IMG/VR virus record: IMGVR_UViG_3300030450_002596
Coordinates: 1 to 33,621 of that record
Direction: 5' to 3' (one strand)
Length of the DNA: 33,621 nt
From: a virus
Each line of letters begins with the position of its first letter. Position 1 is the first letter of the stretch. This document shows positions 1 to 33,621 of this stretch, in pieces. The notes beneath the pieces were generated by a model. It saw nothing but the letters and a program-made list of their open reading frames with translations, was not told the DNA's origin and ran no database searches. A program made the position numbers and the translations under genes.

Positions 1-134
1 TTGATTATAGTTTTGAATCTAGGAATAAAAAAGAAGCTATAAGTTTTATTAAAGATAATTTCAAAGATGATTATGGTCTTGAATTGGAAGATCACGAAAT
101 TATAAAATTGGAATCTGTAAAATGCGTGGATTAG
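1..134 (+). CDS. Small hypothetical protein, 3' part (variant of the 33376-33549 gene)
   Basis: The reading frame is open from base 3 to the TAG at 132-134 and encodes the last 43 residues of a protein whose complete copy lies at the right end of the window. It differs there by Leu/Ile, Ser/Ala and the C-terminus (this copy ends in CVD, the other in CEEK). The protein is small, charged and of unknown function. Its start lies outside the left edge, so it is partial only because of where the contig was opened. It belongs to the operon of tiny genes. Confidence 0.75.
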   Translation, partial: DYSFESRNKKEAISFIKDNFKDDYGLELEDHEIIKLESVKCVD

Positions 135-211
135 TTTGGATCAGTATAATTATAATTTCCGTTTGGATTTGGTATCAAATTATAAAATGGGTTATAGTTT
201 TAATAAAATAA
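122..211 (+). CDS. 29-residue single-helix membrane peptide
   Basis: An ATG at 122 opens a 29-codon frame that overlaps the end of the preceding gene by 13 bases and stops at TAA 209-211. After Met-Arg-Gly the peptide is almost entirely Ile, Val, Leu and Trp with a Lys near the middle and one at the end, as in a single transmembrane helix. No strong ribosome site precedes it (only GGA about 8 bases upstream), so translation may depend on coupling. It is missing from the right-hand copy of this locus, so it is a dispensable or recently gained or lost gene. Function unknown. Confidence 0.5.
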   Translation: MRGLVWISIIIISVWIWYQIIKWVIVLIK

Positions 212-224
212 AAAAGGAGGAGTG

Positions 225-302
225 ATGGTAATAGATATATCGTTAAATTGTTTGATCTGTATATGTGTAACTATAATTATAACTTGCTTTTTAAAAAGAT
301 AA
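225..302 (+). CDS. 25-residue membrane peptide, Cys-rich
   Basis: The ATG at 225 follows AGGAGG (215-221) at close spacing. The peptide has a short polar start, then a hydrophobic run containing four cysteines and many Ile and Val, and ends Leu-Lys-Arg, a typical inside-positive end of a membrane helix. The same coding sequence appears unchanged at 33549-33621, where it is cut by the window end. It sits in a row of similar tiny genes, each with its own ribosome site. Function unknown. Confidence 0.6.
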   Translation: MVIDISLNCLICICVTIIITCFLKR

Positions 303-316
303 AGGAATTATAAATC

Positions 317-412
317 ATGGATGAATTACTATGGAATATTGATATAATAACAGAAATAATATGTAAGATCGGATTACTTGGTGTTATATATAAATACTTA
401 ACAAAAGAATAG
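317..412 (+). CDS. 31-residue membrane-associated peptide
   Basis: The ATG at 317 is preceded by AAAGGAA about ten bases upstream and the frame stops at TAG 410-412. The peptide has an amphipathic start with two acidic residues, a hydrophobic stretch of Ile, Leu, Gly and Val with one Cys and one Lys, and a Lys-rich end. The stop lies directly against the AGGAGG of the next gene, which supports a tightly packed operon. No family recognised. Confidence 0.55.
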   Translation: MDELLWNIDIITEIICKIGLLGVIYKYLTKE

Positions 413-420
413 GAGGAGTG

Positions 421-630
421 ATGAAAATGATAAAAATCCCTTATGATGAGGGTAGATTTTTTATTGAAGATGAAGAACTATGTTATAGTTATGATGGGAC
501 ACTAGAAGATTATTGTAGTGTTCAAGACTTAACAGAAATGAGAGTTTGGGAGTATAATTCACTTGTAGATGAATTAAATAAGCACTATCCAAATTATGAT
601 ATTAAACATTTAACTGGAAGTTTTATATAA
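421..630 (+). CDS. Hypothetical acidic protein, 69 aa
   Basis: The start at 421 follows AGGAGG (411-416); a GTG at 418 would lie inside the ribosome site and is not preferred. The protein is soluble and rich in Asp, Glu and Tyr, with no signal peptide, membrane segment or Cys pair. No family recognised. The next gene's ribosome site begins right after the TAA, so the two are cotranscribed. Small acidic early proteins of phages are often host-takeover or decoy proteins, but nothing in the sequence shows that here. Confidence 0.7.
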   Translation: MKMIKIPYDEGRFFIEDEELCYSYDGTLEDYCSVQDLTEMRVWEYNSLVDELNKHYPNYDIKHLTGSFI

Positions 631-639
631 GGAGGAGTG

Positions 640-897
640 ATGAATACAATGAAAATACAAACTTATAATTACATTGATTTGAACAATAAATCCAAACAAA
701 ATGCCTTAAAAGATTTAATAATTAACTATAATTCGGATTGGATTGATTATCCTTGTAGTCAAATTAATGATTATTGTAAAGATTCTAATATAATTTTTGA
801 TATAAAGGGAAATATCATAAAAGAACATTTAAAACTAAATTCTAATGACCAAGATTTAATACCTTTAGAATGTAGAGATAATTGGGAGGAGGTGTGA
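640..897 (+). CDS. Hypothetical protein, 85 aa
   Basis: The ATG at 640 follows GGAGGAG (631-637), the same leader (GGAGGAGTGATG) as the previous gene. The protein is Asn- and Asp-rich and soluble, with two cysteines in the middle and one near the end that do not form an obvious metal site. The stop TGA (895-897) overlaps the next ATG (897), giving translational coupling. No family recognised. Confidence 0.7.
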   Translation: MNTMKIQTYNYIDLNNKSKQNALKDLIINYNSDWIDYPCSQINDYCKDSNIIFDIKGNIIKEHLKLNSNDQDLIPLECRDNWEEV

Positions 898-1118
898 TGA
901 ATACAATAAGTAACGATACAAGAATTGCTTTATTATGCGAGTTAGCACATGAGAGAGTCAAAAAAGATGGAGCAATTTATATTATAGATGATGATGGAGG
1001 AACAAGATATACCGATGATGTCCAAGATTCATTTAATGAATACTACGATTATTACGAGGGAGTTATATTAAACCATTTAGACCTTGTAGATAATCCTAAT
1101 TATAAAAAGGAGGATTAA
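897..1118 (+). CDS. Hypothetical acidic protein, 73 aa
   Basis: I place the start at ATG 897, which overlaps the previous stop as TGATGA and is preceded by GGGAGGAGG. A longer reading from TTG 882 would put the ribosome site inside the gene. The product is strongly acidic, with a DDDGG run near residue 30 and many Tyr and Asp, and has no membrane segment. A DNA-mimic role is conceivable from composition only. Its TAA overlaps the next ATG by one base. Confidence 0.65.
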   Translation: MNTISNDTRIALLCELAHERVKKDGAIYIIDDDGGTRYTDDVQDSFNEYYDYYEGVILNHLDLVDNPNYKKED

Positions 1119-1261
1119 TGAATTGTTGCGAAAGCAATATATTATTCCAATACCTGAATCAAAATAATAAAAAGGTTTATAAATGTGGTGTGTGTGAGAG
1201 GGTATATTTAATTAGACCACATCAAGATATTATAAAACAGATCAAAAAGAGCCAAAAATAA
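1118..1261 (+). CDS. Small putative zinc-binding protein, 47 aa
   Basis: The ATG at 1118 shares a base with the previous TAA and follows AAGGAGG (1108-1114). The 47-residue product has a Cys-Cys pair at residues 3-4 and a C-x2-C pair at 23-26, spaced like a minimal zinc ribbon or rubredoxin-like knuckle, with a basic C-terminus. It is the last gene of the rightward tiny-gene operon before the hairpin at 1326. Function unknown; RNA or protein binding is possible for such knuckles. Confidence 0.6.
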   Translation: MNCCESNILFQYLNQNNKKVYKCGVCERVYLIRPHQDIIKQIKKSQK

Positions 1262-1292
1262 ATACTCTCTTTCTTTATATATTTCCCTTTTA

Positions 1293-1389
1293 TTTCTATT
1301 CCCTTAGATTTAAGCTAAGAGTTTTGCCTAGAGGAATCCTATCCCCTGATTATAAAATCGGAGTGGATTCTAGGCTTTTCTATTCCCTT
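1293..1389. repeat. 13-bp exact direct repeat flanking the terminator hairpin
   Basis: TTTCTATTCCCTT occurs at 1293-1305 and again at 1377-1389, 84 bases apart. The second copy begins at the foot of the terminator hairpin. A shorter CCCTT motif recurs at 1284, 1519 and 1545, so the region is rich in this pyrimidine motif. Role unknown; a protein-binding site or a processing signal is possible. Confidence 0.5.
1326..1379 (+). terminator. Hairpin terminator of the tiny-gene operon
   Basis: GCCTAGA...AATCC (1326-1339) pairs with GGATTCTAGGC (1365-1375) with a small bulge, an inner CTGAT/ATCGG stem extends it, and TTTTC follows. It lies 65 bases after the last tiny gene and before a long gap, where a terminator is expected. 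The T-tract is short, so termination may be partial. A weaker hairpin CTTAG/CTAAG lies just upstream (about 1303-1319). Confidence 0.6.
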
Positions 1390-1676
1390 GAGTTATCGCT
1401 TTGAATATGCCTATGATTTATAAATCTTACTATAATTCACGCCTTAATTCCATTTTCGGTAGTAAGCTACCTATCAGATCAAGTTTAAGGTTCGTCTTTG
1501 ATTGTGGCTTTACTGAATCCCTTTTTGTAACCACTTTGATGATCCCCTTATGCAAAAAGTACATAATCCAAACCATAAGGGATTATATTATAAGCACTAC
1601 AATTATATTTTCCAAGTGGATTTTGAAGTTTTCATTATATTTCTCGTCTGGATTCCTACTTTGTTATATTTTTTGT
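1390..1676. other. Non-coding, hairpin-rich stretch upstream of the regulator
   Basis: No convincing gene lies here. A 110-codon frame (1401-1733) has no ribosome site, begins inside non-coding sequence and overlaps the regulator start. The DNA can fold into three neighbouring hairpins: GGTAG/CTACC at 1458-1471 with a 4-base loop, GTGG..TTAC/GTAACCAC at 1504-1534, and ATCC(C)CTTATG/CATAAGGGAT at 1542-1583. This could be a small RNA, the long 5' region of an unseen transcript, or regulator binding sites. Confidence 0.4.
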
Positions 1677-1706
1677 TTGCATTATGTAAACTTTTTATTA
1701 TATATT
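1677..1706 (+). promoter_or_regulatory. Promoter of the XRE regulator, leaderless geometry
   Basis: TTGCAT (1677-1682), an 18-base spacer and TATATT (1701-1706) form a vegetative-type promoter. Only seven bases (TACTACC) separate the -10 from ATG 1714, so transcription should begin at or within a base or two of the start codon. There is no Shine-Dalgarno sequence, so the mRNA is probably leaderless. A TGTAAAC box (1685-1691) sits in the spacer and resembles the one over the -35 at 32061-32080, a possible autoregulatory operator. Confidence 0.55.
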
Positions 1707-1713
1707 TACTACC

Positions 1714-1950
1714 ATGAAACTAAATCATTTTAATTATAAAAAACTAAAAGACAAAATAAAGCAATCTGGATTGAAGTCTAATTATATATCTGAGGTTTTA
1801 GGCTTACATAGGATTACTCTCACTTTTTATTGTACTGGTCGTAGGAAGCCACAAAAAGAAACCCTTAAAACAATAGCGAAATTATGTCGCTGTAAACTAG
1901 GAGATTTTTATGACACCCAAGAAGAATACGAAAAAAGCCGAGAACATTAA
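1714..1950 (+). CDS. XRE/Cro-type helix-turn-helix transcriptional regulator
   Basis: The 78-residue protein is little more than one Cro/CI-family HTH domain. It has a first helix with KLKDKIKQSGL, the HTH core at about residues 23-42 (YISEVLGLHRITLTFYCTG), and the family's usual helices 4-5 ending LCRCKLGDFY. It lacks the C-terminal peptidase or oligomerisation domain of CI repressors, so it is Cro-like. It overlaps the next gene by 41 bases. With no integrase present it more likely times early and late transcription than maintains lysogeny. Family assignment is firm; the target sites are inferred. Confidence 0.85.
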   Translation: MKLNHFNYKKLKDKIKQSGLKSNYISEVLGLHRITLTFYCTGRRKPQKETLKTIAKLCRCKLGDFYDTQEEYEKSREH

Positions 1951-2272
1951 TACTATTGTTCAGAATTATAATGACAGCTTGGATTTGAAAAGGCACGATC
2001 TATCTAATGGTCGGTGGTACGAATCTAAAGGCAAGTATTATATTTCTGTTACGAGTTTTGATTCTATTGTAACTAAAGGCGATAACTTTGATAATTGGTT
2101 GATGACAAATGGATTTAATGCTATCAAGATAAGAGACGAAAAGGCTTTAGCTGGAACGATTGTTCATGCTTATATAGATATGATGGTGCAAGGCGAGAAA
2201 ATAGACCTAAAGCAAGGGTTTACTTACAATGGTAGGCATTATAATTTTGGGTTGGATTCCGATGAAGAATAA
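1910..2272 (+). CDS. RecB-family (PD-(D/E)XK) nuclease, N-terminal half of a split gene
   Basis: The 120-residue product carries the first conserved block of RecB/Cas4-like exonucleases: a YISVTSF segment near residue 44, DNW near 61-63 and the GTIVH motif at 82-86, whose His helps bind metal. It then stops before the catalytic Asp and Lys, which are found in the ORF at 2503-3003. The ORF at 2262-2519 lies between the two halves and overlaps both. The start at 1910 lies inside the regulator gene. The two halves may associate, be joined by frameshifting, or be remains of an interrupted gene. Confidence 0.7.
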   Translation: MTPKKNTKKAENINTIVQNYNDSLDLKRHDLSNGRWYESKGKYYISVTSFDSIVTKGDNFDNWLMTNGFNAIKIRDEKALAGTIVHAYIDMMVQGEKIDLKQGFTYNGRHYNFGLDSDEE

Positions 2273-2519
2273 AATAGAAAAAATATATTCAAATTATAGA
2301 AATTTCGTAAAAGAAAAAAACAGACTAAAATCCATACACCAAAGATTTACCGAGAAAACAAGGCAATTTGCAGTAGAATACGCAGATAAGGTTATAGATC
2401 ACGATGGAGAGGGATTTGTAATGCACAGGGATAAAAGACCTGTTGATTTTTTCAAAAGATTATATTATGTAAAATATGAAACAAAACTAAGGATATTACC
2501 TTATGATACGAACCAGTGA
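2262..2519 (+). CDS. Intervening ORF with ligase-like motifs, inside the split nuclease
   Basis: The 85-residue product (ATG 2262, overlapping the previous stop by 11 bases) is basic and helical at first. It then has GEGFVMHRD followed about 15 residues later by YYVKYETK. That resembles motifs IV (EGxV/M) and V (KxK) of ATP-dependent DNA or RNA ligases, but the KxDG lysine and the OB domain are absent, so an intact ligase is excluded. It may be a ligase remnant, a domain insertion, or an unrelated protein with chance resemblance. It has no clear ribosome site and overlaps the next gene by 17 bases. Two +1 shifts would fuse all three ORFs. Confidence 0.5.
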   Translation: MKNKIEKIYSNYRNFVKEKNRLKSIHQRFTEKTRQFAVEYADKVIDHDGEGFVMHRDKRPVDFFKRLYYVKYETKLRILPYDTNQ

Positions 2520-3003
2520 AATAAGCAAGAGATTAATGGGATTTGAGAGGTTTTGGGAGGATTATAAGCCAACAATGTTTGCATCTGAGATACAATTACA
2601 TCATAAAGACGTGCCATTTTGTGGTACTGCTGATTTTGTAGGTATGATTACTAATCCAAAAACTGAGAAGTCTGAGATTACCTTAGTTGATTATAAAACT
2701 GGAAACCCTTATAAAGTGCATCAGATTCAGCTATCTGCTTATGCGATGATCTGGAATAAATTATTTCCCAAGTATAAAATAACAAAGGTTGCGTGTTTGC
2801 ATTTAAAAGATACTTGGATTAAAAAGCCTACATACACACTAAAGTATTATAAAATTGATTATAATTTGGTCAAGAACGCCTACGATTTATGGGTATGGAA
2901 TAATGAAAATACTAAAGGCGATCCACCCACACCAAGATTTAAGAAAGAGTTTCCACTAAAATTTAGTATAAACAAGGAGAAAACAAATGAAAGTAACATA
3001 TAA
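2503..3003 (+). CDS. RecB-family (PD-(D/E)XK) nuclease, catalytic C-terminal half
   Basis: The 166-residue product holds the remaining motifs of the RecB-type fold in order: GTAD at 41-44 (catalytic Asp), DYKTG at 63-67 (Asp-x-Lys) and QIQLSAY at 74-80. It begins ISKRLMGFERFWEDYKP, which is what would follow the GTIVH block in an intact exonuclease. A ribosome site AAGGA (about 2490) precedes ATG 2503, so it is translated as its own polypeptide. Expected role: metal-dependent exonuclease in recombination, replication or host DNA breakdown, probably with the 1910-2272 product. The stop overlaps the next gene by 17 bases. Confidence 0.75.
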   Translation: MIRTSEISKRLMGFERFWEDYKPTMFASEIQLHHKDVPFCGTADFVGMITNPKTEKSEITLVDYKTGNPYKVHQIQLSAYAMIWNKLFPKYKITKVACLHLKDTWIKKPTYTLKYYKIDYNLVKNAYDLWVWNNENTKGDPPTPRFKKEFPLKFSINKEKTNESNI

Positions 3004-3358
3004 AACGGGCAAGTTTACCGTAGAGGCTGAAGGAAGTTCAACTGAAGTATTTGAGCAGTTGGCATCTTTTGATAGCGTTTTTGGTAATTGCGTTAATAAA
3101 GCTAATGGCAGCGAAAATATTGGTTTTAGACACAGAGAAGTAGATGGAAATCATTATTATGAGTTATATGATAAAGATACATTCCACGTTCTTAAGTTTG
3201 GTAAAACTAAAAAAGACGGAAGTTTATTTCCAAGAAGGAAAGATGCTGATGGAAATTGGTTGCCAGATGGTGGTTGGGCGAAATTTGATCCCAATGCTCC
3301 AAATGTAAAGCAAGCTAAATCAGAGCCTGCTAAAGCTGATGGAGATATGCCCTTCTAA
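2987..3358 (+). CDS. Putative single-stranded DNA-binding protein (SSB-like acidic tip)
   Basis: The 123-residue protein follows a strong AAGGAG site. The N-terminus (KVTYKTGKFTVEAEG, then a helix FEQLASFDSVFG) and the central LFPRRKDADGNWLPDGGW recall a phage family used as ssDNA-binding proteins. Several members of that family, as I remember it, carry a zinc knuckle that is absent here. The last residues, DGDMPF, match the acidic tip by which bacterial SSB recruits partners (D-D-D-I-P-F type). Linker residues 100-117 are low complexity, as in SSB. Position between a nuclease and a replication-type gene fits. The fold itself is not proven by eye. Confidence 0.6.
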   Translation: MKVTYKTGKFTVEAEGSSTEVFEQLASFDSVFGNCVNKANGSENIGFRHREVDGNHYYELYDKDTFHVLKFGKTKKDGSLFPRRKDADGNWLPDGGWAKFDPNAPNVKQAKSEPAKADGDMPF

Positions 3359-3780
3359 TGAAGATAAAAATAGCCATAGAAAAAGACGGGAAGCAGTATT
3401 ATGCCGATGGTGATAAGGTATTTAGTTGGCTATTTGAAAGATACACCAAATACCAGGGGACTAAAAGAAAGGATAAAATCTTGCCTTACGACTTAAGAGT
3501 GAATAACTTTTTTGATCAGATTGCACTTGAGGGAGCTTGGCTTTCTGATATGCGTAAGGCTTTCCCTGGTATTAATATTGAGAACGAACTTGAAAAGGCA
3601 AAGGCGTGGCTCTTGTCAAATAAATCACACAAGAAAGATTTGAAGAAGTTTTGTTATAATTGGATTTCTCGTGCAAATCCTACTATGATAGCAGAAGAAG
3701 AAAAAAACGAGGGGGAAATAAAAAGAAGGCAGAAAATGGCGGAAGCCTTTAAACGCATGGAGGAAAAGTATAAAAAATGA
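3358..3780 (+). CDS. Replication-protein-like domain protein, 140 aa
   Basis: The middle of the protein (about residues 50-106) has the pattern FFDQIALEG..., AFPGINIENELEKAKAWLLSN, KKDLKKFCYNWISR. This resembles the C-terminal domain of many phage replication-organisation and primosomal proteins, where it follows a winged-helix part. Here it stands almost alone after a short N-terminal strand-rich segment. The C-terminus is a charged coiled helix. It overlaps the preceding stop by one base (TAATG) and the next start as ATGA. It may help load the host helicase, an inference from the domain only. Confidence 0.5.
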   Translation: MKIKIAIEKDGKQYYADGDKVFSWLFERYTKYQGTKRKDKILPYDLRVNNFFDQIALEGAWLSDMRKAFPGINIENELEKAKAWLLSNKSHKKDLKKFCYNWISRANPTMIAEEEKNEGEIKRRQKMAEAFKRMEEKYKK

Positions 3781-3932
3781 ATGAAGTTGATAGACTAAAA
3801 GAGCAGATGTGTGTTTTATATGAAGCTTTACAGGTAGCGAGGGAGGGGTTAAAAATTTTAGCCGACAACCCCGTTGCAGCTAAAACTATTAAGGAAATAG
3901 ACAAAATAACTAACAAAGTATTGGAGATTTAG
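3777..3932 (+). CDS. Small hypothetical helical protein, 51 aa
   Basis: The ATG at 3777 overlaps the preceding TGA in an ATGA arrangement, so translation is probably coupled. The 51-residue protein is nearly all helix (heptad-like Leu, Ala, Ile and Val with charged faces) around a central ADNP turn near residue 29. No family recognised. The non-coding structured element at 3944 follows directly. Confidence 0.6.
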   Translation: MNEVDRLKEQMCVLYEALQVAREGLKILADNPVAAKTIKEIDKITNKVLEI

Positions 3933-3943
3933 CTATATTACTA

Positions 3944-4013
3944 TGGCTACCCTTGAAGGTTTTTCCATTCCTTTCTTTCCTTCAATAGTTAATATTTTAA
4001 CTTGGGGTAGCCA
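3944..4013 (+). ncRNA. Possible three-way-junction RNA element upstream of a zinc-finger gene
   Basis: TGGCTACCC (3944-3952) pairs perfectly with GGGTAGCCA (4005-4013). Inside it TTGAAGG (3953-3959) pairs with CCTTCAA (3979-3985), and GTTAA (3988-3992) pairs with TTAAC (3997-4001) across a 4-base loop. All three stems are compatible at once and give a cloverleaf-like three-way junction of 70 bases. It ends seven bases before ATG 4021, which has no good ribosome site apart from the GGGG buried in the closing stem. It may control translation of that gene or be a processed RNA. It is not a tRNA: no T-arm consensus and no proper anticodon arm. Confidence 0.5.
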
Positions 4014-4020
4014 CCTTTCT

Positions 4021-4224
4021 ATGTATGGAATAATCAAACAATTACCCCGAAGTGAAATTACTTGTCAGATGTGCAAGGATTATAAAATTACCGCCAAAAG
4101 ATTTATTTATAGAACATTTGAAATTTTACCAAAAACTCCATCAGAAGATCTTGTTATATGTGAACCCTGTGCGATTAGAGAGTATGGCAATAAAAAGAAA
4201 TTTAAGGAAGTGTTTAATAAGTGA
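4021..4224 (+). CDS. Small zinc-finger-like protein, 67 aa
   Basis: I use ATG 4021; the longer frame from 3943 would run through the structured element. The protein has two C-x2-C pairs, CQMC near residue 15 and CEPC near residue 50, about 30 residues apart and separated by a basic helix, as in small treble-clef or zinc-ribbon proteins. It is basic and probably binds nucleic acid or protein. Its TGA overlaps the GTG start of the next gene. Confidence 0.6.
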   Translation: MYGIIKQLPRSEITCQMCKDYKITAKRFIYRTFEILPKTPSEDLVICEPCAIREYGNKKKFKEVFNK

Positions 4225-4694
4225 CAGACCCTAGAGATTCTTTTAAAGAGGATTTAGAGGTCGGCAAAATTGCTGAAGAATATATATTAAAGGGAATTAG
4301 AAAGAAATACCCAAAGGCTAAAATAATGGAGGGGTATTTTAAAGAGTATGACATTATAATTCCAGAGATAAATCAGACTGTGGAAGTTAAGCAAGACAAA
4401 AAATCTCTTTATACTGGAAATTATGTTATAGAAGTCTCCTTTGGTGGAAAACAATCAGCATTATCTACCACCACCGCAGATTGGTGGGTGTTTTATGATG
4501 GGGAGTGCGAGGTTTGGATCAAACCAGACAATATTTGGAAGGCTGTTAAGGGCTTGCCAATAAGAGAATTTGTAGGGAATGGAGATAGTAAGTCTAAAAG
4601 TGCTTATCTATGTCCAAAAGAGTATATTAGAATACAAGCAAGTAAAATAAGAGAGGTTAATTATGAGAGAACAAATGGAAAAACAATATCCTGA
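4221..4694 (+). CDS. PD-(D/E)XK nuclease-like protein, 157 aa
   Basis: Start is GTG 4221, overlapping the preceding TGA. The N-terminal part matches the PD-(D/E)XK core: helix with Glu20 (GKIAEEYI), then Asp44 in EYDIIIPE, then Glu55-x-Lys57 in VEVKQD. After the core come SALSTTTADWWVFYD, the strand typical of restriction-type and resolvase folds, and a longer C-terminal part. Length suits a Holliday-junction or restriction-like endonuclease of a phage. The substrate cannot be read from sequence. It overlaps the next gene by 32 bases. Confidence 0.65.
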   Translation: MTDPRDSFKEDLEVGKIAEEYILKGIRKKYPKAKIMEGYFKEYDIIIPEINQTVEVKQDKKSLYTGNYVIEVSFGGKQSALSTTTADWWVFYDGECEVWIKPDNIWKAVKGLPIREFVGNGDSKSKSAYLCPKEYIRIQASKIREVNYERTNGKTIS

Positions 4695-5013
4695 ATGTAC
4701 AAATGAATTATTGGATAATTTTGATAAAGCTTATAGTTTATGGTGTCGTAAACAGCACGATTACGGAGACTCTAATATCAGGCTGGGACTTGATCTAACT
4801 CCTTCCTCATCCGAATACTCGCACAACAACAGACTAGCCCAGCTTGGTATTGTTATTAGGATGCACGACAAACTTAGTAGATTAATGAACCTATATAAAA
4901 AAGACAAAGTGGATTCTTCTGCTGTTAATGAATCAATAGAAGATACTTGTATAGATGTGATGAATTATGCAAATATGTTAATGGTCTTAAGGAGCGGTAA
5001 ATGGAGCAAGTAA
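4663..5013 (+). CDS. DUF1599 / nucleotide modification associated domain 1 (Nmad1) protein
   Basis: The 116-residue helical protein contains the family's features: QHDYGDSN near residue 31, a conserved helix with RLAQLGIVIRMHDKLSRL (58-75) and ESIEDTCIDVMNYANM (90-105). Family members are encoded by many phages and are linked by gene neighbourhood to modified nucleotides, with an all-alpha pyrophosphatase-like architecture. It may act on nucleotide pools. No thymidylate synthase or kinase partner is present in this window. The start at 4663 has GAGAGG upstream. The end touches the next gene (TAATG). Confidence 0.7.
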   Translation: MREQMEKQYPECTNELLDNFDKAYSLWCRKQHDYGDSNIRLGLDLTPSSSEYSHNNRLAQLGIVIRMHDKLSRLMNLYKKDKVDSSAVNESIEDTCIDVMNYANMLMVLRSGKWSK

Positions 5014-5273
5014 TGAATTGCAATATATGTGATTCTGAAATAGAGCAAGAGAATGGAGATATAATTGGGAATTTTGGAATATGTCCAGTTGCTTTCTGCG
5101 TGTGGTGTATTTCCTCAATGACAGATATGGTTATTCAGCTACAAGGATTTGATGATATAGATGCCTTAGAGGAAAGGATAGAGATGCTGAAAGAAGAACA
5201 ATCCGATTCTTGCGAAACTTGTCACAATAAAGTATATAAAGTCTGTAATTGTAAGCCAGTTGTTAATAAATAG
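5013..5273 (+). CDS. Small Cys-rich putative zinc-binding protein, 86 aa
   Basis: Two in-frame starts are possible, 5001 and 5013, each with a GGAG site. I prefer 5013 because the product then begins MNCNICDSEI, the usual start of a zinc-ribbon protein, and shares TAATG with the gene before. Cys pairs occur near residues 3-6 and 24-32 (CPVAFCVWC), and a second cluster lies at the C-terminus (CETC, CNC), separated by a helix rich in Glu. Two metal sites are likely. Function unknown. Confidence 0.6.
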   Translation: MNCNICDSEIEQENGDIIGNFGICPVAFCVWCISSMTDMVIQLQGFDDIDALEERIEMLKEEQSDSCETCHNKVYKVCNCKPVVNK

Positions 5274-5281
5274 GAGAATAA

Positions 5282-5656
5282 ATGAGTCACCCAAGTAAAG
5301 TAAAAGGAAATAAGTTTGAAAGAGATTGCTGCAAGAAAGCAGAGCTATATGAAATCCCAAGCAAAAGAGCGTGGGGTTCAGATGGTAGGTCAATGGGATT
5401 GCACCAAGAAGTTGATATGGTTCTAGGTGATAAAAAATATAATGATGAGATGCACGTTCAATGTAAGATCAGAAAGCGACTTCCAAGCTATATATTCCCA
5501 AAAGACAATGCTATAGATAGCCAGCTAATTAGAGAGGATAGGGGCGAAACCTACATAGTGCTTAGGTATGATGATTATCTTGCAGAAATGCGGAGATATA
5601 GGCAGTTAAAAGACAGTTTAGAGCTATACGAATCTACCAAACCTGAACAAATTTAA
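5282..5656 (+). CDS. Holliday-junction-resolvase-like PD-(D/E)XK protein, 124 aa
   Basis: The protein begins KVKGNKFERDCCKKAE, the first helix of Hjc/VRR-type nucleases with Glu13. Then come RAWGSDGRS, EVDMV with Asp45, and VQCK at 59-62, where the usual Glu-x-Lys reads Gln-x-Lys. The Gln replacement is seen in some resolvase-like families but should be checked for activity. AGGAG precedes ATG 5282. It is the last gene of this rightward module, and its 3' end overlaps the convergent tail gene by 23 bases with no terminator hairpin visible. Confidence 0.65.
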   Translation: MSHPSKVKGNKFERDCCKKAELYEIPSKRAWGSDGRSMGLHQEVDMVLGDKKYNDEMHVQCKIRKRLPSYIFPKDNAIDSQLIREDRGETYIVLRYDDYLAEMRRYRQLKDSLELYESTKPEQI

Positions 5657-6758
5657 GAGATACGTCAAATATCCCAGGGGAAACTTGATCTATACTTATT
5701 GAGCTTTGGTCTAGCTTGACAAGGTAAAATTCATCTTTTGTATTGTCTGGTTGGAATATGTGTTTTAGGCTTCCACCTAAAGTTCTTGATAGGTATGTGC
5801 CAATAATAGATTCTTCTTTTTTCATGCCAACACTAAAATTAACCCCATCTATATTAAGCAACCTCCAGCTACTACCACCAGAATTTCCAGACATTATCGC
5901 ATTAAACATATCTGTTTTATCTATATAACTAAACTTCATGCTCCAAGACTTCCTCCCAGTGAATTGAGTACCTTTATACTCATAGGCATCTGCCTGCGAG
6001 TTTGTAAATGGCGGAAGATTTCCCCAATTAGGAGAACCAGTATGTCTTATATTTGTCAAATCTTTACCCGCTAAAGTTCTAGCTGTTGATATTCCATCAT
6101 ACTCTATAGATTGTTTAAACTCTATGTCTGGCGAATGAGGAAAATCTAAATAAGTCCCGATAGAGAAACTTCCTATAGATAAAATTGTATCAAGGCTAAA
6201 ATTTGATACGCCACCAAGCTCTATTCTCATCGCAAATTGGTCATAAGCATCATAATCTGGGGTGGTTTGAGCGATTATGAATCCATCAGAAGAAACGTCT
6301 TCATCAAAAGTACCAACTATAGATGTGTAGGGGGAAAGATAATCACTATTAAGACCTTCAGATTCTCTACCCCAAGGTTTAACCTGAAGCGCTGCTTCGC
6401 TAGCAGTATTCAAGTTATGACCAAGCACTGCTGCGTAATTGCTACTAGATACTAATTTTTGAAATTCATCTCCACTATCTTCAAATCTAAGCTTGGAATA
6501 AATTTGATATATATCATCTTCATAATCACTTAGAGCGCTAAAATTAATCGTGCTAGGTCTCACTGGGTCTAAATCCCATAACAATCTAGGATCTACACCA
6601 GTTAAGGCTGATATACTTAGATCACTAGTGCTACTATTTATCTTTGCAGTTAAGGTTGGCAACTCAAATGGCACTCCCATCGCCCTGCCATATAATAAAT
6701 TATCTATATATACTCTCGGTGTCCCAGGGACTGAGTATGTTGTTTGTGAAAGTGTCAT
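5634..6758 (-). CDS. Distal tail / virion structural protein, 374 aa
   Basis: This is the last gene of the leftward late operon. The protein is beta-rich and acidic with Ser, Asp and Gly, has no signal peptide and no membrane helix, and ends LKFVQVW. It lies after the large tail tip protein and a 146-residue partner, where minor tail or adsorption proteins are usual. I do not recognise a defined domain. It overlaps the upstream gene by four bases (ATGA type) and the convergent nuclease by 23. Confidence 0.6.
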   Translation of the reverse strand: MTLSQTTYSVPGTPRVYIDNLLYGRAMGVPFELPTLTAKINSSTSDLSISALTGVDPRLLWDLDPVRPSTINFSALSDYEDDIYQIYSKLRFEDSGDEFQKLVSSSNYAAVLGHNLNTASEAALQVKPWGRESEGLNSDYLSPYTSIVGTFDEDVSSDGFIIAQTTPDYDAYDQFAMRIELGGVSNFSLDTILSIGSFSIGTYLDFPHSPDIEFKQSIEYDGISTARTLAGKDLTNIRHTGSPNWGNLPPFTNSQADAYEYKGTQFTGRKSWSMKFSYIDKTDMFNAIMSGNSGGSSWRLLNIDGVNFSVGMKKEESIIGTYLSRTLGGSLKHIFQPDNTKDEFYLVKLDQSSISIDQVSPGIFDVSLKFVQVW

Positions 6759-7195
6759 CTGCGTAGCCCTTTAAATTTTGGTTTTCTTCTTATTTTGATT
6801 CCTTTATATGGGTATGTAACGCTTCTTCTTTTTTCATCATTCCTTCCGATGTAAGCATCATAATATTCCCAATTATCGTTAATTTCATTCCAATTATTTC
6901 TCAATCTTCCCCAGGTGGAATCTATTAACATTTTATTTGCTCTGTACTTCCCGTTTGAAGTATAACATATTACTTTTTTAATATCAATCCAACCAGAATA
7001 ATGAAATAAGGCATCATTTATTTGTGTTTCCCTGTTAAAGTATATCTTAATTCTCTTATCTGTCATTTTTACTTTTTTTACTTCCATATCTAATTCTATT
7101 TGCATCTTACCAGAGTATTCTATAACCAGAATATTAATAAACCCCTTAGAGTCTAGCGTTACCATATCTTCATATTGTGTTAAAGTTGTTCCCAT
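6755..7195 (-). CDS. Minor tail protein candidate, 146 aa
   Basis: The ATG at 7195 starts two bases after the upstream TAA, so the two are translated together. The protein has a strand-rich N-terminal half (LVIEYSGKMQIELDMEV), a Trp- and Tyr-rich centre and a strongly basic end (KGIKIRRKPKFKGLRR). No family recognised. Placement between the tail tip protein and the last tail gene suggests a tail-end role. Confidence 0.55.
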   Translation of the reverse strand: MGTTLTQYEDMVTLDSKGFINILVIEYSGKMQIELDMEVKKVKMTDKRIKIYFNRETQINDALFHYSGWIDIKKVICYTSNGKYRANKMLIDSTWGRLRNNWNEINDNWEYYDAYIGRNDEKRRSVTYPYKGIKIRRKPKFKGLRR

Positions 7196-7197
7196 TA

Positions 7198-10100
7198 TTA
7201 AATCCAGTATTCCTCATCTGCCATCATTGTTATTTCAATAGCGTTTTGCATATTAATTTCAAGAGAAGTATCTTGAAACTCAACCTCCTGTCCATCTATT
7301 GTGTAAATATCTCCTGAAACTGGTATGTTGTTTCCTTCGTAATCTTGTGGAGATTCAACCCTAAAGCCCATGTGGCTGCTACCTCCAATGATAGGCGATG
7401 TCCAAGGGAATCTCCAAGATGTTGCATTAAATATTATCATTAAATTATCTATTATTTGTTTTTGATCCTCGTTTAATAAATTATAATATTCATCATTTTT
7501 CGCCATAAGAAACCTAAACCTTGATAATCCGACAAAATATTCATCTTGACTATTATTTATCAATCCACCTAAAGTTTGTGCATTTATGTTATAAAAATCA
7601 TTTCCAAGATAATGGTTATTTGAGGTAACCATTGTCGCATTCTTTATTTCAATAAAGACAGAGCCTGCGGTAGAACGAATCCTGTTAATACCTTGATATT
7701 CACTTAAACTGTCGTTTAATGTACTCATCATCTCAAATGGCTCAAATGGTATATCTACAGCGCCAACATCGCCATAAAGAGATACGCCTATAGCAGAATT
7801 AGTGGCAAGAGAATAAGCTCCCTCTTGGTCGTTAAGGAGGAAGGCTTCAAGATTCCATCCCTCATCAAAGCTTTCATTGGACTCTGCATCTAATTTTATT
7901 GTATAGTAGTTAAGGTGATCTAAATTTCCAGGGAATTGAGTTGATTTTTCAATAGAATTAACACTGTAGTCCCCCGCAGCGTTATACCAAACCTGATAAT
8001 CTGAAGCGTAAGGTTCTTGCAAAAGCATCGGAACGAATGTTACAATAGCGCCTTCAATGGTTTGGTTGGTATTAACCCAAGAATTATAAAGTTCTTCAAT
8101 GGTTTGACCAGTTTCATCTATTGGGGTATCTCTACATATACTAACAACAATTTCATTATCCGCAGGAACGTACCCTATTTGAATAACTCCCCAAGGAGTC
8201 CAAGCCCCTTCTCCAACAGGAAGTCCGACAGATGTATCGATTAATAAATCTGCAACAGGGTCTGGACTTGGTGGTTGTAAGCTTGCAATTAATTCTTCTA
8301 ATAGTGGAATATCAACTTGCGTAATCATTCCATCATTATTTAAATCTCCATTTGCTATTTGCTGAAATGTTAAAGTTGCATTACCATCGATATACGCTTG
8401 AGCTAAATCAACATCCTCTTGGTTAATTGACAAGTAACTTGACCCCGTAGCATCCCCAGTAACATCTCCAAGTATTGTAGGCGCTGGTAACATAGCAAGC
8501 AAATCGTCATTATTAACATAAGTATCTTGATTTACATCTGCGTTTAAAAGCTCATCTTCATTTAATTCTACAAATCCTAGCAAGTGTGATCTTAAAATTT
8601 CATAATCTGCAATCGTGTTTGCAGTGCCATCCATATCAAGGTCACCTGGGACTATATTAAATTCAGGCTCATCTTCAACATCCCATCCTCCTGGAGCTTT
8701 ATTTATTTGCATACATTCAATATCAACACCGCCTAAAGATTTGCTTATAGATGTTATCATAAATTGAGGATATATCTTTTGCTGCCAAGTGTTATACTCA
8801 GAATATGAAGGATATGGAAGAAATTGATATTGTGTAATATCTATTCCGTAAGGCTTTACTCCCAATGGATTAGTCCTACTACCAGATGAGTCTATAAATT
8901 CAATATTATCCCCAACTTCTAGTTCAAAGCCATTGGAAAGGTTTGTGCTGAATTTAATAATTAGATGCTGGTTTCTATATAAATTAAAAAGATCATCTCT
9001 TAGCCTTAGCGCTGTTGATTCATCTTGAATATACTGAGCTTCGTGTTCTATTAAGTGAGTATCACTTTTAGCAGCCTCCTCTGATATTCCATAATAATTT
9101 AAGTAGTGCTGCAAATCATCGGTAACTTCAAGCAATCCATCTTCGTCTATTGATCCAAATGATTTATCTGGAGTTGTTTTAGTGTATTCTTCTTTTATGT
9201 AATCATATCCGTATTTTACACGAGTTCTAATTGCAACATCTTCTATTTTGCTTCTATCAAAAGATATTTTAGTAATATAATCAACATTAATATTCTTATC
9301 TGGAGTGCTTTGTTCATCAAGAAGCCCAATCGCTGTTGGGGTGGAGCTTGTCAAGCTTGTTTTGTAAAAAAAGCTAGAATTGTCTGCAATCCTTTGAAGT
9401 ATATCTGCTGTTTTTTCTTTTTTATCTATTGAAAAATCAAGAAAATATTTGCGATCATCAGAAGGAATATTTTTTGTTTGCAAATCTGCACCAATATCTG
9501 GGATTTCTGTCGCTACTAAGTCCTTTAAAATAGAGATCGGTCTTCTTATTAAGGTCTTTGCTCCAGTGGAAATATATTCATCCTTTCCATATACAAGTAG
9601 GCGAGAACCATCAAAATACCCACCCTCGTTAATTTGCTCTGACGAAGCTAGGGCATCTGTGAAAGCCTCCACTTCTTCACCTACATAAATATTATACAAA
9701 TTTCTTTCATTATAATTGCTTGTATTTTCGGATTTCCTTGCATAAACAAGCCTTATATTCTGTCCATAAAAAGAAAAGTTATCGGTATAGTAACCATCAA
9801 ACTCTCCCCCTGTATCACCATCCTCTATAGTATGTCTAAATACATTTCCATTTAAACGTAATGAATAATCTACATACCCATCTCCATTTATTTCATGCGA
9901 CATATTAGATAATTCTAAATCAAATAAATAATCTATTGAGCCAAAACTATAAATAGTAGAAAACCCATGCTGATATTCTATCATAAGTTCATGCCTTACT
10001 CCGTCTATCACCTTATACTTTAATTTATCGTTGGTTAAGTAATCTAATAAGAACATTAAAACCGAATCATCATATTCCTGCCTATGGCTTGGATTTTGAC

Positions 10101-12084
10101 CTCCATTCTGTTTATTTGGGCTATAATAATTTAATTCCATGTTATTAACTTGGAAAATATCTCCAGCATCGGTATATAATCCATGCTTCCCTTTTGCATT
10201 TAAAAAGAATTTATTATTAAAGGCTTCAGCTTGATACCAAGTTCTTTTGAGCTGCATCCCAGAAAACTCGCCATATATGTCAATTTTAACCTCATCTGAG
10301 CCAGTAATTCCTTCAACCGTTGGGTTTACATTCATAACCAAAGATTTTACATCATGTGTGGGGTATTGCTCTATCAAATCTCCCCTTAACCTCCATTGAT
10401 TTGTTTCTTCATCATCAGCTCCATTGTTGGGGACATTAAATGAGTGCCTATAGTCCGTAAAGATGCCAGTTTCGTGTACTTGAATGTGCTTAAATTCAAA
10501 CCTATATGGACACATTTTATTTATCGCTTTAGCGTGTTCCTCTACATCTTGAGCATCATTAAACCCTTGTATTGGATCATCTGATACATCGTTTGTTCCA
10601 CCACTAATAACTTTATCTATTAAAGCTATCGGTTGCGAAGCCTGCCAATTTTCCGCACCATCATCCGAGTCAGTTTCAACCCCATAGGTAAAATCAGATT
10701 TTCCAGGAAAGAAATCTAAATGTAAATCAAATCGACTATTGTCAGTAGGAATCATTTGTATTTTATAACCACCAATTAAATGAAAATCAGACGGAGCTTC
10801 TCTACCAAGTGGATCTTTCCAAACATCCGCATCACAGGCTAGTTCCTCAAATTCAAATACTATTGATGGTATTTTAATAACATAATGCGTAATATCTTCA
10901 CCAGAAACTACTGCTGTTCTTCTAGTCCCTCCGATTACACTTCGTATAGCACTTGGTATCTCGTAATCTCCACCATCAGAACTTGTATCGGTCAGATAGC
11001 AAGATGGCTGAGAAAATAAATCCATATCTTCTTCGTTTTGCCTTTCAGTGATAGGGTATCTCTTATAGTGGTTAGAACCAACGTCTCCTTGGCTTTGATG
11101 TACTGAATATGCAGTAAGGTAAGTTGATGCTTTCTCTAAATTAGAAAGCACCCCAACCATTAATGCCCCTTGATTCATTAATTCAGAAGCCTCAACGCTC
11201 TCATCTGTGTAAAATTCTATGTAATTATTATAAATATCAAACTGTCTCTGCCAGCCTAAATTAACATTAAGCTTCTTATTATTGTCAGCTAACAGCCTAC
11301 CATTTAATTGTCTTGGGGCAACCCTATAAACCCTAGCTCCAGCATCACCAAGCTTTACCGTTAATATATCTTGGTCTGGTAATATACTTACTTGCCTATC
11401 TGTATAGCTGTCATGAGTGAAGTTTGGCAAATCAAGCATTTTTTTTATTCCACCAATACTCCCGCCACTAAAGTAAGTTCTGTCCGCAATAACTTTTGTT
11501 TTATTTTCCTCGTCTATATATGTGATTGCTGGGGCTTCTTTTAAATGTCCATATAATATTGGCACTCTCTCATCATTGTAAACTTCGTAAGTATTTGTGC
11601 CTTCGTATAAAGTATAATCTTTGTTAGGTAATTCTTGGCTTAGTGCATCTGAAGCGAGATCATCACATTGTAATGTTACTGTTTTATCATCATGCGAATA
11701 TCTGGTTACTTTTAATAGGGCTAAATCAATAGAATTTCCTTGACTTGTAGCTAGGGAAATCCTCACTGTAGAATTTAACAGACTTCCCTCAACCCTATCT
11801 GAAAACCTATCCCTATCAACCGATGGCTTATAGTTACTTATAGTTATGTTTCCACTAGACATCTTTACTTTTTTGCTTTTTACGTCAATAGACTCTTTAA
11901 GCCCCTTAATGTCTAAACCTAGGTCTTCGTAATATTGTGTCCCATTTTGTGAGGTGGAATAATTACCCTCTCTTGTGGATATAAAAAAACTACCCCCATC
12001 AATAGATGTGATAGCTAATAGAACAGAGAAATTATCTATATCATTTGAAAGGTCTTTTTTTATTTCGTCAGGTATTATTATCAT
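7198..12084 (-). CDS. Large tail tip / central tail protein with dockerin-like repeats, 1628 aa
   Basis: It starts at ATG 12084, overlapping the tape measure stop as ATGA. The first ~1100 residues form a strand-rich tail-tip-like region with no recognised enzymatic motif. Residues ~1147-1269 contain four Asp/Asn-rich loops of the dockerin/EF type. The last ~350 residues are a separate beta-rich region, ending in EITMMADEEYWI, that may contact the host. Position directly after the tape measure and before two small tail genes fits the central tip protein (gpJ or Dit/Tal-like role). Size is large for a 33-kb genome, about 15 percent of it. Receptor and exact fold are unknown. Confidence 0.75.
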   Translation of the reverse strand: MIIIPDEIKKDLSNDIDNFSVLLAITSIDGGSFFISTREGNYSTSQNGTQYYEDLGLDIKGLKESIDVKSKKVKMSSGNITISNYKPSVDRDRFSDRVEGSLLNSTVRISLATSQGNSIDLALLKVTRYSHDDKTVTLQCDDLASDALSQELPNKDYTLYEGTNTYEVYNDERVPILYGHLKEAPAITYIDEENKTKVIADRTYFSGGSIGGIKKMLDLPNFTHDSYTDRQVSILPDQDILTVKLGDAGARVYRVAPRQLNGRLLADNNKKLNVNLGWQRQFDIYNNYIEFYTDESVEASELMNQGALMVGVLSNLEKASTYLTAYSVHQSQGDVGSNHYKRYPITERQNEEDMDLFSQPSCYLTDTSSDGGDYEIPSAIRSVIGGTRRTAVVSGEDITHYVIKIPSIVFEFEELACDADVWKDPLGREAPSDFHLIGGYKIQMIPTDNSRFDLHLDFFPGKSDFTYGVETDSDDGAENWQASQPIALIDKVISGGTNDVSDDPIQGFNDAQDVEEHAKAINKMCPYRFEFKHIQVHETGIFTDYRHSFNVPNNGADDEETNQWRLRGDLIEQYPTHDVKSLVMNVNPTVEGITGSDEVKIDIYGEFSGMQLKRTWYQAEAFNNKFFLNAKGKHGLYTDAGDIFQVNNMELNYYSPNKQNGGQNPSHRQEYDDSVLMFLLDYLTNDKLKYKVIDGVRHELMIEYQHGFSTIYSFGSIDYLFDLELSNMSHEINGDGYVDYSLRLNGNVFRHTIEDGDTGGEFDGYYTDNFSFYGQNIRLVYARKSENTSNYNERNLYNIYVGEEVEAFTDALASSEQINEGGYFDGSRLLVYGKDEYISTGAKTLIRRPISILKDLVATEIPDIGADLQTKNIPSDDRKYFLDFSIDKKEKTADILQRIADNSSFFYKTSLTSSTPTAIGLLDEQSTPDKNINVDYITKISFDRSKIEDVAIRTRVKYGYDYIKEEYTKTTPDKSFGSIDEDGLLEVTDDLQHYLNYYGISEEAAKSDTHLIEHEAQYIQDESTALRLRDDLFNLYRNQHLIIKFSTNLSNGFELEVGDNIEFIDSSGSRTNPLGVKPYGIDITQYQFLPYPSYSEYNTWQQKIYPQFMITSISKSLGGVDIECMQINKAPGGWDVEDEPEFNIVPGDLDMDGTANTIADYEILRSHLLGFVELNEDELLNADVNQDTYVNNDDLLAMLPAPTILGDVTGDATGSSYLSINQEDVDLAQAYIDGNATLTFQQIANGDLNNDGMITQVDIPLLEELIASLQPPSPDPVADLLIDTSVGLPVGEGAWTPWGVIQIGYVPADNEIVVSICRDTPIDETGQTIEELYNSWVNTNQTIEGAIVTFVPMLLQEPYASDYQVWYNAAGDYSVNSIEKSTQFPGNLDHLNYYTIKLDAESNESFDEGWNLEAFLLNDQEGAYSLATNSAIGVSLYGDVGAVDIPFEPFEMMSTLNDSLSEYQGINRIRSTAGSVFIEIKNATMVTSNNHYLGNDFYNINAQTLGGLINNSQDEYFVGLSRFRFLMAKNDEYYNLLNEDQKQIIDNLMIIFNATSWRFPWTSPIIGGSSHMGFRVESPQDYEGNNIPVSGDIYTIDGQEVEFQDTSLEINMQNAIEITMMADEEYWI
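8278..8646 (-). other. Two dockerin-like calcium-loop pairs within the tail tip protein
   Basis: Residues 1147-1269 read as four repeats: GDLDMDG then a helix to HLLG; NADVNQDTYVNNDDLLAML; GDVTGDA then INQEDVDLAQAYI; NGDLNNDGMITQVDIPLLEELI. Each has the D-x-N/D-x-D-G/x spacing of dockerin type I calcium loops followed by the dockerin helix. Pairs of such loops make one dockerin domain, so two domains are likely. In bacteria and archaea these domains bind cohesins on surface scaffolds. Here a role in tail rigidity by calcium or in binding a host surface protein is inferred. Confidence 0.75.
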
Positions 12085-14525
12085 GACATTCCGAAATCTA
12101 CACCTTTTCTAACCGCTTCAGATATTTTATCAGCAAGCTCGCCCTCTACAAAATCAGAGGATAGTACGTTTCCAGTTACATTTACATTGATAGCTCCGCC
12201 ACCCTGATTCATTGTTGATAATACTCCCAACCCTATAGACTCAACAGCACGCCTACTCATGATAAATTCTCCACGCTCTGCCTCTATTATAGTTCCACCT
12301 TGGCTATGTCTTTGTCCACCGATAAGACCACCTTCTTCCATTTTTCTTATATTGTTTGCCTGTGCGGCTGCGGCTGCAAATTCTATCCCAGCGAATATAC
12401 CTGGAATTGGTGGTACTGCACCAGCATCTAAAAGGTTTTTTCTGGTTGTGACAGCAGCCCTATAAGCATCAATCATCGCAAGTGCAAAGTTTATGTTTTT
12501 TTGCTGTTCTTTATTCTTAGTTAGCGTTCTGCCTAATATTAGTATGTTCTTAGCCGCATTTACATATCCATCATTCCTTGTTTTTTGAAAAGCCTTCTCG
12601 GCAGCAGCTTTTTTATTTGTAAGCTCTATTTCTTCTATAGTTATTCTCATGCTCTCAAGTTGCAAATCAAGCCCTTTTAAGTTTTCGGTAGCAAATTCTC
12701 TTTGTATAGCTAATTTACTTTGCTGGTTTTCAATATCTAGCAACATTCCTTCTCTGCCAATAGCATTATTACTAATCATATCTTTATCTAGTGTTAATTG
12801 ATCTAATGTGCTTTGTTTTTTAGCATCTGCCAAGGCTTTGTTCGCATCAAATTGAGCTTGGATTCCCTTTAAATTATCTTCGTTTGCTTGAGCTATTTTA
12901 AACATAGTTATGAATATTTGCTGTTCTAATCCAGTAAAATTATATTGCAAACCTCCCATTGTTTCTCCTGAATCAATCAGTTTCTGGTCAATATCTGAAA
13001 GCTCATCCAGAAGTTCTGAAAAATCCATAACTTCTTCAATTAATGGGAAAGTATCTCGTAACTGCTCAACTAAACTAATTCTATTCATCATCAATTTATT
13101 CTCAAGAGCGCTTGCATCAACTCCACCTAACTTAGCTGCCGCTAATGCAGCTTCAGCATCTTGTAATCTTTTGCTCATATCAAGAGCTTTTCGCTGTGTG
13201 GCGATTTCTTCTTCTCTGACGTGTATTAGATTGGTTATTGTTTGAATATTTCTTATTTCTAATTCATCAAGTGGTCTTTTAACTCTAAATCTTTCCTTTA
13301 ATAGAGCAAGGGACACCTTATCTTGAAGTGAGCCAGTTTTCTCAACCTTTATTCTTGCTCTTGTGACAACAATTTGTTCGTCTAAGGATTTTATATTGTC
13401 CTTAATTGCTTCATTGTATTTTTTTTGCTCCTCTGCCGCTTCCTCTATAGCCTCCCTTCCCAATGTGGCTGCTCTTTTTGCAGCATCTCCAGCCTCATCT
13501 GCTGATTCTTCAAAGAGACCGAATTGATATGCCAACTCTCCAACGACAAGGACAGCTATCCCCAGTCCAGATTTGAGAAGCTTAGCCCTCATTTTATCTA
13601 TCTGTAGATTTGCAAGAACCATCGCACCTTTAAGCATCTTAAAGGCTTTTGTCAGATGTCCTGTAGAGTAAGCAGCCGCTAATAAAGCTGCCCCAAAAAT
13701 CCTAATTCTTTCTGGGTTTATCGCTTCAGCCATAACCTTTATTGCTTTTGCAACAGTCATAACTGCTGGAGCTAGAACTTCACCAAATGCTTCTCCAGCA
13801 TCGCCAACAGCATTAGCGGTAGCTGATAACATTCCAGAAACTGTATTTAATTCACCCTTAGCAAACCCACCAAATCTTTTTTGGACATTGTTGATAATAG
13901 AATCTAGTCTTTCTGTACTGCCAGCAGAGCCGCTTGCTTCAATTCCATATCTTGATAATGCGTTTGTAGAAGAACCTATTGACCTTGCTACGAGGTCTGC
14001 GGCTGTATTTAAGTCCATTCCTTTGGCTGAGGCTAAATCTAAGACTGCCTCTGTAACTTTTGCTACTTGATCTTCTTCTTTGACGAATGTCGCAACCATC
14101 GCCTGAGCATTAATAATTGCCTCATCTCCAAATCTAGTTACTTTTTGTAGAGAGGAAGCTTGATCTACAAGTGTTTTAGATGTATGCCCTAAAGCTATTG
14201 TTAGTCTTCTCTGTGCGAGTTCTTGATCAGCATAAAGCCTTACTAGCCTTAAAAGGGTTTGATTTACTAATGTTGCGGCAAATGCAACAAGTAACATCTT
14301 AGAACGAATTGTGGCGAAACTATTTTGGAGTAACCTACCCTTATTAGTTAGGTCGAGCATACCCTTTCCAGTAGCATCTTGCTCTTTCTTTACTTTTTTA
14401 AGGGCTTTCTCGTATGCCTTTTGCCCCTTTTCAAGTTTTGTTTGTGCTAAGTGCAGTTGGTTTATTGCTGCAACTACAGCTTGGTTACCCTCGGCTTTAA
14501 ACTTTATTAATATTTCATTTGCCAT
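12081..14525 (-). CDS. Tape measure protein, 814 aa
   Basis: The protein starts with coiled-coil segments rich in Lys, Glu and Gln (LAQTKLEKGQKAYEKALKKVKKEQ), then has long helical stretches and hydrophobic patches such as KMLLVAFAATLVNQ and LGIAVLVVGELAYQFGLF that resemble the membrane-active parts of tape measure proteins. The C-terminus (GGLIGGQRHSQGGTIIEAER, then EFIMSRRAVESIG) is a familiar ending of siphovirus tape measures. By the rule of thumb of ~1.5 angstrom per residue, the tail would be roughly 120 nm. It overlaps both neighbours (14515 chaperone stop, 12084 tip start). Confidence 0.88.
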   Translation of the reverse strand: MANEILIKFKAEGNQAVVAAINQLHLAQTKLEKGQKAYEKALKKVKKEQDATGKGMLDLTNKGRLLQNSFATIRSKMLLVAFAATLVNQTLLRLVRLYADQELAQRRLTIALGHTSKTLVDQASSLQKVTRFGDEAIINAQAMVATFVKEEDQVAKVTEAVLDLASAKGMDLNTAADLVARSIGSSTNALSRYGIEASGSAGSTERLDSIINNVQKRFGGFAKGELNTVSGMLSATANAVGDAGEAFGEVLAPAVMTVAKAIKVMAEAINPERIRIFGAALLAAAYSTGHLTKAFKMLKGAMVLANLQIDKMRAKLLKSGLGIAVLVVGELAYQFGLFEESADEAGDAAKRAATLGREAIEEAAEEQKKYNEAIKDNIKSLDEQIVVTRARIKVEKTGSLQDKVSLALLKERFRVKRPLDELEIRNIQTITNLIHVREEEIATQRKALDMSKRLQDAEAALAAAKLGGVDASALENKLMMNRISLVEQLRDTFPLIEEVMDFSELLDELSDIDQKLIDSGETMGGLQYNFTGLEQQIFITMFKIAQANEDNLKGIQAQFDANKALADAKKQSTLDQLTLDKDMISNNAIGREGMLLDIENQQSKLAIQREFATENLKGLDLQLESMRITIEEIELTNKKAAAEKAFQKTRNDGYVNAAKNILILGRTLTKNKEQQKNINFALAMIDAYRAAVTTRKNLLDAGAVPPIPGIFAGIEFAAAAAQANNIRKMEEGGLIGGQRHSQGGTIIEAERGEFIMSRRAVESIGLGVLSTMNQGGGAINVNVTGNVLSSDFVEGELADKISEAVRKGVDFGMS

Positions 14526-14961
14526 CTTTTATCGCCTTATTTGTAGCTTTGTTCATTTCGCTCTTTATTATAAATGATTTCTGTACCCATCGTGCTGGTT
14601 GTTGCCCGTAAGAACCTGGATATGGCTGGGTGTTGAAGCTGTCGCAGTAAACATATCTTTGAATATCTCTTTGTAAGTCTTTATCGTAGATGATATTATT
14701 GCAAGCAAAGAATGGGAGTTGGCTTTTAACAGAACCACTTATGCTAAAATCCTTGCGCTTTGCCTCATTTATCTCCTTGGTTTCTTCAATAATCAACCTT
14801 ACTACATCCCAAACATCTTCCTCGCAAGTAAATGTGCGAGTTTCGTATTCACCATCAACCAATACGGGCAGTTGTGCCTCGTAAGGAAAATTATGGAATT
14901 TACAGCCTCCACATGGTTTTATAGAAACATTAAGCTCTATTTGGAGGCTTTCTTCTCCCCC
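14515..14961 (-). CDS. Tail assembly chaperone extension, probably made by -1 frameshift
   Basis: This frame is open from 15000 to the TGA at 14515-14517 and has no ATG and no ribosome site. Its only start-like codon, TTG 14862, also lacks a site. Read in the -1 frame from the end of the preceding gene it encodes EESLQIELNV, KPCGGCKFHNFPYEAQLPV and the rest, with C-x2-C and two further Cys that could bind zinc. This is the arrangement of lambda gpG/gpGT-like tail assembly chaperones upstream of a tape measure gene. The start given here is the proposed slip region. A separate non-ATG start is the alternative. Confidence 0.55.
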   Translation of the reverse strand, partial: GGEESLQIELNVSIKPCGGCKFHNFPYEAQLPVLVDGEYETRTFTCEEDVWDVVRLIIEETKEINEAKRKDFSISGSVKSQLPFFACNNIIYDKDLQRDIQRYVYCDSFNTQPYPGSYGQQPARWVQKSFIIKSEMNKATNKAIKDGK

Positions 14962-15218
14962 AGAAGTAGATACTCCTGTAAATGTAAAAACATTTCCGTT
15001 CTATCGTTTACAGTAAGTGTTTTCAAAAACTTATCAGAGGTATCTCCGTCTATGCAAGTTCTAAGCCATTTGGTAATAGTAGTGTTCATCATCTTAACAT
15101 TACCAACAGTACCATCTTCATTATATTGATATTCTACAGAATCAAGAAGCATATCTCTATCATCTATTGACACATCTTTAAGGACAACTTTCTTGCCAGA
15201 TTCAGTTTTAAATTCCAT
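14937..15218 (-). CDS. Tail assembly chaperone (gpG-like), 93 aa
   Basis: The protein follows an AAAAGGAAAAG ribosome site. It has a short strand region (KVVLKDVSIDDRDML), then a mostly helical body (NDRTEMFLHLQEYLLLGEKKASK), in the slot between tail tube and tape measure that in siphoviruses holds the chaperone. The length is normal for the short form. The downstream frame overlaps its end in -1 and is probably joined to it in a fraction of products. Confidence 0.65.
   Translation of the reverse strand: MEFKTESGKKVVLKDVSIDDRDMLLDSVEYQYNEDGTVGNVKMMNTTITKWLRTCIDGDTSDKFLKTLTVNDRTEMFLHLQEYLLLGEKKASK
14955..14961 (-). other. Candidate -1 slippery site G-GGG-GAG
   Basis: On the coding strand GGGGGAG lies 16-22 bases before the stop of the 93-residue chaperone, with codons CTG GGG GAG. 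The GGG codon can re-pair fully after a -1 slip, the GAG codon only partly, so it is not a canonical X-XXY-YYZ site. A second candidate, GTTTTTA at 14985-14991 (codons TTT TTA), also lies in the overlap window. The exact slip point cannot be set by eye. Confidence 0.35.
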
Positions 15219-15235
15219 TTTCTTTTCCTTTTATT

Positions 15236-15418
15236 TTATTTGGTTTTCTTTACTTCTTTTTTTACTTCTTTAGGTTTATCAAACTTCACATTAGCTTTTT
15301 GACCTGGTCTGTGTCTAACCTTATCCGTTACATCTATCCAATCAGATGGAACTTGATCCACATCTTTGTCATTTACTATTCTAAGTTTTGGAAACCTATC
15401 AACTTTATAATATTTCAT
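15236..15418 (-). CDS. Small Lys-rich protein after the tail tube gene, 60 aa
   Basis: The ATG at 15418 follows GGAGAAATGA. The protein has a short folded part (YYKVDRFPKLRIVNDKDV..DWIDVTDKVRHRPG) and a basic tail (KPKEVKKEVKKTK). It sits 13 bases after the tail tube gene. The gene directly after the major capsid gene has the same plan (54 residues, Lys-rich tail), an echo of the leader shared by the two large proteins. Could be a decoration or assembly factor; unproven. Confidence 0.5.
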   Translation of the reverse strand: MKYYKVDRFPKLRIVNDKDVDQVPSDWIDVTDKVRHRPGQKANVKFDKPKEVKKEVKKTK

Positions 15419-15431
15419 TCATTTCTCCTTT

Positions 15432-16841
15432 TTACGCTGTTGCCCCTACACCTAAGTGTAGAATTTCATAAGTTGCTGCAGCAGGATCAAGAATCTTAGC
15501 TTCAAAATCAATAGAAGCCACATCATCACTCCCTACAGAAGCACTAATTAATTTAGCTTTATGGAATATCCATTGAAGTGTAGCCCCTGCATTTTGCCCT
15601 AAAGTTATATTCTGTGGGAAAACTGCACCTACAGCAGGTAAATTTGTAGGAACATAATCTCCTATATAAAACTGAATATAAGATGTTTGCGCTGGGTCTC
15701 TATGAGCTTCTAGCAATTTATCTGTTTCTGAGTCATATTTAACAGAACCTGCCATTGTCATATTTAGCTCAGGAACAGCTCTAGCAATCACTTCAGGTTC
15801 AGCATTATCACCTTGAGCGCCTAAAAATACTGTTGGTGACTCAAAAGTTAGACTGATGCTGTTAAACAAAGGATTTATACTTGTATAGTCACTTACAAAA
15901 GTAAGATTACCACTAACAGTCCCTGAATTAGCTACTGAGGCTACAAATGTTGTGCCATCAGTTATAGAAACAACATAAGCATTAGTGCCAATATTTGTTC
16001 CCGTAACGGACATTCCTGGTTTTACATTTGCTGTAGAAGCACAAGTAACAGTTGTACTTGAACCACTACCACCCCCTGAACCAACCGTTAAATCAGCATC
16101 AACATCAAATATTTCTAACGATTTGTGTGATTGTTCAGATAGAAACACATTTGTCGCATTAATATCAGTTGCACTTGACATACTAGCTGTTCCTTTAACA
16201 GGTTTATATCTAGTTTTAAAGGTTGCAGAATAATCGTACCTTCCACTTGCAGTTCCCATATCAGCACTCAATGTTAGACTTGTGCATACGCATCCTGCTA
16301 ATTTGTATGAATCAGAATTTGAGCTACCTGCAGGTGACTGAAAATATACTGACAAAGATAAATGCCAATCATTTGCAGTCACAGAAGCCCCATGAGATAT
16401 ATTTGCTGGTTCATATCCACCTGCAGCTAAAGTTATTTCATTATCAGTACCTGATGTTTGTGCAAGTACGCTCTCTGCAAGTATTGGTAAGCTTCCCAAG
16501 TCTAATCTGCCTGATATTGTAAACTCCGTATCTACACCTTTTGAGCTTGAAAACATAGCTCCAAATTCTGCCACTCTACCTGAGCCTGAACGCATTTCAA
16601 ACTCTTGGTTTGGTGTAAAAGTTGGTAATGTAATCCCCTCTACATCTAGTCTTTGAAATTCATCTCCATTACTTGAGGTGTTAAATGTCCCAACAGTATC
16701 ATCTTCAGCAATATATACAGCAAATTGCTTCCCTGAGAATGTCGTCGCATTAGCAGATCCACCATAATCTGCCATCTGAAGGTGGTTTCCAGCATAACCA
16801 TTATGCACCCACCCTTGTATATTGTTTAATAGCTTATTCAT
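15432..16841 (-). CDS. Major tail (tube) protein, 469 aa, with capsid-like N-terminal leader
   Basis: The ATG follows AAAGGAG. Residues 1-24 are almost the same as the start of the major capsid protein: identical at 19 of 24 positions, including GWVHNG at 10-15 and LQMA at 21-24. The rest is beta-rich. A Gly/Ser linker (VGSGGGSGSS) near residue 255 leads into a small beta domain (VKPGMSVTGTNIGTNAYVV) of the kind inserted as decoration in phage tube proteins. Position before the chaperones and tape measure supports tail tube. The leader is the odd part: it is not expected from a shared fold. Confidence 0.75.
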   Translation of the reverse strand: MNKLLNNIQGWVHNGYAGNHLQMADYGGSANATTFSGKQFAVYIAEDDTVGTFNTSSNGDEFQRLDVEGITLPTFTPNQEFEMRSGSGRVAEFGAMFSSSKGVDTEFTISGRLDLGSLPILAESVLAQTSGTDNEITLAAGGYEPANISHGASVTANDWHLSLSVYFQSPAGSSNSDSYKLAGCVCTSLTLSADMGTASGRYDYSATFKTRYKPVKGTASMSSATDINATNVFLSEQSHKSLEIFDVDADLTVGSGGGSGSSTTVTCASTANVKPGMSVTGTNIGTNAYVVSITDGTTFVASVANSGTVSGNLTFVSDYTSINPLFNSISLTFESPTVFLGAQGDNAEPEVIARAVPELNMTMAGSVKYDSETDKLLEAHRDPAQTSYIQFYIGDYVPTNLPAVGAVFPQNITLGQNAGATLQWIFHKAKLISASVGSDDVASIDFEAKILDPAAATYEILHLGVGATA

Positions 16842-16861
16842 TTTTTTTCTCCTTTATGTAT

Positions 16862-17299
16862 TTAGCTCATGTTCCCTGTATGTTGCCCTCTCCATATCAT
16901 TTCCACAACATATTCGTTCTCGTCTTCCAATGTATCTAATGTAGTTGAATCAATCCTTGTATTCAACGCCTTTGTTGAGTCGGCTAGGGTCATGATCAAA
17001 TTATCGTGAATTAAAGCCTCAATCCTCGATACATATCTTAACACATGGTCAAGCGAAGTCTTTTTTATATTTTTATCTAAAAAATAATAATAAATATTTA
17101 TAGTAAATTCTCTAGTTTCAGAATTAGCTTTAAATTCAACCAATTCAGATCCTTGAGGTTCTAGTCTAATAAATTGCGTTCCTGCCTGTACTGATTCATT
17201 CCCTATATATACAGGAACTGCGCCCTTAAATTCTGTTCTTAAAATGTTCTGTAATTTATCAAGAATATTCTTAAAGTTGTTAGTAAAAGTTACAGCCAT
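16862..17299 (-). CDS. Tail terminator / tail completion protein candidate, 145 aa
   Basis: The 145-residue protein has an N-terminal helix (NNFKNILDKLQNILRTEF), then alternating strands with VPVYIGNE and FTINIYYYFLD, and a second helix region, the alpha-beta layout of small tail terminator proteins of the gpU or HK97 gp10-neighbour type. It lies between the connector-like protein and the tail tube protein, the usual place. It starts two bases after the upstream stop. No diagnostic motif. Confidence 0.5.
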   Translation of the reverse strand: MAVTFTNNFKNILDKLQNILRTEFKGAVPVYIGNESVQAGTQFIRLEPQGSELVEFKANSETREFTINIYYYFLDKNIKKTSLDHVLRYVSRIEALIHDNLIMTLADSTKALNTRIDSTTLDTLEDENEYVVEMIWRGQHTGNMS

Positions 17300-17301
17300 T
17301 A

Positions 17302-18555
17302 TTAAATTCTTCCAGTTCTAGTCATTTTTATTCCTTTTAAGTCGCTGGTATCAACTTCTTCATACATTCCTCTTACTTCAACTTCCCATTCATCTGTCGC
17401 AACAGCTTCTGAAGCATCTGTAGTTCCAGCGAATCTAATTTCCAGACCATAAGCTAAAGTCTGATAATCTCCAGTTATTTTCTCATCATCTACGACTTTG
17501 TTTTGTTTTAATCCATCGCTATCTTTTACCCATACATTATATGTTGCTGTGCCTATAGCTCCAGCATCTTCTATTTCTAATTTAACTAAGTCATAATCAA
17601 CACCACCAGCTCTACCTCTAAAATCTACTGGTCTAATAGCTCCAGTGTAAGTAACATCTCTAAGTACACCCCTAGAAGCATCTCCTGTGTTCTGCCAAGA
17701 TAGTGCTGCCCTACCTTCATTTAAAAGCTGTACATTATTATCAGCTTCTTCCATTATTGCCGCAGCTAATTCAGATGTAGGGTCTTTAGTTCTAACCATA
17801 AAAGCAGCAGCGTATAGTGATGCTGTTCTTACTATCATATAGTCAAAGTTCCCATTTTTATCTTTTAGCTGATTCTTTGGGAGCTTAGGATCAAGTCTTG
17901 AATCTAAATATCTACTTGCATCTGTTCTGAATTGGGTTACCATATCAGTGAAATCTTCGCCTGCCTCTAGCAAGTAATCGGCTGGTTCGTTTGCATCGCC
18001 AACATTACTTACTATAAGTATAGATAAGTCCAAAGACGAATCATATACAAAACTCAAAGCATCTATCCCCCCTGAAGAAGCATCACCAACATCAACACTT
18101 GCATCCACTATCTTATAGACACTTGAATCTACTGCATGGTGATGTGCGGTTGTATGAAATAAACCCCTATTAGTAGCTGCTGTTGCCACAGCCAAAGTAT
18201 CGCCATCAGTAACTGCTGTCACACGCATATATTCGTTATTAATTTTAATTATATCATTTGCTGCAAAAGCGCTTGTATCATCTACATCTATGTTTACATT
18301 ATCTGGTGTAATGGCAGTTTTAACTTGAGTTGTTTCAGTTGTGTTGAAGGCTATATTGTTAATTTTTGCGCCATCCCAAAATAAATTATATACACGTCCA
18401 GTATTGTTAGCAAAATATAAATCAATACTTGTATCCAGCCAATTATCTATGGCTTTTGTCCACCCATAAACTGGAGTCTTGCCATCAAACTCATCTAACT
18501 GAGGAAATACTCTCTTTAATTCTTTGTGCGTGCAATATATTGGTGCTGATGCCAT
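17302..18555 (-). CDS. Head-tail connector-like structural protein, 417 aa
   Basis: The start (CTHKELKRVFPQLDEFDGK) and the helical centre (VRTASLYAAAFMVRTKDPTS, then EEADNNVQLLNEGRAALSW) resemble adaptor proteins of the gp6 type that dock under the portal. A beta module is inserted at about residues 78-147 (VDDTSAFAANDIIKINNEYM to HTTAHHHAVD) and is also present in the next structural gene upstream (18663-20216). The C-terminal part is again beta-rich. The ribosome site AGGAGATAAAT overlaps the preceding small gene's end. Confidence 0.55.
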   Translation of the reverse strand: MASAPIYCTHKELKRVFPQLDEFDGKTPVYGWTKAIDNWLDTSIDLYFANNTGRVYNLFWDGAKINNIAFNTTETTQVKTAITPDNVNIDVDDTSAFAANDIIKINNEYMRVTAVTDGDTLAVATAATNRGLFHTTAHHHAVDSSVYKIVDASVDVGDASSGGIDALSFVYDSSLDLSILIVSNVGDANEPADYLLEAGEDFTDMVTQFRTDASRYLDSRLDPKLPKNQLKDKNGNFDYMIVRTASLYAAAFMVRTKDPTSELAAAIMEEADNNVQLLNEGRAALSWQNTGDASRGVLRDVTYTGAIRPVDFRGRAGGVDYDLVKLEIEDAGAIGTATYNVWVKDSDGLKQNKVVDDEKITGDYQTLAYGLEIRFAGTTDASEAVATDEWEVEVRGMYEEVDTSDLKGIKMTRTGRI

Positions 18556-18557
18556 AT

Positions 18558-18653
18558 TTATCTCCTCTTAATGGATTTTCTTTTCATTTTCATTTTCTTA
18601 GACTTCTTAGGTCTTCCTCTTTTTTTTCCGTATGTACCTTTACCGTATGGCAT
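18558..18653 (-). CDS. Tiny basic protein, 31 aa
   Basis: Start ATG 18653 follows TAGGAGATAATT. The product begins MPYGKGTYG and is then nearly all Lys and Arg with a GRPKKSKK segment, an AT-hook-like core. It ends three bases before the connector start. It is probably a DNA- or RNA-binding or virion-packaged peptide. Very short basic proteins with this MPYGKGTYG start are, to my memory, common beside structural genes in marine-type phages, though I cannot verify that here. Confidence 0.65.
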   Translation of the reverse strand: MPYGKGTYGKKRGRPKKSKKMKMKRKSIKRR

Positions 18654-18662
18654 AATTATCTC

Positions 18663-20216
18663 CTAAAATGTTTCTATTTTTAATACTGCGTTACCTTTTT
18701 GCTGTGGGGTATTCCCAAGCACTTCAATAAGCGAATTAATTTTAGCTGAATCTGTTGCATCTTGTTTTCCAGATAGTGGAGAATTGTACAATGCGCTAAC
18801 AACAAATTCTGCATTAGGACAACTACTAATAGTCCAATCTACAGCTCCAGTTTCATAATTAATACTTCCAACGTCAGAACCTCTATACATCAGTATTCCA
18901 TATCCATTATCTCTTACAAATATATCTTTATAAGATGTTGAATAAGTTACTGAGTCGTAAGCAGTATCAACCTCAAGTCTAGCAGCTACCGCACTTGGAA
19001 TACTAGCCAATGCTGGGATTCTTCCATTTGCTTGAGCTAGGAATCTAACTGATGCTCCACTACCACTTGTTCCAGCAGTTAAAGCTATTGCCGAAGTTGA
19101 AAGTTTAGTTTGAGATTCAAATATAACATCTCCGTCTTTGATAGACACATTTACTTTCTTTTCAAATAAGTTTCCTGCTGTGTAGTAAGCTGTATCTAAA
19201 GCATTTTGTATTTTTTCTATTAATCCATTTGATCCACCAAACTTGGTATTACTTGAATCTGTTGTAAAATTAATTTCAAGAGCAGAGCCACCATCTGCCG
19301 CTACCGTTAGATAATATGCGGTTGAAGCAGTTAGACCAGTTTCTGTATTTGGCGTAATATCAGATAAGCCAAGACCTTGATAGCCTTTAGTATAAAACTG
19401 TATTGCTACTGAGCCTGGAGTTATACCGCATAGTGCTGAGGATGTTCTTCCATATCCAAAGAAATTCATAGCCTTAAATCTGCCACGACCATCTGTCTGA
19501 GCTACACTATACCTATCATAATCGTGATAAGCGTTAAAAAATGGAAGCCTAACAGCTACATCATCAGCGTGAGTTGCACCCGTAGATCCATGAACGCCTC
19601 TTTTTACTGTGATTGTACTATTAGCCAAGTCAGCTCCAGTGCCAACTGTCAATACTTCAAGTATTTCATTCTCAAGCCTAATTAAATCTCCAGCCCTAAG
19701 AAATTTAGAGTGTCCATTTTCTAAATATATAGTTGTGACTGTTGCATCTGAAGCAACATCTCCAGATGTGGCTGTGTCTATATCTGCTGTAGAATCAACG
19801 TATTCATTAGAGTTTGGAGCTGTTGATGTAACTACATCGCCTTCATATAGGTCTGTGTCAGCATCGGTCATTATTCCTCTAACTGCTGGCATCGTGATTA
19901 CTTCCCCAGGGCTTAATAAGAAATGTAAGAAGTTTTCGTTTCCAATAGTATCTTCATCTGTCCATTGTTGAAATCCAAAAATTGCTATAGCTGGGAAGCT
20001 TCCAGTATTAGAAACCTTAACCATAGAAATATCGCCAGACTTTTGCGCTGAAGCGCTAGCATCTTTACTTATGTCTAATAATAAATCGTTAGTTGTTGCG
20101 CTATATGCCAAGGACTTACTAACTGAAGATATGGGCTTCTTAGCTTTTCTACCTTTACCCCTAATACCTTCAAAGCCGCCTGAAGCGCCTGCTGTTGTTG
20201 TTGCTCCATAACCCAT
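18663..20216 (-). CDS. Virion structural protein, 517 aa
   Basis: The Ser-, Thr- and Ala-rich beta protein starts after AGGAGAAGAATT. It includes the module LRAGDLIRLENEILEVLTVG...VKRGVHGSTGATHADDVAVRL at about residues 172-228, matching the insert in the connector-like protein, and a later segment with a Gly-rich core. It has no enzymatic motif. Position between fibre-like proteins and the connector suggests a neck, decoration or tail appendage role. No family identified with confidence. Confidence 0.55.
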   Translation of the reverse strand: MGYGATTTAGASGGFEGIRGKGRKAKKPISSVSKSLAYSATTNDLLLDISKDASASAQKSGDISMVKVSNTGSFPAIAIFGFQQWTDEDTIGNENFLHFLLSPGEVITMPAVRGIMTDADTDLYEGDVVTSTAPNSNEYVDSTADIDTATSGDVASDATVTTIYLENGHSKFLRAGDLIRLENEILEVLTVGTGADLANSTITVKRGVHGSTGATHADDVAVRLPFFNAYHDYDRYSVAQTDGRGRFKAMNFFGYGRTSSALCGITPGSVAIQFYTKGYQGLGLSDITPNTETGLTASTAYYLTVAADGGSALEINFTTDSSNTKFGGSNGLIEKIQNALDTAYYTAGNLFEKKVNVSIKDGDVIFESQTKLSTSAIALTAGTSGSGASVRFLAQANGRIPALASIPSAVAARLEVDTAYDSVTYSTSYKDIFVRDNGYGILMYRGSDVGSINYETGAVDWTISSCPNAEFVVSALYNSPLSGKQDATDSAKINSLIEVLGNTPQQKGNAVLKIETF

Positions 20217-20226
20217 AATTCTTCTC

Positions 20227-21018
20227 CTACGTTAAATGATATTTTACTGTTAATTGTACCGAATAATCAGAATTAATACTATCTGATCTAAAAAATGCTA
20301 AAATTACCTTTCCTGACGAAACTGCTGCGCTATCTACTGTCCAAGAACCAGTATATGCTTGTTCATTACCTGCGTTAGTTACATCATTGTTGTGTGCCAA
20401 TAATGTTCCATTTGATAGGGCAGATGTTGATCCGCTTGTAAAATCATAGCTAAATAAGTGCATCCGAGTTGTATCTCCAGTTGCGTTATCTGCACCTTCT
20501 ATACTTATTACAGAATCTATACTTATATCGTCCATTACATACCAAAGGCAAGGGACAATGTCTGTAGCCATCTGTTTATTTGAGTCTGCTGTTGTAAACG
20601 AGGTAGCAGGATCAGTTCCAGTTCCAAACGCAGGAATACCAGTTAAGGCATTATTATAATTATCTCCTGCAAATGCAAGTGGATGATGAGTATTCGCTAA
20701 ATAAGCTGATGCCCCTCCACTTCTTATGGCAAAGGTAGCATACTGAGTATTTACATCGTTCCCCAAAGCATTAACCCTACTATCTGTAGTATTAACATCA
20801 AATAATGTTGTGCCACTATTGTTGGTAACTAAAAATGTTGCAGCAGTATTATCATTGACTGGTTGAACCCCAAATATATCATCACTAATACTTACTGCTG
20901 TCTGATTCCCTTCTCCATCTCTTATTCTTCTCGTTGTTGCATCTACACCATTATTTGAATTATCAACTTGCAATAAGTCCTTATATGTATCTGCTAATGT
21001 TTTTCCAGTTAAACTCAT
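20227..21018 (-). CDS. Fibre-like virion protein, 263 aa
   Basis: The protein starts MSLTGKTLADTYKDLLQVDN, with a helix that looks like a trimer-forming or attachment segment, followed by GVDATTRRIRDGEGNQTAVSIS, a motif seen at the start of phage fibre and head-fibre proteins. The rest is beta-rich, ending YSVQLTVKYHLT. It lies directly downstream of the other fibre-like gene with a strong AGGGAGAT site. A receptor-binding or head-fibre role is plausible; the ligand is unknown. Confidence 0.55.
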   Translation of the reverse strand: MSLTGKTLADTYKDLLQVDNSNNGVDATTRRIRDGEGNQTAVSISDDIFGVQPVNDNTAATFLVTNNSGTTLFDVNTTDSRVNALGNDVNTQYATFAIRSGGASAYLANTHHPLAFAGDNYNNALTGIPAFGTGTDPATSFTTADSNKQMATDIVPCLWYVMDDISIDSVISIEGADNATGDTTRMHLFSYDFTSGSTSALSNGTLLAHNNDVTNAGNEQAYTGSWTVDSAAVSSGKVILAFFRSDSINSDYSVQLTVKYHLT

Positions 21019-21027
21019 ATATCTCCC

Positions 21028-21690
21028 TTATTGACCATCATATATTGATGATGGTAATATTGTTGCCTTTATAATAAATGGATGCTCACCTATACCATGC
21101 GATGCTCTATACCCATAAGTTAAATAGGCAGTTTTAGTTACACCCGCAGTTGAAAAGCCTATCCAAAATTCGTTATTCTCCCCAACTGAAGCTAATTGAC
21201 TTGCACCTAAAACAAATTTAATGGTTTTTAAGTGGTCATCAACTTCATCGTCTGTGAAAAATACTCCATTCCCATCATATTCAAGATTCGATGCAACCGC
21301 ACTATATGTAGAGCTATCACTTAAACCAACCTCAATCCTTGTATCTGTACTATTTGCATTTATTAAAAATGTCGCCTCTATCTCAACGCTTTCAGTAGAT
21401 GGCGTTATGAATGAAACTTTATGTGTCGCATCTTCAACTGTTAATGAGTTTTGTATCTCAAAACTACTTGTGCTAGTTAAATCTCCTTCTAGCCTTGTAT
21501 ATCCTATAATTTTACCTGCAAAATCATTGTCATCAACATATTTCTTTGTCGCAACGTGATAATCATCTGTCGGGTCTTTTTCCACAAACACATCATTGTC
21601 TGCAAGAAGAAGTCCAGTAGAGTCTTCTCCAACCTTAACTGGTTTTTTATCTGAAGCTAATTTATTTTCTAATGATAAAGCCCTAGCCAT
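21028..21690 (-). CDS. Tail or head fibre-like protein, 220 aa
   Basis: The N-terminal region contains DPTDDYHVATKKYVDD (about residues 38-53), a repeat found in many phage fibres (DPTx2xxVATKKYVD). The rest is a beta-rich, soluble domain ending ILPSSIYDGQ. I use ATG 21690, which overlaps the previous stop (TGATG); the TTG three bases upstream is less likely. It follows the lysis and membrane protein cluster and starts the fibre pair. Confidence 0.65.
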   Translation of the reverse strand: MARALSLENKLASDKKPVKVGEDSTGLLLADNDVFVEKDPTDDYHVATKKYVDDNDFAGKIIGYTRLEGDLTSTSSFEIQNSLTVEDATHKVSFITPSTESVEIEATFLINANSTDTRIEVGLSDSSTYSAVASNLEYDGNGVFFTDDEVDDHLKTIKFVLGASQLASVGENNEFWIGFSTAGVTKTAYLTYGYRASHGIGEHPFIIKATILPSSIYDGQ

Positions 21691-21911
21691 CAATCTGTGC
21701 CTTCATAATTTTTCATACCTTTGAACTGCTCGACAAATGTTTTTGTCTCTAAATCTTCTAATCTTTTATGTATCTTATTTAGCTGGCTTTTTTCAAAGAG
21801 AGGGGAATGAGATTCATTCTCAAGCTTAGTTAATCTCTTATGAATGTTTATCATCCCCTCATCTACTTGCCATATAGGGAAAAGTTTATTTGCCAGCCAC
21901 CTTATTATCAC
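21690..21911 (-). CDS. Small coiled-coil protein, 73 aa
   Basis: It starts at GTG 21911 inside the end of the preceding gene. The N-terminus has a short hydrophobic patch (IIRWLANKLFPIW), followed by two similar heptad-rich segments: NIHKRLTKLENE and KIHKRLEDLETK. The repeat of the IHKRL unit suggests a small coiled coil, possibly anchored to the inner membrane. It belongs to the cluster of holin-like genes. Function unknown. Confidence 0.5.
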   Translation of the reverse strand: MIIRWLANKLFPIWQVDEGMINIHKRLTKLENESHSPLFEKSQLNKIHKRLEDLETKTFVEQFKGMKNYEGTD

Positions 21912-22194
21912 TTCTAAGTCCCTTTATAAAACCTCTAATTACAGAGCCGAAAATATTATCTACTAAATCTATAAACCATGGCTCTATTGTCTTATTCCAA
22001 ACCTTTTTAGTGATACTCCATTTATTTAAACCTAATGTCATTACCCTGCCAATACTCTCAAAGGCAGTTTCAATGACTGAGCAGATATGCTCGTTGGGTA
22101 TCTTCTTTAATACCCATAATACGATAGCTGATCCGCCACCGCCTACTATTAAACCTGAATTTTCACCTAACATTCCTAATACTGAATCTAACAT
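21886..22194 (-). CDS. Holin-like membrane protein candidate, 102 aa
   Basis: The protein has a hydrophobic segment near residues 12-30 (NSGLIVGGGGSAIVLWVLKK) and an amphipathic C-terminal half with a basic end (LRSDNKVAGK). One N-terminal transmembrane helix is clear; a second is weak. It is one of four neighbouring small membrane or coiled-coil genes beside the lysozyme and phosphoesterase, so a role in lysis is likely, but holins are too diverse to name one. Confidence 0.5.
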   Translation of the reverse strand: MLDSVLGMLGENSGLIVGGGGSAIVLWVLKKIPNEHICSVIETAFESIGRVMTLGLNKWSITKKVWNKTIEPWFIDLVDNIFGSVIRGFIKGLRSDNKVAGK

Positions 22195-22208
22195 ACGTTA
22201 TCTCCTTT

Positions 22209-22505
22209 TTAATAATCTTTGTGTCGTTTATTCATAAACTTCTCTTTAAGTCCATTTCCACTCATAGATGCGAGTATCTCAACTATTGCTCTATAACTCG
22301 CCTTTATATCTCTTTGTTCAAGCTGATTAACCTTACTCTGGTCTATCAGTTTTATTACTATGCCTTCCAATCTTGTGAAACTTTCTCTTAGCTCTGTTTG
22401 TAGCTCGTTTTGTATAAACTGATTTTGTCTATTGACATACCAGGCTAGACCAAGAACCCCTAAGACTGGGAGACCAAACTCTTGTAGTATTGAAAGAAAA
22501 TCCAA
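22209..22505 (-). CDS. Holin-like protein with one N-terminal membrane helix, 98 aa
   Basis: The N-terminus (FLSILQEFGLPVLGVLGLAW) is a single membrane segment followed by a helical, coiled-coil region (LQTELRESFTRLEGIVIKLI) and a charged end. This resembles BhlA/UviB-type holin-like proteins in layout. It touches the next upstream gene end to end, with no intergenic space. Confidence 0.55.
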   Translation of the reverse strand: MDFLSILQEFGLPVLGVLGLAWYVNRQNQFIQNELQTELRESFTRLEGIVIKLIDQSKVNQLEQRDIKASYRAIVEILASMSGNGLKEKFMNKRHKDY

Positions 22506-22766
22506 CTACATCTCCATAATTAATGTCTCTAGTCGGTCAAATCGTTTCATAACTTCATCAATCTTTGTTTCTATCCTTTCTTGACCTACTTCCAAACTTT
22601 GAATCTTATTTCTATTGGTTTGAATACTCTTTGATTTATCTTCATTGTCTGAAGCAATAGAGTCTATTTTATTTACCATAGCGCCTTGCGTGTATATGCA
22701 AGTAATTAAAACAGTCAATATGGTAAAAATAGTTCCAATAGATATTTTCTTATCTATCATTTTCAT
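22506..22766 (-). CDS. Membrane-anchored coiled-coil protein, 86 aa (holin or spanin-like)
   Basis: Residues ~8-28 (ISIGTIFTILTVLITCIYTQ) form one membrane helix. The rest is a coiled coil with Lys/Glu heptads (IQTNRNKIQSLEVGQERIET), as in small spanin or antiholin partners. No lipobox is seen, so an o-spanin is not supported. It stands between the phosphoesterase and the holin-like genes. Confidence 0.5.
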   Translation of the reverse strand: MKMIDKKISIGTIFTILTVLITCIYTQGAMVNKIDSIASDNEDKSKSIQTNRNKIQSLEVGQERIETKIDEVMKRFDRLETLIMEM

Positions 22767-22801
22767 AAAACCTCACCATTGGTGTGTGACTTGAAGTCCA
22801 C

Positions 22802-24016
22802 TTATACAACAACCTCGAAGATTGTTTTCTTTTTCTTTCTTTTCTCTGTTGATTTTGCATTATAAGCCTCCAATGACTCGTTAATGTCATAACCCTCACC
22901 ATCTGCGTGCTGAAGATCAACCTTTATTCCATCCCTATTACCATTCTTGTAAAATATGTAGCAATTCTGACTTGCTCTGCCATTTAAGTTGAGGGCTTTC
23001 TCACTATAATCATTTGCCCCTACCATCGAAGATGACCTACCAAAATTATCGCCCACTCTAGCTGAGTGAACGTGACCAAATATCACATAGTCAATTTTTA
23101 TGCCTTTCAGCGAATATCTGCCTGCGATTTGGTTTACTGAGGTATCTAATTTTCCTCTTAGTGAACCATGCCCATGCAGCATTAATAAATTTTGACCTGC
23201 GACATTTAGCACTAATTCTGATGGATCTCCATGTATGAATTTAACACTATTTTTCCTAAATAAATACCTTAAACATTGAAAAATTGTATAATCATAATTA
23301 TCTGTCGCTACAACATCACTCCAGCCCATTTCCTTGTTCGCTCTACCTTCATTACCTACAACCGATGCGACAGTTACATTAAAATCATCAGATAGGTCTA
23401 TAATAGCTTGTTGCAATATGTCCACCCCAAGAAATGTGGCTTTAGCTCTATTCGTAGCTTGATTTAAAAGCTCATCTAGCCTTCTATCACTATTCATAAG
23501 GTCACCTGTCAATGCCACTACCATATTACTCACGCCTGCTGTCTTAAAATAGGTTCTAGCCTTATTTACAAAATATCTTATTCGTGTTGAAGCAACTTTG
23601 AAATCATATCTGTTGTTTTCTAATTCCACCAACTCGTTGAAGTGGACATCTGATAATTGCAATACTCCTACTGCATTTTTATTAGACTTAAACTTTCTAG
23701 TTGTTGTGTTTAATTTGTTTTTGTCAAAAAGCTTTACTAATTCCTTAGAATACTCCTCTACTGCGTTCTCAATTCTAGCGTGTTCACGAAACGCTTTGTT
23801 TTGTATTCTGTTGTTGTCCTGTGCTTTTTGTTTCTGCTTAGATAATCTTACATTCTCTCGTATGACATCGTGATCAGCATCCCATATAGGCACAACTGTC
23901 TTTGACCGACATTTGATACAACCATACCTTTGCTTGTCTGTTGTAGCGCACTTTCCCTGCTTAGACAATCCTATATGGTAGCAATTAGGACAAACTAACT
24001 TCTTTGGGTCTATCAT
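22802..24016 (-). CDS. Metallophosphoesterase with N-terminal zinc ribbon, 404 aa
   Basis: The N-terminus has Cys9-x2-Cys12 and Cys33-x2-Cys36 in a zinc-ribbon arrangement. The calcineurin-like phosphoesterase motifs follow in order: SDVH (D123, H125), GD (171-172), GNEGR (221-225, where the family usually has GNH), HGH (281-283) and GHVH (314-317). A helical linker with many Lys and Glu joins the two parts. It probably is a phosphodiesterase acting on nucleic acid or a nucleotide. In the late operon, next to the lysozyme, it could act on host DNA, cell-envelope phosphates or packaged DNA. The ribosome site GGAGGTCA is strong. Confidence 0.8.
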   Translation of the reverse strand: MIDPKKLVCPNCYHIGLSKQGKCATTDKQRYGCIKCRSKTVVPIWDADHDVIRENVRLSKQKQKAQDNNRIQNKAFREHARIENAVEEYSKELVKLFDKNKLNTTTRKFKSNKNAVGVLQLSDVHFNELVELENNRYDFKVASTRIRYFVNKARTYFKTAGVSNMVVALTGDLMNSDRRLDELLNQATNRAKATFLGVDILQQAIIDLSDDFNVTVASVVGNEGRANKEMGWSDVVATDNYDYTIFQCLRYLFRKNSVKFIHGDPSELVLNVAGQNLLMLHGHGSLRGKLDTSVNQIAGRYSLKGIKIDYVIFGHVHSARVGDNFGRSSSMVGANDYSEKALNLNGRASQNCYIFYKNGNRDGIKVDLQHADGEGYDINESLEAYNAKSTEKRKKKKTIFEVVV

Positions 24017-24034
24017 TGACCTCCTGGCTTTGCG

Positions 24035-24460
24035 TTATTGCGACTTTATAATTTCGCTTAATTCTTTAGCCCTATTAGGACTATCTGACCTCGCCCATTT
24101 ACTATCGAGCATCTCCTCCGCAGCCATTAAAAAGTTATCTTCTTTAATGTATTTTATAGTTTTCTTAAATTTTTTAACGCCAGAAAAGCCTATTTGGAAA
24201 ATCATATTGACTAAAACGTCTTGAACTGGCTCTTGTTTATCAAAAAACCAAGAGTCCCAATCCTCATCTCCTTGTATTCTGGCTAATATACCTCGTATTT
24301 TCTTGTCGAGGATCAAGTCTGCAATTTCTTCATCCATAAATAAATCTTTAATTGCAAATCCATAGCCTATAGTATCGTAACCATTAGGGCATTTATATAC
24401 ACGAGGTTCGTAGCCTTCGTGCTTCTTTAACGATTCTTTTAAATTGCCTAGGTCTCTCAT
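24035..24460 (-). CDS. GH24 lysozyme (endolysin), 141 aa
   Basis: The T4-lysozyme-type catalytic pattern Glu-x8-(Asp/Cys)-x5-Thr is present as Glu15, Cys24 and Thr30 (HEGYEPRVYKCPNGYDTIGY). The Cys variant is established in P1 Lyz-like enzymes. Downstream helices (VLVNMIFQIGFSGVKKF, MAAEEMLDSKWA) match the family core. It has no signal peptide or SAR segment, so release needs one of the nearby holin-like proteins. Its start overlaps the preceding gene as ATGA. Confidence 0.88.
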   Translation of the reverse strand: MRDLGNLKESLKKHEGYEPRVYKCPNGYDTIGYGFAIKDLFMDEEIADLILDKKIRGILARIQGDEDWDSWFFDKQEPVQDVLVNMIFQIGFSGVKKFKKTIKYIKEDNFLMAAEEMLDSKWARSDSPNRAKELSEIIKSQ

Positions 24461-24621
24461 TTTTTTTTACCCCAGTCAATTTTATCGTAGTTCTTTTTAT
24501 ACTGTTCATCTGCCAAATCTATTCTCAACCAGTCACCTTTTCCATTCCTGTTTAAATCTCCTTTTTTTCTTATCACTCTATATTGACCAGTAGTTGAGTT
24601 TGCGTGTGGGTTAGCAGCCAT
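24457..24621 (-). CDS. Small hypothetical protein, 54 aa
   Basis: I use ATG 24621, just after the preceding TAG, rather than the longer reading frame that would run into the previous gene. The product reads MAANPHANSTTGQYRVIRKK and ends DKIDWGKKK. It is basic, polar and without cysteines. It lies between the capsid-following gene and the lysozyme and overlaps the lysozyme start by four bases. Function unknown. Confidence 0.55.
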   Translation of the reverse strand: MAANPHANSTTGQYRVIRKKGDLNRNGKGDWLRIDLADEQYKKNYDKIDWGKKK

Positions 24622-24622
24622 A

Positions 24623-24787
24623 CTATTTACCCTTCTTTGATGCCTTCTTTGGCTCAGAGTATGGAGAAAAATCCTTTCTGCCATTTACTCTATGCCATAA
24701 TCCTGATTCAACTAAATTTTTTGCTTCTTTTGTATCTGAATCTTTTAACACAGCTATGTTTCCACCAATATTTTTTAAATATATCAT
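24623..24787 (-). CDS. Small Lys-rich protein after the capsid gene, 54 aa
   Basis: ATG 24787 has GGAG upstream (ATGGAGAATTT), and the longer frame would run through the terminator hairpin. The protein has a compact strand-helix part (IYLKNIGGNIAVLKDSDTKE...LVESGLWHRV) and a Lys-rich tail (EPKKASKKGK). In size and tail it resembles the gene after the tail tube protein (15236-15418), though the folded parts are not alike. It could be a capsid decoration protein. Confidence 0.55.
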   Translation of the reverse strand: MIYLKNIGGNIAVLKDSDTKEAKNLVESGLWHRVNGRKDFSPYSEPKKASKKGK

Positions 24788-24804
24788 AAATTCTCCATTT
24801 GAAT

Positions 24805-24830
24805 AAAGGGGGCAGTTGCCCACCCCCTTT
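24805..24830 (-). terminator. Hairpin after the major capsid gene
   Basis: AAAGGGGG and CCCCCTTT (24805-24812 and 24823-24830) form an eight-base-pair, GC-rich stem with a ten-base loop, 20 bases downstream of the capsid stop and 18 bases before the next start. A short T-rich tract (TTTATT) follows on the transcribed strand. It is probably a partial terminator or a stabiliser that raises capsid mRNA relative to the genes downstream. Confidence 0.55.
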
Positions 24831-24849
24831 AGTATTAACAACTTACTGA

Positions 24850-25824
24850 TTATGAAGCATTAACAAAATTAAGTCCCATTAAGTTTGTTGCACTATCTAG
24901 TAGTTTAACTCCATATATCATGTCTGCGATTACTTTAGTACCAAGGTAATCAACATCATATTGTGATTGTAGTCTTACATCTTGAGATGCAGCGAAGGCA
25001 CAAGCCTCGGGTACATATACAGCTCCACTTCTATTTGTTCCCCCAGTTGATATAGCTTGAGAGAAAAATACATTCATGCCATATATAAGTCCTACAGCGC
25101 CAGTAGAAACATGGCTTCCAGAAGCAGCGTTTGTTCCTGAAGGGATTGCATCTTGTCTTACAAAGTAAGAGCCAATTCCTGCTGTTGGATTTAATATGTC
25201 TGCAAGTAACAAGTGATTAACTGCCATTGAGCATCTATTCGGATCTATATCTAGGTTATAGAGACTTGCTAGTATGCTTTCCAAGTCAGCAGTAGCCATA
25301 GCATCATCTGCTGTTAGAGTTACTGTTGTCTGGAATCCATCTAGTTCTGCCCATAGATCTGTTTCAACTTTTCTAGCTAAAGACTCACCGAACATTTTAG
25401 CATATTTACTAATTAGTTCATATTGAGCTTGTATTGTAAGTATATCTTCAAATATCTCAGCTTGATAAATGTGAGATGTTATTGGAAGGTTTACTGCTGT
25501 TACATCGTGAGCTTGAGGTGTAGAACCCTTATTTGTGTCCCAAGCAACTGCTGAAGATCCAGTTTTTGACTGCGCAGTTTGCATTAAGATTGCAGGGATG
25601 TTAATAGAGTCACCTTTGTTTTTTACTAATGCACTATAATCGCTAACAGAACCTCTAAGTTTATTAGTTTGCATAAAGAAGCTATATATAGCATCCGACC
25701 ATAAATCTGGTATAAATCCAGCACCAGATGTTGTATCCATAAGGTCACCAACTGCCATTTGCAAGTCATTACCCGCAGCACCATTATGAACCCAACCTTC
25801 AATTTTATTTAATAAATAATTCAT
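24850..25824 (-). CDS. Major capsid protein, 324 aa, with leader shared with the tail tube protein
   Basis: Start ATG 25824 follows AAGGAG and a small TACCT/AGGTA hairpin (25835-25848). Residues 1-24 are the leader shared with the tail tube protein (GWVHNG at 10-15, LQMA at 21-24). The body matches HK97-type major capsid proteins: IPDLWSDAIYSFFMQTNKL near 38, an E-loop-like strand region SINIPAILMQTAQ, SHIYQAEIFEDILTIQAQYE, a long spine helix, and a C-terminal P-domain with MAVNHLLLADIL and GTKVIADMIYGVKLL. A scaffold gene is upstream. No prohead protease is seen. Confidence 0.82.
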   Translation of the reverse strand: MNYLLNKIEGWVHNGAAGNDLQMAVGDLMDTTSGAGFIPDLWSDAIYSFFMQTNKLRGSVSDYSALVKNKGDSINIPAILMQTAQSKTGSSAVAWDTNKGSTPQAHDVTAVNLPITSHIYQAEIFEDILTIQAQYELISKYAKMFGESLARKVETDLWAELDGFQTTVTLTADDAMATADLESILASLYNLDIDPNRCSMAVNHLLLADILNPTAGIGSYFVRQDAIPSGTNAASGSHVSTGAVGLIYGMNVFFSQAISTGGTNRSGAVYVPEACAFAASQDVRLQSQYDVDYLGTKVIADMIYGVKLLDSATNLMGLNFVNAS

Positions 25825-25850
25825 TGTTTCTCCTTACCTGAAAAGGTAGT

Positions 25851-26390
25851 TTAATTTCGCTTGCTTCTATCTCTAGCTTGATTAACAATATCTGACCAGT
25901 TCTCTCTTAATTCTTCGGCAGATAATTTTGTCCAATCTCTTGGAAGCTCTTTGTATCCTCTCGGATTTCCAGCAACTTCTGGAGCATTTGGTTTAGATGA
26001 AGCAAATTTACCAGTTACATATTCGAGAGTATCAAGATCTAATCCCGACAATCTCTCTCTATCTTCTTCAGGTGCTGCCTCTAAAAGAGAATTTCTGCGA
26101 TTTTCCTCATACTTGTTCCACTTCTGTGCTGTAGCACTTAACGTTTCATTTTCGGAAGACACCTTTTCATATAAGGCTTTAAAATCTTCTTTTTCTTTCA
26201 ACTTTGCTTCTTCTGCACTAGCAAGTTTCTTTTCAAGTTCGGCTAACCGAGTTTCAGCATCCTGCGACCTTTTACGATACTTTTTGCTTTCTGCTACTAA
26301 TGAACTAACATCGGTCGAGTTATCAGTTGTTTCTGTGGTAGGTTGCTCACTTACTGTTTCGCTAACTTCCTGACTATTTTCTTGTGACAT
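25851..26390 (-). CDS. Scaffold protein, 179 aa
   Basis: The acidic, Ser/Thr-rich N-terminus is followed by a long coiled coil (SKKYRKRSQDAETRLAELEK on to LKEKEDFKALYEKVSSENE, residues ~35-85). A short helical C-terminus (LSAEELRENWSDIVNQARDR) probably binds the capsid protein directly downstream, as in other scaffolds. It is the first gene of the late leftward operon. GGAGG (26393-26398 on the reverse strand) sits five bases before ATG 26390. Confidence 0.75.
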   Translation of the reverse strand: MSQENSQEVSETVSEQPTTETTDNSTDVSSLVAESKKYRKRSQDAETRLAELEKKLASAEEAKLKEKEDFKALYEKVSSENETLSATAQKWNKYEENRRNSLLEAAPEEDRERLSGLDLDTLEYVTGKFASSKPNAPEVAGNPRGYKELPRDWTKLSAEELRENWSDIVNQARDRSKRN

Positions 26391-26400
26391 ACTGCCTCCA

Positions 26401-26431
26401 TATATAGTTTTTTTTTATTACAAACACACAA
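26401..26431 (-). promoter_or_regulatory. Candidate late promoter for scaffold-capsid operon
   Basis: On the reverse strand TTGTGT (26426-26431) and TATATA (26401-26406) are 19 bases apart, followed by GGAGG and the scaffold start. It lies back to back with the terminase promoter, the two -35 boxes being only four bases apart, so the two promoters may compete or share an activator. Confidence 0.45.
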
Positions 26432-26435
26432 TATC

Positions 26436-26465
26436 TTGTATGTTTCCTACTTCGTAACTTATATT
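26436..26465 (+). promoter_or_regulatory. Promoter of the packaging operon
   Basis: TTGTAT (26436-26441), an 18-base spacer and TATATT (26460-26465) match the form of the two other TATATT promoters. Fourteen bases separate the -10 from ATG 26480, and AGGTT is the only weak Shine-Dalgarno candidate, so the 5' leader would be very short. Confidence 0.5.
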
Positions 26466-26479
26466 AGGTTGTATTAAAA

Positions 26480-27805
26480 ATGCAAACTTTTAATAATAAT
26501 CTAAAAAAATTTAAGGAAAAATGGTTTGACTTTATGGAGTATAAGCCCCATAATGGTCAGATTAAATTGCACTTTCCCACGAAGGGAGAGTCAAGGTTTT
26601 TTGTCATGGTTTGTGGTCGTAGGTTCGGAAAATCTACAGCAGCAGCGATGGAGGCAACTTATTACGCATCCCAGCCAAATAAAAGAATATGGCTTGTTGG
26701 ATTATCCTACGATAAAGCAGACATTATGTTTAGAGAAGTTTGGAAGCGTATGGTTATCGGTAAGGCTAATGATATAGATAAAGCCTCTGAGAAAGAACGA
26801 TATATACGCTTTAAGTGGGGTAGTGTCGTAGAGGCGAAATCAGCAGATAACCCAGACTCTTTAGTTGGAGCTGGTCTTGATCTCCTTGTTATTGATGAAG
26901 CTGCTAAGGTTAAGAAGAAGATATGGGAAATGTATCTATCACCAACACTTGCTGATGTAAAAGATAGTAAATGTATTTTTATTACTACCCCGCAAGGTTT
27001 TAATTGGATTTACGATTTGTTTTTATTAGGTAAGTCCGATATTTTATGGGAATCTCATCAAGCACCTTCTTGGGAGAACCAATATGCGTTTCCCGAAGGT
27101 AAGAGTGACCCGTTTTTAATAGAACGTAAAAGAAATATGTCAAAGGAGATGTTTGACCAGGAGTTTGGTAGCGCATTTACTTCCTTTGAGGGTAAGGTAT
27201 ATCCTTTTGATAGGAATACCGATGTTGGACATTATCCATATAATCCAAACTACCCAACTTTCTGTTCTATTGATTTTGGATATAGGATGCCAGCAGTGGG
27301 CTGGTTTCAAGTCCATAGAATACAAGGTGAATGGCATATAAATGTAATTGACGAAATTGTACACGAGAAAAACATAAAGACAGATGAGCTTATTAATAAA
27401 ATTAAATCAAAACCTTACAATGTTAGAACTTACTATGGAGATCCAGCAGGGATGCAAGCTCAAGGTCAGTCAGGATTGGGAGATATAGAAATTTTTAGAA
27501 GAAACGGAATTAATGTAAGGTCAATAAGAGATAAGGTATCAAGGAATATTGCTTCAGGAATTAGCCACGTTAGAGGATTTATTGAAAACGCCAATGGCAA
27601 TAGGTATTTACATTTGGATAATAAATGCTTGGGATTGGCTGAAGATTTGGAAAACTATCGCTATCCAGAAGCTGTTGAAAACAAAGATTTGAAGCCTGAG
27701 CCACTAAAAGATGGAAGACACGACCATGGATGTGATATGCTTAGGTATTTTTTTATAAATCAATTTCCAATAAAACGAAACAAAATAATCACGAGGAATA
27801 GATAA
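26480..27805 (+). CDS. Terminase large subunit, 441 aa
   Basis: The Walker A-like motif GRRFGKST lies at 46-53, the Walker B motif LLVIDE at 135-140 and the ATPase coupling motif TTP at 169-171. The C-terminal nuclease follows with SIDFG (Asp265), YYGDPAG (Asp321) and a distal DHGCDMLRYFF (Asp near 424), an RNase H-like arrangement. It powers DNA packaging and cuts concatemers. It overlaps the portal start (TAATG) and leads the rightward packaging operon. The small subunit candidate is far away, on the other strand. Confidence 0.9.
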   Translation: MQTFNNNLKKFKEKWFDFMEYKPHNGQIKLHFPTKGESRFFVMVCGRRFGKSTAAAMEATYYASQPNKRIWLVGLSYDKADIMFREVWKRMVIGKANDIDKASEKERYIRFKWGSVVEAKSADNPDSLVGAGLDLLVIDEAAKVKKKIWEMYLSPTLADVKDSKCIFITTPQGFNWIYDLFLLGKSDILWESHQAPSWENQYAFPEGKSDPFLIERKRNMSKEMFDQEFGSAFTSFEGKVYPFDRNTDVGHYPYNPNYPTFCSIDFGYRMPAVGWFQVHRIQGEWHINVIDEIVHEKNIKTDELINKIKSKPYNVRTYYGDPAGMQAQGQSGLGDIEIFRRNGINVRSIRDKVSRNIASGISHVRGFIENANGNRYLHLDNKCLGLAEDLENYRYPEAVENKDLKPEPLKDGRHDHGCDMLRYFFINQFPIKRNKIITRNR

Positions 27806-29112
27806 TGACTACAGTAGAACAAATAATAGCAGAATCGATAAAGGAATATAAATTAGGTCAGGCTCAAGCTAGGCGGAAGGAAATATATAAGCTAATAGAC
27901 TATTACGCTGGTACTGAGACTCAAAAATACATACAGGGGTATTTTGATGCTGATGCTTTTAGAGAAATTCCAGTTTATAGTGCAAATTTCACAAAAAGAT
28001 TCATCAATAAGATGTCAAGAATCTATAATGTTGGAGCAAATCGTAATGTTAGCTCCAGATATGATGAATTGACTGTCAAAAAAGATGCGAAGATGAAACA
28101 TATCGAAAAAATGACAAGACTTGTTGGATCTGTAGCCACTCAAGTGATTTATAGAGATGATTCTGAAATGCCTCACTTTGATTATCGCCCCGTCTATTAT
28201 TTTGATGTTCACATGGCAGATAACCCTTTTGTCCCCACAGCTATCACTTATCCTATCCTTCATAACGTAAATGAAGTATATGATACTCGTAAATTAGAAT
28301 ATGCTTACTGGGATAAGAGTATTTATGCTCATTATGACGAGGATGGGAATATAATTGAGGAATACGAGCATGGATATGGAGTTATTCCTTTTGTTTTTAC
28401 CCACAGGGAGAATCAAATAGATTCATTCTTCGTGGAGGGCGCTTGTGATATTGTAGATTGTAATGAACAGGTTAATATTACAATGACAGAGCTTCAACTT
28501 GGTCTTAGATTCCAAATGTTCGGTCAGCCTTTTGTTACAGGCGTATATAGTGATAAAGGAATGAAAAGAACGGGATCAGATTCGATTTTAGACTTACCAG
28601 AGGGTGCAACTTTCGGCATCGCATCTCCTGGTGGGGATATTCAGTCTGTAATAGAGAGCGTTAAGTTCCAAGTAGATCTTGTAGCGCAGAATAATCACTT
28701 ATATGTGCAATTTGCTCAAGATGGAGGCGAAGTTCCTTCAGGTATTGCACTTAAAATTAAAGATTTGGAGAGATTTGAAGATTATCAAGACGATATTGAG
28801 CTTTGGAGAATGTACGAACATGAATTATATCATATTGAGCGTGCAATCGCTGGATATAATGGAATTAGTCTTCCAAATGAGCTTAAACTTGATTTTATTG
28901 AGCCAGAATATCCGAAGTCAGTTCAAGATCAAATATTAATGGATAATCACGCACTTCAAAACAACCTAATAACTCAACCGCAGCTAATGCAAAAGTATAA
29001 TAAGGATTTATCTATAGAGGAGGCTACAGAAATTGTCAAAGCAAACAAACAAGAAAACGAGCAACAATCAATCTTTGAGAGAATACGTCAGCAAGCTCAA
29101 AGAACTTCATAA
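27805..29112 (+). CDS. Portal protein, 435 aa
   Basis: The protein follows terminase directly and has portal features of the SPP1 gp6 type: N-terminal helical wing with DYYAGTETQKYIQG, a stem and clip region in the middle (HRENQIDSFFVEGACDIVDC) and a crown-side C-terminus rich in Gln and Glu (NKQENEQQSIFERIRQQAQR). The length is at the short end for portals. It forms the dodecameric DNA gate. Its last 79 bases overlap the next gene. Confidence 0.82.
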   Translation: MTTVEQIIAESIKEYKLGQAQARRKEIYKLIDYYAGTETQKYIQGYFDADAFREIPVYSANFTKRFINKMSRIYNVGANRNVSSRYDELTVKKDAKMKHIEKMTRLVGSVATQVIYRDDSEMPHFDYRPVYYFDVHMADNPFVPTAITYPILHNVNEVYDTRKLEYAYWDKSIYAHYDEDGNIIEEYEHGYGVIPFVFTHRENQIDSFFVEGACDIVDCNEQVNITMTELQLGLRFQMFGQPFVTGVYSDKGMKRTGSDSILDLPEGATFGIASPGGDIQSVIESVKFQVDLVAQNNHLYVQFAQDGGEVPSGIALKIKDLERFEDYQDDIELWRMYEHELYHIERAIAGYNGISLPNELKLDFIEPEYPKSVQDQILMDNHALQNNLITQPQLMQKYNKDLSIEEATEIVKANKQENEQQSIFERIRQQAQRTS

Positions 29113-29269
29113 AATAGATATTGAAATTGATGGAGATATTTCCGAAATTATAGCAGACCCCAAATTGTGGGGAGAATCAATCGCAAACAAGATTTTGCTT
29201 AAAAATGTTAATAAAATAATGAAGTCACGAAAGCTCGGAGAAGAATTTGGCAAAACCATTATCAGTTAA
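29033..29269 (+). CDS. Small packaging-module protein, 78 aa, TTG start
   Basis: TTG 29033 is preceded by GAGGAGG (29017-29023) at normal spacing, and both lie inside the portal gene, so the overlap is supported. The protein is basic at the N-terminus (SKQTNKKTSNNQ) and helical after it (KLWGESIANKILLKNVNKIM), a size and place fitting a small head-tail connector or head protein. No family recognised. Confidence 0.6.
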   Translation: MSKQTNKKTSNNQSLREYVSKLKELHKIDIEIDGDISEIIADPKLWGESIANKILLKNVNKIMKSRKLGEEFGKTIIS

Positions 29270-29720
29270 AATCACCTCAAACTTTAGTTTCTCTAAATTA
29301 GCCAAGAATGTAGATAAGATATTAAATGACTCTAGGCTATCTGTAGCTGAAGGATTGGCGAATAAAACCAAAAAGAATATTACCGATGGAAAGCTGCAAC
29401 GTTTGAGCGATGCGACCATTGAAGCTCGTGCAGCAGGTAGATCATCATTCACAGGACACAATCCAAGCCCTACAAGCGATAAAACACCACTTCGCTATAC
29501 TGGTAGGCTACTAAAATCAATAAAAGCAACAGAAAAGGGAGTAGAAGGAGAGTCTTACGGATTAAAGCATCATGAGGGCTACACAAATGATACTAAATTC
29601 TTTGGCGAGAAAAGAGCAGTGCCTGATAGACCATTTTTGGCAACAGAATTTGAAAAGAAAGAGGGAAAGGTGATTAAATCCAAAATTATTGATAAAATGA
29701 ATAAGGCGATGAAGAAGTAA
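29247..29720 (+). CDS. HK97 gp10-like head-tail joining protein, 157 aa, TTG start
   Basis: TTG 29247 has GGAG (29237-29240) six bases upstream. The protein shows the family pattern: an N-terminal helix region, then LRYTGRLLKSIKA, a His-containing strand (LKHHEGYT) and RPFLATEFEKKEGK near the end. These proteins complete the head-tail joint or virion morphogenesis. Two successive TTG starts in this operon are unusual but both have good ribosome sites. Confidence 0.72.
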   Translation: MAKPLSVKITSNFSFSKLAKNVDKILNDSRLSVAEGLANKTKKNITDGKLQRLSDATIEARAAGRSSFTGHNPSPTSDKTPLRYTGRLLKSIKATEKGVEGESYGLKHHEGYTNDTKFFGEKRAVPDRPFLATEFEKKEGKVIKSKIIDKMNKAMKK

Positions 29721-30259
29721 TGCCAGAAGAATATGAAAATTTAGAGGAGTTTTTAGATGCCGAAGAAATCGAACAACAAGACGAAGACACCCTGCTCTGG
29801 GTTGCCCTCGGACTTGCTTATGGAATTGATGTTCTTGCTTCAAGAATTGAAAGAGAGATTGCTGTCCTTAGAGGGTCTGGAGTCGGAGACAGCGCAATTA
29901 TCCAAATTTTATCAGATGATCTCCGAACTGGCGGACGAATCTTCGGAGAGTTTCGAAATTCTATTAGACGAGGAATTGTTGGAGGAATTATGCAGGGCTT
30001 TAGAGTCGGACAAGATAATATTTATGGGGATAACGTAATGATGAGATGGGTAAGCGTTGGATCTCCTAAAATATGTGCAGATTGCGAATCTCGGGTAGGT
30101 GAAGTTGATACCTGGGAGAATTGGCAAGCTCTAGGACTTCCAGCAAGTGGTTTTTCGGTCTGTAAGGAAAACTGCTACTGCCAACTGATACCAGAAGACA
30201 TACCTATTGACGATAAAGTCATTATTCAGGGTGTTGGTGGGGTTGAATCTACTAGATAA
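29720..30259 (+). CDS. MuF-like minor head protein, C-terminal type, 179 aa
   Basis: The C-terminus holds the Mu gpF/SPP1 gp7 signature: RWVSVGSPKICADCESRVG, then a WENWQALGLP turn and FSVCKENCYCQLIP. The four Cys (C-x2-C and C-x3-C-x-C) can bind zinc. The N-terminal half is acidic and helical. MuF-type proteins lie beside the portal and enter with the DNA in some phages. This one is short, so it may lack the long N-terminal domain. It is the last gene of this block, seven bases from the convergent gene. Confidence 0.75.
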   Translation: MPEEYENLEEFLDAEEIEQQDEDTLLWVALGLAYGIDVLASRIEREIAVLRGSGVGDSAIIQILSDDLRTGGRIFGEFRNSIRRGIVGGIMQGFRVGQDNIYGDNVMMRWVSVGSPKICADCESRVGEVDTWENWQALGLPASGFSVCKENCYCQLIPEDIPIDDKVIIQGVGGVESTR

Positions 30260-30266
30260 ACCTTAA

Positions 30267-30419
30267 TTACTTATATTTCTTAATAATCGGCTTAATCTTT
30301 TTCCACAATTTATCATCCTTCTTAGACTTGGTTGTTTTTACAATCAAATCCCCGACTAATAATAAAACTGCAACTCCGCCCTTCTTAGCTATCCACCTCG
30401 CTAGTAGTGTTTGTATCAT
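30267..30419 (-). CDS. Small basic membrane peptide, 50 aa
   Basis: Start ATG 30419 lies inside the end of the preceding gene. The product has one membrane segment (GGVAVLLLVGDLIV) in a basic protein (KKGG before; KTTKSKKDDKLWKKIKP after). Proteins with this KKGG...GDLIVK...TKSKKDD pattern recur in phages, to my memory, without a known role. It ends seven bases from the MuF gene with no terminator between them. Confidence 0.65.
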   Translation of the reverse strand: MIQTLLARWIAKKGGVAVLLLVGDLIVKTTKSKKDDKLWKKIKPIIKKYK

Positions 30420-30588
30420 TTTTGGCTTTTTCCCTCGCTTGTTCGTTTAGATCAATCAAATGCTTCTGAAAATCACCAGTATCTTCCTTGTAATCAACGT
30501 AAGCACTAAAAACTCTCTGTAATTGACTTAATTGAGTCGTTAGCCACTTAATCGCATTATCTCTATCTTTGTTTGTTGGTTTTGGCAC
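30385..30588 (-). CDS. Small helical protein, 67 aa, GTG start
   Basis: The protein starts at GTG 30588 after GGAAGGAAGAAAC. It is polar and helical (KWLTTQLSQLQRVFSAYVDY, then FQKHLIDLNEQAREKAKND) with an acidic end. It overlaps its neighbours on both sides in other frames (26 and 35 bases). Composition hints at a coiled-coil accessory protein of the terminase or head. No family recognised. Confidence 0.6.
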   Translation of the reverse strand: MPKPTNKDRDNAIKWLTTQLSQLQRVFSAYVDYKEDTGDFQKHLIDLNEQAREKAKNDTNTTSEVDS

Positions 30589-30682
30589 GTTTCTTCCTTC
30601 CTTTTTTCTTTTTAATTACTTTTGGCGGCTCTGTTCCCCACCACTGTCTAAATGATTCTAATAATTTATATGCGTTTTTCAT
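30563..30682 (-). CDS. Tiny basic protein, 39 aa
   Basis: ATG 30682 follows AGGAAAAAGA. After KLLESFRQWWGTEPPKV the peptide becomes a run of Lys and Arg ending KTNKQR, so it should bind nucleic acid or a membrane. It overlaps the next gene by 26 bases and the previous one by 17, in different frames. Short, but the ribosome site and its place in the overlapping chain support it. Confidence 0.55.
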   Translation of the reverse strand: MKNAYKLLESFRQWWGTEPPKVIKKKKGRKKRAKTNKQR

Positions 30683-30803
30683 TCTTTTTCCTTTTTTTAG
30701 TTTCATATTCTTCACCTATCATATACGCTACAGCCCAACCGTTTGGGGTACTATTGTAATAATCTCTCCACTGCTGTATTTTAACCCATGTCGCTTTATT
30801 CAT
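30666..30803 (-). CDS. Small protein, 45 aa, Trp-rich start and basic end
   Basis: The ATG at 30803 is preceded by GGAGAAAATATTGGA. The N-terminal part (TWVKIQQWRDYYNSTPNGWA) is aromatic and the C-terminal part basic (TKKRKKNEKRI). It overlaps the next gene by 17 bases and the previous by eight. Function unknown. It is part of the compact reverse-strand block after the small terminase. Confidence 0.5.
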   Translation of the reverse strand: MNKATWVKIQQWRDYYNSTPNGWAVAYMIGEEYETKKRKKNEKRI

Positions 30804-31026
30804 TCCAATATTTTCTCCTGTAGTACGCCTTTATGAAGTTATCTGCCTTTCTTTTCTTCCGCAATACCAGTTTATTTGACTTTGTACGATAAAAATCTTT
30901 TTCTTCCCAATTACATACGACATTTGGGACTATACCAATTAAATTAGGGTTATTACAGTTATGAATCTCCTCAATAGGCTGAAATATCAATAATGCGGCA
31001 AAATAATAACCCATAATCTCAATCAT
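30796..31026 (-). CDS. Hypothetical protein, 76 aa
   Basis: The ATG at 31026 overlaps the preceding TGA (ATGA), so I prefer it to the longer frame that reaches into the terminase gene. The start is hydrophobic (MIEIMGYYFAALLIFQP), possibly a weak membrane helix. The middle has HNCNNPNLIGIVPNVVCNW and the end is basic (LVLRKKRKADNFIKAYYRRK). Two Cys and one His could bind a metal. No family recognised. Confidence 0.55.
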   Translation of the reverse strand: MIEIMGYYFAALLIFQPIEEIHNCNNPNLIGIVPNVVCNWEEKDFYRTKSNKLVLRKKRKADNFIKAYYRRKYWNE

Positions 31027-31676
31027 TTGTTCTTTTCTCGCAATTCTCGCTCTTTTTTCTGTATAGACTTGATCCACTGCTCTTTTGTAGCCTTTGTAGG
31101 TCTTCCACCCGTCAAATTAGGTATTCCAGCAGCTTTAGCTCGCTTTTTCCAGTGGTACATCTTATTTCTATTAACTTTCCTGCGCAATTTATGCTTCTCA
31201 CGCTTAATAGTCGTATATTCACTCTTTTCACGCTTCTTTTGGTCTTCAATCTTACGCTCTGGAAGCTCAACATCTGGTATCTCTGGTATATCCTCAACAA
31301 TATCCTGCACCTCAGCATCTATAAACTCTACCTCAGCTTTATCTGCCTTTAGATACTTCTCAAAAGGACTGTCTATAGTGACGTTTATATTCTTAACAAG
31401 TTTTCCACTATGCTCCAGGACTAATCTTGCAGCTTGGACATTACCCGCCTTAGCTTCCCTAATCATAGACTTTAAAACAGCAGGTATATCCGTTCCAAAT
31501 TCAATCATATAAAGCTCATATACCATATCTACGAAGTTTGGGTCTCTACGCCAAGCAACTACCGTATTTTGATGAACTCCGAGCTTTTTAGCTATAACTG
31601 ATACCGAAATATCAGGATCAAATGCCATCATCTCTGCTGCACGTTGCCTCTCTTTTATTTTAGCGATGTTTGCCAT
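31023..31676 (-). CDS. Probable terminase small subunit, 217 aa
   Basis: The N-terminus is a helix-turn-helix (DISVSVIAKKLGVHQNTVVA, about residues 22-41), followed by RRDPNF and a helical region (AKAGNVQAARLVLEHSGKL) typical of phBC6A51-like small terminase subunits that bind the packaging site. Then comes an acidic linker (EFIDAEVQDIVEDIPEIPDV) and a basic C-terminal region (KLRRKVNRNKMYHWKKRAK). It lies on the strand opposite to, and 3.9 kb from, the large subunit, so a transcription regulator is an alternative reading. Its mRNA appears leaderless. Confidence 0.68.
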   Translation of the reverse strand: MANIAKIKERQRAAEMMAFDPDISVSVIAKKLGVHQNTVVAWRRDPNFVDMVYELYMIEFGTDIPAVLKSMIREAKAGNVQAARLVLEHSGKLVKNINVTIDSPFEKYLKADKAEVEFIDAEVQDIVEDIPEIPDVELPERKIEDQKKREKSEYTTIKREKHKLRRKVNRNKMYHWKKRAKAAGIPNLTGGRPTKATKEQWIKSIQKKERELREKNK

Positions 31677-31681
31677 AACAT

Positions 31682-31711
31682 AATATATACAATCTTTGAC
31701 CTTATTTTCAA
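31682..31711 (-). promoter_or_regulatory. Promoter of the small-terminase block, leaderless geometry
   Basis: On the reverse strand TTGAAA (31706-31711), an 18-base spacer and TATATT (31682-31687) are followed by only five bases before ATG 31676. There is no Shine-Dalgarno sequence. The arrangement matches the regulator promoter at 1677-1706. One copy of a TTTGACCTT repeat lies in the spacer. Confidence 0.5.
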
Positions 31712-31740
31712 ATTTTTTTTTATAGCGCAGATTTGACCTT
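31695..31740. repeat. Direct repeat TTTGACCTT, possible operator
   Basis: TTTGACCTT occurs at 31695-31703, inside the spacer of the small-terminase promoter, and at 31732-31740, upstream of its -35. The start points are 37 bases apart. It could be a binding site of a regulator that acts on this promoter. The chance of a 9-mer repeating in an AT-rich region is not negligible. Confidence 0.35.
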
Positions 31741-32060
31741 TTAAATCCTATTTTTTGTGGGAGAGTATCTGTTTAGGGAAATTTTTACTTATACGTATAG
31801 GGGGGGTAAATAATTTTCTGATAATATACAATATGTTTACTTTTTTAATGGGGGTTTCTCGTCTATTAACTTAAAGTAATTCTTTAGATATGGGATGTTT
31901 TTGGGCTGATCTCAGACACATTGACAGACATTAAAAGCTTGGGCTTTCTTTTGGTTTGTGTGTGTGGTATGTGATCCGATAATTACACCACCATTATTAA
32001 TAGTTTAAACCTAACAATCTAATAACATTTAATCATATTATTATACATATTAATATTAAG
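31712..32060. other. Non-coding AT-rich control region, possible origin
   Basis: I see no gene here. It contains the palindromes TATACGTATA (31790-31799) and GTTTAAAC (32003-32010), a run of seven G at 31800-31806, a small AAAGC/GCTTT hairpin near 31935-31950, and a strongly AT-rich stretch from about 31990 with many ATTAT-like words. It lies between two divergent transcription units. Such a region suits an origin of replication or regulator binding, but no dnaA box or iteron array is evident. Confidence 0.4.
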
Positions 32061-32080
32061 TGTAAACAAATTATTTTACA
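32061..32080 (+). promoter_or_regulatory. Inverted repeat TGTAAA-N8-TTTACA, candidate operator
   Basis: TGTAAA (32061-32066) and TTTACA (32075-32080) are perfect inverted copies eight bases apart. The second half is also the -35 box of the tiny-gene promoter, so a dimeric regulator bound here would block it. A TGTAAAC box occurs in the regulator promoter (1685-1691) and GTTTAC, its reverse complement, at 31835-31840. The XRE protein at 1714 is the natural candidate to bind it. Confidence 0.45.
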
Positions 32081-32104
32081 AAAGACTTGCATATAACATA
32101 TAAT
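32075..32104 (+). promoter_or_regulatory. Promoter of the tiny-gene operon
   Basis: TTTACA (32075-32080), an 18-base spacer and a perfect TATAAT (32099-32104) match a vegetative promoter. Transcription would start near 32111 and reach ATG 32147, which has AAGGAA upstream. The operon reads through the right end into 1-1261 if the genome is circular. Confidence 0.6.
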
Positions 32105-32146
32105 CTTTGTAACTTTAGTTAAGCAATTAAATAAGGAATAAAAGAA

Positions 32147-32251
32147 ATGAATAACAATACACCGATAGTAATCAAAATAGCAATGTTAATATCAATGGGT
32201 AGTCTTTTAATAGCTATGATATTATTAATAACTTTAATAGGAAGGATATAA
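32147..32251 (+). CDS. 34-residue membrane peptide
   Basis: First gene of the tiny-gene operon, with AAGGAA eight bases upstream. It has a short polar start (MNNNTP), a Lys near residue 10 and then a run of Ile, Leu, Met, Ala and Gly to the end (SLLIAMILLITLIGRI), so it is a single membrane helix. Its stop is two bases before the next start. Function unknown. Confidence 0.6.
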   Translation: MNNNTPIVIKIAMLISMGSLLIAMILLITLIGRI

Positions 32252-32253
32252 AC

Positions 32254-32316
32254 ATGATGATTCTAATAACAATAGTAATATTAATAACACTGAATTTAAT
32301 AGTCTGGAGGTTTTAA
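32254..32316 (+). CDS. 20-residue membrane peptide
   Basis: GGAAGGATATAAAC precedes ATG 32254. The product is Met-Met then Ile, Leu, Thr and Val residues, ending VWRF, just long enough to cross a membrane. It is the smallest gene called here and could be spurious, but its ribosome site, position and hydrophobic composition match its neighbours. Confidence 0.45.
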   Translation: MMILITIVILITLNLIVWRF

Positions 32317-32318
32317 AA

Positions 32319-32732
32319 ATGAATATAACTAAAGAATATAAAGAATTAACCGAATTACTAACTGATTGTAATGAAATGACAACATCTATTAAGACTACTT
32401 ATGATTTTAATAATACTTGGATTCGTAGATATTTTAGGCTGTATTTAGATGGATCATATACTTGTTATGCAGATTATAAGAATAATTGTATATCTATCTT
32501 AAAAGCAAATAACTCTAAAAGCAAAGTAAATAAATTAAGAGCTTTTATCGTACCAAAATTTATAGCTTTTATTATGCTAGAATTTAAGATGTCTGAATAT
32601 CAAGTAAGAAAAGCAATTTTTGAAGCCTTTAATTATTCTAAAGAAAATAAAACTGAATTGGAATTATTTAATTGTCATTTAATAGAAGATGCTTTAGAAA
32701 TGGCTATATCTTCAGAAATGGAGGTAAATTAA
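32319..32732 (+). CDS. Hypothetical protein, 137 aa
   Basis: ATG 32319 follows TGGAGGTTTTAAAA. This is the largest protein of the tiny-gene operon. It is helical and charged, with two Tyr-rich strands early (RLYLDGSYTCYADYKNN) and helices later (VPKFIAFIMLEFKMSEYQVR), Cys without a metal pattern, and an acidic end. No family recognised. Confidence 0.7.
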   Translation: MNITKEYKELTELLTDCNEMTTSIKTTYDFNNTWIRRYFRLYLDGSYTCYADYKNNCISILKANNSKSKVNKLRAFIVPKFIAFIMLEFKMSEYQVRKAIFEAFNYSKENKTELELFNCHLIEDALEMAISSEMEVN

Positions 32733-32733
32733 T

Positions 32734-32871
32734 ATGTTACTATATAAACACTTAGAATACTACGAATATAATCCAAAATTAAAAAAGAAGATCAAACATT
32801 ATAGTATGATTAACTATGAACACTATAACAAGGTACTACAAGCTAAAAAAGAAAGGGGTTTAATAAAATGA
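32734..32871 (+). CDS. Small basic Tyr-rich protein, 45 aa
   Basis: GGAGG (32721-32725) precedes ATG 32734. The product is rich in Tyr and Lys (LEYYEYNPKLKKKIKHYS), has no membrane segment, and overlaps the next start as ATGA. No family recognised. Nucleic-acid binding is conceivable from charge only. Confidence 0.55.
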   Translation: MLLYKHLEYYEYNPKLKKKIKHYSMINYEHYNKVLQAKKERGLIK

Positions 32872-33008
32872 AATTTTCAAAATTTGTTATAGAGTGTAAT
32901 AAAAACTATATTGATCCGAATATAGCTATAGAAAATGAAAATATTATTAAGGCATTGAAAGAAAGAAATGATAAAAAAGTAATAGATATATTACATAATG
33001 ATTTTTAA
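32868..33008 (+). CDS. Small hypothetical protein, 46 aa
   Basis: Its ATG overlaps the preceding TGA and follows AAAGGGG at about eleven bases. The product is a mixed helical protein with an N-terminal segment (KFSKFVIECNKNYID) and a charged helix (ALKERNDKKVIDILHNDF). No family recognised. It belongs to the same transcript as its neighbours. Confidence 0.55.
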   Translation: MKFSKFVIECNKNYIDPNIAIENENIIKALKERNDKKVIDILHNDF

Positions 33009-33023
33009 TAAAAAGGGGCATTA

Positions 33024-33104
33024 ATGAATAATTTTACAGGCTACATTATATTAATTATTATTTGTTATTGGTTGTATAGGTTGCTATTTACTAAAGAATT
33101 GTAA
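33024..33104 (+). CDS. 26-residue membrane peptide
   Basis: AAGGGG precedes ATG 33024 at normal spacing. After MNNFTG the chain is hydrophobic (YIILIIICYWLYRLLF), with one Arg near the end, so it should span the membrane once. Function unknown. It is the third such peptide on this side of the contig break. Confidence 0.55.
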   Translation: MNNFTGYIILIIICYWLYRLLFTKEL

Positions 33105-33121
33105 AAACAAAGGAAATCTAA

Positions 33122-33220
33122 ATGAAAGATATGATAGACATTATAATTATGATTGCCATTTTAATTATATTTTGGGGTTGCGTTTCAAGGCTTGGATTAT
33201 ATTTTTTACTTGGATTTTGA
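33122..33220 (+). CDS. 32-residue membrane peptide
   Basis: AAAGGAA precedes ATG 33122. The product has an acidic start (MKDMID), then a hydrophobic helix (IIIMIAILIIFWG), Cys-Val-Ser-Arg and a second hydrophobic stretch (LGLYFLLGF). It ends 20 bases before the next gene. A longer frame that reaches into it from the next gene is not used. Confidence 0.55.
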   Translation: MKDMIDIIIMIAILIIFWGCVSRLGLYFLLGF

Positions 33221-33240
33221 TTATAAATGGAGGTACAAAA

Positions 33241-33375
33241 ATGAAAGAAAATTGTTTTTATTGTGATAGATACACAGAAATATTTATTGAAATTGTAGAA
33301 AATGAACCGACCTGTAAAACGTGTTTAGATGATCTGTACACAGAATACGAGGAACAAAAAGTAAAGGAGTTATAA
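33241..33375 (+). CDS. Small zinc-finger-like protein, 44 aa
   Basis: GGAGG (33228-33232) precedes ATG 33241 at normal spacing. Two Cys pairs, CFYC near residue 4 and CKTC near residue 29, suggest a minimal zinc ribbon. The C-terminus is acidic and helical (LYTEYEEQKVKEL). Similar two-pair small proteins occur at 1118, 4021 and 5013. The stop touches the next start. Confidence 0.65.
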   Translation: MKENCFYCDRYTEIFIEIVENEPTCKTCLDDLYTEYEEQKVKEL

Positions 33376-33549
33376 ATGAGTAAAACATACAATGCAACTA
33401 TAAAAATAGAATTTGATTATAGTTTTGAATCTAGGAATAAAAAAGAAGCTATAAGTTTTATTAAAGATAATTTCAAAGATGATTATGGTATTGAATTGGA
33501 AGATCACGAAATTATAAAATTGGAAGCCGTAAAATGCGAGGAGAAGTGA
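33376..33549 (+). CDS. Small hypothetical protein, 57 aa (complete copy)
   Basis: AAAGGAG precedes ATG 33376. The charged, helix-and-strand protein (MSKTYNATIKIEFDYSFESR to KLEAVKCEEK) is the intact version of the partial gene at 1-134. Its TGA overlaps the ATG of the next gene, whereas in the left copy a 29-residue membrane gene lies between them. Function unknown. Confidence 0.75.
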   Translation: MSKTYNATIKIEFDYSFESRNKKEAISFIKDNFKDDYGIELEDHEIIKLEAVKCEEK

Positions 33550-33621
33550 TGGTAATAGATATATCGTTAAATTGTTTGATCTGTATATGTGTAACTATAA
33601 TTATAACTTGCTTTTTAAAAA
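33413..33621. repeat. Right copy of imperfect terminal redundancy (matches 1-297)
   Basis: See the left copy for the alignment: 126 bases with three substitutions, then a ~90-base gap relative to the left copy, then 73 identical bases up to the window end. The differences alter three codons or the C-terminus of the encoded protein and remove one small gene, so the ends belong to two haplotypes of the same locus. Confidence 0.85.
33549..33621 (+). CDS. Cys-rich membrane peptide, cut by the window end
   Basis: The frame from ATG 33549 is identical to the gene at 225-302 over 73 bases and is cut after 24 codons by the end of the window. The ribosome site GAGGAGAA lies inside the preceding gene. 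It is evidence for the circular join rather than a separate gene. Confidence 0.6.
   Translation, partial: MVIDISLNCLICICVTIIITCFLK

Follow-up and report, generated by a model that had tools for sequence, protein, structure and literature searches.

Why do the major capsid protein (MCP) and the tail tube protein (TTP) of one uncultured phage, two proteins of different fold, start with almost the same residues? The window, by which we mean the whole stretch of DNA analysed, is 33,621 nucleotides long and carries 60 predicted genes. The features on which the question turns are the following.

1-33,621: the window, IMG/VR virus record IMGVR_UViG_3300030450_002596
24850..25824, minus strand: MCP, leader included, 324 aa, HK97 fold (phrog_267 and AlphaFold model)
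25753..25824, minus strand: MCP leader, codons 1-24, MNYLLNKIEGWVHNGAAGNDLQMA (sequence; leaderless homologues)
25825..25835, minus strand: Shine-Dalgarno region of the MCP leader start, aaggagaaaca (sequence)
15432..16841, minus strand: TTP, leader included, 469 aa, T5 pb6-type fold (Foldseek; leaderless homologues)
16770..16841, minus strand: TTP leader, codons 1-24, MNKLLNNIQGWVHNGYAGNHLQMA, of the YAGNH class (sequence; class comparison)
16842..16855, minus strand: Shine-Dalgarno region of the TTP leader start, aaaggagaaaaaaa (sequence)
24623-24841, minus strand: small Lys-rich protein gene after the MCP
15236-15418, minus strand: small Lys-rich protein gene after the TTP

Two window proteins with one N-terminus

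The two N-termini are identical at 19 of 24 residues, as the first-pass annotation of this DNA had claimed, and at 10 of these 19 (L4, N6, I8, G10, V12, A17, G18, N19, L21 and Q22) the codons differ synonymously. The best other pair of N-terminal 24-mers among the 60 predicted genes shares 7 residues, which rules out a chance resemblance. The conserved core of the MCP leader comprises codons 1-20, and the leaderless form of the protein begins at Met23 (MAVGDLMD). The small Lys-rich genes that had been noted after both the MCP and the TTP are indeed there; they are not tied to the leader, because relatives of the MCP-side gene also occur in four leaderless relatives. The ends of the window are repeated (1-209 and 33413-33621, 77 bases exact and then imperfect), which suggests a phage genome that is closed and nearly complete.

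The MCP matches phrog_267 (2.7e-22) and its AlphaFold model resembles solved phage capsids with the HK97 capsid fold, while the TTP has Foldseek matches to the tail tubes of T5 and P74-26. In both models the leader has a pLDDT <50 (residues 1-34 of the MCP, 1-33 of the TTP), and a low-confidence helix at residues 3-14 of the MCP model is absent from the TTP model. Structure prediction thus agrees with the earlier view that the folds differ, and the leader belongs to neither; its disorder and the differing folds rule out that it is part of a common fold.

Promiscuous Ig-like domains of tailed phages are accessory modules that have spread horizontally over MCPs, tail tubes and other virion proteins. 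The leader resembles them as a single accessory module found on the MCP, the tail tube and other virion proteins, whereas Ig-like modules are folded and have roughly 80-100 residues and the leader is a 20-residue peptide without a predicted fold. It is not an Ig-like beta-sandwich: it has 23 residues and a pLDDT <50, and it gave no Pfam match above the cut-off and none in PDB sequences, nor was it found in annotated phages or open-access papers. Like the HK97 delta domain, it is an N-terminal extension of the MCP outside the mature fold; however, the delta domain has about 100 residues, a scaffold role and an S78 protease partner, and the leader is 20 residues long, with neither S78 nor S77 giving a match. 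Where the gene upstream of the MCP lies and how it is made up suggest that it encodes a separate scaffold.

Carriers of the leader and its gain and loss

When 2.9 million viral contigs were scanned with DNA patterns and profiles and a leader HMM was applied in six frames, 37 non-identical coding sequences for the leader emerged, all from uncultured phages and every one at Met1, with the consensus MN-x-LLNNIQGW[VAT][HQ]NG[YP][AM]GN[HD] over about 20 residues. The HMM scores them at 27-53 bits at Met1, and the best other match in related contigs reaches about 9.5. The carriers are 31 MCPs, the window TTP and five other virion-type proteins, and they form seven mutually unlinked groups by similarity of their bodies. 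The 31 MCPs are linked to one another, with matched pairs 21-97% identical, and those tested match phrog_267, phrog_544 only, or nothing. The five remaining carriers (L043/G014, L044/G015, L031/G010, L140/G054 and L199) have no body link to the MCPs or the TTP, and those of L043/G014 and L044/G015 are homologous (40%). All five adjoin very long genes or sit in putative ejection-protein clusters. They are probably ejection proteins, a label that we draw from gene order and make-up since none of the five matched a protein family. The proposal that the leader is portable, conserved at the protein level and carried by proteins whose folds differ is borne out.

Every leader-bearing contig searched has one leader, with the exception of the window, which has two. 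Repeated ends of about 55-210 bases, imperfect in some cases, are present in the window, G007, G009, G010, G012, G014, G046, G048 and G054, and less clearly in G006, suggesting that these ten contigs are closed or nearly so (G006, again, less clearly). The MCP-TTP pair that first drew attention to the leader is thus real but not general: since other contigs have one leader and related tail tubes have none, the pair within one genome is an exception among leader-bearing contigs. The wider phenomenon is a leader that moves among the virion proteins of many phages.

In an MCP tree computed without the leader, in which long branches meet and the deep part is unsure, MCPs with and without the leader interleave, and well supported branches force at least seven gains or losses. 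Sister pairs with and without the leader are L029/L019, L198/G056, L190/G011, L201/G041 and L112/G021. Within the clade of the window MCP, bodies are 81-90% identical. L001 and L002 retain the leader, the MCPs of G003, L009 and L012 are leaderless and start with MAVGDLMD, and those of L003-L008, L011 and L013 have unrelated extensions at the leader position. The close relatives that are leaderless or have an unrelated leader are 81-88% identical. Nearly identical capsids with and without the leader form natural pairs. Outside the MCPs, an ejection-type protein of G015 has the leader, and the homologue in G030, 65% identical to it, does not.

The unrelated extensions are of two kinds. A hydrophobic one, M[ED][FL]T[IF]L...GG placed directly before AVGDL, occurs in L003 (6948-7019), L004, L005, L006, L007 and L013, and MFNIQNEIGFEGGNRFVVAQHRYVMNFQF occurs in L008 (643-729) and L011. 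Both were sought on other proteins and not found there.

Tail tubes of related phages, some of which have the leader on their MCP, start with MA.. and are leaderless, so that the leader of the window TTP is a private gain. This TTP leader (YAGNH, then LQMAD) is by eye nearest to the G007-type MCP leaders (YAGNHLMAD). The MCP and TTP leaders of the window differ from each other at pS 0.73 and pN 0.15. A recent duplication of a gene end within the window genome is disfavoured by these strongly different synonymous sites and by a TTP leader of a class seen on the MCPs of other phages.

The first-pass annotation had held that relatives lacking the leader in either protein would refute it. Such relatives exist on both sides: those of the MCP lack the leader or have swapped it, and those of the TTP lack it. 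With the leader gained or lost at least seven times and present on new carriers in other phages, we take leaderless relatives to mean mobility of the leader, not irrelevance. Judging by these comparisons of sequences, phages have acquired the leader, shed it and exchanged it in one piece.

Selection on the leader peptide

Averaged over leader codons 2-20, pS amounts to 0.65 and pN to 0.15; in the YAGNH class the values are 0.62 and 0.046. The ratio pN/pS is thus about 0.2 overall and 0.07 in the YAGNH class, at a synonymous divergence near saturation. All 37 leaders have Gly15, Gly18 and Asn19 as well as an aromatic residue at position 11, while the codons for Gly, Val, Ile, Asn and Gln vary. 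It had been proposed from the window alone that the protein sequence rather than the DNA is kept, and the wider set agrees, with synonymous sites near saturation and residue changes rare. An RNA or DNA element is ruled out by the near-saturated synonymous sites.

These values also bear on whether the leader matters at all. It could be a neutral N-terminal addition, spread by recombination at start codons and tolerated on a flexible N-arm, as the close MCP relatives with an unrelated extension or none at the leader position might suggest; we consider this very unlikely, since pN/pS is low despite the synonymous divergence and one peptide recurs on unrelated proteins where random extensions would be expected. 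The leader is rather a 20-residue peptide that can move as a unit between the virion proteins of phages with no other relationship, and it is under strong selection.

A strong Shine-Dalgarno sequence precedes most leaders, and the Leu codons are almost all TTA. Together with an N14 codon that is always AAT, this would fit an expression element, in which phages took up the first 20-odd codons with the ribosome-binding site because these initiate translation efficiently, the peptide being a by-product. Such an origin is highly improbable, however, as residues are kept at near-saturated synonymous sites and the sequences upstream of the leaders are variable except for the Shine-Dalgarno. The codon of Asn14 is AAT in 26 of 26 leaders, and other conserved Asn codons are AAC in about 20-30%; the constant AAT possibly reflects nucleotide-level constraint or shared ancestry.

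Possible readers of the leader

We tentatively favour the idea that the leader may be an N-terminal signal read by a host factor, similar in its working to the Prp/L27 system and distinct from it in motif. In this scheme, a leader module of about 20 residues would be fused in frame before the start of a leaderless virion protein. A host factor would recognise the amphipathic stretch (L4, L5, I8, W11, V12) and the NGxxGN[HD] turn on the emerging nascent protein, and would then either remove the leader, with candidate sites at W11 or at the N19/H20 end, or chaperone the carrier into assembly. The leader is conserved on unrelated carriers and in phages of unlike gene content, no phage gene is associated with it and four protease families were not found; for these reasons, the factor that reads it is more likely to be host-encoded.

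The four families are Prp, S78, ClpP and S77. No match was found to Prp or S78 (PF04327, PF04586) in 21 contigs, or to ClpP or S77 (PF00574, PF03420) in 14 contigs, and among these families the phages have no visible prohead protease of their own. No gene cluster was significantly tied to leader-bearing contigs either, in a small sample (17 versus 11) that was partly chosen by the leader.

In Staphylococcus aureus and related bacteria, the host protease Prp trims ribosomal protein L27 and the capsid and scaffold proteins of phage 80alpha at a conserved N-terminal motif (PMC5744158), MLxx(D/N)LQ(F/L)F'A(S/H)KK (PMC9405229). A Prp-type motif is also found on the capsid protein of phage 80 and the major tail protein of phi13 (PMC5744158). 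In 80alpha, cleavage of the capsid protein is dispensable and the N-terminus of the scaffold is essential, and the authors suggested a common chaperone for the N-terminus (PMC5744158). The statement that no such case had been described was therefore too strong, as capsid, scaffold and major tail proteins of Firmicutes phages share a Prp-cut motif with the host L27 (PMC5744158, PMC9405229).

In both cases, virion proteins that are not homologous share a short conserved motif at the N-terminus, and a phage prohead protease is lacking there and was not found here among the families sought. The Prp motif itself is not matched: the leader reads N-I-Q-G-W-(V/A/T)-(H/Q)-N-G, and agreement is limited to (N/D)-(I/L)-Q-x-aromatic, for which reason we say that it may work like the Prp class and do not claim membership. 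The leader is also longer (20 residues), is conserved on either side of W11, has Gly at P2 and lacks the KK. Its phages are uncultured and, unlike Prp phages, usually have one carrier per genome and include putative ejection proteins among the carriers. The Prp motif has host copies on L27 (and FlhB), whereas a scan with GW[VI] variants found no L27-like host copy of the leader. The leader would thus be a second, independent case beside the poorly understood Prp-type N-terminal motifs, which opens common principles (chaperone, host processing, payload) to comparison. A portable N-terminal motif on virion proteins is already known.

The same observations allow for a payload acting in trans, in which the leader itself is the effector. 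Exchanged horizontally and mounted on an abundant or injected virion protein, it would bind and inhibit a conserved target in the host (a defence protein, protease or chaperone) or serve as its adaptor, and the carrier would provide only dose and timing. One leader per contig on unrelated carriers, the window excepted, is consistent with this, as are the nine other leader-bearing contigs with repeated ends that appear closed or nearly so, the carrier homologues that do without the leader and its very strong protein conservation. A payload would not explain why the leader must sit at the very start of a virion protein, inhibitors in arms races usually diversify, and the window has two leaders; overall we regard it as rather unlikely. 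The single leader per genome and the leaderless homologues of the carriers nevertheless fit a signal that the carrier needs no better than a trans-acting peptide, and the two readings are not separable from sequence. If the trans-acting reading is true, something new is a real possibility.

A third kind of reader would lie inside the particle. As an inward-facing docking tag, the leader on MCP, ejection proteins and tube would hold a packaged factor or DNA inside, consistent with carriers that are MCPs, internal-type proteins and a tube protein and with a leader predicted to be flexible. We consider it improbable, because no phage gene is common and restricted to leader-bearing contigs and the leader, unlike a DNA-binding arm, has hardly any charge and is rich in Asn.

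If, as we favour, the leader marks a host factor, it could serve as bait for that factor and as a possible host-group marker for uncultured phages. Clues to the host were sought in several ways. A scan of an 84,980-species collection for host proteins with GW[VI][HQ]NGxxGN returned three matches, of which one lies inside a Mycolicibacterium reading frame and none makes a convincing leader. The leader HMM had no match in 395 genomes of the phylum of Phaeocystidibacter, a search with no positive control that weighs little. No tRNA genes were found, and the nearest named phages are too distant to point to a host.

One small gene recurs in these phages:

30796-31077, minus strand: small membrane protein family, IEEIHNCNNPN..VxCxW..DF, widespread in these phages

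In a first sample it was present in 8 of 13 contigs with the leader and in 0 of 5 without, and among contigs of at least 18 kb in 12 of 17 versus 5 of 11. Of another 37 contigs with this gene, nine have the leader, so it is not exclusive and was rejected as a leader-linked gene. It occurs in siphovirus-like and in G014/G015-type phages and is perhaps a marker of a host group.

Other modules are present in the virion proteins of the window. Inserted modules that match PHROG families without a known function lie at residues 244-320 of the TTP, residues 71-150 of the protein encoded at 17302-18555 and residues 136-223 of that at 18663-20216. Two of these module-bearing proteins match phrog_7578, and inserts of this type appear to be a second kind of promiscuous module.
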